A DNA stretch of 61,582 nucleotides from contig WFTL01000085.1 of the NCBI GenBank assembly GCA_015485495.1, forward strand, positions 1 to 61,582. The letters run 5' to 3'. The notes under the pieces were generated by a model, which saw only the letters and a list, made by a program, of their open reading frames with translations, had not been told where the DNA came from and did not search any database. Shown piece by piece: positions 1 through 61,582 of the stretch. The translations under genes and the position numbers were made by a program. Every line of letters begins with the position of its first letter. Within the stretch, counting starts at the first letter, position 1. Source of the stretch: Planctomycetaceae bacterium. Its GTDB lineage: Bacteria > Planctomycetota > Planctomycetia > Planctomycetales > Planctomycetaceae.

Positions 1-1783
1 CCGACAGGGTCCGCTGCAGCATGTCGATCAGTTCCGAAGCCCGCAGAAAATCCTGACGGGCCAGCTGAAATCGTTCTTCGTCCCGCGCCACATCGTTCCG
101 CACACGTTCCTGCTCGTCTCGTGTCAGGAAGTAACGCATTCCCGGCGGTGCCGCGGACTGGCCGATTCCCTCGATGGCAGTGAGTCTTCGGGCCGGTTCG
201 AACTCCCGTTCCACCTCTTCCATACGAACCCGCAGTTCGCTGCGAAGTTCCGCAAGTTCTTCCAGAAAACTTCGGGCTGCTTCCAGAAGTGCCCCTTCAT
301 CGGCGTCGGCATCATCATTGGGAATCACCAGCGGACCGCGGCGCTTCATGAGTTCCCGGAAGCGGCGATCCAGATCGTCAGATTCCGGATCGATCAGAAC
401 GAACTGGCTGAGCAGGCTTTCGTCGACGGTCAGTTCCACATTCGGCGGCAGACCCAGCGTGATTTTGAACGCATCGGTCAGGTCCGCGAGGATTCTTCGG
501 GAGTTCTCAAGACGGTTGCGCTGCGCGTTGAGCTGGTTTTCGAGCTGAGCGGCCGCCAGAGATGTCACGCGGCCCTCACGGAAACGAATGAGCTGTCGGG
601 CGGCGGCCTGGTATTCCGGATCGTCCGAAACAGACAGGATGGCATCCCGCTGTTCGCTGGTGATCTCGAAACCGGTCCAGCTGAGTGTTCGGGTTTCCGG
701 ATCCCAGGCGAACCGGTCGGCGATGCTTTCCGGAATGACGGCGTCTTCCGGCATGCGGCGCAGGTCCGAACGCACGCGGTGGATGGGGCGTTCATCCAGG
801 TTGCGGCGAATGTCGATCTGTTCTTCCAGTCGCAGAATGTTGTCTTCCAGGTTGCGAATCGCCTGGATCTGCTGCTGGATGTTCAGGAAATCGCCGGCCA
901 CCGTCGTGAACAGAACCTGACGAAAGCGGGCCAGATCACGAGCGGAATACAGCACGTTGCGCTCCGCCTGCGTCAGGGCTTCCAGAACCACCTTCCGGCC
1001 GGCCCGAAACAGCAGCGGCTGCGTCAGAGAGAACGCCAGACTCGTTGCCGAACTGGATGTGCCTCCCCCGAAAAGCCACAGAGTGTTGTTGGCCAGTTCC
1101 ACAGCAAGCTGCGTTCCTGCCGGCAAAAGCTGACTGAGCCCCAGCCGCGGCCCGATTCCCACGGTATCCGGAGCGGCCGGAAAGTCCGTCACGTCGGCTG
1201 TCAGCCCCGGTACGCGAACTCCCGGTCCCGCATAGCGGACTCCCAGATTGAACTGTTCCTGAGTGACCGCCAGAGCCGTCAGGTAGAGATCTTCAATGGC
1301 CGTCTGATAATCACGGCTGTGAATGCTGGTCAGTTCGACCGCCTGCGGCAGCGTGACACCGGTCAGCCGCAGACGTTCATGACTGGAAGCCGGATCGGTG
1401 CCTCCTGTGGGAACTCCCGCCGCTTCCAGCCAGTGAGGATTTTCGATGCTCAGCGCCGTTCCCAGACGATGCCAGTTTTTATAGCCCCGGCGACCGCTCA
1501 CACAGTGCATCGATCGGTGTGCTGCCGGATCGTCCGGAGGCAGAGGTCCGCGATCGGGGTCATACGGATCGAAGAACCGGCTGCGGGGATCAGGTGTCAG
1601 GTCGATCCGGGGAACGGCCCAGTGGGGATCGTTGAGTTTATCGGTGACAGCTTCGTACGTGTCCCGTTCCGCCTGCTTCCGCCAGAAACGACGGGAACAT
1701 CCGCTGCACAGCAGCAGCACCGGCAGCAGAGCCGTGAGAGCGCGACCGGAGCGGGTCTGAAGAATGCGGAACATTCGGAGCAT
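1..1783 (-). CDS. TolC-family outer-membrane lipoprotein (partial, C-terminus beyond window)
   Basis: Open reading frame of about 594 codons that starts at the ATG complementary to 1781-1783 and runs off the left edge without a stop. The N-terminus is a lipoprotein signal with a hydrophobic stretch ending in LLLCSGC, so the mature protein should carry a lipidated Cys. It continues FWRKQAERDTYEA and DPRSRFFDPYDPDRGPLPPDDP, a segment I associate with the planctomycete branch of TolC-like proteins. The rest is long amphipathic helices rich in Glu, Arg and Leu with repeats of the LxxLExxL type, as in TolC coiled-coil hairpins. Likely role: outer-membrane channel of a type I or RND efflux system. 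No membrane-fusion or pump gene lies in the window on this side. A 21-bp palindrome (1808-1828) lies 24 nt upstream of the start codon. The family call is firm; the substrate is unknown. Confidence 0.9.
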   Translation of the reverse strand, partial: MLRMFRILQTRSGRALTALLPVLLLCSGCSRRFWRKQAERDTYEAVTDKLNDPHWAVPRIDLTPDPRSRFFDPYDPDRGPLPPDDPAAHRSMHCVSGRRGYKNWHRLGTALSIENPHWLEAAGVPTGGTDPASSHERLRLTGVTLPQAVELTSIHSRDYQTAIEDLYLTALAVTQEQFNLGVRYAGPGVRVPGLTADVTDFPAAPDTVGIGPRLGLSQLLPAGTQLAVELANNTLWLFGGGTSSSATSLAFSLTQPLLFRAGRKVVLEALTQAERNVLYSARDLARFRQVLFTTVAGDFLNIQQQIQAIRNLEDNILRLEEQIDIRRNLDERPIHRVRSDLRRMPEDAVIPESIADRFAWDPETRTLSWTGFEITSEQRDAILSVSDDPEYQAAARQLIRFREGRVTSLAAAQLENQLNAQRNRLENSRRILADLTDAFKITLGLPPNVELTVDESLLSQFVLIDPESDDLDRRFRELMKRRGPLVIPNDDADADEGALLEAARSFLEELAELRSELRVRMEEVEREFEPARRLTAIEGIGQSAAPPGMRYFLTRDEQERVRNDVARDEERFQLARQDFLRASELIDMLQRTLS

Positions 1784-1807
1784 GGTGTTCGTCGCAGCCA
1801 GTCGCAC

Positions 1808-1828
1808 CATCGGCGGATTCCGCCGATG
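1808..1828. repeat. 21-bp palindrome upstream of the tolC-like gene (copy 1)
   Basis: CATCGGCGG, a 3-nt loop ATT, then CCGCCGATG: a perfect 9-bp stem. A 19/21 identical copy lies at 21233-21253. It sits 24 nt upstream of the minus-strand start codon at 1783, so it could be an operator, a leader hairpin or a dispersed palindromic repeat. Confidence 0.6.
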
Positions 1829-2046
1829 CGCAGTGCGTGCACAGACAGACGGTCTGTTGTCTGTTCGACCGGCGTGCGGGCTGGTCTGCAGAACCGACCG
1901 GATCCCGACAATCGAATCATCCGATTCGACCGGAACCTTCCGGGAAGTCTGCCGAAACCGCGCAGTTTGACAGCCGCAGGAAGGCCCGGGACCGCCGCGC
2001 CCCGGGCGCCCCCCGGGCAGTGATGGCCGTCGGTGACCGAATGGTT

Positions 2047-2658
2047 TCAGGCGGACCGGGCCGACGGTCCCTCGGCCCCGTTCAGAATTCCGTAGATCAC
2101 GGAATACAGACGCCCCTGGCGTTTGAGCTGTTCAGCCACTTTGTGGCCGGCGCGCGGAATCACCGTCTTGTGGATGTTGGGACCGTCGGGAATGAGATCG
2201 AGATGGCGGGATTCGAGACGGTCATCGCCGCTGATGAAGTGGTATTCGGTCCGGTCCGTGAACTGCAGCGTGCGGTATTTCCAGTTTTCAATGGCCGCCG
2301 CGTAACGGCGATACCGGCGATCGAAGGGGACTTCCTCGGGGTGAATCGAGTACTGGACGGCGAATGCGATGACCCGTTCGACGGGGTGATCCAGAGCGAA
2401 CATGGCTGCATGAAAGGCGCCCATGCTGTTGCCGATGGTGGTGACGGCCGTGCGGCCCACAACCGCACGGATGGCGTTCACATCCACTGCGTTGTACCAG
2501 GATCGTGCCGTGTCCCGGACGAACAGAACGTTGTAGTCGGATTGTGTGAGCCGAAAGAATTCATTGCGCTGAATGGCTCCCATGCCGTGACCGATGCCCG
2601 TGAAGGACACGATGGTGGCTGGTTTTCCGCGGTCGTGATATTCGAGTTCTGTTGTCAC
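2047..2658 (-). CDS. Small alpha/beta-hydrolase-like protein
   Basis: 203 residues. The segment TIGNSMGAFHAAMFAL is a nucleophile elbow (G-x-S-x-G) of the alpha/beta-hydrolase fold, with the Ser about one-third to halfway along. A C-terminal PRAGHKVAEQL could supply the catalytic His and the SGDDRLE segment an acid. There is no signal peptide, and it is shorter than a typical 250-300 residue hydrolase, so the cap or early strands may be reduced. It is the third gene of a minus-strand set with the SGNH-type protein (29 nt upstream) and the MBOAT acyltransferase, so it may act on the same acylated glycan or on a precursor. Substrate unknown; the fold call rests on the elbow motif and its context. 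Confidence 0.75.
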   Translation of the reverse strand: MTTELEYHDRGKPATIVSFTGIGHGMGAIQRNEFFRLTQSDYNVLFVRDTARSWYNAVDVNAIRAVVGRTAVTTIGNSMGAFHAAMFALDHPVERVIAFAVQYSIHPEEVPFDRRYRRYAAAIENWKYRTLQFTDRTEYHFISGDDRLESRHLDLIPDGPNIHKTVIPRAGHKVAEQLKRQGRLYSVIYGILNGAEGPSARSA

Positions 2659-2687
2659 ACCGGACGCCTTTTCGGGGAGCTGCTGTG

Positions 2688-3848
2688 TCAGTACCGTTCT
2701 GCGGATTCGGACCTGGCGGCCAGGAAAGTTCGCGGCACCCAGGACGCCAGTTCCGATGCCACCACCCGGCTGCCGGCGGCGTTCAGGTGCGAACGGCCGC
2801 CGATGAACAGATGTTCCGATTCCACAAGGAAGGACCGCGACGGAGTCCGGCTGCGAAACACGGGAGTCAGAGGCAGCCAGGGGATGCCCAGTTCCCGGCA
2901 GATCTGTCCCAGACGTTCATCGGGATGCAGCGGATCCAGGTCGGCATCGGGATCGGTTTCCGACGTGAGCTGTGCGAAGTAGTCCGGGTACACCTGACAG
3001 GCTGAAGGTATCCCGATCACCATGAACAGGCTGCCGTCAGCCCGGCATTCGTCGCGGAAGGTTTTGAGCAGCGCTGCAGTGATGTTCCAGGCCCGCGTGT
3101 AGGCCGGCGGTTCATTTCGTGCGTAGATGAGATTTCTGCCGCGGTCGACCGGCACCTTCTTTTCGAAGGCCGTTTTCAGGGCCTTCATTTTCAGCTTCTG
3201 CCAGGCATAGAAGCGGCTGAAGCGGTTGAGCATATTGGAGAGGCGGATTCTGTTTTCCGACTGCGGAAGCTGCACCAGACGGCCTGATTCGTCGACGTCG
3301 AACTGGATAATGGGATTGGTACTCAGTTCACGACTGTTGTCTCGCAGGTCGGTGGCATTTCCAAAGGCCACGATGACGATATCGGGATCCGTTTCGCGAA
3401 CCAGATGGCGGTACAGAGCCAGCTCCTGTCCGGTGCCCGATCCGAAGATGCCGAAGTTGAGCACTTCCCAGGTCGGGTTGCCGCCGGACTGTTCATTGAG
3501 CTGCTTCTGAAGCTGTCCGCAGAAGGTCTCCTCCTCCGGCAGCGCCATGGATGCCGTATAGGAATCTCCCAGAACGGCGATCCGACGGACGGAAGCCGGC
3601 CGGGGGACGTTCACTTCAGGACCGCGAAATCCCAGCCGGTTGGTGCGCAGAAAAACCGGACGGTTGCTTTCGTAATTGAAGATGTGGCGGGCCAGACCGG
3701 GCTGGAACCGGCGTCCGATCAGAGGGTCGCGCTGCGACACATCCGCCGGAATCCGGGCAAACAGCCGCGTGGCGACTTCGCATGTGAGCAGCATGAGAAC
3801 GGCCGTCAGCAGGACCGTCGCTGTTCGGGACATCCATGCCCGCATCAC
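2688..3848 (-). CDS. SGNH/GDSL-type hydrolase or acyltransferase partner of MBOAT
   Basis: 386 residues with an N-terminal hydrophobic segment (VLLTAVLMLLTCEVATRLF), giving a membrane anchor and a periplasmic domain. Around residue 95 is IAVLGDSYTASMALPEEETF, block I of SGNH enzymes with the nucleophile Ser. PDIVIVAFGNATD resembles block III. The C-terminal block V is GGRSHLNAAG: the His is present but the usual Asp three residues before it is replaced by Gly. The start is the first of M-M; the second could also be used. It lies 15 nt downstream of the MBOAT gene, the arrangement seen in AlgI/AlgJ-like and OatA-like polysaccharide O-acetylation systems. By analogy it may transfer an acyl group brought across the membrane by the MBOAT protein. 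Confidence 0.82.
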   Translation of the reverse strand: MMRAWMSRTATVLLTAVLMLLTCEVATRLFARIPADVSQRDPLIGRRFQPGLARHIFNYESNRPVFLRTNRLGFRGPEVNVPRPASVRRIAVLGDSYTASMALPEEETFCGQLQKQLNEQSGGNPTWEVLNFGIFGSGTGQELALYRHLVRETDPDIVIVAFGNATDLRDNSRELSTNPIIQFDVDESGRLVQLPQSENRIRLSNMLNRFSRFYAWQKLKMKALKTAFEKKVPVDRGRNLIYARNEPPAYTRAWNITAALLKTFRDECRADGSLFMVIGIPSACQVYPDYFAQLTSETDPDADLDPLHPDERLGQICRELGIPWLPLTPVFRSRTPSRSFLVESEHLFIGGRSHLNAAGSRVVASELASWVPRTFLAARSESAERY

Positions 3849-3863
3849 AGAAGGACTCCGCTT

Positions 3864-5318
3864 TCAGAACTGAAAGTAGATGAAGGGACTGGGAGGCGTT
3901 TTGTCGGCGAATTCAATAATGAACCACAGAACCAGCGTGTAGGCCGGCCAGCGCAGCGGCACAGGCCAGTGCCCGATTTCCAGAGGAAACGGGAGATGCC
4001 GATGCACCCATTCGACGACAACGAAAACCAGCAGCAGGTTGATCGTGAAAAACAAAGGCCCTCGGGATGTGTATTCGATCCACAGTGGTTCCCAGTGAGC
4101 CGCCTGGACGGTGTCCAGAACCATTTTCTGCCAGATGATCAGAGCATCGTTCAGGTTTTCCGCGCGGAACAGCACCCACCCCAGACACACGATGGTAAAG
4201 GTCGCCAGCATGCGCAGCAGACCGGGAATCGTCGGCAGCAGCCGCCGGTCGGCCAGGTCGGCCGGCCGCTGCAGACCGGCGGAACGTTCCGTCACCAGAG
4301 CGGCTCCATGCAGAGCGCCCCACCCGAGGAATCGCCAGGCGGCTCCATGCCAGAAACCGCTGACAAGAAAGGTCAAAAGCACGTTGCGCGTCCGCTGCCG
4401 GGATGAACCGCGTCCACCGCCAAGCGGGATATACACGTAGTCGCGGAACCACGTGGACAGCGAAATGTGCCACCGCTGCCAGAATTCCTGCATACTGCGT
4501 GAAAAATAGGGATAGGCGAAGTTCTGCATCAGACGAATGCCGAACAGCCGGGCCGTGCCGATCGCGATGTCGGAATAGGCACTGAAGTCGCAGTAAATCT
4601 GGAATGCGAACAGCACCGTGGCCACCAGAAGCGCCGGGCCGCTGGCGGAAGCCGGATCGGTATAAGCCGGTGTCACGAACACAGCCACGGAATCGGCAAT
4701 GACGATCTTCTTGAAGAACCCGCAGAGGATCTGACGGACCCCGCGGGCCGACTCCTCCCAGGTCACCGTTCGTTTTTCCTGCATCTGCGGCAGCAGATGG
4801 CTGGCCCGTTCGATGGGGCCGGCCACAAGCTGCGGAAAAAACGATACGAACGCCAGGTAGTCGACCAGACTGTCCGACGGCACGAGCTGTCTGCGGTAGA
4901 TGTCCAGCGTGTAGCTCATCGTCTGGAACGTGTAGAAGCTGATGCCCACCGGCAGGATGATTTCCAGCGTGCCGCCCGACATGTTCATCCCGAACAGCTC
5001 CCCCAGATCCCGGAAGCTGTCGATGAAGAAGTTCAGATATTTGAACGTGCCCAGCAGGCCCAGATTGCAGGCGATGCTCAGTCCCAGCAGCCATTTCCGA
5101 CGGCGGGAATCAGTTTCCCGGTACAGTCGGGAGCCAATCAGGAAGTCCACCACGCTGGAAACCAGCATGAGAATGCAGAAGCGCCAGTCCCACCAGCCGT
5201 AGAACACATAGCTGGCTGTCAGGAGCAGCAGATTCTGCCGCTTTCTGGATCCCAGAGCGTGGTACAGCAGCAGGACCAGCGGCAGGAACAGCAGATATGT
5301 GAAGCTCGTAAAGTGCAT
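3864..5318 (-). CDS. MBOAT family O-acyltransferase (AlgI-like)
   Basis: 484 residues, polytopic. Family marks are TASYVFYGWWDWRF near the N-terminus, LPVGISFYTFQTMSYTLDIYR, FVSFFPQLVAGPI, FQIYCDFSAYSDIAIGTARLFGI, FWQRWHISLSTWFRDYVYIPLGG and the catalytic His segment VSGFWHGAAWRFLGWGALHG. The length matches AlgI/DltB-type membrane-bound O-acyltransferases (460-520). These enzymes move acyl groups, usually acetyl, across the inner membrane for O-acylation of an extracellular polymer. It is the first gene of a three-gene minus-strand set with the SGNH-type protein and a small hydrolase. No alginate or cellulose synthase gene is nearby, so the acceptor polymer is not identified. Confidence 0.95.
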   Translation of the reverse strand: MHFTSFTYLLFLPLVLLLYHALGSRKRQNLLLLTASYVFYGWWDWRFCILMLVSSVVDFLIGSRLYRETDSRRRKWLLGLSIACNLGLLGTFKYLNFFIDSFRDLGELFGMNMSGGTLEIILPVGISFYTFQTMSYTLDIYRRQLVPSDSLVDYLAFVSFFPQLVAGPIERASHLLPQMQEKRTVTWEESARGVRQILCGFFKKIVIADSVAVFVTPAYTDPASASGPALLVATVLFAFQIYCDFSAYSDIAIGTARLFGIRLMQNFAYPYFSRSMQEFWQRWHISLSTWFRDYVYIPLGGGRGSSRQRTRNVLLTFLVSGFWHGAAWRFLGWGALHGAALVTERSAGLQRPADLADRRLLPTIPGLLRMLATFTIVCLGWVLFRAENLNDALIIWQKMVLDTVQAAHWEPLWIEYTSRGPLFFTINLLLVFVVVEWVHRHLPFPLEIGHWPVPLRWPAYTLVLWFIIEFADKTPPSPFIYFQF

Positions 5319-5746
5319 TCGTGACGGAAAAAACTTCGTGCCCGCAGGATGTATGTTGTTTTTCGGAACAGTCTGTCCATCGGCACCAGGTGAACAGACG
5401 GCTCATAAAACCTGGATGCGATGTTTCCCGAACAGACGCTCCGGAAGCCTATCAAAAGACCGGATTCCAGGGATACCCGGATCCGGCCCCGTGACACGGC
5501 CGATCTGGAGGTGATTCTGGACATGCGAGAAACGCTGCTCAGCCTGCAGACCGGATCCTGGAGCGGCCCGGCGGCACCGGGGGTGATCTGTGAGTGTGCC
5601 ACGGGCTGTACCGGCCTCTGCAGGAATGCAGCCTGTGGTCCAGCGAGCCACTCAGGGCTGCGGCACGGCCTGTGGAAGCGGCACGGTGCGACCCATCCGG
5701 CCGTTGCGAGGATGATCGCTGCATAGAAGGGGGCGAGGCTGGCACG
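5319..5746. other. Intergenic region, no gene recognised
   Basis: 428 nt between the MBOAT gene and the next minus-strand gene. Short open frames occur on both strands but none has a recognisable motif or plausible composition. It probably holds the promoter of the MBOAT operon near its left end. Confidence 0.5.
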
Positions 5747-6538
5747 TCAGGCATCCATGATTCGGCGGACGGTGGATACCGGATCCAGAGCGGGCAGGAT
5801 TTCGATGTCGGGCAGTTCAGGGTGTGTGGCTGGCGGCATGGTTGTCAGAACGATGACCCGATCGGGACCGAACCGGTTTCGGGCCGCACGGACCAGATCC
5901 GCCGCACCGGCTGTCCAGGGAACCAGATGCAGCAGCACATGGGTGACGTCGGCGATTTCGTTCAGCGACGCTTCGCTGAGGACGGCTTCCGATGTCCGGC
6001 ACCCGAAATGCTTCAGCACGTCGCAGAGGGTGCGCCGATAAACGCGGTCCGGGCTGAGAATGCGGACGGAAACGGACGCGGATTTCCGGGGAACTGAAGA
6101 CGGGAGCGATTCGGACGATCGGTACAGAAACACTTCGTCCCGTGCGGCTGTGGCCGGAAGCAGCCCACATCCGGCCTGGCGGTCCTGAAGGAGCTGGCGG
6201 ACGGCTTCGGTAGCCCAGGGGAGGGACACGCGCAGGGCGGGTGGCCAGACGGACCGCGTGCGGCCGTCTCCTGCGCACCACTGCCCGCAGCAGCAGAGCA
6301 GACCGAAGGACTGAGTCGTGCTGATCAGCAGGCTCACTTCATCCGGAGAATATTCATCGGACCACGACTGCAGGACCAGAGTCGGGCGGCGGCGATCCGT
6401 TTCCGGTGCCGTCTGCCAGGCGGCCGCATTCGGGTATCGGGTCAAGGCCGTTCGGGGAACGAATTCTTCGAGCTGACGCAGGAACCGGTGGAACTCGATT
6501 CCGCGAGGCCGGCCGATCACATTGATGGAGGAATTCAT
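5747..6538 (-). CDS. Hypothetical protein with possible C-terminal receiver-like domain
   Basis: 263 residues, no signal peptide or membrane segment. The N-terminal half is rich in Trp and Arg (LVLQSWSDEYSPDEVSLLISTTQSFGLLCCCGQW). The C-terminal third alternates predicted strands and helices (SVRILSPDRVYRRTLCDVLKHFGCRTSEAVLSE, then THVLLHLVPWTAGAADLVRAAR, then VIVLTTMPPA) like a receiver or Rossmann domain, but the phospho-acceptor Asp pocket of true response regulators is not evident. It lies divergently from the leuA-like gene 197 nt away. I do not recognise the family; a degenerate receiver is an inference from the strand-helix pattern only. Confidence 0.65.
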   Translation of the reverse strand: MNSSINVIGRPRGIEFHRFLRQLEEFVPRTALTRYPNAAAWQTAPETDRRRPTLVLQSWSDEYSPDEVSLLISTTQSFGLLCCCGQWCAGDGRTRSVWPPALRVSLPWATEAVRQLLQDRQAGCGLLPATAARDEVFLYRSSESLPSSVPRKSASVSVRILSPDRVYRRTLCDVLKHFGCRTSEAVLSEASLNEIADVTHVLLHLVPWTAGAADLVRAARNRFGPDRVIVLTTMPPATHPELPDIEILPALDPVSTVRRIMDA

Positions 6539-6735
6539 AGGGAATCCGGCTGCACTGGGGGGACCGGGAAGCGTGAGTCTTGCGGAAAAACGGATCTGCG
6601 GTCAATCCCGGCCGGGAATCGGTTGATCCGGCGTTGCGCGGGCCGGTACTGTGCAGGCGTTCGGCGTCGTCCCGCCTTCCGCCTGCGCATCGGGCCTGTT
6701 CTGTCGGCGGGTTTCTTCAGCACAGACCGTCTGTC

Positions 6736-7974
6736 ATGAATTCCAGGAGTCTTCTTCGGCGGATGCACGACCGTGTCATCGAAACCGTGCGGCACGCCGT
6801 GATCACTCATCACAAACGCTCCGGGGCGGTTCTTTTCAGCGATACGACACTGCGCGACGGTGAACAGATGCCGGGGGCGACTCTGGAACCGGACGACAAG
6901 CTGCAGATCGCCCGGGCTCTGGAAGCTGCCGGCGTTCATTCGCTGGACGCCGGGTTCCCCGCATCCAGCGAACAGGACATCCAGGCGATCCGCAAAATGA
7001 TCGGCGTGATCAGAAAGCCGGTGCTCACGGCTCTGTGCCGCACGGTGCGCAGTGACGTGGACGCAGCCGACCGGGCTCTGGACGGCAATCCCGATCACAA
7101 ACGAGGCGTCAGTCTGTTCTGCGGCACCAGCCCGCTGCATCGGCGTTACAAGCTGGAGAAGAGCCAGGCCGAAGTTCTGAACATCATCACGGACAGCATC
7201 GGCTATGCATCGGAAAAATTTCGCATCGTGGCGTTCAGCCCGGAAGACGCCAGCCGCACGGAAATCGATTTTCTGTGCCGTTGTTATGTGGAAGCAATCG
7301 ACTGCGGGGCGACGACCATCGGATTTCCCGACACCGTCGGCGTTCTCACGCCGGAAAAGGCGGTGGATTTCATTCGCGCCATTCAGGACCGCGTGCACAA
7401 TCTGGATCGGGCCCTGCTGGCCGTCCACTTTCACAATGATCTCGGCCTGGCGGTGGCCAACACACTGGCCTGCATCCGTGAAGGGGCCAACGTGGTGCAG
7501 TGCACGGTGAATGGAATCGGTGAACGGGCCGGCAATGCTTCCCTGGAAGAAGTCGCCATGGCTCTGGCGCTGCATCCGGATCAGTATCAGCGTTCGTTCC
7601 GGATCGACACGACGCAGCTGGCTCCTCTGTGCCGGCTGGTGGCGGAACTGACGGGAGTCATGATTCCGCGCATGAAGCCGGTCGGCGGAGCCAATGTGTT
7701 CGCGACCGAGGCCGGCATTCACCAGGACGGCCTGCTGAAACATCCGGACACGTACCTGCCGTTTCATCCGGAGACCGTGGGGGCCGACGGCATCCGGCTT
7801 GTGCTGGGACGGCACAGCGGCCGCCGGGCCGTGGCTCACCGCCTGGAAGCGATGGGCCTGGACAGCAGCGACAAGGCGGTCCTGGCGGTCGTGGAACGGA
7901 TCAAGCAGCAGCCGAAGGGAACGGTCGTGGATGACGAACTTCTGCGCCGTCTGGCCACGGCCGGCACATCATGA
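6736..7974 (+). CDS. 2-isopropylmalate synthase-like protein lacking the regulatory domain
   Basis: 412 residues from the ATG at 6736; an in-frame ATG at 6763 is an alternative. [20 protein letters not shown] is the conserved N-terminus of the DRE-TIM metallolyase family (LeuA, NifV, homocitrate and citramalate synthases). [16 protein letters not shown] provides the metal-binding His residues, and [20 protein letters not shown] and [15 protein letters not shown] are LeuA signatures. LeuA is normally 500-520 residues with a C-terminal leucine-binding domain; this protein stops just after the subdomain [12 protein letters not shown], so allosteric control by leucine is not expected. Its stop overlaps the next start (ATGA at 7971), coupling it to a cysteine desulfurase. 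It could be a second isopropylmalate synthase or make a homocitrate-like product; the sequence favours LeuA over NifV. Confidence 0.85.
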
Positions 7975-9143
7975 GGTCCTGTGAGATTTATCTGGACAAC
8001 GCCGCGACCAGCTTTCCGAAACCGGAAGCCGTGTATGACGCGGTTGATGATTACCAGCGGCACTGCGGGGCGGCCTACAGCCGCGGCATCCGGTCGGAAG
8101 ACCACGCCGACACGATCGTCGATGAGTGCCGACAGATGCTGGCCGATCTGATCGGTGCGCCGGATGCGTCCTGCGTGGCCATGACATTCAGCGCGACAGA
8201 CGGTCTGAATCTGCTGCTGCGCGGTCTGCTGCGTCCCGGTGCGCGTGTCGTCACGACGACTCTGGAACACAATTCCGTCCTGCGTCCTCTGCGGCAGCTT
8301 CAGCAGCTTTCCGATGTTCACGTGACGCACGTTCCTTTCGATCCTGTGACGGGAATGGTGAGTCCGGATGATTTTCGGGCGGCACTGCGGACCGGGCACG
8401 TGGATCTGGCGGCCGTCAGTCTCGTTTCCAATGTCACCGGAATTCCGCAGCCGATCGAAGAACTGGCGACGGCCGCTCATGAAGCCGGAGCCGTGGTGAT
8501 GGCCGATGCCGCTCAGGCGGTCGGACACTGTCCCGTCGATGTGCAGCGTGCCGGAATCGATCTGCTGGCAGCGTCCGGCCACAAGGGGCTGCTGGGACCG
8601 CTGGGGACGGGATTTCTCTGGGCGGCTCCGGAACTGCACGACCGGCTGATCCCGGTACGCTGCGGGGGAACCGGAACACACAGTGAGTCCCTGGATCCTC
8701 CTGGGCAGATGCCGCAGCTTTTCGAAAGCGGCAATCTCAACATGCCCGGAATCGCCGGACTGAAAGCCGCTCTGAAGTGGCACGTATCAGAAGAAAGCCG
8801 AAATCTTCGGGAGGCGTTTCGGTGGAGGGTGCGGCGGCTGCTGGACGGTCTGTCCCGGATTTCCGGCGTGACGGTCCTGTGTTCGGCGTCGGCCGCCCGC
8901 AGCACGGGCGTGATATCGGTCACCGTTCGGGGGTACGATTCGCGGGAAGCAGCCGAAATTCTGTACCAGTCGTTCGGTATTCGGTGTCGGGCCGGGCTGC
9001 ACTGTGCGGCTCTGGCCCATGACACACTGCGAACCCGCGAGTGCGGCGGCACCCTTCGGCTCAGTCCAGGGCTGATGACGACGGATGAAGACATCGACCG
9101 GGCTCTGGATGCTGTGAATGCCGTGGCTGCAGCGGGCTCCTGA
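7971..9143 (+). CDS. Cysteine desulfurase family aminotransferase (class V, NifS/SufS-like)
   Basis: 390 residues, opening with [20 protein letters not shown] as in the cysteine desulfurase branch of fold-type I PLP enzymes. [15 protein letters not shown] contains the PLP-binding Lys, ADAAQAVGH the Asp that contacts the pyridine nitrogen, and [12 protein letters not shown] the catalytic Cys loop that accepts persulfide sulfur. FNDS-like iron-sulfur scaffolds (SufB, IscU) are not nearby, so the sulfur acceptor is unknown. The GLHCA and RLSPG ending resembles a subfamily of desulfurases found outside suf and isc operons. Start overlaps the stop of the LeuA-like gene, so the two are cotranslated. 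Confidence 0.9.
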
Positions 9144-9408
9144 CGCACCGGACGCCCGCCCGGTGTGCCAGGAAATCATTCACAGCGGAAGCAGTTCCTG
9201 CAGTCCGGAAACGATTCCTGCCGGTTTCCTGGGCAAAGTTGCCCGGTCCTGGTCTTCCTGACCGGCGCAATCGTCACGACCTGACCACAGCGAACCGATC
9301 AAAGAAGCAGGCATGTGCGCCCTCTGCCTGGGCACAGACCGTGCGGACTCACGGCCTGGCAGCTCAGGCATCCGTGACCAGGTCGATTCGTGCTGACGAG
9401 AGATTCCC

Positions 9409-9948
9409 ATGGCAGACGAAGCCGAAAACACAGCAGAAGACGCCGAAGCTGGTGAAGAAGCCGCTCCGGAAAAGAAAAGCGGTCCCCTGCCGTATGTCAT
9501 CGTGGGCATTCTGGGCACTGCGTTTGGACTGGCCGTGCCGTTCCTGATTCCAACCGGCGATGTTCCGGCGGAGGAACCGGCGGAGGTGCTTCCGAAAAAG
9601 GAATACGAAGGGACAGACGTCGAAAAAACGCTCGTGGATTTCGATGAGGATGCGGTCGTTCTGAATCTGAACGATGAACAGGCGACCCGGTATCTGAGTC
9701 TGGAAATGTCGCTGGTGATTTCTCAGGAATCGCTGGCCACGTTCACAGAGAAGCTCGAAAAGAAACGCGTGGAAATGAAGAACTGGCTGATCGGGCACGT
9801 TGCCGACAAAACGCTCAAAGACATCGAAGGCAAGGCGGGGCGGAATCGTCTGCGCCGGGAAATTCTGGATCAGTTCAACGCGATCATGTTTCCGGACGGC
9901 GAAGACCGGATTTTCGACATTTACTACAAGGGGTTTGCAATCCAGTGA
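9409..9948 (+). CDS. fliL: Flagellar basal body-associated protein FliL
   Basis: 179 residues: a charged, Glu-rich cytoplasmic tail, a single transmembrane segment (YVIVGILGTAFGLAVPFLI, about residues 28-46) and a periplasmic domain. The periplasmic part (FDEDAVVLNLNDEQATRYLSLEM ... LRREILDQFNAIMF) matches the stomatin-like fold of FliL, which surrounds the stator units and supports motor torque. First gene of the plus-strand flagellar operon; its stop overlaps the GTG start of fliM. Placement directly before fliM and fliN is the usual arrangement. Confidence 0.88.
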   Translation: MADEAENTAEDAEAGEEAAPEKKSGPLPYVIVGILGTAFGLAVPFLIPTGDVPAEEPAEVLPKKEYEGTDVEKTLVDFDEDAVVLNLNDEQATRYLSLEMSLVISQESLATFTEKLEKKRVEMKNWLIGHVADKTLKDIEGKAGRNRLRREILDQFNAIMFPDGEDRIFDIYYKGFAIQ

Positions 9949-10823
9949 CATCCGCCACGGACAGTGCTGCCAGTGTGTTCACGGCTCCCCGTCGTCTGAC
10001 GGGGCAGGCCGACCGCGCGCTGTCCGGCTGGCTGACCAGTCTGTGCGGCATTCTCGCGGAAAACTGGCAGGCGCTGCTGGGCAGCAGCATCTCACTGACG
10101 GCAGGGCGTCCCGTATCGACGATCGCCGCGGCCGCGGTGGGGGGACTGCCGGATCCGGGATTCGGAGCCCGTGTGGAAATGGGCCCGGACGGTTTCCCGT
10201 CTCTGTTCGCTCTGTCCAGCCGTCTCACTCAGACGCTCGTGTACGACATGCTGGGAAATCCAGGAGACGACTGGCCGGAACCGGCGGAACTGACGCCTGC
10301 GGAACTGTCCATGACCGAACTGCTGATGGGAGAGATCTGCCGCGCGGCCAGTCAGGCGTGGCCGGAAATCGAACCGCTGCCATGCGATCTGGTCAGTGTG
10401 GTGGCCCGCCCGCGCCGCAGCCGCATTTTTTCGCCGGATACAGAAGTCGTCCTGACAACCATCACTGTCGAAACCGCGTTCGGTCCGGACGATGTGTCAT
10501 GGATCGTTCCGAAATCCGGTCTGGAATCGATCGGGATTCAGGACAGCGGTCATGAACCATCGGGATTCCATCCGGCGCCGGAACTGCGGGACCTGGCCCG
10601 GCTTCTGCCGGTGGAACTTGTCGTGGAACTGGGAACGACATCGCTGACTCTGAAACAGCTCAATGAACTCAAAGTCGGCGACTACCTGCCGCTGGATCAG
10701 CCCGTCTCCCAGCCGCTGCAGGCGCTGGTGGACGGCCGGATGCAGTGGCTGGGAATGCCCTGCCGCCTCGGAAATCGCCAGGGATTCCAGATTCTGGCCT
10801 CTCGTGGAGGATCGGATTCATGA
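9945..10823 (+). CDS. fliM: Flagellar motor switch protein FliM-like (divergent)
   Basis: 292 residues from a GTG at 9945 that overlaps the fliL stop (GTGA). The middle shows FliM-like features (ELTPAELSMTELLMGEICRAASQAWPEIEPLPC), and residues 220-285 form a SpoA/FliMN C-terminal domain (LPVELVVELGTTSLTLKQLNELKVGDYLPLDQPVSQPLQALVDGRMQWLGMPCRLGNRQGFQI). The N-terminal CheY-binding segment of classic FliM (LSQxEIDALL) is not evident, so control by phospho-CheY may differ. Position between fliL and fliN supports the assignment; the central domain is quite divergent. Confidence 0.85.
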   Translation: MTSATDSAASVFTAPRRLTGQADRALSGWLTSLCGILAENWQALLGSSISLTAGRPVSTIAAAAVGGLPDPGFGARVEMGPDGFPSLFALSSRLTQTLVYDMLGNPGDDWPEPAELTPAELSMTELLMGEICRAASQAWPEIEPLPCDLVSVVARPRRSRIFSPDTEVVLTTITVETAFGPDDVSWIVPKSGLESIGIQDSGHEPSGFHPAPELRDLARLLPVELVVELGTTSLTLKQLNELKVGDYLPLDQPVSQPLQALVDGRMQWLGMPCRLGNRQGFQILASRGGSDS

Positions 10824-11230
10824 GCGAAGGCACAGAATCTCAGACAGACGCTTCAGCCGATCCGGCTGCCGATCCGGCCGCACAGATCAGTGACAGCGCG
10901 GCCGAACCCACGGTGCACCCGGCGGAGTTTCCGGATGCAGCGCCCACGCGTCATCGCGGCTCCATGCCTCTGGAACGTTTTTCCGACGTTCAGGTGGAAG
11001 TGGCTGTGGAAATCGGCCGGGTCACGATGTCCATTGGAGATCTGCTGAATCTGGGGCATGGTTCCGTCGTGGAACTCAACCGGGCTCTGTCGGATCCGGT
11101 GTCCGTCATGGCGCAGGGTGTGCGCATCGCCAGTGGCGAAGTGGTGGTCGTGGATGACCGCTTCGCCGTGAGGATCACAGAAATCGCCCGCGCCGACGAT
11201 CTGTCGTCTGCGACGGAGGATGCGGCATGA
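10820..11230 (+). CDS. fliN: Flagellar motor switch protein FliN
   Basis: 136 residues from the ATG at 10820, which overlaps the fliM stop as ATGA. A 50-residue Ala/Asp-rich N-terminal tail is followed by the SpoA domain: FSDVQVEVAVEIGRVTMSIGDLLNLGHGSVVELNRALSDPVSVMAQGVRIASGEVVVVDDRFAVRITEI. This is the standard FliN C-terminal domain of the cytoplasmic C-ring. Its stop overlaps the fliO start as ATGA. Confidence 0.93.
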   Translation: MSEGTESQTDASADPAADPAAQISDSAAEPTVHPAEFPDAAPTRHRGSMPLERFSDVQVEVAVEIGRVTMSIGDLLNLGHGSVVELNRALSDPVSVMAQGVRIASGEVVVVDDRFAVRITEIARADDLSSATEDAA

Positions 11231-11946
11231 CGCTTCTTCGGCTGATTGTTCTGCTGACGGCCGTCCTTCCGGGGGACACCGTACCGGCCGCCGGGCTGAC
11301 GCTGCAGCCGGTTTCCGACGATGCGGTGCCGTTGCGCTCTGTTCCGTCTCCGGTGGTGTATCGCCCTGCGTGGTCCGCCCAGGCGGCTTCCGGATCGGCA
11401 TCGCGGTCTTCCGAATGGTCCGGGTCGTCCAGGTGGTCGGAGACTTCCGGCCGGCCGCGGGTGCTCCGGATGTCTGCCACGGTCCGGTCCGGTGATGGTT
11501 CTTCAGATGCCGGCGGACCGACGGAATCGCGTTCCTTGCCGGACGGGGCGGGGCAGCGGCCGTTTCTGGATCTTTCGCAGAGGGATTCCCGTTCTGAAGC
11601 GGAACCGATGGCTTCCGGCAGGGCGGAAACCAGTGACATGTTTGTGCGGCTGGCGGTGTGGACCGTCATTGTTCTGGGATTATGTGTGCTCACGGTTCTG
11701 GGACTGCGACGCTGGCAGCAGCGGCAGGGCATTCTGCCTTCCGGCAGCGGAACATCCCGCATTCTGGAAACGCTCGCTCTGGGCCCCGGGCGAGCGGTTT
11801 CGCTGGTGCAGCTGGGCGACGTGCAGGCGATGGTGGGAACCGACGGCGGCGGAATCCGGACGATTGTTCTGGTGCCGCCGGCTTTTGAGGAACAACTGAG
11901 TCATTACGGCGAAGACGGGACGGATGACGGGGCTCCCGCAGTCTGA
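11227..11946 (+). CDS. fliO: Flagellar biosynthesis protein FliO
   Basis: 239 residues. An N-terminal signal-like segment (LLRLIVLLTAVLPGDTVPA) is followed by a Ser/Arg-rich periplasmic linker, a transmembrane segment (LAVWTVIVLGLCVLTVLGLRRW, about residues 141-162) and a cytoplasmic FliO domain (SRILETLALGPGRAVSLVQLGDVQAMVGTDGGGIRTIVLV). FliO assists assembly of the FliP ring of the flagellar type III export gate. The long low-complexity linker is unusual but the C-terminal domain and the position before fliP are diagnostic. Confidence 0.88.
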   Translation: MTLLRLIVLLTAVLPGDTVPAAGLTLQPVSDDAVPLRSVPSPVVYRPAWSAQAASGSASRSSEWSGSSRWSETSGRPRVLRMSATVRSGDGSSDAGGPTESRSLPDGAGQRPFLDLSQRDSRSEAEPMASGRAETSDMFVRLAVWTVIVLGLCVLTVLGLRRWQQRQGILPSGSGTSRILETLALGPGRAVSLVQLGDVQAMVGTDGGGIRTIVLVPPAFEEQLSHYGEDGTDDGAPAV

Positions 11947-11990
11947 CGGGTGATGCATCGGACAGTTTCAGCCGGACGCAGGACAGCGGA

Positions 11991-12668
11991 ATGGAATCGG
12001 CCAGCACAATGCAGCAGATCGTGGAATCCGGGGGATTCCAGGGTCTGTCTCCTCAACTGAAAGTCGCCCTGTTTCTGGGCGGCATGGTGCTGATTTCGTC
12101 CGCCCTGGTGACGATGACGGCGTTCACCCGCATCATCATCGTCCTGTCTTTCGTGCGGAGGGCTCTGGCGACACAGGAAATTCCCCCCACTCAGGTGATT
12201 CTGGGACTGTCCCTGTTTCTGACGATGTTCGTGATGGGACCGACTCTGACGCGCATCGAACAGGATGCCGTGCGGCCGTATCTGGAAGAGGAGATTACCG
12301 GCGACGTGGCGTTTCAGCAGGGCCTGGCCGCTCTGCAGGACTTCATGCTGCGTCAGACGCGCAAAGCCGACATTGCCCTGTTCGCCAGAATCGCCCGGAT
12401 CCGGTCGATTTCGACACCGCAGGACACCCCCATGCGGGTGCTCATCCCCGCCTACGTGATCAGTGAACTGAAGACCGCCTTCATCATGGGGTTCTGTCTG
12501 TACATCCCCTTCATGCTGATCGATCTGGTGGTTTCCGTCATTCTGATGTCTCTGGGCATGATGATGATGCCGCCCATGGTGATTTCGACTCCGTTCAAGA
12601 TTCTGCTGTTCGTGATGGTCGACGGCTGGCAGCTCATCGCCCGCGTGCTCAGTACGAGCTTTCACTGA
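11991..12668 (+). CDS. fliP: Flagellar export gate protein FliP
   Basis: 225 residues. LVTMTAFTRIIIVLSFVRRALATQEIPPTQVILGLSLFLTMFVMGP and the C-terminal ISELKTAFIMGFCLYIPFMLIDLVVSVILMSLGMMMMPPMVISTPFKILLFVMVDGW are hallmark FliP sequences. Four transmembrane segments are visible. It is slightly shorter than usual (about 245) and the typical cleavable signal peptide is not obvious. FliP forms the core of the export gate with FliQ and FliR, but neither of those follows here. A 13-nt tandem duplication spans the stop codon. Confidence 0.95.
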   Translation: MESASTMQQIVESGGFQGLSPQLKVALFLGGMVLISSALVTMTAFTRIIIVLSFVRRALATQEIPPTQVILGLSLFLTMFVMGPTLTRIEQDAVRPYLEEEITGDVAFQQGLAALQDFMLRQTRKADIALFARIARIRSISTPQDTPMRVLIPAYVISELKTAFIMGFCLYIPFMLIDLVVSVILMSLGMMMMPPMVISTPFKILLFVMVDGWQLIARVLSTSFH

Positions 12669-12684
12669 CGGCTTTCACTGACGG
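12659..12684 (+). repeat. Tandem duplication of 13 nt across the fliP stop codon
   Basis: The unit TTTCACTGACGGC occurs twice in direct succession (12659-12671 and 12672-12684), so the end of fliP including its TGA is duplicated. Only the first TGA is used. It looks like a replication-slippage product. Confidence 0.85.
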
Positions 12685-12772
12685 CGGCAGCCGCTCGGGG
12701 GGCTCCCCGACAGATGTCTTCGACACACAGAACACGCAACCCACAGACCCACCTGTTCCCGGCTGATATCGG

Positions 12773-14950
12773 ATGACCGACAGCACTCTTCCATCTGGCT
12801 CTCCCGGCGACATTCTGAAGCAGAGCGAGACTCTGCTGTCAGCCGCGATGCTGGTCGGGCTGATGGTCATGCTCGTCCCGCTGCCTCCGGCCCTGCTGGA
12901 TGCTCTGCTGGCCATGAATCTGGGAGTCACCACGCTGCTGCTGCTGGTGACTCTGGGAACCCGAAAGGCGATGGAACTGTCGGTGTTTCCGTCGCTGCTG
13001 CTGCTGCTGACGCTGTACCGTCTGTCTTTGAACGTGGCCACGACGCGTCTGATTCTGCTGGACGGTTATGCGGGAAACATCGTGACGGCCTTCGGCAACT
13101 ATGTCGTGGGTGGACAACTGGTTGTGGGGCTCGTCATCTTTCTGATTCTGGTGACCATTCAGTTCATGGTCATCACCAAGGGAGCCGGCCGGGTGTCTGA
13201 AGTCGCCGCCCGGTTCACTCTGGATGCCCTGCCCGGAAAGCAGATGGCCATCGATGCGGAACTGTCCGCCGGACAGATCGATGGAGCCCAGGCCCGCCGC
13301 CGCCGTGACGAACTGGCCCATGAAGCCGAATTCTACGGGGCAATGGACGGGGCCAGCAAATTCGTGCGTGGCGATGCCATCGCCGGTCTGATCATCACGG
13401 GTGTCAATCTGGTTGGCGGGGTCATCATCGGGATGACCAGCAACGGACTGACGTTTTCCGAATCGATCCATCGCTACTCGATTCTGACCGTCGGTGACGG
13501 CCTGGTGTCTCAGATTCCCGCTCTGATCATCGCCACCACGGCCGGCGTTCTGGTGACCAAGACCAGTTCGGACGACAGCCTGGGTGAAGAAATCCGCAGC
13601 CAGATGCTGCGCAGCACGCGTCCTGTCTGGACAGGAGCCGGCATCCTGTCTCTGATCGCTCTGATGCCCGGCCTGCCGAAGATTCCCTTTTTCGGTGTGG
13701 CTGCCGCTTTGCTTCTGATGTTCGGGCGTCCCCGCAAAGAAACGCCTGCGGCCGAAACGGACCCCGCGGCCGAAGCAGAAACCGATTCGGATCAGGACGA
13801 CACGGAAACTCTGGAACGGTTTCTGCTGTCGGACCGGGCTGTCGTGGAACTGGGAAGTGCTCTGGCTCCGTTCATTCGCGGCACGCGCCAGGCCAAAGGT
13901 CTGGCCGAACGCATCACGGCCATGCGCCGCGAGTTCTCTCAGAACCGCGGCAACTGGATTCCTCCGATTCGTGTCATCAGCAATCAGACACTGGAACCGG
14001 ATGAATACCGCATCCTCATCGGCGGCCGCCGTGTGGGCAGCGCCGACCTGCGGCCGGAAAAACTTCTGGCCATTCTTCCGGAAGGACTGTCTGTGAACCT
14101 GGCGGGTGAGCCGGCCGTCGAACCGGCCTTCGGACTGGAATCGCGCTGGATCGACCCGGAAATGCGTGTTCTGGCCGAACGGCAGGGCTGCACGGTGGTC
14201 GATCCGCTCAGCGTGCTGATCACCCACCTGGGAGAAGTTCTCAAACGACACGCGCACGAGCTGCTGACACGCGAATCGCTGGCCCAGATGCTGCGGCACA
14301 TCGAAAAATACGCGCCGGCCATCGTGGAAGAAATCAAACCGGAAACCATCCGCATGGGCACCCTGCATCAGGTGCTCGTGCGTCTGGCCGAAGACCGGAT
14401 TCCTCTTTCCGACTTCGCCTACATTCTGGAAACCATCGTCAACAATGCCTACGGAGTCGACAACGTGGATGAACTGGTCGACCTGGTGCGGGTCGATCTG
14501 GGACGTCTGGTGTGTGAGCCGTATCGGGACAGCGAAGGCCGCCTGCGTGTCCTGACCATGGAACCGCAGCTCGATATGCATCTGCGCCGCTGTCTGCACA
14601 ACGGCCAGCTCGCAGTGGCCCCCGGTCCTCTCAGCCGACTCATCGAAGCCGCCGTGAATGCCTGGTCGGCAGCCCGGCGTCTGGATCAGCCGCTGGCCCT
14701 GCTGGTCGACCAGCAGCTTCGCAGACCGTTTCGGCGTCTTCTGGCCCGATCTGCACCGGAACTGGGCATCATTGCCTACCAGGAGGTTCCTGGCGACATG
14801 ATCATCGATTCGGCCGACGAACTGAGAATGGATCAGATTTTCGAAACGACACCAGCACCGGACACACCACCGGCCTCCCCCGGCATTCCGCTGCCGCCGT
14901 CCGCCGGACTTCCTGAAACGCCGGCTGCCGGACATCGGGAGGCGGCCTGA
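12773..14950 (+). CDS. flhA: Flagellar biosynthesis protein FlhA
   Basis: 725 residues, near the usual 690-720. The N-terminal half has eight or so membrane segments. The cytoplasmic loop around VITKGAGRVSEVAARFTLDALPGKQMAIDAELSAGQID matches the FHIPEP signature, followed by RRDELAHEAEFYGAMDGASKFVRGDAIAG. The C-terminal half is the substrate- and chaperone-docking domain (ESRWIDPEMRVLAERQGCTVVDPLSVLITHLGEVLKRHAHELLTRE). FlhA forms the nonameric ring of the flagellar export gate. It starts 104 nt after fliP, with no coding sequence between. The stop overlaps the next ATG at 14950. Confidence 0.97.
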   Translation: MTDSTLPSGSPGDILKQSETLLSAAMLVGLMVMLVPLPPALLDALLAMNLGVTTLLLLVTLGTRKAMELSVFPSLLLLLTLYRLSLNVATTRLILLDGYAGNIVTAFGNYVVGGQLVVGLVIFLILVTIQFMVITKGAGRVSEVAARFTLDALPGKQMAIDAELSAGQIDGAQARRRRDELAHEAEFYGAMDGASKFVRGDAIAGLIITGVNLVGGVIIGMTSNGLTFSESIHRYSILTVGDGLVSQIPALIIATTAGVLVTKTSSDDSLGEEIRSQMLRSTRPVWTGAGILSLIALMPGLPKIPFFGVAAALLLMFGRPRKETPAAETDPAAEAETDSDQDDTETLERFLLSDRAVVELGSALAPFIRGTRQAKGLAERITAMRREFSQNRGNWIPPIRVISNQTLEPDEYRILIGGRRVGSADLRPEKLLAILPEGLSVNLAGEPAVEPAFGLESRWIDPEMRVLAERQGCTVVDPLSVLITHLGEVLKRHAHELLTRESLAQMLRHIEKYAPAIVEEIKPETIRMGTLHQVLVRLAEDRIPLSDFAYILETIVNNAYGVDNVDELVDLVRVDLGRLVCEPYRDSEGRLRVLTMEPQLDMHLRRCLHNGQLAVAPGPLSRLIEAAVNAWSAARRLDQPLALLVDQQLRRPFRRLLARSAPELGIIAYQEVPGDMIIDSADELRMDQIFETTPAPDTPPASPGIPLPPSAGLPETPAAGHREAA

Positions 14951-15153
14951 TGAGTCGAATCAGACAGGCGGAGGATTTCCCGTGGGGCCGCTGCGTCGGA
15001 CTGCTGGTGGCCTGCGCGGCCACGATTGCCGGAGCCCTCCAGGGGACATCCCCGGCCCATCTGCTGTTCCGTGTGACGGTGAGCGGACTGGTGGCAGGAC
15101 TGGCTGTCCGCTGGTTCAGCCGTCTGGTGATCACAGCCGCCCGCAGCCGCTGA
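14950..15153 (+). CDS. Small membrane protein in the flagellar operon
   Basis: 67 residues. Its ATG overlaps the flhA stop by one base (TGATG), so translational coupling is likely. Two hydrophobic stretches (CVGLLVACAATIAGALQG and LLFRVTVSGLVAGLAVRWF) suggest a two-pass membrane protein with a basic C-terminal tail (RLVITAARSR). I do not recognise the family; FliQ is a similarly small two-helix protein but the sequences do not resemble each other. Confidence 0.6.
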   Translation: MSRIRQAEDFPWGRCVGLLVACAATIAGALQGTSPAHLLFRVTVSGLVAGLAVRWFSRLVITAARSR

Positions 15154-15195
15154 CGAGCAGCCGGATCTTCATCACTGACCGCAGGAAAACAGGAC

Positions 15196-15450
15196 ATGAC
15201 TGCCACAACGAGAATTCTTCCCGGAACGGCTGTGCGGGTCAGCGACGCGCCCATTCGCGTGGGTGACATTCAGGCGCTGCGAGCCATGAACCCGCCGCCC
15301 GGCGACAGCAGTCCGCCGCACGAAACCACTCTGCGTGTGGAACACGATGCGGCCGGCAACGTCGCCCGCATCCACGTGCAGTGCCGCTGCGGCGAAGAAT
15401 CGGTCATCGTCTGTGAATATGCCGACCGACCGGCGTCTCAGGGAGCGTGA
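15196..15450 (+). CDS. Hypothetical protein, 84 residues, flagellar operon
   Basis: Soluble, no membrane segment or signal. The C-terminal half predicts beta strands (ETTLRVEHDAAGNVARIHVQCRCGEESVIVCEYAD) with two closely spaced Cys (CRC). It starts 42 nt after the preceding small gene, and its stop is shared with the next gene (GTG at 15447 overlaps TGA). Possibly a flagellar accessory protein by context; no function can be assigned from sequence. Confidence 0.6.
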   Translation: MTATTRILPGTAVRVSDAPIRVGDIQALRAMNPPPGDSSPPHETTLRVEHDAAGNVARIHVQCRCGEESVIVCEYADRPASQGA

Positions 15451-15452
15451 AC

Positions 15453-16106
15453 ATGCATGCATCTGCATTCGAATTTCGGAAACCGCGATCCGCTGTCCGG
15501 CTGGTCTGCCTGACCGGGCTGTCCCTGGCAGTTCTGCCTGGCTGCGCCGTCGTCCCTCCACCGGCGGTGGTCGGCCACCCGGGCGAGTCCGGTCACTGCG
15601 GCCACTGTCATCGGTCCTCTGCAGCCGGTCCGGTTTACGATCCGTCTGCGACGGCTCCGCAGACCTATTCCCCGGCGCCCTCGACACCAGGTCCCGCCAT
15701 GCCGCAGCCGGTTCCTCCCGAAACACCGCCGGATGCGTCTTCGGCCCTGCCGATGGACATGTCGGCAGATGCAAAAAGTTCTGCCGCTCTGCGGGAATGC
15801 GACGCCCTGCGGCAGGAAGCCGAAGCTGTCCGCATCCGCCTCGATCAGCTCCAGACAGAACTCGAACGCGAACGGCAGGAACGGGAATCCGTCCAGGAAT
15901 CTCTGGCAGCCACAAATGCGCGGGTCGGTGAACTGTCCTCCGAACTCGAGTTCTGGAAGAACGAAGTGCGGCGCATCGATGAAGAAGCAGAACGCCAGCA
16001 CGAAGACGATCTGGCGTCTCTGGAAGCCATCGCCGATCTCGTGTCGCGTCTGCCTGCACCGGAACCGGCTTCCGAAGAATCCGATTCCGACGGGGCCTCA
16101 CAGTGA
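15453..16106 (+). CDS. Putative lipoprotein with coiled coil
   Basis: 217 residues from ATG 15453; a GTG at 15447 overlapping the upstream stop is an equally coupled alternative adding two residues. LVCLTGLSLAVLPGCAVVPPP is a lipoprotein signal with a lipobox ending in Cys. A Pro-rich linker with HCGHCH (about residues 43-48, possible metal binding) follows, then a strong coiled coil (LRECDALRQEAEAVRIRLDQLQTELERERQERESVQESLAATNARVGELSSELEFWKNEVRR). Last gene of the flagellar operon. Similar in layout to the OmpA-type lipoprotein at 21.5 kb but lacking the OmpA domain. Confidence 0.75.
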   Translation: MHASAFEFRKPRSAVRLVCLTGLSLAVLPGCAVVPPPAVVGHPGESGHCGHCHRSSAAGPVYDPSATAPQTYSPAPSTPGPAMPQPVPPETPPDASSALPMDMSADAKSSAALRECDALRQEAEAVRIRLDQLQTELERERQERESVQESLAATNARVGELSSELEFWKNEVRRIDEEAERQHEDDLASLEAIADLVSRLPAPEPASEESDSDGASQ

Positions 16107-16207
16107 TTCGCTCCCAGTGATCTGTCCGCCGTCGATGTGAAATCGGCCGGCTGCTTCGACACGGAATTCGGCACGGGAGTCGCTTTGACACGGGAATCGC
16201 CGGCGGA

Positions 16208-16588
16208 TCAGACGACGATCGTCCGCCCGCCCTGCTGACGAGACACGCCCACAACCAGATAGTCCACATCCGCCGTCCCGGTGTTCTGCATGTCATGGAC
16301 TTCGAGAGCATCGACGATGACGGTGTCGCCGGCTGTCAGATCGACGACCGATTCATTGATCCGCATCCGCGCCGTGCCGCCGATCATTACGAAGATTTCC
16401 TGCATGTCTTCGTGATAGTGCGGCCGAAAAGATGCGCCGATCGGCAGCCGGGCTCGATTGACCATCATCACCTGGCCGCTGCAGATGTCGTCGGCTGTGG
16501 CCAGCACCCGTTTCCACACACCGGGGCGGGCGGGATCTTCATGCGATGCGGGAACTTCCGGACATGCGTCGGCGGCGATGTATTTCAT
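16208..16588 (-). CDS. Cupin domain protein
   Basis: 126 residues from the ATG at 16588. RPHYHEDMQEIFVMIGGTARMRINE carries the His-x-His-(x)4-Glu cupin metal motif, and DALEVHDMQN the second-motif His. A single-domain cupin of this size could be an isomerase, a dioxygenase-like protein or a ligand sensor; nothing here decides. It follows the ABC exporter genes on the same strand after 73 nt. Confidence 0.85.
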   Translation of the reverse strand: MKYIAADACPEVPASHEDPARPGVWKRVLATADDICSGQVMMVNRARLPIGASFRPHYHEDMQEIFVMIGGTARMRINESVVDLTAGDTVIVDALEVHDMQNTGTADVDYLVVGVSRQQGGRTIVV

Positions 16589-16661
16589 CACAGGGCGTCC
16601 TGTCTTGTGAGAATCCGAAACCCGGTCCGGCCGGCCGGCATCCGGACCGATCGGTTCCCTG

Positions 16662-17483
16662 TCACGTGTTTCGGAATCCGGCCAGCCCCACCACGAAGAA
16701 CACGGCACTGAACAGCAGCAGCATCCCGCAGCATCCGGCGACAGCTCCCACATCCGGATACGGCGATACGAGGATTTCGCGGTAGGCTTCCAGAGCCCAG
16801 GCATGGGGGGTTGCCAGGCTGATCTGGCGGGACAGTTCGGGCATCCAGTGGCGAGGCACCAGGCAGCCGCTGATTCCCGCGGTGCCCAGAACAAGCAGGT
16901 TGCCCCAGGCGGATACCTGCGCATCGGACCGCACCCAGACGGCAAAGGCCAGTCCCAGAGTCACGGCGGCCAGCGAGGTACTTCCTGCCAGGGGCACAAG
17001 CAGTTCCGGGCGGGCCCCGGGCGACATGCCGAACAGGAAGATTCCCGAAAGCAGCAGAACCGCGGTCTGGATCACTGACACGACGAAAAAGGGCAGCATT
17101 TTTCCCAGCAGGATGGCGGTCGAAGAAATGGGTGCCATCTGCAGACGCTGCAGGGTTCCCAGTTCCCGTTCCTGAAGAAACGACCGTCCCATGATGCTGA
17201 CCAGGAAAAACACGAACAGAACCGTGTATCCGGGAACGATCGAACGATACACGCGGTGTTCCGGTGATGCACCGACGGGCCGGATGCTGTCGGTCGATGC
17301 GGGGCTTCCGGCCGATTCGACCGCTGCGGAACGGCGGTCCGAATCGGCCGCCATGCGTCCGGCGGACGAACCGATGACCGCCATCAGAATCAATGGCAGC
17401 ACCAGCAGAACCACAAAGGCCCGGCGGTCCCGCGACAGCAGCCGCAGATCCTTGCATGTGATGATCAGTGCGTCTCGGAACAT
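16662..17483 (-). CDS. ABC-2 type transporter permease
   Basis: 273 residues from the ATG at 17483 (an in-frame ATG at 17504 adds seven residues). One N-terminal membrane helix (FVVLLVLPLILMAVIG), a large extracytoplasmic loop and five C-terminal helices, the layout of ABC-2 and NatB-like permeases. GRSFLQERELGTLQRLQMAPISSTAILLGK is the conserved cytoplasmic elbow before helix 2. It lies just downstream of its ATPase and forms an exporter with it. Substrate unknown (drug, lipid or sodium exporters share this form). Confidence 0.9.
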   Translation of the reverse strand: MFRDALIITCKDLRLLSRDRRAFVVLLVLPLILMAVIGSSAGRMAADSDRRSAAVESAGSPASTDSIRPVGASPEHRVYRSIVPGYTVLFVFFLVSIMGRSFLQERELGTLQRLQMAPISSTAILLGKMLPFFVVSVIQTAVLLLSGIFLFGMSPGARPELLVPLAGSTSLAAVTLGLAFAVWVRSDAQVSAWGNLLVLGTAGISGCLVPRHWMPELSRQISLATPHAWALEAYREILVSPYPDVGAVAGCCGMLLLFSAVFFVVGLAGFRNT

Positions 17484-17516
17484 GAAGCGTTCCTGTCGGA
17501 GCAACGACGGCAGAAA

Positions 17517-18458
17517 TCAGTCGCGCAGTTCGTGACCGGTGAGTTCCAGGAAGAGCCGTTCCAGACCTGGTTCCTGAGTGCGAATGTTTTGAAGGGGCAG
17601 TTCACGCTCCGCCAGCTGCTGCATGACGGCTGCCAGGCGGCCGGTGAGCTGCTCAGGGACGGACGGATCATCGGTGATCGTCAGCAGCAGGCCGTCCTCA
17701 GTGATCTGCGACCGAATTCCGGGCGGATCCTGCCACCGGGATGCGGCGCTGTCCGGCAGAAGCAGATCGACTTCGCGGGGCACTTCACTCAGCAGCCCGG
17801 CCAGCGTATCGCATTTCAGAACGCGTCCGTGATCGATGATGGCCACACGCTGACAGACGGCTTCCACTTCTTCCATGTAGTGACTGACATAGATGACGCC
17901 CGTCCCGGATTCCTGAATGTCGCGGACGCAGTCGAGCAGATGACGGCGGCTTTGCGGATCCACGCCCACGGTCGGTTCGTCCAGAATCAGCAGATCGGGG
18001 CTGTGCAGAATGCCGATGGCGAAATTCAGACGCCGCTGCATGCCTCCGGAAAACGTGCCGGCCGGATCTCGCCGCCGATCGGCCAGACCGGTTACCGACA
18101 GCGCCCGGTCGACAGCCCGCCGCAGGTCCGAACCGTGCAGGCCATACAACGCCCCGAAGAACAGAAGATTCTCCTGGGCGTTCAGATCCGGATACACGGC
18201 CAGATTCTGCGGCACGACACCCAGCCGCTGCTGCACATCGGGACGGCGGCCGCGAACCGGCTGCCCGTCGAAACGCACCTCCCCGGAATCCGGAACCTGC
18301 ATGCCGCAGATGATGCGAACCGTCGTGGTTTTTCCGGCTCCGTTGGGGCCCAGGAGTCCGAAGACTTCTCCCCCGTTCACCTCGAACGACACATCACGCA
18401 CGGCCGTCAGCGATCCGAAGGTGCAGCGGAGACCGGAAACCTCCAGGAGAGCAGCCAT
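17517..18458 (-). CDS. ABC transporter ATP-binding protein
   Basis: 313 residues. Walker A GPNGAGKTT, Q-loop VVPQNLAVYPDLNAQENL, signature FSGGMQRRLNFAIG, Walker B LLILDEPTVGVDP and the switch His in IYVSHYMEE are all intact. The C-terminal 80 residues form the extra domain usual in DrrA/NatA-like ATPases. First gene of the exporter pair, followed by the permease. Confidence 0.95.
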   Translation of the reverse strand: MAALLEVSGLRCTFGSLTAVRDVSFEVNGGEVFGLLGPNGAGKTTTVRIICGMQVPDSGEVRFDGQPVRGRRPDVQQRLGVVPQNLAVYPDLNAQENLLFFGALYGLHGSDLRRAVDRALSVTGLADRRRDPAGTFSGGMQRRLNFAIGILHSPDLLILDEPTVGVDPQSRRHLLDCVRDIQESGTGVIYVSHYMEEVEAVCQRVAIIDHGRVLKCDTLAGLLSEVPREVDLLLPDSAASRWQDPPGIRSQITEDGLLLTITDDPSVPEQLTGRLAAVMQQLAERELPLQNIRTQEPGLERLFLELTGHELRD

Positions 18459-18506
18459 GCGGGTGTGGTTTCCTGAACAGGAACGAGCAGCGGAGCCGTC
18501 CGGGCT

Positions 18507-19199
18507 TCACATGGGACGGTACAGGTGGGTCAGCATCAGCACCAGTCCGGCAATAACGCCCACGCGGACGTTGTCATTGATGCGGCTGCGGATGGATTCC
18601 CCCACGGCGGCCGCCACCACAGCCGGCAGCACCAGCAGCAGGGCCTGAAGGAAGGTGACCGGAGGATCCGCCGATTCGATGTTGAGCGATTCGCCGAAGT
18701 AGATCCACGCGGACGTCAGTGTTCCTGCCGTCACGAAGGCCCCCAGTCCGGTCCACGATTTGTCTCTGTTCCAGGGCAGCCGCGGACCGCGCAGCAGCAG
18801 TCCGAACAGAGTGGCCGAGCCGTCGCCGAACGCCAGAATGGCCAGCAGGGCCAGAGACATTTCCAGATGACGCGGAAACAGCAGCATCATGGTCAGCACC
18901 GACAGCACGTAACCGGCGACGGCTGCCCCGCCGCCGCGTTCCGACGTTCTTTGAATCCGGCGAAATCCGAGAAAAATCCGCCCGGCAATGACAGCGGCCA
19001 CGATCAGAATGATGCCCCGCAGCGTCGGCGAGATGGGATCCTGATGGGGCACCGCCTGCAGAACAAAAGGCAGCAGCCCCGGACTCATATGCCAGAACCG
19101 GCGCCGCAGTTCCCGCTTCGAAAGCGTTGCGGGAATTCCTGGCAGCCACCCATGGCGAACGCCCGGCACACTGAAGGTCACACGCATATCAGTCCCCAT
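18507..19199 (-). CDS. Polyprenol/phytol/dolichol kinase-like membrane protein (CTP-dependent kinase family)
   Basis: 230 residues from ATG 19199 (ATG 19187 is an alternative). About seven membrane helices. LAILAFGDGSATLFGLLLRGPRLPWNRDKSWTGLGAFVTAG matches the GDGxAxxxG and K-S-x-x-G nucleotide-binding region of the SEC59/VTE5 family and CDP-diglyceride synthases. NDNVRVGVIAGLVLML at the end corresponds to the terminal N-D-N motif of that family. Likely phosphorylates an isoprenoid or lipid alcohol with CTP. It lies between the ABC exporter and the PP2C gene on the same strand. Confidence 0.75.
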   Translation of the reverse strand: MGTDMRVTFSVPGVRHGWLPGIPATLSKRELRRRFWHMSPGLLPFVLQAVPHQDPISPTLRGIILIVAAVIAGRIFLGFRRIQRTSERGGGAAVAGYVLSVLTMMLLFPRHLEMSLALLAILAFGDGSATLFGLLLRGPRLPWNRDKSWTGLGAFVTAGTLTSAWIYFGESLNIESADPPVTFLQALLLVLPAVVAAAVGESIRSRINDNVRVGVIAGLVLMLTHLYRPM

Positions 19200-19533
19200 C
19201 TGCTGCTGAAACTGGAGACGTCCACCCTCATCAGGTTGTCTCCGACAGATGAATTCGTCAATCCCGTTTGCTGCCGTCCATGGGATCACAAAGTTCAGCA
19301 GCCGGTCGGACTGGTCGGTACGCCGCAGCGCACACGAACACACGATTTCTCCCGTTGCATCGAATGTCCGGCCGGGCACGATTGAGGCGTTTCCGTGATT
19401 CGGCCGCCGGGGAACCGTCCCCGGTGCTGCAGGACGGAAGAAAACTTTCCACTCCTGCCAGTTCCGGGTCGGACAGTCTGCCTGACCGGAACAGTCGGCC
19501 CGGCCGTTTCGACCGGCTCCGGCTGCGGCCGAA
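19200..19533. other. Intergenic region with a GC-rich hairpin
   Basis: 334 nt between two minus-strand genes. The only clear element is a 7-bp perfect hairpin at 19407-19424 (CCGGGGA, loop ACCG, TCCCCGG) located downstream of the PP2C gene; it has no U-tract. No gene recognised. Confidence 0.45.
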
Positions 19534-20337
19534 TCAGTCGACGATGAGCACGACGCAGCTGATATTGTCGCGCGATCCGCCTTCCAGAGCGGCGTCCACG
19601 ATCGCCTGGGCAACGGTGTCGGGATCGTCGGAAGCGGTGAGCAGTTTTTTGAGTGTTTCGTCGTCCACGCCGTCTGTCACACCGTCCGAACACAGCAGGT
19701 ATCGGTCACCTGTCTGAGGGTGGATTTCCCGGGCGTCCGTCCCGGCCGATCCGTCCCGCGTTCCCAGATACCGGTACAGCACGTTCCGGTAACGGTGGTT
19801 TTCCGCTTCTTCGGGTGTGATCGTTCGGGCATCGATGAGGGCCTGAGTGAGCGAATGATCGGTGGTCAGTTGTGTGAGTTCACCGCCTCGAAGCTGATAG
19901 GCCCGACTGTCGCCCACGCCTCCGATGAACAGCCGCTTTCCCGACACGACCGCCAGCACCACGGTGGTTCCCATGTTGCGGGCGGACGGGTCGAGTTCGC
20001 TGAGGGCCATGATCTCCGAATTGGCATGATCGACGGCCGCATCGATGGCCGAGAGCACGTCGGCAGGCTGATCATCCTGAAAACTGATGCGTGCCGTGAG
20101 CTGTCGGGGAATGAGTTCCACGGCCATCTGACTGGCCTGTTCACCGGCATTCTGGCCGCCCATTCCATCGGCCACAATGAAAAAGCGTCCGTCCGGATCG
20201 ACGACGACGCTGTCTTCATTGTTGTCTCGAAAATTCCCGGTGATGCTGACGTGACCGGACCGAATACCAACCATCGAAGTGCCTGCTGACGGAACGAACC
20301 AGCGCCGGAAGATGTCGCGAAACAGCGAACGCAACAT
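19534..20337 (-). CDS. PP2C-family serine/threonine phosphatase
   Basis: 267 residues from ATG 20337 (an upstream in-frame ATG at 20355 is less likely). The metal-binding residues of PPM phosphatases are present: NNEDSVVVD, FIVADGMGGQNAG, FIGGVGDSRAYQL, YLLCSDGVTDGV and the final SRDNISCVVLIV. It is a single-domain enzyme of the bacterial PrpC/Stp type, which dephosphorylates Ser/Thr kinase substrates or two-component partners. No Ser/Thr kinase gene lies in the window. Confidence 0.95.
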   Translation of the reverse strand: MLRSLFRDIFRRWFVPSAGTSMVGIRSGHVSITGNFRDNNEDSVVVDPDGRFFIVADGMGGQNAGEQASQMAVELIPRQLTARISFQDDQPADVLSAIDAAVDHANSEIMALSELDPSARNMGTTVVLAVVSGKRLFIGGVGDSRAYQLRGGELTQLTTDHSLTQALIDARTITPEEAENHRYRNVLYRYLGTRDGSAGTDAREIHPQTGDRYLLCSDGVTDGVDDETLKKLLTASDDPDTVAQAIVDAALEGGSRDNISCVVLIVD

Positions 20338-20370
20338 ACATCCATCCTCCGCCACTGGGAACGACGCGGA

Positions 20371-21132
20371 TCAGTGAAGGGAAGAGTCCCGGTCTGTGCA
20401 AAGCGTACCAAAAACGTCTGTCAGCCCAAGTGTGCCTGTACAGATCAGCAGTTCTCCGGCAAGGAATCCTGCCGACATGCCCAGAAGACGATTGTGGCTT
20501 TCCACGAGCCGGAATACGCGTTCCTTTTCTTTCGGAAACTGGGTTCGGTAACGGCGGATCGCCGCGATTTTCGTGTCCAGCGTGTCCGAAATGTCGGACA
20601 CGAATCGCCCGCCGCCCTCAGGCAGACTCAGATTCTGAAACCCCAGCGGATACCACAACTGCCGCTGAATGCGATGCACCGGCAGTCCGTCGAAACAGTC
20701 ATCCCACTTCGTCAGTCGGGAATAGAACACGGCCGCATCGGTGATCTGCATCGCCTGCCAGTGGTCGGGGGACGCCAGCGGCGTCCGGTCGGCAATTCCC
20801 AGTACCAGACGCGGCCGCCACCGCCGAAACACCTTCGCCAGTTCCACGCGTGCCTCGAACGAATCGAACAGACGGCGATTCGGCAGGGAAAGAATTTCCC
20901 GGTGGTGAACACCCAGTTCCTCGGCCGCCAGACGGGCTTCTTCGATCCGCACCTCCGGCCCCGGGCTCAGCGGCGTGGGCTCTCCATCGGTCAGATCCAC
21001 GATTCCCACGCGACGCCCCTGGCGAACCATGGCCGCCAGAGTGCCTCCCACGGCGATTTCCACATCGTCCGGATGAGCCCCCACGGCCAGAACATCCAGA
21101 GGTTCCGGAAGATCGCTTTCTGCTGCCGTCAT
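20371..21132 (-). CDS. PIG-L family deacetylase (BshB1-like)
   Basis: 253 residues from ATG 21132, which has GGAG nine nt upstream. [18 protein letters not shown] is the zinc-binding AHPDD motif of PIG-L/LmbE deacetylases and [16 protein letters not shown] supplies the third ligand His. [30 protein letters not shown] and LPNRRLFDS resemble bacillithiol-type N-acetylglucosaminyl-malate deacetylases (BshB1), so a low-molecular-weight thiol pathway is possible; BshA and BshC are not in the window. Followed by the PP2C gene on the same strand after 33 nt. Confidence 0.88.
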
Positions 21133-21504
21133 CTGATTTCTCCACTGCGACTTCAGATTCGCTGAAAGCCGGGCATCGTGACCGAAGTGCGAAGAAATTA
21201 CAAATCCGGGACGCCCGGTTTTGCAGTTCCCCCATCGGCGGCTTTCGCCGATGTTTCGCCGCACCCGCATGCGCAACATCTGACGCACGCATTCCGGTTT
21301 CGGCAGCTTCTGCCCAAAACGGCCGCGGCACAATCAGAGAGTCAGCCGAATCGTCAGGCAATCGCCGGTTCGACTCAGAACGGATGTTTGTTCACAGAAG
21401 GATCGAACGTATAAGCCGTCTGGAAACACGGCCGCTGTTTCAGAGCGGCCTGCCGCCGTCGGCCGTGTTCGTGAATTCCGCATGACATCTGTGAGACTGC
21501 CAGG
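21133..21504. other. Divergent intergenic region with the second palindrome copy
   Basis: 372 nt between the PIG-L gene (minus) and the OmpA lipoprotein gene (plus), so both promoters should lie here. The 21-bp palindrome copy 2 is at 21233-21253, 101 nt upstream of the PIG-L start. No gene recognised. Confidence 0.5.
21233..21253. repeat. 21-bp palindrome (copy 2)
   Basis: CATCGGCG, loop GCTTT, CGCCGATG: a perfect 8-bp stem. It is 19/21 identical to the palindrome at 1808-1828, differing at two loop-proximal positions. Lies in the divergent region between the PIG-L and OmpA genes. Confidence 0.6.
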
Positions 21505-22320
21505 ATGGTTCGACATCATCTGCTGTTTTGCCTGTTCGGTCTGAGTTCAGCGCTTCTGACCACCGGCTGCGCGATGCCCGGTGCGTTCGTGCCGGCTTCA
21601 GAACTGGCCATGGCTCAGCATCACGCTCAGGAACTGTACGCCCGCGCACAGGAACTCCAGGCCGCTCACGACGGCGCTCAGCAGATGATCGCCGGACTCG
21701 AGGAACAGCAGCGGCACCTGAATCAGGAACTGGCCGACACCCGCAGCGATCTGGAAACTGCCACGGAACGGATCGACAATCTGCTCACCGAACGAGAACA
21801 GCTCAAACAACAGATCGCCGAACTGTTCGAAACCCCGGACGATGATCCGATGTTCACCGGGCTGGGAACCGAGATCCCCGGTTTCGAATTCGATGCGGCC
21901 ACCGGCCTGTATCGCTACCAGGGCGACATCCGGTTCGATCTGGGCAGCGCTGAACTGCGTCCGGAAATGCTGCCGATCCTGAAGGACTTCGTGCAGGCCG
22001 CTTCCACTTCCCAGGCACAGAACTTCCGCATCCTCATTGTCGGTCACACTGATGATCAGCGGATCGCCCGGCCGGAAACGGCCCGAAAACATCCCACGAA
22101 CTGGCACCTGTCGACCGACCGCGCCGATGCGGTCATTGTGCAGCTGCGGCAGTTCGGGCTGGAAGAGGAAAGGATGGCTGCCATGGGATACAGCCGCTTC
22201 CAGCCCCTGGATGCCTCCACCGATGAATCGGCCCGGGCCCGCAATCGACGTGTCGAACTGTATCTGGTCCCGGTGACCGGTCAGATGGCTCACTGGGATC
22301 CGGCCAGAACCCTGCGCTGA
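21505..22320 (+). CDS. OmpA-family lipoprotein
   Basis: 271 residues. Lipoprotein signal LLFCLFGLSSALLTTGCAMPG with lipobox Cys near residue 22. Coiled coil about residues 35-110 (AQELYARAQELQAAHDGAQQMIAGLEEQQRHLNQELADTRSDLETATERIDNLL). The C-terminal OmpA/MotB peptidoglycan-binding domain runs from about residue 140: DIRFDLGSAELRPEMLPILKDF, ILIVGHTDDQRI, LSTDRADAVIVQLRQFG and DESARARNRRVELYLVP, with the Asp and Arg that bind diaminopimelate. Probably tethers the outer membrane to peptidoglycan. Confidence 0.93.
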   Translation: MVRHHLLFCLFGLSSALLTTGCAMPGAFVPASELAMAQHHAQELYARAQELQAAHDGAQQMIAGLEEQQRHLNQELADTRSDLETATERIDNLLTEREQLKQQIAELFETPDDDPMFTGLGTEIPGFEFDAATGLYRYQGDIRFDLGSAELRPEMLPILKDFVQAASTSQAQNFRILIVGHTDDQRIARPETARKHPTNWHLSTDRADAVIVQLRQFGLEEERMAAMGYSRFQPLDASTDESARARNRRVELYLVPVTGQMAHWDPARTLR

Positions 22321-22368
22321 CCGTCTGCCCCTCTGCGGGACGGCCCCCTCATCGACGGCCGGACATTG

Positions 22369-23178
22369 TCATGGTGCGGCCGCCTGTTTCATCAGAGAAA
22401 ACAGGGACATGCCCTGACCGGCGAGGTGATCCAGACCGTCGACGTGCAGGATCGTCCCGCTGGTATAAGCAGACAGCGGACAGCTCAGAAACAGCACGGC
22501 ATAAGCGACTTCTTCCGGCGTTCCGAATCGCTTCATCAGGTTGGTCGCCCGGGCCCGTTCGAAAAACGGCTGCATGGATTTCGGATAGGTGTCCAGTCCG
22601 GATGAAGCGATGATTCCCGGAGCCACCGCGTTGACCCGGATGTTGTATTCCGCCCATTCCTGAGCCAGCGTTTTCGTGAGATTCTCCACACCGGCCCGCG
22701 CAGCGCCGGTGTGCGCCATGCCGGGAAATCCTCGCGACACTTCCGCCGTGATGTTCACGATGATTCCTTCTTTCTGAGGAATGAAAAAAGAACGGGCCAT
22801 CTGACGCGTCACATGGAAGGTGCCGTTGAGATTGTTGGTGATGACGGCCGCCCAGCCGCCGGGACTGATGGCTTCGGCCGGCGACGGAAACTGGCCGCCC
22901 GCATTGTTCACCAGAATGTCCAGCCGATCGTGCCGCTGCTGTATGAAATCCGCCAGAGCGGCCACATCATCCGGTTCGCGGATGTCACAGGCACGGCTTT
23001 CGCAGGGGCCAAACTGTTCAAGCTGCCGCGCGGCATCGGCCAGAGCGTCTGCGCGGCGCGAACAGATCACCACGGATGCTCCCAGTTCCAGATACATGCG
23101 GGCCGTCGCAAAGCCGATGCCGCTGCGGCCGCCGGTGACCAGAACGGTTTTGCCGCGAAAAAGGTCGTCCTGAAACAT
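22369..23178 (-). CDS. Short-chain dehydrogenase/reductase without the catalytic Tyr
   Basis: 269 residues. VLVTGGRSGIGFATARMYLELGASVVICSR is the glycine-rich NADP(H) site and ILVNNAGGQFPSPAEAI the NNAG motif. In the active-site segment GMAHTGAARAGVENLTKTLAQEW the usual Y-x-x-x-K reads E-N-L-T-K, so Lys is kept but the Tyr is Glu. The GAARAGV context is that of trans-2-enoyl-CoA reductase/2,4-dienoyl-CoA reductase-like SDRs. The C-terminal RFGTPEEVAYAVLFLSCPLSAYTSGTILHVDG is standard. Probably an enoyl-CoA or related reductase. Confidence 0.9.
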   Translation of the reverse strand: MFQDDLFRGKTVLVTGGRSGIGFATARMYLELGASVVICSRRADALADAARQLEQFGPCESRACDIREPDDVAALADFIQQRHDRLDILVNNAGGQFPSPAEAISPGGWAAVITNNLNGTFHVTRQMARSFFIPQKEGIIVNITAEVSRGFPGMAHTGAARAGVENLTKTLAQEWAEYNIRVNAVAPGIIASSGLDTYPKSMQPFFERARATNLMKRFGTPEEVAYAVLFLSCPLSAYTSGTILHVDGLDHLAGQGMSLFSLMKQAAAP

Positions 23179-23245
23179 GGCTGACAGATTCCTGCGCAGG
23201 AGTCAGAAAAGTCCTTCCGATCGCCGTCCGACCGACAGAGTGCAT

Positions 23246-23306
23246 CGTCGGCGGAGGCCGACGGAGCGTCAACCGGACAGCGGGCCGGCGGTGGTGCCCG
23301 CCGGCC
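23246..23306. terminator. Two adjacent GC-rich hairpins, possible terminator
   Basis: CGTCGGC/GCCGACG at 23246-23263 (loop GGAG) and GGCCGGCGG/CCGCCGGCC at 23283-23306 (6-nt loop). Both are perfect stems downstream of the minus-strand gene ending at 23358. Neither has a U-tract, so intrinsic termination is uncertain. Confidence 0.4.
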
Positions 23307-23357
23307 TGCATCCTGACCGCTGACCAGCCGCTCAGAACAGCTTCGCCGTGCGTCCGA

Positions 23358-23747
23358 TCAGTCTTCTTTCCCGACAGCAGCCTTCTGCTTCTGCCGGCAG
23401 CGTTTTCTCGCCGGTTTCAGCTCACGCCAGACGCATCGGGCATAGCGTCGCGGCAGCCGGGCCACGCGGCAGACCCGCAGATCCCAGACGCCATGGGTCC
23501 CGTCCACGTGCTTCACGAAGACGAACGGCAGACACACCGCACGCACGCGTGCCGGAAAACCGCTGAGCACCCCCGGCGGCGGGGCGGAAGCAGACGGTTC
23601 CGCCCCATCGGCCGGAACGTCATCCGCCCACGGACACGACAGAACCTGTTCGGCGCACACCGGCCCGAAGTCCATGATCGTGATGTAGTCGCCCAGGCGG
23701 ACGTCTTCCGGTGCGAGCTGCCTGCATGCAAAAGTCTTCTGTGGCAT
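23358..23747 (-). CDS. Hypothetical protein, 129 residues
   Basis: Soluble, no signal. The N-terminal half (RQLAPEDVRLGDYITIMDFGPVCAEQVL) predicts a small beta fold with the phrase DVRLGDYI. The C-terminal half ends in a very basic, Arg/Lys-rich tail (RRYARCVWRELKPARKRCRQKQKAAVGK). Codon use is like that of its neighbours. I believe similar small proteins occur in other planctomycetes, but no function is known to me. Start chosen at MPQKTFACRQL because upstream codons have no plausible composition. Confidence 0.65.
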   Translation of the reverse strand: MPQKTFACRQLAPEDVRLGDYITIMDFGPVCAEQVLSCPWADDVPADGAEPSASAPPPGVLSGFPARVRAVCLPFVFVKHVDGTHGVWDLRVCRVARLPRRYARCVWRELKPARKRCRQKQKAAVGKED

Positions 23748-24074
23748 GAAACATGGTCCTGTGGAAGGAAGGAACGGGAAACGGAACCACCCTGTCGGCG
23801 GGATTCCGCGTTCAGCCGGCCGGTCCGTGCCCGATGGAAACAGGATGAACCGGAGCATCTTTAGATTCGGACAGTCTGCCGGTCCAAAGGTTCACAGCGT
23901 GTGGCCGGCTTTCGGATCCGTTCGGAGGGTTCTGCGCAGCCGGATATGGCGTCCTGCCGGACGGACCGATAAAATCAGGAGCCCCGAAACGCGCGTTCCG
24001 CTGCCGGCGGGGTGTTCCTCTGAGAAGACTCCCGCGCCGGATCACCACCGTCTGTCTCCGAAGGAGCCTGCTTC
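23748..24074. other. Divergent intergenic region
   Basis: 327 nt between the minus-strand hypothetical gene and the plus-strand Tat-exported protein gene. AAGGAG at 24061-24066 is the ribosome binding site of the latter. No gene or strong palindrome seen. Confidence 0.5.
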
Positions 24075-25682
24075 ATGCCGCCATCGCTGTCCCGTCTGAC
24101 CGGATGCCTGCCGCGACGTTCTTTTCTGCGCTCCGCCGTTTCCGCCGCGGCTGCGGTGGCGACCGGCCCTGCCGGTGCCGCGACTGTCAGTGCTGGAAAA
24201 GATCTGCCGGCACTCGAAACACGTCGGGAACTTTTCGTCGATCGATATCTGATTGACCGCACAGAAGGTGCGCTGCAGCAGAGACTCCATCACCCGGTCC
24301 CGCGGGAAATCGCCATCCGGCATGATACTCCGTGGGAAGGCACCGGCTGCGGGTATCACAGCATTTTCCAGGACGGTGACCGTTATCGGATGTACTACAA
24401 GGCCTGGCACCTGGATCCGCAGCCGGGCCGGATGAACACGGGACGTCACCCGCTGTACTGCTGCTGTGCGGAAAGCCCTGACGGCATCCACTGGCACCGA
24501 CCGCAGCTCGGGCTGTACGACTTTCAGGGGTCGAAAGACAACAACATTGTCATGACCAGTGGTCCGCTCGGCCCGATTCACGTGGATGCCGGGCATCCGG
24601 CCGTGTTTCGGGATGAAAATCCGGATGTTCCCGATTCGGCGCGGTACAAGGCGATTTTTCGATCCGTCAGTCCGAACGGCCTGCTGCCGTTTCGGTCACC
24701 CGATGGCCTGCGCTGGTCTCCCATGACAGATGCCCCCATCCTCAGCGGTCTGGGAGTGTTCGATTCTCAGAACCTCGCCTTCTGGGATCCTGGAATCGGC
24801 CGCTATCGGGCCTACTGGCGTTACTTCACGAAGCAGACGGATGAGAACGGGACGGTCCGGGCTGCCGGCACGCGCGCCATCCGCACGGCCACATCGGACG
24901 ATCTGATTCACTGGGACCAGGTGGCCGACCTGACCTACGAAGATTCCCCTTCTGAACATCTTTATACGAACCAGATCAAACCCTATCACCGGGCGGACCA
25001 TCTGCTGATCGGATTTCCGACCCGATACATCGAACGCGGCTGGTCCGAATCCATGAAGGCTCTGCCGGCCCTGGAACAGCGGCGGCTGCGGGCCTCTTCG
25101 GTCGAACGTTATGGAACAGCTCTGACCGAAGGTCTGTTCATGTCCAGCCGCAACGGAACGCACTTTCACCGCTGGAACGAAGCCTTTCTGCGTCCTGGTC
25201 CGGAACGCCCGGATGCCTGGCACTACGGGCATCAGTACATCGGCTGGCACCTGGTGGAAACCCGTCCGTCACTGCCCGGCGGACCGAACGAACTGTCGCT
25301 GTATGCGACAGAAGGTTACTGGCACGGCACGGGCAGTCTGCTGCGGCGGTACACCCTGCGTCTGGACGGTTTCGTGTCGCTGCATGCCGGAGCCGACGGC
25401 GGCCGAATGATTTCCCGTCCCTTCACATTTTCCGGAACGCGGCTGCAGCTGAATTTCGCATCGTCGGCAGCCGGCGGTGTGCGTGTGGGGCTTCAGTCGC
25501 CGGACGGGACTGAAATCGAAGGGCATTCACTAAAGGACTGCCATGTTCTGTTCGGCGACAGTGTGGCCCGCACCGTCGCGTGGAAGCAGGGGACAGACCT
25601 GAGCGGTCTGCGCGGACGACCGGTTCGGCTGGTGCTGGAACTGCACGATGCCGACGTGTACGCCATGCAGTTCATCGCCTGA
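24075..25682 (+). CDS. Tat-exported glycoside-hydrolase-like (beta-propeller) protein
   Basis: 535 residues with a strong ribosome binding site (AAGGAG, eight nt upstream of the ATG). The N-terminus is a twin-arginine signal (PRRSFLRSAVSAAAAVATGPAGAATVSA). The body has repeated beta motifs such as YHSIFQDGDRYRMYYKAWH, CCCAESPDGIHWHRPQLGL, FRSPDGLRWSPM and TATSDDLIHWDQV, typical of five-bladed beta-propeller glycosidases of the GH32/43/62 type. The opening ETRRELFVDRYLIDR is characteristic of a planctomycete family of secreted hydrolase-like proteins. The C-terminal 100 residues form a separate beta sandwich. Likely acts on a polysaccharide outside the cytoplasm; the substrate is unknown. Confidence 0.8.
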   Translation: MPPSLSRLTGCLPRRSFLRSAVSAAAAVATGPAGAATVSAGKDLPALETRRELFVDRYLIDRTEGALQQRLHHPVPREIAIRHDTPWEGTGCGYHSIFQDGDRYRMYYKAWHLDPQPGRMNTGRHPLYCCCAESPDGIHWHRPQLGLYDFQGSKDNNIVMTSGPLGPIHVDAGHPAVFRDENPDVPDSARYKAIFRSVSPNGLLPFRSPDGLRWSPMTDAPILSGLGVFDSQNLAFWDPGIGRYRAYWRYFTKQTDENGTVRAAGTRAIRTATSDDLIHWDQVADLTYEDSPSEHLYTNQIKPYHRADHLLIGFPTRYIERGWSESMKALPALEQRRLRASSVERYGTALTEGLFMSSRNGTHFHRWNEAFLRPGPERPDAWHYGHQYIGWHLVETRPSLPGGPNELSLYATEGYWHGTGSLLRRYTLRLDGFVSLHAGADGGRMISRPFTFSGTRLQLNFASSAAGGVRVGLQSPDGTEIEGHSLKDCHVLFGDSVARTVAWKQGTDLSGLRGRPVRLVLELHDADVYAMQFIA

Positions 25683-25750
25683 CGGGCACATCGTTTCCGC
25701 TGCATGCGCGCTGCGAAGAATCGACCGATCCGGCAACCTGCAGCCGGCTG

Positions 25751-27181
25751 TCACTTCCGTTTCGCCGATCGCGGTTTGTACTGATGAGTCGGCTGACCGA
25801 AGACGCCTTCCGCAGCTTCCATGATGGTTTCTGAAAGTGTGGGATGAGCGTGGATCGATTCGGCCAGATCGCGCGCTGTGGCGCCCAGTTCGACCGCCAG
25901 AACAGCTTCGGCGATCATTTCCGCTGCTCCCGGACCAACGATTCCCACTCCCAGAACTCTCTGTTTCGCCGGTTCCACGATGAGTTTGGTGAGGCCTTCG
26001 GTGCGGGCCAGCGTCCGGGCGCGGCCGGATGCGGCCCAGGGGAACCGTGTCACGACCACATCCTGCCCCTGAGCCTTCGCTTCGGTTTCCGTGAGGCCGC
26101 ACCAGGCCAGTTCCGGATCGGTGAACACGACCGCCGGGATGGCCCTGCAGTCGAACTGTCCGGGTTCTTCCAGAAGCGTGTCGATGGCCACGTGGGCTTC
26201 CCGCGTGGCTTTGTGAGCAAGCATGGGTTCTCCGGCCACGTCGCCGATCGCCAGCAGATGCGGGTCGTCGGTGCGCTGATGGCGGTCGACACGAATGAAT
26301 CCGCGGTCATCCACGTGAACCTGCGTCTGTTCCAGGCCGAAACCGGAACTGTTGGGGCGACGGCCAACGGATACGAGAACACGGTCGAACGTCTGTTCGG
26401 ATTCCCCGTTTTCGTTTTCCAGGCGGGCCGTGATTCCGCTGTCGGTGGCCGTCAGGCCGGCCACCCGGGTCTTCAGAAGAATGTCTGTGAATCGCTGTGT
26501 CAGAATTTTCTGCAGCGGTCGAACCAGATCCCGGTCGGCTCCCGGCAACAGCCCGTCCGTCATTTCCACCACGGTGACGGCGCTGCCCAGAGCGGCATAC
26601 ACAGTTCCCAGCTCCAGCCCGATGTATCCACCGCCGATCACCAGCAGACGGGACGGGATATCCGGAAGCTGCAGAGCGCCGGTGGAATCCATGACGCGGC
26701 TGTCACCGATGTCGAACAGGCCCGGCATCACGGGGAGCGATCCGGTGGCCACGATTCCGTGATCGAATGTGATGGTCCGTGTGCTGCCATCAGCGGAGGC
26801 CAGCTTCAGGGTGGTGGAATCGACGAATGTACCGCGGGCCTGAATACGTTCGATTCCTCGGGCACTGCAGAGCTGTTCGATGCCGCCGGTCAGTGATCCG
26901 ACCACCTGAGTCCGAAAGCCGCGGAGCCGGTCCAGATCGATCTGAGGATCTCCGAAAGTCAGCCCCCATTCAGCCGCTTCACGGACTTCATGGATCAGTT
27001 TCGCGGCATGCAGCAGGGCTTTGGACGGGATGCAGCCGCGGTTGAGACACACGCCGCCGGGGTGTTCCCCTTCGTCGATCAGAACGGTCTGGAATCCGTG
27101 GTCCGCGGCGGCGAAGGCAGCCGGGTAGCCTCCCGGACCGCCTCCCAGAATGACCACCTGGGCATGCTGCTGGCCTGACAT
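25751..27181 (-). CDS. lpd: Dihydrolipoyl dehydrogenase (E3)
   Basis: 476 residues from ATG 27181. [21 protein letters not shown] is the FAD site, [19 protein letters not shown] carries the redox-active disulfide (C-x4-C), [22 protein letters not shown] the NAD site, and the C-terminal [18 protein letters not shown] the His-Glu active-site base. It reoxidises lipoamide of the E2 component. Third gene of the minus-strand aceE-aceF-lpd cluster, 84 nt after aceF. Confidence 0.96.
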
Positions 27182-27265
27182 GGTGCGTGTGTTTCCGGTC
27201 AAACAGAGGATAAAGACGGAACGGCGGCCCGCTGCTGCACAGGCACCGGCCGCCGCCCGGATCAA

Positions 27266-29011
27266 TCAGAACAGTTCGAAAAGATTGGTCAGACTGCCGG
27301 ACAGTTTCACGATGAAACGGGCCGCATCGGCCCCGTTGATGGCCCGGTGATCGTACGACAGAGACAGCGGCAGCATGATGCGTTCGACGAGTTCGCCGTT
27401 TTCCAGCCGCAGCTGTTTCTGCCCGCGCGACAGACCCAGAATGGCGACTTCCGGATAGTTCACGATGGGCGTGAAACTGGTGCCTCCGATTCCTCCCAGA
27501 TTGGTGATCGTGAACGACGCGCCCCGCATTTCCGACGGTTTCAGCCTGCGGTTGCGGGCCCGCTCCGCCAGATCACTCAGTTCCGCCGCCACCTGCAGAA
27601 CGTTCTTCTGGTCACAGTTGCGAATCACGGGAACGACCAGTCCCTTGGGCGTGTCCACCGCCACGCCGATGTGATAGTACTTTTTGATGACCCACTCGCC
27701 GGTTTCCATGTCCAGACTGGAATTGAAACGGGGGAACGCTTTGAGAGCTCCCACGACCGCCTTGATCATGATGGCCGTCATTGTGATCTTCGGAGCGTTC
27801 GGATTGGCCTGAACGTAGCGACGGCGGGCTGTTTCCAGTTCCGTCACGTCGGCCAGGTCGTGCTGGGTGACATGAGGAATCGTCAGCCACGATTCGTGCA
27901 GTCCGACTGCCGCAGCCCGGTAGATTTTGTTCAGCGGTTCCCGTTCCACGGGACCGAACTGACTGAAATCGGGCAGCGATGTCGCCGGAACGATGCCGGT
28001 GGCCAGAGACCCCGAACGGCCCTGGGGAGCCGCCAGACGACTGCGGACATAAACTTCCACGTCTTCAATCACAATACGCCCGCCGCGGGCACTTCCGGTC
28101 ACCTGCCGCAGATCGACTCCCAGTTTGCGGGCCAGACGCCGCGTGGCGGGGCCGGCCGGAGGCGGGGGATGAGCGGTGTTGACGTCGGCATCGTTCGCTC
28201 CGCCCGATCCCGCCGGACGAATGGGAGCTGCAGCGGTCTGTGAAGCGGGCGATGGCGCCGGAACAGAAACCGGCTGTGCGGGGGACGGTGCCGGTGAAGG
28301 CGGGGATGAGACGGCCGGCGTCTGTGCGGCGGACCCGCTTTGAGAATCCTTCGGATCACCGGCTGCCGCGTCAGGCACTGTGCGGATCGTCAGCAGCGGC
28401 GCCCCGATGTCGATGTGGTCGCCCGCTTTGATGTGAACGGATTCGATCGTGCCGGCATGCGGACATTCGATTTCCGCGACGGCCTTGTCGGTTTCCACTT
28501 CACAGACCACCGTTCCGGCGGCAATCCGGTCTCCTGGCGACACCAGAACCTCCGCCACGTCCACGGATGTCACATCTTCGGAAACAGCCGGCAGCAGAAA
28601 TTCGACCACCGAAGCGGATTGTTCGGAGGATGCAGCGTCTGTTCCGGCATCGGCGGAAGCGGTGTCTGCGGCTGCTGCCGGTTCTGAATCTGCCGACACG
28701 CTGGATGTTCCGGAATCTGCTGTGGAGATTTCCGGCGTTGCCGGTTCCTGCGGGGCATCCGAGTCGGCCGCCGCTGTTTCCTCGATCAGCAGCAGAGGAG
28801 CTCCGATGGGCACCGTATCGCCGGGCGACACGAGAACTTCTTTGACGGTGCCGGCATGCGGGCATTCAATTTCGGCGACGGCCTTATCGGTTTCCACTTC
28901 GCAGACCACCGTACCCGGGGTGATCACGTCGCCAGGCTGCACCCGGATCTCAGCGATGTCGACCGACTCGACACCCTCGGACACTTCCTGAAGTTTGAAT
29001 TCGATTGTCAT
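27266..29011 (-). CDS. aceF: Pyruvate dehydrogenase E2, dihydrolipoamide acetyltransferase
   Basis: 581 residues. Two lipoyl domains (about residues 3-78 and 135-215), each with VETDKAVAEIECPHAGT; the first lipoyl Lys is residue 43. Ala/Pro/Ser-rich linkers follow each. A peripheral subunit-binding domain (PATRRLARKLGVDLRQVTGSARGGRIVIEDVEVY) lies at about 285-320, then the catalytic domain. The active-site motif is SYDHRAINGADAARF: the His is kept and the Asp of the general H-x-x-x-D-G motif is Asn, as in pyruvate-specific E2 enzymes such as that of Azotobacter. This supports pyruvate rather than 2-oxoglutarate as substrate. Confidence 0.96.
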   Translation of the reverse strand: MTIEFKLQEVSEGVESVDIAEIRVQPGDVITPGTVVCEVETDKAVAEIECPHAGTVKEVLVSPGDTVPIGAPLLLIEETAAADSDAPQEPATPEISTADSGTSSVSADSEPAAAADTASADAGTDAASSEQSASVVEFLLPAVSEDVTSVDVAEVLVSPGDRIAAGTVVCEVETDKAVAEIECPHAGTIESVHIKAGDHIDIGAPLLTIRTVPDAAAGDPKDSQSGSAAQTPAVSSPPSPAPSPAQPVSVPAPSPASQTAAAPIRPAGSGGANDADVNTAHPPPPAGPATRRLARKLGVDLRQVTGSARGGRIVIEDVEVYVRSRLAAPQGRSGSLATGIVPATSLPDFSQFGPVEREPLNKIYRAAAVGLHESWLTIPHVTQHDLADVTELETARRRYVQANPNAPKITMTAIMIKAVVGALKAFPRFNSSLDMETGEWVIKKYYHIGVAVDTPKGLVVPVIRNCDQKNVLQVAAELSDLAERARNRRLKPSEMRGASFTITNLGGIGGTSFTPIVNYPEVAILGLSRGQKQLRLENGELVERIMLPLSLSYDHRAINGADAARFIVKLSGSLTNLFELF

Positions 29012-29129
29012 CAGATCACTCAGTGTGAAGACAGTTTCCGGAACGGAAAGGAAAACCGGAAAGAACGTGTCCGGGGGGTTCTGGATTTCCGGACGATGCC
29101 TTCGGTCCTTTCGGCAGGTTCACAACAGG

Positions 29130-31832
<2,703 letters not shown>

Positions 31833-31920
31833 CTGTTGCCTCTGTCCGTCGATTGTCAGTTGGATGAATGGAAGGAAGTGAAGATCGTCTGCCGGATCCG
31901 CCGTACAGAATTCCGATTGT

Positions 31921-31939
31921 CGAACTGCCAGGCAGTTCG
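31921..31939. promoter_or_regulatory. Perfect dyad, possible operator upstream of aceE
   Basis: CGAACTGCC, centre A, GGCAGTTCG: nine perfect pairs about a single central base. The site is 89 nt upstream of the aceE start codon. Size and symmetry suit a dimeric repressor such as a PdhR-like factor, but the regulator is unknown. Confidence 0.5.
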
Positions 31940-32135
31940 TTCGAAACGGACATGTTCGACAGATCCTCCATGCGAACGCGAAGCGGTTTCCGGTTCCGTC
32001 GGACACCCCGTCGAACGGCAGCCCGGAAATTCATCCGAAACACGGTCTGTTTCCCGGGCCCGCTTTCCGCCTTCCGGTCCGGCCGCTTCGCCGCCAGGCA
32101 GCCGGATCATAGACCGAAGACGAAACTCCGGCAAT

Positions 32136-32147
32136 TCGTTCGAACGA
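32136..32147. promoter_or_regulatory. 12-bp perfect palindrome
   Basis: TCGTTCGAACGA. A related sequence TTCGTTCGAAACG lies about 200 nt away, overlapping the right end of the dyad at 31921-31939. May be a second binding site of the same factor. Confidence 0.35.
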
Positions 32148-32287
32148 TGCGGGTGTGCGGTCCCGTCGACGTGTTCTCGTTTCGCACACTGTTGACACGG
32201 ACCGGCGGGAATTCAATGCTGACGCCTGGTCTGAAGCGACGATCAGCCGCCCCGACCGTCCGCTCAATGTTTTCTGAGGAATTTCAG

Positions 32288-33550
32288 ATGGTGCGTTCTC
32301 TGTCCCGATCCATCCTGCGTCTGTCCGCTGTCCTCATTCTGATCCCGGGAAGCCCCTCTTTGGCCGTCGCCGCAGAAGAGCTGCTCACATCCGAACTCAT
32401 TTTTCCACTCGAAACCTGGCACAACCACGGTTCATGCATTGTGGAATGCCCGAACGGCGATCTGCTGGCCTGCTGGTTCCACGGTTCCGGGGAACGCCGG
32501 TCCGATGATGTGGTCATTCTGGGAGCCAGGAAACGTCGGGGCACAGATCGCTGGAGTGCGCCGTTTCTCATGGCCGATGTGCCCGATTTTCCGGATACCA
32601 ACTGCTGCATGATCATCGATCAGCAGCAGCGGCTGTGGCTGCTGTGGCCCACCATTCTGGCCAATACCTGGGAAAGTGCTCTGATGCACTACCGAATTTC
32701 CACCGACTACATGAAACCGGAAGGGCCTCCGGAATGGGACATCTGCCAACTGCTGCTCGCCAGACCGGGAAACGATTTTCAGGAACGCGTGGCCGAAAAA
32801 GTGGACGCCTATCTGGCGTCCCAGGAAATTCCCGAAACCCTGCAGCCTCTGGCCGAACAGTGGAAACGGCACGTTCTGGAGCAGGCCGGTGACAAACTGA
32901 CACGGCGGCTGGGATGGTTCACCCGCGCTCACCCGCTCCTGCTGAACGATGACACTCTGATCGTCGGACTGTATTCCGACGGGTTTTCCTTTTCTCTGGC
33001 AGCCATCACGCGTGATGGAGGCGAAACGTGGCAATTCAGCGAGCCCATTGTGGGCGGCGGAAATATCCAGCCCAGTTTCGCTGTGGGTCGTGACGGCCGC
33101 ATCGTAGCCTACATGCGGGACAACGGTCCGCCGCCCAAACGCATCATGGTGTCGGAATCCCGCGATCAGGGGATGACCTGGAGCACCGTTTACGATCACC
33201 CTCAGCTTCCCAACCCCGGATCCGGACTGGAACTGGCCGCACTGGCCGACGGAGACTGGATCTGCATCTACAACGACACGGAACAGGGACGTCACAGCCT
33301 GGCCGTGTCCCTGTCGTCGGATGAAGGAGCTACCTGGACGGTCACTCGTCACCTGGAACGGACGGAATCCGGAAAGGGCAGCTTCCACTATCCGTCCATT
33401 GTCCAGGGACGGGACGGAACCCTGCATGCCACCTGGAGCTACTTCGTACCCACCACAGACGGAGAACGCAAAAGCATCAAATACGTCCACTTCACCAAAG
33501 ACTGGATCACCGCCAGCGATTCCGACCGACACGGTGCGGACGGGTCCTGA
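32288..33550 (+). CDS. Secreted sialidase-like (BNR repeat) protein
   Basis: 420 residues. The ATG at 32288 is preferred because GAGGAA lies about eight nt upstream. Signal peptide about residues 1-27 (ILRLSAVLILIPGSPSLAVAA). Three Asp-box motifs of the sialidase/neuraminidase propeller are visible: ITRDGGETWQFS, SESRDQGMTWSTV and SLSSDEGATWTV. The N-terminal HNHGSCIVECPNGDLLACWFHGSGERRSDDVVILGARKR matches exo-alpha-sialidase-like proteins frequent in planctomycetes. It probably hydrolyses or binds an acidic or sulfated glycan; a true sialidase activity is not shown by the sequence. Confidence 0.85.
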   Translation: MVRSLSRSILRLSAVLILIPGSPSLAVAAEELLTSELIFPLETWHNHGSCIVECPNGDLLACWFHGSGERRSDDVVILGARKRRGTDRWSAPFLMADVPDFPDTNCCMIIDQQQRLWLLWPTILANTWESALMHYRISTDYMKPEGPPEWDICQLLLARPGNDFQERVAEKVDAYLASQEIPETLQPLAEQWKRHVLEQAGDKLTRRLGWFTRAHPLLLNDDTLIVGLYSDGFSFSLAAITRDGGETWQFSEPIVGGGNIQPSFAVGRDGRIVAYMRDNGPPPKRIMVSESRDQGMTWSTVYDHPQLPNPGSGLELAALADGDWICIYNDTEQGRHSLAVSLSSDEGATWTVTRHLERTESGKGSFHYPSIVQGRDGTLHATWSYFVPTTDGERKSIKYVHFTKDWITASDSDRHGADGS

Positions 33551-33967
33551 ATGATGGCCCGACACGGAATCCCGGCAGCTCACGGGCGCACGATCCGCGA
33601 AAACTGCCGGATTTCCGCTGAATTTTTTTGACGATCGGCCGCGTCGACCTATGTTTCGAACGTTCCGGACGCCCGTTCGCCCGCCACACAGGCCGGACCG
33701 CGGTCACGCTCACGGAACCACCACAACACATGGCAGCCGGTGCGCCTGCTGAAACAGCAGCGCGGCAAGGAAAGCTGGGAGCTTTGAGGGGACCTTGTCG
33801 CGCTGTTTTTACGCGCTGAAACAACGGGGAGGTCAGAGAAGCCGGGCAGGATTTTCCGGTTCTTCCGGTTTTTCGCTTGAGTGAATCTGTGCGGGCTGCC
33901 GATGGATCGAACAGGTCGGGTGCGCCGTGCGCCCTGGTGAGGAGTCCTTTCTCTCTCGGCCCTGTTC
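33551..33967. other. Intergenic region with a strong hairpin and U-tract
   Basis: 417 nt between two plus-strand genes. Besides the hairpin at 33758-33810 it contains CCGGCAG/CTGCCGG at 33572-33610 with a 25-nt loop, followed after 12 nt by seven T. No gene recognised. Confidence 0.5.
33758..33810 (+). terminator. Long stem-loop followed by TTTTT
   Basis: CAGCGCGGCAAGG (33758-33770) pairs with CCTTGTCGCGCTG (33793-33805) over 13 positions with one G-T wobble. Inside it AAAGCT/AGCTTT forms a second perfect stem with loop GGG, and TTTTT follows at once (33806-33810). It has the form of an intrinsic terminator on the plus strand. It sits 208 nt after the sialidase stop and 157 nt before the 800-residue protein, so it may alternatively act as a leader attenuator. 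Confidence 0.65.
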
Positions 33968-36370
33968 ATGAACCATTCGTCGGATATCCGCCGTGGCAGC
34001 CGATTCCTGGCGGCGGCCACTTTGATCAGTGTCGGTTTCGCCGCCGCAGCGCTGATCGCTGCCCTGAACAGGCCGCGGCCGGCTGCTGAATCGTCATCGA
34101 GGGCAGCTCCGATGCCTCCCGGCCACGCCACTCCGCACCCGTCTGCTGCAGACCGGGCGTCGGTCTCCCACGGCCATGCCGCCCATCCCCGCGATTCTCA
34201 ACCGAACTACGTGGCCACACAGCAGACATTCCCAATCGACATCACACCGGGCACGACAGGCCTGCAGCACGAAACGCATGAATTTTCCACGCCGGAAGGA
34301 ACCAGCATTTACGTACCGGTCACCGTTCATCCGGTCTCTGTGAAGTTCAGCGATTCGGCCCTGTCCGATCAGCTCCATGAACTGACGCACCACGTCGAAA
34401 ATGTTCTGGAAGGCCAGCAGGTCATCCGCGACCGCCAGGAACAGGTTCTGTCAGAACAGCAGGCCGCTCTGGCCCGCCAGACAACCGCGCTGAGCGAACT
34501 GCAGCAGCAGCGTCTTGCAGAAATCGATGCCACTCTGACACGCCTGACTCAGTCCATCAACGAACTGCGGCTGGAATCCCGCACCGCGGTCGCGGAACTC
34601 AGTCATGAAATCGCCGAAACATCCGATCGATCGGAACTGATCGCCGAGCTGCGGCAGCGTCTGGACGATCACCGCCGCCTGCTCCTGCAGCAGCACCGAC
34701 AGGCCGTCTCGATGCGGACCACCGACCGTTCCGAATCCCTTCCCGTGGCCGCGTCTTCATCCGATGATGCGGCTCCGGAAACTGCTCCGGCACCAGCAGA
34801 AATCGACTGGGCGGCCGACGCCGATTCTCATGACGAGCACGCGGCAGACGGACAGGACACAGAAGCCGTCGGCTGGACGTCGCGGTCGACGGAGCCCCCG
34901 TCGGATGAAGCCGCGTCTTCTGCCCAGGAACCGCCGAATCCTCAGGCACAGGACACACCATCCGCCGTCGCGTCTGCAGACCGCCAGGAGAACGCAGCCG
35001 ACGATCCCAGGGCCGCTGCTGAATCCCACGACGCCGATGCCCCGGCCGGGACAGACGGGCCGTCGGACACGGACGATCCCACACAGCCGTCGGATACCGT
35101 GGCGACAGACGTCCCGTCTCAGACATCCGCATCCGGCCAGACGGCGGATACCGTGACGTCCGATACCGCTTCCCGCACCGATCGGACACCAACGGAAACT
35201 CATGCGCAGCCGCTCGCCTACCATCAGCCTGCTCCGCAGGACCAGACGCCGATCAGAAATCCGGAAGGAGATTCTGAGACTGAAAAACCTGCCCGTCCTT
35301 TGCCGCAACTGAAACCGGCTCCCGTTCCTCCGGATCCACAGCGGGAAGCGTCCGATGCGTCGATGATTTCCCGCGAATCTTCGACTGTCCCTGCGCGGCA
35401 CCGCCAGCGGCCGTCCGGACGAAAGACACGGCCGAGCTGGCTGCCGCGGTACCTGTTCGGCATGGACCTCAGCGCGATTTCGCACCGGTCCGATGCGCGG
35501 CCCATCCGCCGGGCATCGCAACAGACGGACCGACAACGGCGCGCCATTGCCCGCAGCGGCGCAGCGGCCGCCCGGTCCCGCCTCCGTCGATCAGCCATAT
35601 CGCAGACACATTCCCGAACGGATTCTCAGACAGCTTCTCGCACAGCTTCTCGCACAGGTTCTCAGACAGTCTCCCCGGCCCGGCAGCCGGCAATCCGAAA
35701 CGACGGACCGGAAGGTGTCGTCGTCCCGACCGCCGCTCTTCGGTCTCGAACCGCCGGTCATCGGGTAGTTTCCCGGAACGAATCCGGTCCGTCGGATTCG
35801 AATCATGAAGGGCATGGAGGCAGCCTGGTGACTCGCACGGTCACGCGCAGCGTGGATGCGGTGCGTGGCATGAGCCGCCGGGTGGCAGATCGAACGGGGG
35901 CTTTCTGGAACGAAATGGCCCGCCGTCGCCAGATGGCCCGGCACTACCGGCAGCACTACCGGCCGCAGCATCATCCTCAGCCGCGATATGCCGGTGCCTA
36001 CTACCGTCAGCAACTGCAGCAGCAGCCCGCATCCGCACGTTCCGCAGGTCAGCCGGCATCCTATGCCGTGCGATCCCGGCACGGACATCGGCAGCCGCAC
36101 ACGCATCGACGTCCGCACTCGCATGTCCATTCAGCCGCTGTCCCGCGTGCGGCGACTGCCCGCACGGCCGGTGCGTCACCGCGATCCGCGTCTCCAGCAC
36201 CGGTACGGCAGGCTTCTGTGCGAAACCGGTCGGTGCCACAGAATGCGGCACCCTCTTACTACCAGTCTCCGCAGACGAACGCATCGCGGTCTGCAGCAGT
36301 GATACCGGCAACGCGGTCGCAGCACGCGTTTCTGCCGCCGCGCTACGTGCTTCCGCCACCCGCATTCTGA
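33968..36370 (+). CDS. Large membrane-anchored, charge-segregated low-complexity protein
   Basis: 800 residues. One N-terminal transmembrane segment (FLAAATLISVGFAAAALIAAL, about residues 13-33). Residues 60-130 include a short predicted beta region (STPEGTSIYVPVTVHPVSVKFSD). Residues 130-250 are a coiled coil (LHELTHHVENVLEGQQVIRDRQEQVLSEQQAALARQ). Residues 255-410 are acidic and rich in Ala, Asp, Ser and Thr. From about 470 to the end the protein is strongly basic: Arg/Ser repeats near 560-590 (SRTDSQTASRTASRTGSQT) and then Arg, His, Tyr and Gln (RQHYRPQHHPQPRYAGAYYRQQLQQQP). I recognise no family. It stands alone between a terminator-like hairpin and a 12-bp inverted repeat. A role in envelope structure or nucleic-acid binding is possible but not shown. 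Confidence 0.7.
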   Translation: MNHSSDIRRGSRFLAAATLISVGFAAAALIAALNRPRPAAESSSRAAPMPPGHATPHPSAADRASVSHGHAAHPRDSQPNYVATQQTFPIDITPGTTGLQHETHEFSTPEGTSIYVPVTVHPVSVKFSDSALSDQLHELTHHVENVLEGQQVIRDRQEQVLSEQQAALARQTTALSELQQQRLAEIDATLTRLTQSINELRLESRTAVAELSHEIAETSDRSELIAELRQRLDDHRRLLLQQHRQAVSMRTTDRSESLPVAASSSDDAAPETAPAPAEIDWAADADSHDEHAADGQDTEAVGWTSRSTEPPSDEAASSAQEPPNPQAQDTPSAVASADRQENAADDPRAAAESHDADAPAGTDGPSDTDDPTQPSDTVATDVPSQTSASGQTADTVTSDTASRTDRTPTETHAQPLAYHQPAPQDQTPIRNPEGDSETEKPARPLPQLKPAPVPPDPQREASDASMISRESSTVPARHRQRPSGRKTRPSWLPRYLFGMDLSAISHRSDARPIRRASQQTDRQRRAIARSGAAAARSRLRRSAISQTHSRTDSQTASRTASRTGSQTVSPARQPAIRNDGPEGVVVPTAALRSRTAGHRVVSRNESGPSDSNHEGHGGSLVTRTVTRSVDAVRGMSRRVADRTGAFWNEMARRRQMARHYRQHYRPQHHPQPRYAGAYYRQQLQQQPASARSAGQPASYAVRSRHGHRQPHTHRRPHSHVHSAAVPRAATARTAGASPRSASPAPVRQASVRNRSVPQNAAPSYYQSPQTNASRSAAVIPATRSQHAFLPPRYVLPPPAF

Positions 36371-36423
36371 TCAGGCCACCCATTCGGTCTCCGGGTACGC
36401 ACAAGCGGAGAATGAAGCACTGT

Positions 36424-36470
36424 TCCGGTTGCCTGATCTCCTGAATTATCTAATCGCGCAGGCAACCGGA
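36424..36470. terminator. 12-bp perfect inverted repeat between convergent genes
   Basis: TCCGGTTGCCTG (36424-36435) and CAGGCAACCGGA (36459-36470) with a 23-nt AT-rich loop. It lies between the plus-strand 800-residue gene and the minus-strand nuclease-like gene and may stop both. No U-tract. It also marks the left edge of the low-GC island. Confidence 0.5.
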
Positions 36471-36615
36471 TTCGGAAGCGTCGGCAACTCCATACATCGA
36501 GTATCCGTCCGTGGCCTTATTGCCGTATAACGTCTGCCGAAACCGAGCACGAACGGAAGACTATGATTTCAGTTGCCGCGTGACTGAGTGCGCCAGTTGA
36601 CGGCTGTGCTATGCA

Positions 36616-37482
36616 TCACTTTCGACGGTCGTACGCCTGCTGGAATAAAACCTTCAGGTAGTCGCGATGCGTTTGCGCCTCATCTTTAGTAAACTTGAGC
36701 TTGTAGACGTGAAAGACTTTGTCGTAGCCGAGTGATGTGATGTTTCGATTGTCTAACTCAGCATCTTGCTCTTCAGATTGATCAAGACGTACATCTATCC
36801 TGATCGCTTTCTTCTGAGGGGTGAACGTAGCGATGTTGAACGGCTTGCCGTCCACTTTGAGCCCTATGTATCCCTGTGTGTAGTTGAGTTCAGCGGAGGG
36901 GGCAATCTCTTGGACCACATTTAGCATGTCGTCCGCAATCGACATCGTATCAGTCGCAGCTTTCTGCTCCCAGAAAGTGCGATCGACCAATTTTGTTGTC
37001 TCTTCGTCGTCATCGACGAAGCCAAGCTGGTTCGTGTCAAGAACACGCGTGAAATGCAGACCGATTCCCTGTTCCGTGTCGAATGCCGACAATTGCAGGG
37101 CTACGATTGGGATGAAACCATTGAAGAGGCTCACGACATTGAGAAAACGAGTGGTGATATCTTCGGCAATCAATACTGCAGTGTGCTCGTATTGAGGATA
37201 GCGACGCCGTTCGATGTCCCAATACTCGATTGTGCGAATAATGTGTGACTCGTCAGAAGGTCCAAGCTGTATCTCAACCTCGTACCGAGAGTGGTTTTCG
37301 GAATTCTGAAGAAGCAAGTCCAGCCTGCCGGCCCGCTGGTGACGGCGTTCGCGATCTTTCACCACTAACTCACCGAGACCGAGCATAGAGGGGTTTGCCT
37401 CAATTGCATCCTGCAACCAGCGCTCGTTGTACTCGGCGTGGGACTTTAGGCTAATCGTTTTCAGGTGAACTGCAGGTTTCAT
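36616..37482 (-). CDS. Putative PD-(D/E)XK nuclease-like protein in a low-GC island
   Basis: 288 residues from ATG 37482. AGRLDLLLQNSENHSRYEVEIQLGPSDESHIIRTIEYWDIERRRYP has the order D, then E-x-Q, of a PD-(D/E)XK-like nuclease core, with Gln in place of the usual Lys. AVLIAEDITTRFLNVVSLFNGFIPIVALQLSAF follows. The C-terminal third has Tyr/Lys-rich strands and a basic tail. Base composition is foreign: lines 36721-36780 and 36781-36840 each have 27 GC of 60 against 41 of 60 in the preceding gene (36061-36120). No partner gene of a restriction or toxin system is adjacent. The fold is inferred from the motif order only. Confidence 0.7.
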   Translation of the reverse strand: MKPAVHLKTISLKSHAEYNERWLQDAIEANPSMLGLGELVVKDRERRHQRAGRLDLLLQNSENHSRYEVEIQLGPSDESHIIRTIEYWDIERRRYPQYEHTAVLIAEDITTRFLNVVSLFNGFIPIVALQLSAFDTEQGIGLHFTRVLDTNQLGFVDDDEETTKLVDRTFWEQKAATDTMSIADDMLNVVQEIAPSAELNYTQGYIGLKVDGKPFNIATFTPQKKAIRIDVRLDQSEEQDAELDNRNITSLGYDKVFHVYKLKFTKDEAQTHRDYLKVLFQQAYDRRK

Positions 37483-37781
37483 ATAGTGTGATGCATAACG
37501 AGTAGTCTCTCCGGTCAGCGTCGATATTCGCGTGGTTCGGGGGACATTGGTGGAGATCGGTGATGATATCAGGCTACCGGCGGGAGATCGGGCTGTCAAG
37601 ATGGTGGTACCCACGCCACGTAAGCAGGCCCACGGTGTACGACCGCCTGCATGTCGTATCCAGGAGCCTGCAGGCCGGATCAGGGAGAGCAGCGACACCG
37701 ATCCGGCAGCTCCGCATCCGGCTTGTCAGTATGGCGGCCGCTGGGCCGGGCCTGGCAGCCCTTTGGCGGTTGCCTGCGGCG

Positions 37782-38879
37782 TCAGGAACGAACCACCTGG
37801 TTGCCCGGAAGTCGGCGAATCAGGCGCTTCATCTCGAGGACGGTGAGTGTCGACAGGACCCGCGCCGGGTCCAGACGTGTGGCGCGAACCACATCGTCGA
37901 CGGGAGTCGCACTGGTGGAAATGGCGTTGAGGATTTCCGTTTCCTGCGGGTTGAGTGTCAGTTCGCGCGGATGATGGATCGCGTGGTCCGCGTCCGGATG
38001 GACGGGATCGGCCAGAGGTCCAAGCTGTTCGAGAACATCGTCCATTCGACGAACCAGAGTGACGCCGTCGCGAATGAGCTGATGACATCCTTCGCTGTTC
38101 AGACTGTCGACCGGACCGGGCACGGCAAACACCTCCCGCCCCTGCTCCATGGCATGCCGCGCGGTGTGCAGGGCCCCGGATTTTCGAGTGGCTTCCACAA
38201 CGACGACGCCCAGAGACAGCCCGCTGATGATCCGGTTGCGCTGCGGAAACAGACCGCGGCGCGGGGGCTGATCCAGCGGACATTCGCTCAGCAGCGCTCC
38301 GCTGTCCAGAACCTGTTCGGCCAGATCGGCATGTTCCGGCGGGTAAATGGTTTCCACTCCGGACGCCAGCACGGCCAGAGTTCGGCCACCGGCCTGCAAC
38401 GCCCCGCGATGCGCCGCCGCATCGATGCCCCGTGCCAGTCCGCTGACGATCGTGAATCCGGCGCGGGCCAGAGCTGCGGCGAGGCGTTCCGCATGCCGAG
38501 CACCGTACGGACTGCAGCGGCGGGATCCCACCATAGCGATGGCCAGAGCATCCCGTGGCTGCAGATCGCCTCGCACGTGCAGCAAAGCAGGGGCGTCGGA
38601 AATCTGCCGCAGGGCAGCCGGGTAATCGGTGTCCGAAGGCTGCAGCAGACGCACGCCCAGGTCGTGACATCGCTCCAGATAACGCGCGGCTTCTACGTGA
38701 TCGGCCGCGATGATGCTGTCGCAGATTTTTCGTCCCAGTCCCCGCACCTGCAGCAGACGTTCCCGGGGCTGCTGCAGGACTGATTCGGCCGAACCGAATT
38801 CATCCAGCAGCGATGTCAGCAGCCGTGGCCCCAGACCGCTGATACGCGTCAGAATCGTCGTGGCCAGCAGAGCATCCAC
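37782..38879 (-). CDS. dprA: DNA processing protein DprA (Smf)
   Basis: 365 residues. N-terminal helix-hairpin-helix-like segment (LTRISGLGPRLLTSLLDEFGS ... LLQVRGLGRKICDSI), then the Rossmann-like domain: IAMVGSRRCSPYGARHAERLAAALARAGFTIVSGLARGIDAAAHRGAL, LAVLASGVETIYPPEHADLAEQV, GLFPQRNRIISGLSLGVVVVEATRKSGAL and VFAVPGPVDSLNSEGCHQLIRDGVTLV. The C-terminal winged-helix DML1-like domain is present (LNPQETEILNAIS). DprA loads RecA on incoming single-stranded DNA in transformation. Confidence 0.96.
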   Translation of the reverse strand: MDALLATTILTRISGLGPRLLTSLLDEFGSAESVLQQPRERLLQVRGLGRKICDSIIAADHVEAARYLERCHDLGVRLLQPSDTDYPAALRQISDAPALLHVRGDLQPRDALAIAMVGSRRCSPYGARHAERLAAALARAGFTIVSGLARGIDAAAHRGALQAGGRTLAVLASGVETIYPPEHADLAEQVLDSGALLSECPLDQPPRRGLFPQRNRIISGLSLGVVVVEATRKSGALHTARHAMEQGREVFAVPGPVDSLNSEGCHQLIRDGVTLVRRMDDVLEQLGPLADPVHPDADHAIHHPRELTLNPQETEILNAISTSATPVDDVVRATRLDPARVLSTLTVLEMKRLIRRLPGNQVVRS

Positions 38880-38932
38880 AGGCGGGGCTTTCCGGTCTTC
38901 AGAAACCCGATTGCTTCGGGAAGAACAGAAAT

Positions 38933-39451
38933 TCAGTCATCTCCGATATCTGTCTGCAGAACTCCGTTCACAATCAGATGCACCAGTTCGCAGGTGTCGG
39001 CAGCCAGAATGTCCAGTTCATCCCACGATTCGGTTTCCATCTGGAAGACGGCGGTCGTGGCCGGCGGAACGGGAAAACGCTCAGGGGCCAGGCGGCGCAT
39101 GAGCATGCCGACGCCCGGATTGTGACCCACCATCAGAACACAGCCGTCCGGATGCGTGATACGCTGCTGCAGAACAGGCAGCCACTGTCGAGCGGGAGCC
39201 TGATACAGCTCCTGGCACCTTTCCAGAACCGGCGGGTCGGGAAACTGCCGACAGACGATTTCGGCTGTGTCGCTGGTGCGCCGAGCGGCAGATGCAAGGA
39301 TCGTGTTCGGATGTTCACCCAGATCCCGCAGCAGCCGACCGGTGGTTTCAGCCAGGCGTTCTCCATCGGCGGTCAGAGGACGATCGAAATCCCGCACACC
39401 GGCCGGACTGGCCGCGTGCGAGTGTCTCATGAGGATCAGGCGACAGCTCAT
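38933..39451 (-). CDS. SixA-like histidine phosphatase
   Basis: 172 residues. LILMRHSHAASPAGVRDFDRPLTADGERLAETTGRLL carries the RH motif of the histidine phosphatase superfamily with the LTxxG spacing of SixA. VLMVGHNPGVGMLMRRL supplies the second catalytic His. SixA enzymes remove phosphate from His of HPt domains or from related phosphohistidines. It lies 53 nt upstream of dprA on the same strand. Confidence 0.9.
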   Translation of the reverse strand: MSCRLILMRHSHAASPAGVRDFDRPLTADGERLAETTGRLLRDLGEHPNTILASAARRTSDTAEIVCRQFPDPPVLERCQELYQAPARQWLPVLQQRITHPDGCVLMVGHNPGVGMLMRRLAPERFPVPPATTAVFQMETESWDELDILAADTCELVHLIVNGVLQTDIGDD

Positions 39452-39889
39452 AGGATCTTCCGGATCATCAGATCAGGAAACGAGAATCCGGAACGACAGT
39501 CAAATGGCTTTGCCGGGACTGGACGCTGGAAAACACAGAGGAAAGAATGATCTGCCGAAACGTTCGTTCTCATGGGAGCCTGGTTTTCTCACGACAACAG
39601 CCTTGCCGGATCGCGCGATGCACGCCATCATAAATATACCTTTATGTCCTTTATTGGGCTGGTGTGTCGATCCGAATGGGGAATCTGACGGAACGAACGG
39701 GATTGTCGATGTCGGATCCGGGTTTCCTGAATCGGGATGTCATGACGGTGCTGCTGGTCAGAGACGTTCGGCGTGCGCCCTGTCAGACAGTCTCAGGCGG
39801 AACCCAGGAAAGCTGCGCCCGGCTGCCCGGTCGAGGCCGGGAAGTGCCGGCCTGAGCAGGTGCTCACCGGCCGTGAAGGAATGAACACG
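39452..39889. other. Divergent intergenic region with an AT-rich promoter-like patch
   Basis: 438 nt between the SixA-like gene (minus) and the PSCyt gene (plus). GAAGGA at 39875-39880 is the ribosome binding site of the latter. An AT-rich island at 39628-39656 stands out. No gene recognised. Confidence 0.5.
39628..39656 (+). promoter_or_regulatory. AT-rich patch with inverted repeat, candidate promoter of the PSCyt operon
   Basis: CATAAA TATACC TTTATG is an inverted repeat with a 6-nt spacer, followed by TCCTTTATT, in otherwise GC-rich DNA. It is about 235 nt upstream of the PSCyt start codon. Candidate -10 region or operator. Confidence 0.4.
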
Positions 39890-42800
39890 ATGACAAACGA
39901 AAAACGCTTCTGCAACTTCCGCCGCCCCAGGGCGCTCACACTGATCGGAATCGTTTTTCTGGTCAGCGGAACGGCGTGGTGCGAAGACGCTGCGACCTAC
40001 CATTACAATCGCGATGTCCGGCCGATTCTGGCGGAGTATTGTTTTGCGTGCCACGGTCCCGACAGTGCCTCGCGGAAGGCCGATCTGAGACTGGATCGTC
40101 GCGAAGACGCCATTGAACAGGGCGCTCTGGTTCCGGGAAACGTCGCAGACAGCGAACTGATCGCCCGCATCATGACGGATGATCGCGATCTGGTGATGCC
40201 TCCGGCGGAGACTCAGAAGACGCTGTCCGCTGAACAGAAGGAGATTCTGCGTGTCTGGGTCGCTGAAGGAGCCGAATACGAACGGCACTGGTCTTTGATT
40301 CCCCCGACGCTCCCGGACCTGCCGGATGTGATTCATACGGACTGGGTCCGCACTCCCATCGACCGATTTGTTCTGGCCCGTCTGGAAGCCTCCGGACTGG
40401 AACCGGCTTCGGATGCCGATCCGCGTGTGCTGTTTCGGCGGCTGCATCTGGACATCACGGGGCTGCCGCCGCGTCCGCACGATGTGGATGCGTTCGTCCG
40501 GGATTACGGCGACGATCCGGAAACGGCGCTTTCAGACTGGATCGATCAGCTCATGAACCTGCCGGCCTGGGGGGAACATCGGGCCCGGTACTGGCTGGAC
40601 GCGGCCCGCTACGGCGACACGCACGGACTGCACTTCGACAACTACCGGGAAATCTGGCCGTACCGCGACTGGGTGATTCGCATGTTCAACGCGAATCAGC
40701 CGTTCGATCAGTTCATCGTGGAACAGATCGGCGGCGACCTGCTGCCCGATCCCACCGACGATCAGCTCATCGCCACGGGCTTTCAGAGATGCAACATCAC
40801 GACCAACGAAGGGGGAACGATCGATGAAGAGAACCTGGCACTGTACGCCACGGACCGGGTGCAGACGTTCGGCTGGGTGTTTCTGGGGATGACGACGAAC
40901 TGTGGTCAGTGCCACGATCACAAATTCGATCCGTTCACCATGAAGGACTTCTATTCTCTGGCGGCCTTTTTTCGAAACACGACGCAGCCTGCCAAAGACG
41001 GCAATGCCAAAGACGGACGCGGGCCGGTTCTGGTGGTGCCGTCGGCAGACGACCGGCCCCGCTGGAAGGCTCTGCCGGCCGAAATCGCCGCCGCTGAGGC
41101 CGCTCGGGATGCACGCCGACAGTCGGCGGAACCGGAATTCCGTTCCTGGCTGGCTCAGGCGACTCCCGATGTTCTCCGCGATGATGTTCCGGACGACGGC
41201 CTGGTGGTGCACCTGGCACTGAACGAAGGGCAGCATGTGCCGGCGACGAATTCGTGTGCTCCGCAGGACCCGGTCCGCACCACCGGCGATGTGGTGTGGG
41301 TTCCGGACGGGCCGTTCGGACCGGCGCCGGTGATGAAGCGAAACAGCACCTTTGAACTGGGGCCGCACGGAGACTTCGAGAAAGATCAGCCGTTCAGTTT
41401 CGGAGCCTGGATTCGGACAGGACACGGTGATGTCAGCGGAGCCATCATCGCCCGGATGGACGAACCACGTGCTTACCGCGGCTGGGACCTGTGGCAGCAG
41501 GGACGGCACCTGGCGGTGCATCTGATCGATTCCTGGCCCGGCAATGCACTCAAAGCGGTCACGAAGAAGCCGGTTCTGCAGCCCGGTCGCTGGCAGCATG
41601 TCCTGGCCACCTGGGACGGTTCCGGACGAATCGACGGCATCCGCATCTATGTGGACGGCGTCGCCGTGGAACTGAAGCCGGAAAAAAACACGCTGCAGGC
41701 TGATGCATCTGTTCGTACGGAAACTCCTTTACGCATCGGTCAGCGCAGCGACGCGCAGGAGTTTCGGGACGGAGCCGTTCAGGACGTTCGCATTTACCGT
41801 CGGTGTCTGGACGCCGGAGAAGTGAAACGGCTGGCCGACGTGGGCGTTGTGAAGACGATTCTGGCCACGGCAGAAGAACAGCGGTCCGAAGAACAGCGCA
41901 ACCGTCTTTATGACTATTACCTGGAAACCCGCGACGAACAGTATCCGGCTCTGGCTGCCGCCGTCGACCGGCTGACGGCCGAACAGGAGGCGATTCAATC
42001 CAGGAGCCCTGTCACACTCATTCAGCAGGAACGTCCCGATACGCCGCCCACGGCACACATCCTGATCCGCGGTGAGTACGATCGCCCGGGAGAGAAAGTG
42101 TCTGCGGCCACTCCCGAAGCTCTGCATCCGATGAAGGATGATCTGCCCCGCAACCGCCTGGGACTGGGGCTGTGGCTGATCGACCCGGACAACCCGCTGA
42201 CAGCCCGGGTGACTGTCAATCGGTTCTGGCAGGAAATTTTCGGGCGGGGCATCGTGGCCACTCCGGAAGACTTCGGCGTGGTCGGGGCGGATCCGTCGCA
42301 TCCGGATCTGCTGGACTGGCTGGCTGTTGACTTTCAGACCAGCGGCTGGGACGTGCGGCGGTTCTTCAAACAGGTGCTGATGAGTCGAACCTATCGGCAG
42401 TCGGCCGCCGCTTCGCCGGAAAAACGGCAGCGGGATCCCGACAACGTGCTGCTGTCCCGAGGTCCGCGGTTTCGCATGGATGCGGAAATGGTTCGAGACT
42501 ATGCCCTGGCGGCCAGCGGGCTGCTGTCGCCGCGCATGTTCGGTCCCGGCGTGAAGCCGTATCAGCCGGACGGAATCTGGGATGTCGTGGGACTGCCCGA
42601 AGGCAACACCCGTGTCTATGTGCAGGACACAGGAGAAAATCTGTATCGGCGGTCCGTTTACACGTTCTGGAAACGGATGGCTCCGCCCCCGAACCTGGAA
42701 GCGTTCAATGCGCCCAGTCGGGAAGTCTGTACGGTGAGGCGAGAGCGCACGAACACGCCGCTGCAGGCACTGGTCACCCTGAACGATCCGCAGTTCGTCG

Positions 42801-43096
42801 AAGCCGCCCGCTGCCTGGCTCAAACGGCCCTGCAGGCGGCCGACAGACGCGGTTCCCGCATGGACTTCATCGCACAGCGTGTCCTCTGCCGAACTCTGAA
42901 GACGGAAGAACGAGCCATCCTGTCGGCCGATCTGAAAGAGTATCTCCGTTACTACCAGACGCACCCGGACGATGCTCAGGCTCTTCTGGCCACGGGAGAA
43001 TCTCCCCGGCCCGAAGACATGCCGTCGGCTGAACTGGCGGCGTGGACCATGGTCTGCAGTGAAGTGCTCAATCTGGATGAAACACTCAACAAATGA
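39890..43096 (+). CDS. Planctomycete cytochrome-type protein PSCyt1-PSCyt2(DUF1549)-LamG-PSD1(DUF1553)
   Basis: 1068 residues from ATG 39890; the ATG at 39881 abuts the GAAGGA site, while 39890 has nine nt of spacing. Signal peptide (ALTLIGIVFLVSGTAWC). PSCyt1 has CFACHGPDSASRKADLRLD (CxxCH near residue 51). PSCyt2/DUF1549 contains TPIDRFVLARLEASGLEPASDADPRVLFRRLHLDITGLPP and ARYGDTHGLHFDNYREIWPYRDWVI, with a second CxxCH (NCGQCHDHKFDPF) near residue 339. A LamG-like concanavalin domain is inserted at about 430-640. PSD1/DUF1553 ends the protein (DNPLTARVTVNRFWQEIFGRGIV ... NTPLQALVTLNDPQFVEAARCLA). Such proteins are a phylum hallmark; function is thought to be in periplasmic polysaccharide metabolism. 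A DUF1501 gene follows in the same operon. Confidence 0.96.
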   Translation: MTNEKRFCNFRRPRALTLIGIVFLVSGTAWCEDAATYHYNRDVRPILAEYCFACHGPDSASRKADLRLDRREDAIEQGALVPGNVADSELIARIMTDDRDLVMPPAETQKTLSAEQKEILRVWVAEGAEYERHWSLIPPTLPDLPDVIHTDWVRTPIDRFVLARLEASGLEPASDADPRVLFRRLHLDITGLPPRPHDVDAFVRDYGDDPETALSDWIDQLMNLPAWGEHRARYWLDAARYGDTHGLHFDNYREIWPYRDWVIRMFNANQPFDQFIVEQIGGDLLPDPTDDQLIATGFQRCNITTNEGGTIDEENLALYATDRVQTFGWVFLGMTTNCGQCHDHKFDPFTMKDFYSLAAFFRNTTQPAKDGNAKDGRGPVLVVPSADDRPRWKALPAEIAAAEAARDARRQSAEPEFRSWLAQATPDVLRDDVPDDGLVVHLALNEGQHVPATNSCAPQDPVRTTGDVVWVPDGPFGPAPVMKRNSTFELGPHGDFEKDQPFSFGAWIRTGHGDVSGAIIARMDEPRAYRGWDLWQQGRHLAVHLIDSWPGNALKAVTKKPVLQPGRWQHVLATWDGSGRIDGIRIYVDGVAVELKPEKNTLQADASVRTETPLRIGQRSDAQEFRDGAVQDVRIYRRCLDAGEVKRLADVGVVKTILATAEEQRSEEQRNRLYDYYLETRDEQYPALAAAVDRLTAEQEAIQSRSPVTLIQQERPDTPPTAHILIRGEYDRPGEKVSAATPEALHPMKDDLPRNRLGLGLWLIDPDNPLTARVTVNRFWQEIFGRGIVATPEDFGVVGADPSHPDLLDWLAVDFQTSGWDVRRFFKQVLMSRTYRQSAAASPEKRQRDPDNVLLSRGPRFRMDAEMVRDYALAASGLLSPRMFGPGVKPYQPDGIWDVVGLPEGNTRVYVQDTGENLYRRSVYTFWKRMAPPPNLEAFNAPSREVCTVRRERTNTPLQALVTLNDPQFVEAARCLAQTALQAADRRGSRMDFIAQRVLCRTLKTEERAILSADLKEYLRYYQTHPDDAQALLATGESPRPEDMPSAELAAWTMVCSEVLNLDETLNK

Positions 43097-43121
43097 TTCT
43101 CGAATCGTAAAAGGCTGTACG

Positions 43122-44582
43122 ATGAACGGTTACACAGACCCGAGCGGAGCGCTGCATCGGGCCCGCACGCGCCGGGAGTTCTTTGCCAGCGGCCGCAGTC
43201 TTCTGGGAACCGCTGCTCTGGCGTCTCTGGCCGGAACGCCGGCTGTCCGCGCGGCGGGAACGGAACCAGTCGGCCCGCATTTCACTCCCAGGGCGAAACG
43301 TGTGATCTACCTGCACATGGTGGGCGGACCGTCGCAGATGGATCTGTTCGATTACAAACCGGCGATGACCGAATGGTACGACCGCGATCTGCCGGAATCG
43401 GTCCGCATGGGCCAGCGGCTGACCACGATGACAAGCGGCCAGGCCCGGTTTCCCGTCGCGCCATCCCGCTACCGTTTCAGCCAGGCCGGCGAATGCGGCA
43501 TGTGGATGAATACCGAACTGCTTCCCTGGCTGGCTCAGAAGGCCGATGACATCTGCTGGATCCGCAGCATGCATACGGAAGCGATCAATCATGAGCCGGC
43601 GATCACGGCCCTGCAGACCGGCAATCAGATCACGGGGCGGCCGTGTCTGGGGGCCTGGGCGTCGTACGGTCTGGGATCAGAAAACGAGAATCTGCCCGCC
43701 TTCGTGGTGCTGGTGGCCGTGCCGTCCAACCGGGAACAGGAACAGGCGATTTCCGGACGGCTGTGGAGCGCCGGATATCTGCCGGGCGAACATGCGGGAG
43801 TGTCCTTTCGCAGCAAGGGAGACCCCATTTTGTACATCAACAATCCGCCGGGTGTACCGTCGGCGGTCCGCCGGCGGTCGATTGAAAGTGTCAATCGACT
43901 GAACCGGTTCACTCTGGAAGCGACCGGCGATCCGGAAACACTCACCCGCATGCAGCAGTACGAAATGGCGTTTCGGATGCAGGCCAGTGTGCCCGAACTG
44001 ACGGACCTGTCTCAGGAATCGCAGAGCACATTCGAACTGTACGGAGAAGCAGCGAAGACTCCCGGGACTTTCGCCAACACGGTTCTGATGGCCCGGCGCC
44101 TCGCAGAACGCGGAGTGCGGTTCATTCAGGTGTATCACAACAACTGGGATCATCATTCCAACCTGGCCGGACGAATGCCGGATCAGTGCCGCGATGTCGA
44201 CCGGCCGTGTTACGCCCTGCTGGAAGACCTGCAGCAGCGGGGACTGCTGGACGAGACTCTGATTATCTGGGGAGGAGAATTCGGACGCACGATCTACACG
44301 CAGGGACGCCTGTCACGGCAGAACTACGGCCGGGACCATCACCCCCGCTGCTTCACGATCTGGATGGCCGGCGGAGGCATCCGGGGGGGCACGATTTACG
44401 GGGAAACCGACGACTTTTCGTACAACATCGTGAAAGATCCCTGCCACATCCGCGACTTTCATGCCACCGTACTGCACCTGCTGGGATTCGATCATGAACG
44501 GCTGAGTTTCCGGTATCAGGGACTCGATCAGCGCCTGACCGGTGTTCTTCCCGCCCATCCCATTCCTGAACTGATCGCCTGA
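43122..44582 (+). CDS. DUF1501 protein, Tat-exported
   Basis: 486 residues. Twin-arginine signal (ARTRREFFASGRSLLGTAALASLAGTPAVRAAG). The body shows the DUF1501 pattern: RVIYLHMVGGPSQMDLFDYKP, WIRSMHTEAINHEPAITALQTG, GVRFIQVYHNNWDHHSN, DETLIIWGGEFGRT, GRDHHPRCFTIWMAGGGIRGGTIYGETDDFSYN and the terminal LHLLGFDHERLSFRYQGLDQRLT. These residues resemble the metal site of the alkaline phosphatase/sulfatase superfamily. It is 25 nt after the PSCyt gene, the usual pairing in planctomycetes, and the operon ends at the terminator at 44596. Confidence 0.96.
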   Translation: MNGYTDPSGALHRARTRREFFASGRSLLGTAALASLAGTPAVRAAGTEPVGPHFTPRAKRVIYLHMVGGPSQMDLFDYKPAMTEWYDRDLPESVRMGQRLTTMTSGQARFPVAPSRYRFSQAGECGMWMNTELLPWLAQKADDICWIRSMHTEAINHEPAITALQTGNQITGRPCLGAWASYGLGSENENLPAFVVLVAVPSNREQEQAISGRLWSAGYLPGEHAGVSFRSKGDPILYINNPPGVPSAVRRRSIESVNRLNRFTLEATGDPETLTRMQQYEMAFRMQASVPELTDLSQESQSTFELYGEAAKTPGTFANTVLMARRLAERGVRFIQVYHNNWDHHSNLAGRMPDQCRDVDRPCYALLEDLQQRGLLDETLIIWGGEFGRTIYTQGRLSRQNYGRDHHPRCFTIWMAGGGIRGGTIYGETDDFSYNIVKDPCHIRDFHATVLHLLGFDHERLSFRYQGLDQRLTGVLPAHPIPELIA

Positions 44583-44595
44583 AAGGACACCGTGT

Positions 44596-44626
44596 CTCCC
44601 GGGGGCCCCTTTTCCGGGAGCTTTTT
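44596..44626 (+). terminator. Intrinsic terminator after the PSCyt/DUF1501 operon
   Basis: CTCCCGG (44596-44602) pairs with CCGGGAG (44614-44620); the loop contains GGGCCCC, and CTTTTT follows. It starts 14 nt after the DUF1501 stop. Confidence 0.85.
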
Positions 44627-44861
44627 CCCGGGTCTGCACCCGATGCATCACGAACGTGGAGTCTCCGAAATCGGCAGGTGCCACCGCGAGCATCCGATGA
44701 ATCTGAATTCTTAGACAAAATGTCTCGTGACGCCTGTCCAGGACTGCAGTGCCGCATGCACGGGAAGAGTGAAGACGACGGAAACAGTCCGACGTGTTCA
44801 CTCCCGACAGTGACACAGAAACAGGAAGCATTCACTGGTCCTGCAGAAAGACCGCAGTACG

Positions 44862-45896
44862 ATGCCTGGTGGATCGGGACTCCTGACAGACATTCAGACA
44901 TTCCTTTTCATTGCATGTGTGCTGGCTGGGCGGCCTGGAGCGGATTCGGAAACGTGCGCTGCGTCACATGACACGATGTCCCCGATTTCCGGGACATGTG
45001 AAGTCTCCGAGCAGCCGGATGAGAAGTCAGCACAGTTCATCTCCGTGCTTTCGGAACCGGCGCTGGTTCGGGCGTTTCGTGTCGAAGGGCAGCTCATTTT
45101 CGGGGGAGCCCCTCAGGGAGATGCCGGTTTCCGAACGCTTCGACGTCTGGGGATTCGCACCGTGGTCAGCGTGGACGGAGCGGTTCCCGATGTTCCGGCG
45201 GCGCGCCGCCATGGTCTGCGGTATGTCCATGTGCCATTCGGTTACGATGGAATCCCTTCCGAGTGCCGCATCGCTTTGTGCCGTGTGCTCAGTGATGCAC
45301 CGGGCCGGGTTTATCTGCACTGTCACCACGGCCGGCATCGCAGTGCCGCGGCCGCCGCCGTGGCACTCATCAGTCTGGGCGTTCTGGATCGGTCCGCGGG
45401 CCGGGCTCTGCTGCACACGGCCGGGACGAGCCCGGATTATCGGGGCCTGTGGGACGCCGTCGATTCGGCCGTTCCTGTTTCGCCGGATGAGCTGCTGCAG
45501 CACGAGGAATCTCTGCCGGAATCCGTGCCGCCGCCCCCCCTGGTGGAAGCGATGGGCCGGGCCGAATCGCTGCTGACAGAGCTGGAAGACCGGCCCCGTT
45601 CCGTCCAGGACGCATCAGAAGAAATCGCGATGGAATCACCGAGGCATCGGGCCCTGCTGCTGCGGGAACAACTGAAAGAGATGCTGCGGCTGCCGGAGGT
45701 GCAGCAGCGTTCGACGGCCTTCACGCAGCAGCTGGAACGGTGCCGCGATCTGGCAGTCCTTCTGGAACAGCAGTATCAGCGGGAGGCGTCGCCACCGGCC
45801 GGCCGCAGCAGCGACGCGGAAGACGGCACGGCCGTTCAGCTGATTCGGAACCTGCGCCGTCAGTGCCGTGACTGCCATCAAACGTTTCGCGACTGA
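44862..45896 (+). CDS. Dual-specificity phosphatase-like domain fused to a C-terminal c-type heme motif
   Basis: 344 residues. A short hydrophobic N-terminal segment (TFLFIACVLAG) suggests export. Residues 65-200 resemble a tyrosine/dual-specificity phosphatase: LIFGGAPQGDAGFRTLRRLGIRTVVSVDGAVPDV and VYLHCHHGRHRSAAAAAVALI, which has the C-x5-R-S loop. The acid loop Asp is uncertain. The C-terminal part is helical (REQLKEMLRLPEVQQRSTAFTQQLERCRDLAVLLEQQY) and ends RRQCRDCHQTFRD, a CxxCH heme attachment site at the very C-terminus, as in cytochrome c'/c556. The start is uncertain; the preceding 280 nt hold the terminator and no other gene. Confidence 0.75.
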   Translation: MPGGSGLLTDIQTFLFIACVLAGRPGADSETCAASHDTMSPISGTCEVSEQPDEKSAQFISVLSEPALVRAFRVEGQLIFGGAPQGDAGFRTLRRLGIRTVVSVDGAVPDVPAARRHGLRYVHVPFGYDGIPSECRIALCRVLSDAPGRVYLHCHHGRHRSAAAAAVALISLGVLDRSAGRALLHTAGTSPDYRGLWDAVDSAVPVSPDELLQHEESLPESVPPPPLVEAMGRAESLLTELEDRPRSVQDASEEIAMESPRHRALLLREQLKEMLRLPEVQQRSTAFTQQLERCRDLAVLLEQQYQREASPPAGRSSDAEDGTAVQLIRNLRRQCRDCHQTFRD

Positions 45897-45955
45897 CGGC
45901 GGACGCCGCCCCGGGCCGCAAACACACGCGTTCTGTTCTGGCACAAGGTCGGACG

Positions 45956-45979
45956 GGCCGGCCGGCCTGTCCGCCGGCC
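45956..45979. terminator. GC-rich hairpin between convergent genes
   Basis: GGCCGGC (45956-45962) and GCCGGCC (45973-45979) with a 10-nt loop, between the plus-strand phosphatase-heme gene and the minus-strand sigma factor gene. Possible bidirectional terminator; no U-tract. Confidence 0.4.
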
Positions 45980-46010
45980 GCAGAGACGGCGTGCGGGTGT
46001 CATCCGCCCG

Positions 46011-46853
46011 TCATTCGCCGCCGAGGCTGCGGTTGAGTTTTCTGAGAGCTTCCGATTCGATCTGCCGGACGCGTTCGCGGGTGAGTCCGAGGATTTCGCC
46101 GATTTCTTTGAGTGTCCGGGGTTCGCTGTCGTCCAGTCCGAAACGCATGCGGAGAATCGAGGCTTCTCGGGGGTCCATTTCGTCCAGCAGCCGAAACACG
46201 TGTTTCAGGCTGTCGCTGTTGATCAGTTCGTCCTCGGGACCTCGGGTCCGTTCATCGGGAACGATGTCTCCCAGCGTCAGCCCATTGTCGTCCTGGTCGG
46301 ACTGAGGCGACGCGTTGTACAAAGCGATGGCTTTTTTGACGATCCGCAGTTTCTTTTTCGGGATGTCGAGTTCCCGAGCGACTTCTTCCGCGGTGGGAGT
46401 GCGGTTCAGTTTTTCGGTGAGCTGCGCGGAGGCTCGCCGCCACCTGGACAGCAGTTCGACCATGTAAGCCGGAATGCGAATGGTCTTGGCGGAATTCACC
46501 AGAGCACGTTTGATGGACTGTTTGATCCAGTAGCTGGCGTAGGTGCTGAACCGGGTGTTCATGTCCGGATCGAAGCCTTCGACAGCGCGCAGCAGTCCCA
46601 GATTGCCTTCTTCGATGAGATCCTGCAGGGGCAGGCCTTTTCCCGCGTAGCCCCGGGCGATGTTGACCACCAGTCTCAGATTCGCCCGCACCATCCGGTC
46701 TCGTGCGGCGGCGTCACCGGCGGAAATCCGGCGGGACAGCATTTTTTCCTCGTCGGCTGAAAGCAGGGCTGTTTCGTTGATTTCCCGCAGATACGTTTCC
46801 AGCGGGCTCTGAAGGCGGGACGACGATCGCGATCTGGCTGCGGTCTGAGTCAT
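46011..46853 (-). CDS. RNA polymerase sigma factor, sigma-70 family (group 1/2)
   Basis: 280 residues. Region 1.2 (LETYLREINETALLSADEEKMLSRRI), region 2 (RDRMVRANLRLVVNIARGYAGKGLPLQDLIEEGNLGLLRAVEGFDPDMNTRFSTYASYWIKQSIKRAL), region 3 and region 4 (LKEIGEILGLTRERVRQIESEALRKLNRSL) are complete. There is no long region 1.1, so it is more likely a group 2 sigma factor or a compact form than the full-length primary factor. The -10 recognition helix is standard. It is transcribed away from the ExeA-like gene's 3' end on the same strand. Confidence 0.95.
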   Translation of the reverse strand: MTQTAARSRSSSRLQSPLETYLREINETALLSADEEKMLSRRISAGDAAARDRMVRANLRLVVNIARGYAGKGLPLQDLIEEGNLGLLRAVEGFDPDMNTRFSTYASYWIKQSIKRALVNSAKTIRIPAYMVELLSRWRRASAQLTEKLNRTPTAEEVARELDIPKKKLRIVKKAIALYNASPQSDQDDNGLTLGDIVPDERTRGPEDELINSDSLKHVFRLLDEMDPREASILRMRFGLDDSEPRTLKEIGEILGLTRERVRQIESEALRKLNRSLGGE

Positions 46854-47076
46854 GTTGGCAGGTTCCGGCGGGAGCGGTCGGAAGAAACGGACGGACGATC
46901 AGTCGATCTATCGACCACAGGGATCTGCCGGCATCAGGCAGGAACGCGCAGAATCTGCCGAAAAGAGAACGCTCCGGATTTTCGCAGACAGATCTGTTGC
47001 GATCCTGCGATTCGAAACAGATGGTCCCGACCGGCAGAACCGGTCCGACTGGCGAATCGATTCGCTGTCCGGAGTA
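46854..47076. other. Upstream region of the sigma factor gene
   Basis: 223 nt, no gene or strong hairpin seen; presumably the promoter of the sigma factor gene. Confidence 0.4.
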
Positions 47077-47841
47077 CTACGCGGCCCGGCCGGGCAGAAG
47101 CTGTCCGGCTGCGCTGCGTATCACGGATCCGTCTACGGGCTGATCGTCCTGCAGCGATGCCACGGTGTGGACGATGCGGCACAAACGGGTGATCTGTCCT
47201 GGCAGCCCTTCGCTCAGTTCGGCAATCGCCTGCCACCCGTCCGACGTGATGCGGGTCACATCGCATTCCATCGCCGCCAGGCAGCGGACGGCGAATTCCA
47301 CCGCCTCACTGCGGTCCAGGGCTGTGAGGGCGACCTGCAGGGGACTTCGCTTTCGAAAGTCTTCCGGCACCGGACCGGCAGCGGCCGCCAGCACGCAGAA
47401 ATGCCCCTCGGAAACTTCGGCCACAGCCGTCAGCAGATGCAGCAGCAGGTGGATGTCATCCTGGGCAAGATGAATGTCGTCCAGCAGCACAACGGTACTG
47501 TGGTGACAGTCGGCCCGGGCCATCAGCTCATCACGAACCAGCCCCATCAGCTCCGACTCATCGGCTTCGGGCCGGCTGAGAATGGACAAAGCCCCACACA
47601 GGTGCCACAGGGCGGCCCGACAGTTCAGCGCCGAGACATTCTGCACGATGGCCCGGATTCCGCTGTGTGTCAGTTCTGCGGCTGCCTGTTTCAGAACGGT
47701 CGTTTTTCCCGTTCCGTGGTCTCCTTCGAGCAGACAGAAGGGAATCCGGTTCTCGACGATGTACAGCAGTCGGCTGAGGGCTTCGGTCTGTCCGACAGTT
47801 TCCTGAAACCGGTGATTCGGCGGATCCTGGTGTCCAAACAT
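47077..47841 (-). CDS. ExeA-like AAA ATPase
   Basis: 254 residues from ATG 47841, chosen because GGGAG lies seven nt upstream; an ATG at 47868 is possible. LLEGDHGTGKTTVLKQAA is Walker A and STVVLLDDIHLAQ Walker B. The C-terminal TSDGWQAIAELSEGLPGQITRLCRIVHTVASLQ is the helical domain of ExeA/TniB-like AAA proteins. Planctomycete genomes often carry such short ExeA-like ATPases without secretion genes. No transposon or type II secretion genes are adjacent. Confidence 0.85.
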   Translation of the reverse strand: MFGHQDPPNHRFQETVGQTEALSRLLYIVENRIPFCLLEGDHGTGKTTVLKQAAAELTHSGIRAIVQNVSALNCRAALWHLCGALSILSRPEADESELMGLVRDELMARADCHHSTVVLLDDIHLAQDDIHLLLHLLTAVAEVSEGHFCVLAAAAGPVPEDFRKRSPLQVALTALDRSEAVEFAVRCLAAMECDVTRITSDGWQAIAELSEGLPGQITRLCRIVHTVASLQDDQPVDGSVIRSAAGQLLPGRAA

Positions 47842-47964
47842 GCGCGTGCTCCCGTGACGCCCGTTCATTCACTACAATCTGGAATATCGGCATGCGGCCG
47901 CAGGCCCAGCCAGCGAATCGGGAGCGAATTCTGCCGACCCTGATCATTTGAACGGCGAAAACCC

Positions 47965-49029
47965 ATGTCGGGACTGGATTATCGGTCGGCGGGTGTCGAC
48001 CTGGACATTTACGAACAGGCCATGAAACGCCTGCCGGGCCTCATGGAATCCACCAGAACACCGGGCGTCATCGATCTGCCCGGCGGATTCGCGGGGCTGT
48101 TTCAGCTTTCTGCCGTGCGGTCGTGGAAGGACCCCGTTCTGGTGTCCGGAACCGACGGCGTGGGCACGAAACTGCGAGTGGCCATTGATGCGGGAATCTG
48201 CGACAGCGTGGGCATCGATCTGGTCGCCATGTGCGTCAACGACTGTCTCTGCCTGGGCGCGGTGCCCCTGTTTTTCCTCGACTACATCGCCATGGATGCA
48301 GATGACCCGGATCTGCTGGAACAGCTCGTCCGGGGAGTGACCGAAGGCTGCCGCCAGGCCGGAACCGCTCTGCTCGGCGGAGAAACGGCCATCATGCCCG
48401 ATATGTACGCCGCCGGAGACTTCGATCTGTCGGGGTTCTGCGTCGGCGCGGTCGAACGAGACGAACTGATCGACGGCCGCACCCGCATCCGTTCGGAAGA
48501 TGCCATCATCGGTCTGCCGTCGACGGGTTTCCATTCCAATGGTTTCAGCCTGATTCGTAAAGTGGTCTTCGATCATGCCGGCCTGACGGTTCAGGACCGG
48601 CCGGAGGAATTCGGCGGAAGAACCGTCGCCGATGTGCTGCTCACCCCCACACGCATTTATGCCCGTCAGATGGCAGCCGTTCTGGAACAGGTCGGCAACC
48701 GGCAGATTCATGGAGTGGCTCATATTACGGGCGGTGGTCTTGCAGAGAACATCGCCCGCATTCTGCCGAACGGTCTGACGGCGGAAATCGACCGCAGTAC
48801 CTGGACCCCTTCACCCGTATTCGCCTGGCTGCAGCGGCTGGGAAACATCGAGCCGGCGGAAATGGATCGCGTGTTCAACGGCGGTCTGGGGCTGGTTCTG
48901 GTTGTGGATGCGGCCGCCGCGGATGCTGTCTGTCAGGCGGCCACCGGACCGGATGGCCCGGCATGTGTCATCGGCCGGATTCGGCAGAGCCAGACAGACG
49001 ACGGTCCCCGCGTGCGGCTGTGCGGCTGA
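47965..49029 (+). CDS. purM: Phosphoribosylformylglycinamidine cyclo-ligase
   Basis: 354 residues, the usual length. SGLDYRSAGVDLDIYEQAMKRL, LVSGTDGVGTKLRVAID, VDLVAMCVND-like GIDLVAMCVNDCLCLGAVPLFFLDYIAM, LLGGETAIMPDMY and IIGLPSTGFHSNGFSLIRKV are PurM signatures; GVAHITGGGLAENIARILPNG completes the C-terminal domain. It closes the imidazole ring to form AIR in purine synthesis. Stands apart from other pur genes. Confidence 0.98.
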   Translation: MSGLDYRSAGVDLDIYEQAMKRLPGLMESTRTPGVIDLPGGFAGLFQLSAVRSWKDPVLVSGTDGVGTKLRVAIDAGICDSVGIDLVAMCVNDCLCLGAVPLFFLDYIAMDADDPDLLEQLVRGVTEGCRQAGTALLGGETAIMPDMYAAGDFDLSGFCVGAVERDELIDGRTRIRSEDAIIGLPSTGFHSNGFSLIRKVVFDHAGLTVQDRPEEFGGRTVADVLLTPTRIYARQMAAVLEQVGNRQIHGVAHITGGGLAENIARILPNGLTAEIDRSTWTPSPVFAWLQRLGNIEPAEMDRVFNGGLGLVLVVDAAAADAVCQAATGPDGPACVIGRIRQSQTDDGPRVRLCG

Positions 49030-49055
49030 CAGCCGATTGTTCGGAAAAAAACGCC

Positions 49056-49874
49056 ATGCATCTGACGCGAGTGTTTCTGACCTGTCTGCGGAACGCGGTC
49101 ATTCGGGAGGCCATGTTTCAGGCGAATTTCGTCATTCAGATCGTCACCCGGGCCTTCTGGTTTTTCGCTCAGATCGCCCTGTTCCGGATCATTTATTCGC
49201 GCGTCGACCAGATCAACGGGTGGAGTCAGGATCAGTACTTCGCCTTCATGGCCACGGGCATGCTGATCAACGGAATCGTGGAAACCCTGTTCATGCCCAA
49301 CTGCGCGAATCTCAGCGAACAGATCCGCACAGGCCGCCTGGATTTCGCGCTGCTGCGCCCCGTGGACTCGCAGTTTCTCGTATCGGTCGAACGCATCAAC
49401 CTGGCAATGGTCAGCCAGATTCTGCTGGCACTGACACTGCTGGGAATTTCCCTGTACCGCCTCGGAGAACCCGTTTCTCTGACACAGGCAGTCTGCTACC
49501 TGGCATTCGTTGCCGCAGGCGTCATGTTCTTCTACTCGCTGATGCTGTCCACCGCCTGCAGCAGCATCTGGCTGGGGCGCAATCAGAGCCTGTACGATTT
49601 CTGGTTTTATATCACCGTCTTCGCCCGGTACCCCCGGTCGATCTACGATGGCCGCGATGCTGCGCGTGTGGAAACCGGAGAAGTGCTGCAGTTCGCATTC
49701 TCCTGGATTCTGCCCATCCTGCTGGTCGTGACCGTTCCGGCCCGCATCGTCCTGGGCACACTGCATCAACCCGTGCTGGCTGTGGTGGCGCTGACAGCGG
49801 CTGTTGCCGGCCTGGTCGTTTCCCGCGTCATTTTTCACTGGTCCCTGCGCTATTACCGCAGTGCCAGCAGCTGA
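49056..49874 (+). CDS. ABC-2 family permease without adjacent ATPase (DUF990-like)
   Basis: 272 residues from ATG 49056, 26 nt after purM. Six membrane helices with the motif QDQYFAFMATGMLINGIVETLFMPNCANLSEQIRTGRLDFALLRPVDSQFLVSVERI, which is characteristic of the DUF990/ABC2-membrane-6 permeases that normally occur as two permeases plus an ATPase. Here only one permease is present in the neighbourhood. Substrate unknown; the partner subunits must lie elsewhere. Confidence 0.85.
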   Translation: MHLTRVFLTCLRNAVIREAMFQANFVIQIVTRAFWFFAQIALFRIIYSRVDQINGWSQDQYFAFMATGMLINGIVETLFMPNCANLSEQIRTGRLDFALLRPVDSQFLVSVERINLAMVSQILLALTLLGISLYRLGEPVSLTQAVCYLAFVAAGVMFFYSLMLSTACSSIWLGRNQSLYDFWFYITVFARYPRSIYDGRDAARVETGEVLQFAFSWILPILLVVTVPARIVLGTLHQPVLAVVALTAAVAGLVVSRVIFHWSLRYYRSASS

Positions 49875-49967
49875 CCCGCTGCTGCTCGGCCCGGAATCGG
49901 CCGGGGGATGGAAACCGCAGCGTCTGCCGGCCTTTCCGGCCAGGGACAGCAGGCCGGCGGCGAAGTG

Positions 49968-50414
49968 TCACACGAAGTCTTCGCTGTCGTCGAAGTCATC
50001 GACGAATTCTTCATCGAATTCTTCCAGGCCGTCGGCGGCCTGAAAATCTTCGTCGTCGTCGAAATCGTCCATCTCAGCCACGTCCTCCACTTCCACGACG
50101 TCGAATTCTTCGTCATCCACGGCCGCCGCCGAATCCTCTTCATCGGCAACTGCGGCCGCTCCGCCAGCCACCGCCGCCGCAGCAGGGCCGGCTTTTTCGG
50201 ACGTCCCTTTCCCGGCCGGAATCAGAAAAAAGACGGCTGCCGGCATAGCCAGACCTCCAAACAGCCCCAGAATCAGCGTGACGGCCAGCAGCCCCCACAT
50301 CATTCCGGAACCTCCGGCCACTCCACCCGTGGCGGCGAAAAAAATGGCGGTCAGCAGTCCGGCCGACGCGATGGCCGGCAGGAAACTCAGAAGGGTCAGT
50401 TGAGTTTTCGTCAT
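49968..50414 (-). CDS. Small membrane protein with acidic tail
   Basis: 148 residues. Two hydrophobic helices (LTLLSFLPAIASAGLLTAIFFAATG and MWGLLAVTLILGLFGGLAMPAAVFFLI) followed by an Ala/Gly linker and an extremely acidic C-terminal tail (DDEEFDVVEVEDVAEMDDFDDDEDFQAADGLEEFDEEF). No family recognised. The tail could bind a basic partner or cations. Start at MTKTQLTLL is inferred. Confidence 0.7.
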   Translation of the reverse strand: MTKTQLTLLSFLPAIASAGLLTAIFFAATGGVAGGSGMMWGLLAVTLILGLFGGLAMPAAVFFLIPAGKGTSEKAGPAAAAVAGGAAAVADEEDSAAAVDDEEFDVVEVEDVAEMDDFDDDEDFQAADGLEEFDEEFVDDFDDSEDFV

Positions 50415-50874
50415 GGATCCGTGGTTCCCGGCCCTCACATTCATCAGGGCCGACAGGAAAATCGCGGAGACGGCGTGCGGAACAGCCCGGGGAACAGCCT
50501 GCCGGATCGAACGGCTGTTCGAACTTTCCCTTTTTCCGTCCGAACAACCGCTTTTTCAGGCGATTCCGGCTGCCCGGCTGTCTGCAGACCTATCCCAAAA
50601 CGCGCCGCTGTCTGTCTCGATTATCGACTATCGTAGGGTCGGGGCATCAGTGGAGGCAACAGCCGTGCACACAGTTTGCGGTCATCCCGGCCGGATGAAG
50701 CCGGATATCTGTCCCGGCGAATCTCATGAACTCGGCAACAGAGACGGCAAACTGCGGGTTGTGCTGTTCGTGTCGTTCTTATCTGCGGCATTCGGCGAAG
50801 GTCCATCGGGGCTGCAACCCGCACGTTCGATTTCGTACAGACGACGGATTACGTGGACGACGGCAAACGGGGCC

Positions 50875-50925
50875 CCCTCACCCCGACCCTTTCCCGGAGG
50901 GCATTGGGAGAGGGCTGGGTGAGGG
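50875..50925. repeat. G-rich palindromic repeat, REP-like
   Basis: CCCTCACCC at the left end and GGGTGAGGG at the right end are perfect complements. The inside contains CCCT and AGGG blocks (CCCTTTCCCGGAGGG, GGGAGAGGG). This type of dispersed repeat is common in bacterial genomes, often near DUF559 genes. One copy in the window. Confidence 0.75.
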
Positions 50926-51081
50926 CGGTTGCGTATCGGCAGCAAACACATCGATTCCCGCTGCCTTCGCAATGGCCGCGAGCACCGGCTCGACATCTTC
51001 CAGCACATCATCGTTGTGAAAGCGCAGCACACGAACGCCGTACTGTTCCAGCCACGCGCGGAGTTTCGGATGCGCCCGTCG
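50926..51081 (-). pseudogene. C-terminal remnant of a DUF559 (Vsr-like nuclease) gene
   Basis: The minus-strand frame reads RAHPKLRAWLEQYGVRVLRFHNDDVLEDVEPVLAAIAKAAG, which matches the end of DUF559 proteins (WLE-x-x-G-x-RVLRF-x-N-x-x-VL). The catalytic N-terminal two-thirds is missing. The frame then runs straight into the palindromic repeat, a pattern known for DUF559 genes. Residue order is convincing; the upstream breakpoint is unclear. Confidence 0.7.
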
Positions 51082-51854
51082 AACGACAGCCTGTCGGGGC
51101 TGGTTCAGCGGGCCCATATTCGGCGGCAACGATCACGCGCGCGCCGACCGGACGGCTTGCGCGGTGCCTCTTTCATGCGCTGTGATCGAATACAGCCTGG
51201 CCGCACTGGACACCGGAATGGGCATCGAGCGGCGATGCGGGCGTCGCGCTCCGCTGCCGGATCCGGGTCGCAGGTTTCTGGATCCGGCCGGTTGGCTCCG
51301 TGAAAGGCCGCCGGTCCGCTGCCCCTTTTTTCTCGAACCTGTCGGCCGTTTGGCTGTCTGTTCTTCCACTGTCTGGCAGCGGCGGCCCTGCGGGGACGAC
51401 GGCGACGCGGTCTGGTTCCCGGAACGGGCGTCGTCGTCATCCATTCGGTTTTCTGAGACGAAAGGAGGTGCCGTTCGAAGTGCTTTTTTCTGGACCGTTC
51501 TCCGGTGGTTCCCGTTGTCCAGACAGTCGCTGTGGTGTGGCGGAGCAGGCCGACGGAAATGGGGAGGGCCGAATCGGTCGGTCGTGATTCGGCGCTGCGT
51601 TCGAAAAGGGATGTCGGCGATGACCGGATGGCACGTCGTCGGGCGTCCGAAAAGCAGATCCCCGGTTTCCGTCGGGCGACGGAATGTTCCTGCTGCTGCC
51701 GGACCCGGCTTCCTGGAGGCTCTTCCGAAGGAAGGGCGGGACAATCCTGTCGGGGCACGACCATCCGTGGCTGTGCGGCGAGCGGGAGTTCCCCGACTGA
51801 CCTGAACTGCGTCGACAGTCCGACGCGGAGCCTGAAACGGCAGAGGTGCACAAC

Positions 51855-52010
51855 ATGAACGAAGCCCGGGACATCTTCAACGGTATGGCGTTTTTCTTCG
51901 TGCTCACCGGCGTGCTTGCCTGGGTGACCATCGGAACGCCAACGGTCCTGCTGGGTCTGCTGACAGCTCTGATTCCGCTCTCCGTGATTGCGGATCGACT
52001 TGACAGGTGA
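51855..52010 (+). CDS. Small membrane protein, 51 residues
   Basis: Sequence begins MNEARDIFNGMAFFFV and has two hydrophobic stretches (MAFFFVLTGVLAWVTIG and VLLGLLTALIPLSVIA) before a short polar end. The composition is that of a two-pass membrane peptide and not of random GC-rich DNA. No family recognised and no Shine-Dalgarno site is evident. Confidence 0.55.
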   Translation: MNEARDIFNGMAFFFVLTGVLAWVTIGTPTVLLGLLTALIPLSVIADRLDR

Positions 52011-52239
52011 CGCCGAAAATCCGGTCGCTCACACGTTCCGACTGATCGCTCGCGGCAGTCACGTTTCCGCATCCGGCGCAGACCGGCGAACAATCCTCAT
52101 CGACTGCGCGTCGGCCCACGTCGGCCCGGCGGGGGCCGCGGGGGCCGGCCGGGGACATCACGGAAACGGCGTCACCGGACTCATTGAAGCCCGGCCGCCA
52201 ACCTGATACAGGGAATCGCTCAGAACCACAGTGATTCCC

Positions 52240-52267
52240 GCCGCCGGCCGGTCGTTCGGCCGGCGGC
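52240..52267. terminator. 11-bp perfect hairpin
   Basis: GCCGCCGGCCG (52240-52250) and CGGCCGGCGGC (52257-52267), loop GTCGTT. Possible terminator of the small gene upstream or part of the leader of the M24 peptidase gene. No U-tract. Confidence 0.5.
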
Positions 52268-52278
52268 ATTCGGTCAGG

Positions 52279-52300
52279 TGATCGGCCGGCAGGCCGATCA
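52279..52300 (+). promoter_or_regulatory. 9-bp perfect hairpin next to a ribosome binding site
   Basis: TGATCGGCC (52279-52287) and GGCCGATCA (52292-52300), loop GGCA. The last base of the stem begins the AGGAG site (52300-52304) of the M24 peptidase gene, so folding could affect initiation. Confidence 0.45.
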
Positions 52301-52314
52301 GGAGCATGACATTG

Positions 52315-53523
52315 ATGCGGCCATCTTTTGCCGGTGGTGACCTGGATGCCGTTCAGCGGGCGATCCGTGATTTCGGATTCGACGGATGGCTGCTGTACGA
52401 TTTTCGCGGCAGCAACGAACCGGCCCGGCGGATCCTGGGCATCGACGAGACACGAGTCACCTCCCGTCGCTTTTTCTGCTTCATTCCCGCTTCCGGGCCG
52501 CTGCAGCAGATCGTCCACCGCATCGAAAGCGGTGTGCTCGATCATCTGCCCGGTGAGCGTCATGTGTATCTTTCGTGGCAGGAACTGGAAGAGGCTCTGC
52601 GGACGGTTCTGTCAGGCCGTTCCTGCGTGGCGATGGAGTATTCTCCTGGCGGGGCGAATCCGTATGTGGCGCACGTGGATGCGGGAACGGTCGAGCTGGT
52701 CCGGTCGTGCGGGTGCACGGTCGGCAGTTCCGGCGACCTGATCGCTCAGTTCGATGCGACGCTGACGGACGAACAGTTCGCCGCGCACCTGGCAGCCACG
52801 GAAATCACGTGCGCGGCATTCGAATCGGCCTGGCGGCTCATTGCGGACGGCATTCATCGGTCCGGCGGTGTGGAAGAATGTGCCGTTCAGGAACACATTC
52901 TGGAGACGTTTTCCGACCATGGTCTGATCACTGATCACCCGCCGATTGTGGCGGTCAACGAGAACAGCGGAGACCCGCATTATGAAACCGGCAGCGGACG
53001 GCATACACGGATCACGAAAAACTGCAGTGTGCTCATCGATCAGTGGGGCCGGCACGACCATGCCAACGGCATCTACAGCGACCTGACCCGCTGCGGCTGG
53101 ACCGGGCCGACGATTCCGCAGCGCTACGCTGAGGTGTTTCGCATTGTGGCCGCCGCGCGGGATGCGGGAATCGCGTGTGTCCGGTCCGCTCTGGCAGCCG
53201 GCGAGGTTCTGCAGGGGTGGCAGGTGGACGATGCGGTGCGGTCGGTGATCGAGAAAGCCGGTTTCGGTGCGGCATTCTGTCACCGCACAGGACACAGTCT
53301 GGGACGGGACACGCACGGCAGCGGCACGCACATCGACAATCTGGAAACTCATGAAACACGCCGCATTCTGCCGGGCAGTCTGTTCACGATCGAACCGGGC
53401 ATTTATCTGCCGGAATTCGGGATTCGCAGTGAAATCAACGTGTTTGTGCATGCCGACCGGCAGGTCCAGGTGACCGGCGGTCCACTGCAGGAAGAACCGG
53501 TTCGCATCGGCAGAAATCTCTGA
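52315..53523 (+). CDS. M24 family metallopeptidase (Xaa-Pro aminopeptidase-like)
   Basis: 402 residues from ATG 52315, which lies 10 nt after AGGAG; the ATG at 52306 is too close to it. The N-terminal creatinase-like domain (residues 1-150) precedes the pita-bread catalytic domain. Metal ligands are visible: two Asp in SVLIDQWGRHDHANGIYSDLTRCG, His in HRTGHSLGRDTHG, and Glu in FTIEPGIYLPEFGIRSEINV. Probably cleaves Xaa-Pro dipeptides or a related peptide bond. No operon partner. Confidence 0.93.
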   Translation: MRPSFAGGDLDAVQRAIRDFGFDGWLLYDFRGSNEPARRILGIDETRVTSRRFFCFIPASGPLQQIVHRIESGVLDHLPGERHVYLSWQELEEALRTVLSGRSCVAMEYSPGGANPYVAHVDAGTVELVRSCGCTVGSSGDLIAQFDATLTDEQFAAHLAATEITCAAFESAWRLIADGIHRSGGVEECAVQEHILETFSDHGLITDHPPIVAVNENSGDPHYETGSGRHTRITKNCSVLIDQWGRHDHANGIYSDLTRCGWTGPTIPQRYAEVFRIVAAARDAGIACVRSALAAGEVLQGWQVDDAVRSVIEKAGFGAAFCHRTGHSLGRDTHGSGTHIDNLETHETRRILPGSLFTIEPGIYLPEFGIRSEINVFVHADRQVQVTGGPLQEEPVRIGRNL

Positions 53524-53605
53524 CGGCGTTTCCGCGTTTCTGTGGCATCCGGATCCCACCGACCGACCGGCAGGCAGACAGGCCGGTTTCAGAGGCACCC
53601 GCCGA

Positions 53606-54388
53606 TCAGCAGCGGCCGGCGGTCGTCTGTCGGGCGGCCGTCCGTTCGGGGCCGGAGGAATCGTTGGGAAGCGGTTCCGGCCGGGGAACCGGCTGCGGAA
53701 CCGGTCTGGAGGGTTCGCAGTACGGGCAGACATTGCCGTAGTAGACGCGGGAACATTCGGAACACTGCCGCGGGCCTCCGGTCACCACGGTGATCGGCTG
53801 CAGCATTTTCAGGACCAGCCGGGTGAACACGAGCACTGTGAGGGCGGCGAATCCCCAGGCATAACCGGTTGGAAAGAATTTCAGCACGGTGACTGCCAGG
53901 ATGATTCCGCAGACCGCCGTGACACCGGCTGTGAACAGGTCACGTTCGGGCGGGCGGGTTTCCACGAGTTCTTCGTCGTGCAGGCGGTGCAGAGATTCCC
54001 GGCGGAGTTCTTCGACGGATGCAGCGGCCGGGCTGTCGACGGATGCCAGGAGACGGGCGATGCTGTCCAGGCAGCGGTAGGTGTCGCGTTCGGTGAACGC
54101 CTGCTGATGGGCCCAGCGGTTGCGGTATTCGCGCAGTTCGCTGACCAGGCAGCGTTCGGTGAATGTCAGGTCGTGGCGGAAGGCCCGATTCCAGTGGTCC
54201 CACATGAGCAGCAGGACGGTGTGGGCATCCCACGAATCGGGATCGGCCGGCGGGGCCGGCGGACTGTTCGGCGCGGTGGCGACACGGCGGTGCCATTCCG
54301 GTCCGTAAGCGGCGCGCAGTCGTTCCGTCACGAACGGCGTCATTCCGTGTGCCAGAAGCTGAAGAGCCTGAGCGAGGGCGCCTTTCAC
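53606..54388 (-). CDS. Swt1-like HEPN domain protein with two transmembrane helices and a zinc ribbon
   Basis: 260 residues from a GTG at 54388 (inferred; no ATG fits before the conserved domain). Residues 1-130 resemble the Swt1-type HEPN domain: AQALQLLAHGMTPFVTERLRAAYGPEW and LTFTERCLVSELREYRNRWAHQQAFTERDTYRCLDSIARLL, including R-x4-H (RNRWAH), the RNase motif of HEPN proteins. Two helices follow (FTAGVTAVCGIILAVTVLKFF and YAWGFAALTVLVFTRLVLKML). The C-terminus has CSECSRVYYGNVCPYC, a zinc ribbon, and a Pro-rich tail. HEPN RNase domains are usual in toxin-antitoxin and phage defence; membrane anchoring is unusual. Confidence 0.8.
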   Translation of the reverse strand: MKGALAQALQLLAHGMTPFVTERLRAAYGPEWHRRVATAPNSPPAPPADPDSWDAHTVLLLMWDHWNRAFRHDLTFTERCLVSELREYRNRWAHQQAFTERDTYRCLDSIARLLASVDSPAAASVEELRRESLHRLHDEELVETRPPERDLFTAGVTAVCGIILAVTVLKFFPTGYAWGFAALTVLVFTRLVLKMLQPITVVTGGPRQCSECSRVYYGNVCPYCEPSRPVPQPVPRPEPLPNDSSGPERTAARQTTAGRC

Positions 54389-54754
54389 GAAATCGATTCC
54401 CGAACAGGTCGATGGATGATGTTCCGCAGGTCGTGCCGCGACGGGGATCCGGAAGTCGGTGTCCGCATGGCGTCGGCCGCACGTTTCTGCCGGGCGCGTG
54501 CAGACGCTCCGGGGCGGAGGGATCGGATCGAACGAATCCGGTCCGGACGTGCCGGCAGCGGGAGCACCTGATGACAGTTTAGACCGGCCGGGGTCGGAAA
54601 TGCCGGTTCGCATTCGGGAACCGGTTCGCAGCAGCGGCGCATACGGCTGTCCGGACGGCCTGTGCGGATTGTGAGGAACACAACGGCCGTTCAGGCCGGT
54701 CTTCTGACACGGTCTGTGGGCCGGTGCGTGTTCGAAGCCGGTGCGTGTTCGAAG
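54389..54754. other. Intergenic region ending in a tandem repeat
   Basis: 366 nt between two minus-strand genes; no gene recognised. A 17-nt perfect tandem duplication (54721-54754) touches the stop codon of the STAS gene. Confidence 0.5.
54721..54754. repeat. 17-nt perfect tandem duplication abutting the STAS stop codon
   Basis: CCGGTGCGTGTTCGAAG occurs at 54721-54737 and again at 54738-54754; the next base begins the stop codon of the minus-strand STAS gene. Confidence 0.9.
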
Positions 54755-55147
54755 TCAGTCCAGGTGGTGGACTTCGATCATCGTATTGAGTTTGGTGATC
54801 TGCAGGACTTCTTCGATGTCGGGAGACGGATTGAAAAGCTGCACGCGCGGCGTGAGTCCTTCCAGTTTGCGGAGCGACACGAGCAGTCCGAGCATTCCGC
54901 TGGGAATCACCTGCACTCCGGTGACATCGAAGGCCACGGTCGTGCACTGGCAGGATCGCAGCAGGTCGGTGATGGCCGCTCGGTAGTGCGCCGCGTTGAA
55001 TTCCGACGGCACGTCTTTCCCGTCGAATCCCAGCACGGTCGTCTCACCTGCGCGGTACACTTTGAGAATTCCGTCTTCGGTCAGTGCGTACTGGCCGGAA
55101 GGTGCGTCGTCCTGGTCGCCGGGTTCGGCGCTGGGGGTGTCGGTCAT
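54755..55147 (-). CDS. STAS domain protein (anti-anti-sigma factor-like)
   Basis: 130 residues from ATG 55147. An acidic tail is followed by a STAS fold: TTVLGFDGKDVPSEFNAAHYRAAITDLLRS, CTTVAFDVTGVQVIPSGMLGLLVSLRKLEG and VQLFNPSPDIEEVLQITKLNTMIEV. In SpoIIAA-type proteins the phosphorylated Ser lies in D-S-S-G; here the site reads I-P-S-G, so a Ser is kept but the preceding residues differ. Likely part of a partner-switching regulator. No anti-sigma kinase gene is adjacent; a PP2C gene is at 19.5 kb. Confidence 0.85.
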   Translation of the reverse strand: MTDTPSAEPGDQDDAPSGQYALTEDGILKVYRAGETTVLGFDGKDVPSEFNAAHYRAAITDLLRSCQCTTVAFDVTGVQVIPSGMLGLLVSLRKLEGLTPRVQLFNPSPDIEEVLQITKLNTMIEVHHLD

Positions 55148-55341
55148 GAAGTCATCCGGAATGAGATATTCAGAACAGAGGCCCGCTGCGGGCGCCGCCA
55201 CAGCCGAACCGGCCAGGACACCCGCACGCTGTGGATGCGATCTTAGCCCCGATGAGGGACGGCAGGCGACAGTGCCGACCGTTTTTGCGAACAAAAGCCG
55301 GGGTTTGTTCCGGAACGACCGTTGAAATCTGTGTGAACCGA

Positions 55342-55695
55342 TCAGGGATACAGCAGGTCGAACTGCGGGCTGCCGGTGACCAGCCAGAGCACGACGAAAT
55401 GATGAATCAGGTCGCTGTACAGGAGGGCCTGCCCCAGCACCAGCAGCCAGAACGTTCGGTTCCGGTGTTTCGGCGGCATCCAGGCGGCCGCGGCGATCAG
55501 CAGCAGGCCGACGTAGCCGTGATGGATCCGGATTCCGCCGGTCAGCCGCTTCAGCAGAAACGCGGTGTCGCGTCCGGACTGCAGATGCAGCCCGAACCGC
55601 AGCACGCAGGTGGCTGTTTCCAGAAGCACGGTGGCCACAACGGTGGGAACCAGCAGGGAGCGCGGCGTGCTTTCAGGAGACGGGTCTGTCATCAC
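55342..55695 (-). CDS. Small membrane protein cotranscribed with a glycosyltransferase
   Basis: 117 residues (the second ATG gives 116). Three hydrophobic segments (LLVPTVVATVLLETATCVLRFGL, GYVGLLLIAAAAWM and FWLLVLGQALLYSDLIHHFVVLWLV). The start overlaps the end of the glycosyltransferase gene by 23 nt, indicating coupling. HHGY and DLIHHF give several His in the membrane. No family recognised. Confidence 0.75.
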   Translation of the reverse strand: MMTDPSPESTPRSLLVPTVVATVLLETATCVLRFGLHLQSGRDTAFLLKRLTGGIRIHHGYVGLLLIAAAAWMPPKHRNRTFWLLVLGQALLYSDLIHHFVVLWLVTGSPQFDLLYP

Positions 55696-56452
55696 GGTCC
55701 TGCTCCCGGTGTTGTGGCCTGTGGTCGGGCCGGAGGACGGAAATCCCGCGGAACCGTTCGCCGGCCAGCTTCAGGATGGCAGTCAGCGCCCCGACGGCTT
55801 CCTTCCAGTTGATTTTGGTTTCCCCGAACCGGCGGTTCTGAAACACGATGGGCGTTTCGGCAAACGTGGCTCCGGCCTGACGACAGCGGTACAGGACTTC
55901 TTCGAGAAATCCGTATCCGGAACAGACGACGCGGTCCCAGTCGATTTCGGCCAGTTTGTTCACGCGGTAGCAGCGGTAGCTGCCGCTGTTGTCCTGTGTC
56001 TTCAGTCCCAGCAGCAGCCGTGCATAGAAATTGATGCTGCGGCTGATGAGTCGGCGGCGCCAGTTCCAGTCGACGGAGCCGCCTCCGTCCACATACCGCG
56101 ATCCGATGGCCACATCGCAGCGATCCATGCAGCTCAGCAGATCGGGGATATATTTCGGATCGTGACTGAAGTCGGCATCCAGACAGATGACCAGATCGTA
56201 ATGGCCTTCGATGGCTTTTCGAAATCCTGTCAGCACGGCGGATCCCAGCCCCAGTTTTCCGGGACGAACGATCAGATCGATGCGGGAATCGTCTTTCTGC
56301 AGTTCGCGGACGGCTGCGGCCGTTCCGTCCGGAGAGGAATCGTCGATGACGAGAATGTCGGCATCCGGGGCGACGGCGCGCAGAGCCGGCAGCAGCAGCC
56401 GCACGTTGTCGACTTCGTTGTAGGTACAGACAGTGATCAGCAGGTGCGGCAT
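55673..56452 (-). CDS. Family 2 glycosyltransferase (polyprenol-phosphate mannosyltransferase-like)
   Basis: 259 residues. VCTYNEVDNVRLLLPALRAVAPDADILVIDDSSPDGTAAAV and LVICLDADFSHDPKYIPDLLS carry the nucleotide-sugar and metal-binding Asp residues. DNSGSYRCYRVNKL and FQNRRFGETKINWKEAVGAL are typical of Dpm1/polyprenol monophosphomannose synthases. Soluble, no membrane segment, so it resembles the Dpm1 catalytic subunit. It is followed by a small membrane protein that may act as partner. Confidence 0.93.
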   Translation of the reverse strand: MPHLLITVCTYNEVDNVRLLLPALRAVAPDADILVIDDSSPDGTAAAVRELQKDDSRIDLIVRPGKLGLGSAVLTGFRKAIEGHYDLVICLDADFSHDPKYIPDLLSCMDRCDVAIGSRYVDGGGSVDWNWRRRLISRSINFYARLLLGLKTQDNSGSYRCYRVNKLAEIDWDRVVCSGYGFLEEVLYRCRQAGATFAETPIVFQNRRFGETKINWKEAVGALTAILKLAGERFRGISVLRPDHRPQHREQDRDDRPVS

Positions 56453-56478
56453 CGGCTGGCTGCGGCGACGCAGTCCCT

Positions 56479-57726
56479 TCAGGAACCGGAACGGGGAACA
56501 GCGGACGGCCGATCGACCTGGGCCGCCGCGTCAGAAAACAAAAGCCGCTCCAGATGCAGCGGCGGAATGCCCAGCCGGTCGGAGAACTGCGCCAGCTGCT
56601 GTTCTGCTGCCTGAGCAGCCAGGGAACGGGCCTGTTCGTCGGTCCGGCGCACGGCACGAATGAGCACATTGCGGGGGGTGTGTTCCGTTTCAATGAATTC
56701 GATGACCTGTGTCTGCCATCCGGCGCGTTCCAGAATGGCCGCCCGCACCGCATCGGTCGCCAGAACACACAGGCGTTCTTTCAGAATGCCGTGGCGTTCC
56801 AGCAGCGGAAGCGGCTGCCGGTCGGCGGAGGCCAGAAGTTCATGCTGGCAGCAGGGGACGGCCAGAATCACGTCTGAGTCCCACTGCACGGCGCGGGCCA
56901 GAGCATCGTCGGTGGCCGTGTCGCAGGCATGCAGAGAAATCACCAGATGAACGGGCGGCTCCAGCCGACAGCCGGCGATGTCGCCCTGTTCGAAGTGCAG
57001 TCCCGGAAGCTGCAGCGATTCGCTGATGCGGCGGCAGGAATCAATCACGTCCTGCCGGCGATCGAGTCCCAGAATGTCGACCCGGCGGCCGGCGACACGG
57101 GTCAGATAGTGATGCACGGCGAAGGTCAGGGAACTTTTGCCGCATCCGAAATCCACCACGCGGACCACGTCGTCCTGCGGAAGGCGATCGACCACATCGG
57201 CGATGAATTCCACATAACGGTTGATCTGACGGAACTTCCGATAGTGCCGTTTTCTCACACGGCCTTCGGGGGTCATGATGCCGGTTTCGATGAGAAACGG
57301 AACCGGTTCGTTTTCCGGCAGCAGATAAGCACGTCTGCGGTTGTGATCGGCTGTCTGCGAACTGTCCGAATCTGCTGGCCGGAACGACCGGTCCGGCTGC
57401 AGCCGGCAGCGTCCCCGGCGGCTGTAACGGGCGGTCCAGGCACGGTGATCGCATGTCAGGTGGATGTGGCGATAGTCGCATCCGGCATGGCGAACAAGCT
57501 GTTCGGCCGTTTCGTGATCGCTGAGATTCGTGTGATGCATCTGATTCTGCTGCCGGCCGGACCACTGGAAGCAGTCGCCGCGGCGCAGCGTCACCCGGCG
57601 GATATCGATCCGTTCCGGCAGGTCCGCATCGCGCCGCACCGGACGCGACAGAACGGCATGCCGCAGCCGTCCGGACCGGATCGTGTCGTGAATGAGCGTT
57701 TTCAGTTGTTCGCTGTCGTCCGTCAT
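56479..57726 (-). CDS. SAM-dependent methyltransferase (Methyltransf_32-like)
   Basis: 415 residues. The SAM-binding motif I is VRVVDFGCGKSSLTFAVHHYL, followed by VDILGLDRRQDVIDSC, LHFEQGDIAG and VHLVISLHACDTATDDALARAVQWDSDVILAVPCCQHEL. The combination of F-G-C-G-K, HACDTATD and CCQHEL is that of the TRMT13/GSTCD-like methyltransferase group. An N-terminal 150-residue region of unknown fold precedes it. Likely an RNA or protein methyltransferase; the substrate is unknown. Confidence 0.88.
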   Translation of the reverse strand: MTDDSEQLKTLIHDTIRSGRLRHAVLSRPVRRDADLPERIDIRRVTLRRGDCFQWSGRQQNQMHHTNLSDHETAEQLVRHAGCDYRHIHLTCDHRAWTARYSRRGRCRLQPDRSFRPADSDSSQTADHNRRRAYLLPENEPVPFLIETGIMTPEGRVRKRHYRKFRQINRYVEFIADVVDRLPQDDVVRVVDFGCGKSSLTFAVHHYLTRVAGRRVDILGLDRRQDVIDSCRRISESLQLPGLHFEQGDIAGCRLEPPVHLVISLHACDTATDDALARAVQWDSDVILAVPCCQHELLASADRQPLPLLERHGILKERLCVLATDAVRAAILERAGWQTQVIEFIETEHTPRNVLIRAVRRTDEQARSLAAQAAEQQLAQFSDRLGIPPLHLERLLFSDAAAQVDRPSAVPRSGS

Positions 57727-57848
57727 GATCGCAAATCGGAAACAGGGCGATACACTGGTGCCGGAGATTCGCCGGCGGCCGGTCCGGATTCGACGGCCAT
57801 GTACCGATCGTCCGTCCGGTCGGTCGCCTCTGATACTGGTACGTTCTG

Positions 57849-58025
57849 ATGGCGCTCAACAAAAAACAAAAGAAGCGGATTGATGCGGCCAGAAAGAAGA
57901 TGGAACGCCTCCGGCAGCTCCTGAAGGCCGCTCGGATGCAGCCGGATGATCCCGACGACATTCCTCGTCTGGAAGCCGAAATCCGGGCGGTGGAGGATGA
58001 AATCGAAAAGATTCGCAATGGCTGA
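57849..58025 (+). CDS. Small charged coiled-coil protein, 58 residues
   Basis: [20 protein letters not shown] opens a helix rich in Lys, Arg, Glu and Leu with heptad-like spacing ([11 protein letters not shown] and [17 protein letters not shown]). Its end overlaps the start of the next gene by eight nt, suggesting coupling. No family recognised. Confidence 0.65.
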
Positions 58026-58497
58026 ACTGTCCGATGCCGCCGCGTTTCCTCCCACGGTCATTGTGGTGCATCCCCGGGAGCGGCGGTCGAAATGCACCGT
58101 GGAGCCTCTGCGGGGCCGCAGCGATTTCGTGTTCGTCCGGTTTCCCGATCCGGTTCCGGTCCGTCTGGACGGATACGTGCGTCTGGGAATGGGCGGCCCG
58201 CTGCTGACGGAAGCCGATGCGGCCTGCGGCCTGCTGGTACTCGACGGCACCTGGCGGCTCGCTCAGCGCATGGAACCGTTTTATTCGGAACTGCCCGTGC
58301 GATCGCTGCCACCTGTCCGAACGGCCTATCCGCGCACATCACGGGTGTTCCGGGATCCGTCCGGAGGACTGGCCACGATCGAAGCCGTCTACGCCGCTCA
58401 GCGCATTCTTCAGCGGCCGGTGACCGGACTGCTGGATGCGTATTACTGGAAAGACGAATTTCTTGCCGCCAACGACTGGCTTTCGGCGGCCGACTGA
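58018..58497 (+). CDS. Tsr3/DTW-like aminocarboxypropyltransferase family protein
   Basis: 159 residues from ATG 58018. [59 protein letters not shown] and [22 protein letters not shown] resemble the DUF367/Tsr3 and DTW-domain superfamily, which transfers the aminocarboxypropyl group of SAM to rRNA or tRNA bases. The D-G-T-W motif is intact. Substrate in this organism not determined. Confidence 0.75.
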
Positions 58498-58903
58498 CGG
58501 GCACCGGCCGGGGGGCAGCGATTGGGGGAGGCACCGACTGATGGGCACCGGCAGCCGCATCCATGCCGTGTGACTCCTTGCCGGAGAAAGGATGGTCCGG
58601 ATTGCGGGGATGGCAGGGAAATTCCCTGCAGCAATCCTCATTTCAGTGACGCGGCCGATTGCAACGCCGCCAGGACAGTGCAATTATGGCTTTTCCGGAC
58701 TGTCCGGCGACTGTTTCACGACTGTTTCGCGGCTGAGTCGAACCGGGCTGAGTCGAACCGGGGGGGAGTCGGCATGCGGAGCGTCTTCACGGCGGCCGTG
58801 GCCGCCGCAGTCCGGACGGTCGGGACGCCGGGACGCTTTTTTTCGGGAACGTATGTGCGGCGTTCTGATGGCGCCGTTTTTCACCCGTTTCTGACGAATC
58901 CAT
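58498..58903. other. Intergenic region with several short tandem repeats
   Basis: 406 nt. Repeats: CTGACGGGCACCGGC at 58495-58509 and CTGATGGGCACCGGC at 58538-58552; CGACTGTTTC followed by A or G twice at 58708-58729; and GGCTGAGTCGAACCG twice at 58731-58760. It should contain the promoter of the response-regulator operon. No gene recognised. Confidence 0.55.
58731..58760. repeat. 15-nt perfect tandem duplication
   Basis: GGCTGAGTCGAACCG repeated twice, directly after a two-unit CGACTGTTTC repeat (58708-58729). Located 144 nt upstream of the response-regulator gene. Confidence 0.85.
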
Positions 58904-60265
58904 TTGACACGAAAGATCAGACAGGTGCCGCATCCGACATTTCAGCACAAGTCGATTCTGATTGTCGAAGACGAAGACATCATTCGGGAAACTCTGGCTG
59001 AGTTCGTGGCGGGCGAAGGTTTTCAGGTCGCCACGGCCGGCACGGTCGAGGAAGCGCTCAAACTGGTCCGCGAACGGGATTACGACGTCGGCATCTGCGA
59101 TGTCCAGCTTCCCGACGGGGACGGTGTTCAGCTTCTGCGGCGTCTGCACCGCATCAATCCGGCCATGTTCGTTCTCATCATTTCCGCCTACGCCACCGTG
59201 GAAAACGCGGTGGAAGCGTTTACGGCCGGGGCGTTCGATTATCTGGTCAAACCGGTCAATTTCGATGAACTGACGCGGCGTCTTGAACGGCTGTTCAAAT
59301 TCCAGGATCTGTATCTGGAAAACCAGAAGCTGCGCAAGGATCTGGACCGTTCGGCCGGCTTCGATCAGATCATCGGCAGCAGCCGCGTTCTGCAGGATCT
59401 TCTGAAAACGATTCGCAAGGTGGCCGCCACGGGATCGAATGTTCTGCTGGTGGGAGAAACGGGCACCGGCAAAGAACTGTTCGCGCGTGAAATCCACGCC
59501 GCCGGTCCCAGCAAAGAAGAAAAGTTCGTTTCGGTCAACTGCGGGGTGCGTCCCGTGGAACAGCTCGAAGCCCACCTGTTCGGTTCCGGAGAAGACCAGC
59601 CGGGGCTGTTTCAGACGGCCGGCGGCGGCACACTGTTTCTCGATGAAATCGCTCAGCTTCCCCTGGGCACTCAGACAGAACTGCTGCGGGCCATCGAATA
59701 CGAAGAAGTGCTGCCCAGCGGGTCGTCGGAACCGGTGCGGGCGTCTGCCCGCATCATCGCCGCCACATCCCGCGATCTGATGCGGGAAGTGACGGAAGGC
59801 CGGTTTTCGGAAGACCTGTTTTATCGTCTGGACGGCGTGAAGATCCGCATCCCGCCGCTGAGAGAACGTCTGGACGATATTCCCGAACTGGTGGAATACT
59901 TCATGCAGCGTCACTGTGAAACGATGCGCAAGCGGGTCACCGGCGCGACCAGCGACACCATCCGCACTCTGATGGCCGCTCACTGGAAAGGCAACATCCG
60001 TCAGCTCGACAACGCCATCGAACGAGCCGTGATGATGTGCGAAACGGACGAAATTCAGCCGACGGACCTGCCGCCCGATCTGCTGGGTGTCGGCACGAGT
60101 CTTCCGGACACGGACGACCTGCGATCGGCTCTGCGGCATTATGAGCGTCTGCACATCACTCGGGTTCTGAAGCAGTGTCCCGACAAGAAAGAAGCCGCCA
60201 AACGTCTGAAGCTGGGGCTGTCGAGCCTGTATCGCAAGATCGAAGAACTGAAGATCGAACTGTAA
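58904..60265 (+). CDS. NtrC-like response regulator lacking the GAFTGA loop
   Basis: 453 residues from a TTG at 58904; a GTG at 58925 is an alternative. Receiver domain about residues 15-135: ILIVEDED, phospho-acceptor Asp in GICDVQLPDGDG, and LVKPVN Lys. AAA+ domain: Walker A GETGTGKELFA, Walker B GGGTLFLDEIAQLPL, sensor I IIAATSRDL and arginine-finger segment FYRLDGVKIRIPPLRERLDDI. Where sigma-54 activators have ELFGHEKGAFTGA, this protein reads HLFGSGEDQPGLFQTAGGG, so the sigma-54-contacting loop is deleted. The C-terminus is a Fis-type HTH (KEAAKRLKLGLSSLYRKIEELKI). First of a three-gene set with fabZ and mutY. Confidence 0.93.
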   Translation: MTRKIRQVPHPTFQHKSILIVEDEDIIRETLAEFVAGEGFQVATAGTVEEALKLVRERDYDVGICDVQLPDGDGVQLLRRLHRINPAMFVLIISAYATVENAVEAFTAGAFDYLVKPVNFDELTRRLERLFKFQDLYLENQKLRKDLDRSAGFDQIIGSSRVLQDLLKTIRKVAATGSNVLLVGETGTGKELFAREIHAAGPSKEEKFVSVNCGVRPVEQLEAHLFGSGEDQPGLFQTAGGGTLFLDEIAQLPLGTQTELLRAIEYEEVLPSGSSEPVRASARIIAATSRDLMREVTEGRFSEDLFYRLDGVKIRIPPLRERLDDIPELVEYFMQRHCETMRKRVTGATSDTIRTLMAAHWKGNIRQLDNAIERAVMMCETDEIQPTDLPPDLLGVGTSLPDTDDLRSALRHYERLHITRVLKQCPDKKEAAKRLKLGLSSLYRKIEELKIEL

Positions 60266-60274
60266 AGCGGCTTC

Positions 60275-60706
60275 ATGAATCGTGCGGACATTCAGCAGCG
60301 CATTCCGCATCGCGATCCGTTTCTGTGGCTGGATGAAATCACGGAACTGACGGATACCCGCGTCACGGCCCGCCGCTTTCTCGATCCGAAACTGCCTGTG
60401 TTTTCCGGACACTACCCGGGGTTTCCCGTGTTTCCGGGAGTCCTGCAGTGCGAAGCCTGTTTTCAGGCCGGTGCGGTGCTCATTTCAGAAATCGCTTCGC
60501 CTGCGGCCGGACAGGTGCCCGTGGTCACCCGTCAGAACAGCACGCAGTTTCGCCGGCTGGTGCGTCCCGGCGACACACTGCAGATCGACGTGGAACTGAC
60601 CGAACAACTGGCTTCTGCCTGGTTCATGAAGGGCCGCGTGTCGGTGGACGGCCAGGTCAGTGCCCGTCTGGAATTCGCCTGCACGCTGGCGGCCGTTGAA
60701 GGCTGA
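60275..60706 (+). CDS. fabZ: 3-hydroxyacyl-ACP dehydratase FabZ-like
   Basis: 143 residues. IPHRDPFLWLDEITEL is the N-terminal FabZ signature and FSGHYPGFPVFPGVLQCEACFQAGAVL contains the catalytic His and Glu of the hot-dog dehydratases. Length equals E. coli FabZ (about 150). Placed nine nt after the regulator gene and nine nt before mutY, so the three are probably cotranscribed. Confidence 0.9.
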   Translation: MNRADIQQRIPHRDPFLWLDEITELTDTRVTARRFLDPKLPVFSGHYPGFPVFPGVLQCEACFQAGAVLISEIASPAAGQVPVVTRQNSTQFRRLVRPGDTLQIDVELTEQLASAWFMKGRVSVDGQVSARLEFACTLAAVEG

Positions 60707-60715
60707 GGGGACCTG

Positions 60716-61582
60716 GTGGCTGCGTACCCTGATGACCTGCCCGATTCCTGGCGGCGCACCGTCCGTTCGGTTCTGCTTCGCTGGTACCGCAGGCACGCCC
60801 GCTGCCTGCCGTGGCGGGAATCGGCCGATCCCTACCGCGTGTGGATCAGCGAGATCATGCTGCAGCAGACCACCATTGCCGCCGTGACGCCGTATTTCGA
60901 ACGGTTCTGCCGTCGGTTTCCGGATGTCGACCGCCTGGCGAACGCACCGGAACACGAAGTGCTCCGTCTGTGGGAAGGCCTGGGCTACTATTCCCGGGCC
61001 CGCAATCTGCATCGGGCGGCCCGCATCGTCGTCGATCGCCACGGCGGACACTTTCCCGAATCGGTGGCGGAACTGGAGGCTCTGCCGGGAATCGGCCCGT
61101 ACACGGCACGGGCTGTGGCATCGTTCGCTTTTGGTCGGCCCGTCGGCATTCTGGAAACGAATACGCAGCGTCTGTATGCGCGTCTGATCGAACTGAACGA
61201 ACCGGTCAGCGCGTCCGCATCCCGCAGGCTGCTGTGGAACTTTGCAGACTGGGTGGTGTCTCCGCGGCAGCCCGGCCGTTTCAATCAGGCGGCCATGGAC
61301 ATCGGTTCGACGATCTGTGTTCCTCGCAGTCCGGACTGTTCCGTCTGCCCTCTGAAAACGCACTGCAGTGCATTTCGAAACGGCCGGCAGCACGAACTTC
61401 CGATTGTTGCGGACCGGCCCCGCACCACAGCCGTGACAGAAGTGGCTCTTGCCATTCAGCGCGGTCCCCGCGTGCTCATGCGGCAGATCGCCGACGGAGA
61501 GCGATGGGCCGGCCTGTGGGATTTCGTCCGTTTTCCGGTTTCGAACGATCAGGGAGACCGTCTGCAGCGGCTGCCGCCGGCC
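60716..61582 (+). CDS. mutY: A/G-specific adenine glycosylase MutY (partial)
   Basis: 289 codons to the right edge, from a GTG at 60716 preceded by GAGGGG six nt upstream. WISEIMLQQTTIAAVTPYFERF contains the catalytic Glu of MutY and LEALPGIGPYTARAVASFAFG the helix-hairpin-helix. At the position of the second acid (Asp138 in E. coli, in ILDGNVKRV) this protein reads ILETNTQRL, with Glu. The iron-sulfur cluster ligands are present (C-x6-C-x2-C-x5-C in ICVPRSPDCSVCPLKTHC). The C-terminal NUDIX-like domain begins and runs off the window. Confidence 0.93.
   Translation, partial: MAAYPDDLPDSWRRTVRSVLLRWYRRHARCLPWRESADPYRVWISEIMLQQTTIAAVTPYFERFCRRFPDVDRLANAPEHEVLRLWEGLGYYSRARNLHRAARIVVDRHGGHFPESVAELEALPGIGPYTARAVASFAFGRPVGILETNTQRLYARLIELNEPVSASASRRLLWNFADWVVSPRQPGRFNQAAMDIGSTICVPRSPDCSVCPLKTHCSAFRNGRQHELPIVADRPRTTAVTEVALAIQRGPRVLMRQIADGERWAGLWDFVRFPVSNDQGDRLQRLPPA

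Follow-up and report, generated by a model that had tools for sequence, protein, structure and literature searches.

We found that the 800-residue reading frame at positions 33968-36370 (+) of the window, a 61,582-nt stretch of planctomycete DNA (contig WFTL01000085.1), encodes a real protein of an undescribed family, which occurs in one group of planctomycetes with one gene per genome. The window copy has an aberrant tail. The main finding is the family, which keeps a fixed order of parts in five genera; the tail of the window protein is the family's oddest local form. The first-pass annotation of this DNA had drawn the frame with the same ends and length and had recognised no known family. 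Searches of Pfam, NCBIfam, PHROGs and PDB agree with it, returning coiled-coil noise only (CENP-K, CENPH, SMC, Atg11); relatives do exist, however. No paper describing the family was found in the searched part of the open-access literature.

The organisation of the unusual planctomycete envelope is an open question, for which envelope proteins confined to this lineage are candidates. In three genera every sampled genome (3, 4 and 8 genomes) has a member, and the family, being small and having a single gene in each genome, is amenable to deletion.

Members of the family and coding evidence

Within the taxonomic family, 22 of 170 genomes have a clear member, and these belong to 5 of its 58 genera: g1 (3/3), g54 (4/4), g55 (8/8), g73 (6/18) and, in g6, genome G007. 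Genus membership in these counts was taken from the listing order of the genomes. The window protein alone, used as query, found two congeners among 59 genomes (G001, E 2e-7; G002, E 7e-5), and profiles built stepwise (A4, A5 and A8) reached further genera. Matches to the stepwise profiles numbered 14/170 at E<=0.01, 23/170 at 1e-3 and 23/170 at 1e-4; these three scans scored 12-16 candidates per genome and may have missed members. When every candidate in genus g73 was scored, 9 of its 18 genomes matched before the conserved boxes were checked. Three g73 matches (G153, E 1.8e-5; G154, 3e-6; G157, 2.6e-4) lack both the strand box and the C-terminal box and were dropped, which reduced 25 genomes to 22. 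The window protein matches the family profile with an E-value of 2.9e-64, a value obtained with the window sequence itself in the profile.

A sample of the phylum (294 genomes, 7 candidates scored in each) gave four matches: the window's own genome and three weak ones at E ~5e-4 (L050-L052). These three were set aside; two span model positions 165-284 only and one has five internal TGA codons. Other candidates were rejected. The match in G113 (E 8.9e-4), one of the 14 at E<=0.01, is, on reading, a different protein, the hit in L054, a 'Gammaproteobacteria' MAG, is due to chance, its frame having 83 codons and no coil, and the ORF at L071 is not a family protein. Loci L002 and L004 are one gene, as are the two halves of the G002 copy.

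The frame in the window is most likely a gene. In a search of its genome (G000) with profile A5 at E<=1, the window's ORF was the one gene matched. Its ATG start is backed by an MNxSSDF-type box that is present in relatives. We scored six frames with a codon-usage model trained on 73 long ORFs, and the ORF frame came top of the six in the N-terminal and coil part (0.43), the acidic part (0.18) and the whole basic part (0.04), where off-frame 501-nt windows have a 99th percentile of 0.02 and in-frame windows a 5th percentile of 0.10. The final 504 nt scored weakly (-0.02), tied with a minus-strand frame. Codon score supports the coding status of the tail weakly, and does not by itself support the last 504 nt. 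After the coil the frame stays free of stops for 554 codons, an event to which a first-order model of this DNA gives a chance of ~6e-4.

Parts of the protein

The first-pass annotation had described a membrane anchor, a coiled coil, an acidic middle, an Arg/His-rich basic C-terminal tail and short Ser-Arg-Thr repeats, and each of these parts was recovered in some form (Table 1). The anchor was confirmed as a hydrophobic stretch (mean Kyte-Doolittle 2.25) inside a predicted helix, and the repeats were found to read Ser-Arg/Gln-Thr. AlphaFold2 placed helices at residues 6-33, 130-217, 221-252 and 633-663; this model was built from a four-sequence alignment and is of a single chain, so a coiled coil is not demonstrable by it. 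The coiled coil held up as a prediction, with periodic hydrophobic residues along a helix that has one break. None of 2000 shuffles equalled the power of its I/L/V/M pattern at helical periods. This pattern peaks at 3.6 with little at 3.5, and the helix is therefore stuttering rather than a canonical heptad coil. Disorder prediction, which the annotation had proposed as a check, gave mostly low confidence: 564 of the 800 residues have a pLDDT below 50, and the mean is 51.

Table 1. Features of the window gene and the DNA that follows it
Feature	Position	Strand	Basis and remarks
800-aa ORF, family member	33968..36370	+	ATG start; sole family gene in genome G000
N-terminal membrane segment, aa 13-31	34004..34060	+	hydrophobicity, model; behind conserved MNxSSDF/I-R/Q box
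Strand-like box, aa 116-128 (VPVTVHPVSVKFS)	34313..34351	+	alignment with relatives
Long helix, aa 130-252, coiled-coil-like, 123 residues	34355..34723	+	model, periodicity; conserved with relatives to ~aa 239
Acidic Ala/Asp/Pro/Ser/Thr-rich disordered part, ~aa 247-439	34706..35284	+	charge segments, model
Basic Arg-rich part, aa 440-792	35285..36343	+	maximal-sum charge segment
12-bp tandem repeat, 3.9 copies, encoding a Ser-Gln/Arg-Thr run	35623..35669	+	repeat search
Basic helix within tail, aa 633-663	35864..35956	+	model; block pLDDT 81-87 over aa 641-660
Perfect 12-bp inverted repeat, 23-nt loop	36424..36470	.	12/12 bp, z -2.4, no T-run; between convergent genes

Three parts are conserved across relatives: a membrane box at the N-terminus, the strand-like box, and the coil. 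Relatives start with an MNxSSxF(Q/R)TG-type sequence, and a TM-like stretch lies at residues 11-31 in 19 of 19 distinct N-termini; as these were chosen by pattern and a hydrophobicity filter, only the position of the TM is informative. The window protein has this N-terminal box with a TM at residues 11-31, followed by the strand-like box and then the coil, which can be aligned with that of L002 to about residue 239. The strand-like box (VPVTVHPVTVNVD) is the best conserved motif apart from the membrane box. It is intact in the window protein (VPVTVHPVSVKFS), degenerate in the two congeners and shortened in g73 members. No strand was predicted in it in either of two models, those of the window protein and of a Fuerstiella relative. 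Several g55 and g73 members also have an EFYP box.

The window protein has two large blocks of opposite charge. Its maximal acidic segment (residues 76-439) has a net charge of -45 and is densest from about residue 250, and its maximal basic segment (440-792) has a net charge of +46 over 353 residues. The smaller block thus carries 45 charges; 2000 shuffles of the protein's residues gave no more than 28. A search of the genome for the same layout, also proposed in the annotation, showed the window protein to be the most extreme of 199 sampled ORFs, with the runner-up at 26; these ORFs, some of which may not be real genes, are the longest non-overlapping frames of at least 200 aa in a ~0.33-Mb sample of the genome. 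Within the tail, amphipathicity differed among three 18-residue windows (624-641, p 0.027; 633-650, p 0.24; 646-663, p 0.75). Residues 664-800 contain 18 R, 10 H, 8 Y and 14 Q, and D, E and K are absent.

The order of acidic then basic is found in 12 of 15 family members (the window's included) versus 28 of 105 background ORFs of at least 400 aa, where the 15 are related sequences and not independent. The annotation's reading called for low complexity in homologues as well. The middle part of relatives is indeed low-complexity, but among the 15 the charge blocks exceed all 500 shuffles just in the window protein and its congener L004. The blocks were matched by 1 shuffle in L063, 5 in L068 and 19 in L067, and those of the other 10 members are not beyond 95% of shuffles. 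Because only these five proteins surpass at least 95% of their shuffles, the strong version of the layout is a trait of the window's genus and also, though the basic part is weaker there, of three g73 members. Twelve of 14 relatives have no more than 6-16 net charges in their largest basic segment.

Most relatives end in a conserved box of the LHRxSSAIR type, present in 16 of the 18 with complete frames. It lies within the last 26 residues of 15 relatives, and of G146. The C-terminus of G075 has a looser version (MLQRVGATLRKF) that misses the pattern, and the 258-codon frame of G160 ends early without the box. With a position matrix made from 15 relatives, which themselves score 19-29, the box was not found in the three plus-strand frames of 34700-37000, where the best score was 7.6. 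A frameshift search for a lost box over the whole window gave at best 13.4 (position 12388, minus strand), again below 19-29. The box has therefore been lost or replaced in the window copy. This makes the window copy an aberrant member, with its Arg/His/Tyr/Gln tail a local replacement. A long tail of this composition is particular to the window copy, and both congeners have His/Arg-rich stretches ahead of their C-terminal box. The last residues of the window protein weakly and non-significantly resemble an F-x-F-P-P motif in the interior of L002 (E 0.5). The window copy can be regarded as a natural exchange in which a charge-block tail has taken the place of the conserved end.

Judged by shuffling, only 3 of 10 members tested have an amphipathic C-terminal box (p<0.05). 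The Fuerstiella relative's model gives a confident fold to neither the C-terminal nor the strand box. Six of the 16 members listed, each from g55, have a C-x2-C-G-x2-H motif, placed after a Y-x-F motif. One family member (L058:9385-12816) contains it four times, at 90-residue intervals.

Three family members share repeats with a secretin. When 13 members, the window's among them, were compared with three secretins, three members, all of g55, aligned to the secretin N-terminal part: L058 over 154 aa (E 7e-18), L065 over 164 aa (2e-12) and L064 over 48 aa (7e-12). The other 10, including the window protein, had no match to the three secretins. The large repeat protein is a secretin by its PF00263 match in G070 (E 6e-23) and G068 (5e-22); in G000 the contig ends inside the gene and the match (5e-4) is below the cut-off. 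A one-repeat profile gave five matches in two frames in G070, four of them in the secretin and the fifth in the family member, and matches in one frame each in G068, G067 and G000. At 1e-6 the repeat profile matched 23 of 40 relatives, and 47 of the 48 places listed are in frames of more than 1000 codons; of these large proteins only those of G070, G068 and G000 were identified as above, and others may not be secretins. Large frames with secretin-type repeats are also found in genomes without the family.

From these profile matches, the repeats are mainly those of one large protein in the examined genomes, a secretin where it was identified. This suggests that the three repeat-bearing members sit in the same compartment as the secretin, and the shared repeats favour the envelope over DNA. 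The piece common to the secretin and these relatives makes it a concrete candidate partner. That the repeat-bearing members bind it is a conjecture, and the window member has no such repeats. The family gene is not adjacent to the secretin gene (contigs C85 and C46 in G000; C84 and C59 in G070; 0.76 and 8.58 Mb in G068). The secretins themselves (L113 at G000:C46, L114 and L115) have several repeats of ~50 aa in their N-terminal part, and this protein is not known to have been described.

Possible function at the envelope

We propose, with a probability of roughly 0.4, that the family consists of lineage-specific bitopic membrane proteins that serve the envelope as a tether or scaffold, with a coiled coil as spacer and a polyampholytic arm. 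The N-terminal helix would fix the protein in a membrane. A self-associating coiled-coil stalk may be formed by the strand-like box together with the long helix, and the remainder would be a flexible charged arm whose far end touches a partner. In most of the family this contact would be made through the conserved C-terminal box, and in the window copy through the long Arg/His/Tyr/Gln-rich tail. The acidic and basic blocks of the window protein could pair within or between molecules; the annotation had suggested that its opposite charges might permit self-association or the binding of nucleic acid or envelope polymers. A scaffold of this kind might work around the secretin.

The arm would most likely lie on the outer, periplasmic side of the membrane, because three relatives carry repeats otherwise seen in a secretin that the same genome encodes. 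The least secure step of the proposal is this sidedness. K/R density is similar on either side of the TM: the 19 N-termini have 21 K/R in the ~11 residues before it and 44 in the 20 after it, and a positive-inside analysis of them gave no sidedness signal. Additionally, the C-x2-C-G-x2-H motifs of g55 members would suit a reducing cytoplasm too.

An alternative is that the arm is cytoplasmic and the protein a membrane-anchored nucleic-acid binder, with the Arg/His tail holding DNA or RNA and the acidic block a competing intramolecular mask. The net charge of the tail and the C-x2-C-G-x2-H motifs of one genus are compatible with such binding, and a K/R density after the TM no lower than before allows a cytoplasmic C-terminus. 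One paper reports that alternating charge patches in a disordered region drive the phase separation of RNase E (PMC12691583). RNase E-type scaffolds (BR-bodies) resemble the window protein in having a long disordered region with opposite charge patches; the window protein differs in its two large blocks in place of alternating patches, its clear TM anchor and its want of a nuclease domain, as the RNase E catalytic domain was not found with Pfam or NCBIfam. We regard nucleic-acid binding as rather unlikely, for the long basic tail is not conserved, the repeats shared with the secretin suggest the periplasm, and no DNA- or RNA-binding domain above cut-off (Pfam, NCBIfam) or significant PDB relative was found.

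The same repeats would also fit a GspC-like accessory of the secretin, anchored in the inner membrane and contacting the secretin's periplasmic N-terminal part through the strand-like box or the coil; in two of the three members the shared part runs over ~150 collinear residues. However, at the cut-offs applied none of 11 members gave a Pfam match to a type II secretion component, repeats of the secretin type occur more widely than the family does, and the two genes lie apart in G000, G070 and G068. This reading is unlikely. A more elaborate form of it is quite improbable. In that form the planctomycete secretin would have in this family a new partner in the inner membrane, one that connects as GspC does but has a TM, a short strand box and a coiled coil in place of the folded HR domain; the Arg/Tyr/His-rich polyampholytic tail of the window lineage, standing in place of the C-terminal box, would use its charge to draw together the machine or an anionic polymer of the wall. 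The tail might also be decayed or mis-assembled, if a frameshift or rearrangement had exchanged the C-terminus for GC-rich DNA read in an arbitrary frame. Arg/Pro/Ala/Ser-rich translations are typical of off-frame GC-rich DNA, and the missing box and the ambiguous codon score of the last 504 nt would fit. We consider this very unlikely, as the frame stays open far beyond the coil and ranks first of six over the whole basic part, a helix is confidently predicted in the tail, and both congeners have His/Arg-rich stretches before the box.

The envelope tether can be set beside known bitopic proteins. TonB and TolA span the periplasm with an N-terminal anchor and a long charged low-complexity or helical arm. 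The family resembles them in this anchor and arm and differs in that it has no TonB or TolA C-terminal domain (Pfam); the SPOR domain of FtsN-type tethers was also not found in the window protein or 10 relatives (Pfam). PilP-type proteins, like GspC, have a layout comparable with that of the family, which shares a short N-terminus, a single TM, a flexible linker, a conserved strand-like segment and a coiled coil, and three relatives of the window protein carry secretin-type repeats. For GspC, one paper describes a short cytoplasmic N-terminus, one TM, a Pro-rich linker, an HR domain and a PDZ or coiled-coil end (PMC3169554). Unlike the GspC/PilP type, the family has no type II secretion Pfam domain (no T2SSC/HR match at E<=1 for the window protein or E<=0.1 for 10 relatives), has no predicted beta domain and does not lie beside the secretin gene in three genomes. 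The likeness to the secretin itself (PF00263) consists of tandem repeats common to 3 of the 13 members compared, whereas the window member has neither a match to it nor a secretin domain.

Genes and DNA around the window gene

The family gene had been described as isolated between a terminator-like hairpin and an inverted repeat. It is isolated: a BNR-repeat protein gene on the same strand ends at 33550, and a convergent 360-aa ORF occupies 36616-37698 (-). The upstream hairpin is not above chance, with 2 sites in 33400-37000 versus 2.7 in shuffles and a fold z of 0.22 at 33600-33670. The downstream inverted repeat is present, though without a T-run, and no exact copy of it was found in the other loci compared.

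Beyond the BNR gene, genes for pyruvate dehydrogenase E1 and E2 and a lipoamide-dehydrogenase-like protein lie on the minus strand. The convergent ORF has no Pfam match at 1e-5, and its central part may be of nuclease type. Past it are genes for DprA and a histidine-phosphatase-family protein, and then plus-strand PSD1 and DUF1501 genes. In G001 and G002, the family gene lies between what we take to be YceH/DUF480 and EF-G genes.

The ORFs around the family gene in 19 loci formed 118 clusters by similarity, of which 5 cross genera. Four of the five join just two loci each, and the remaining one is a DUF1501 gene (PF07394) that lies 26 bp-1.8 kb from the family gene in 5 of the 19 loci (L058, L060, L061, L064 and L065), in g54 and g55; the window DUF1501 gene is 6.6 kb away. 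This proximity is probably a coincidence because DUF1501 genes are numerous in planctomycetes. In the window, a PSCyt1/PSCyt2/PSD1 gene adjoins the DUF1501 gene (39773-44582, +), a pairing that is common in planctomycetes.
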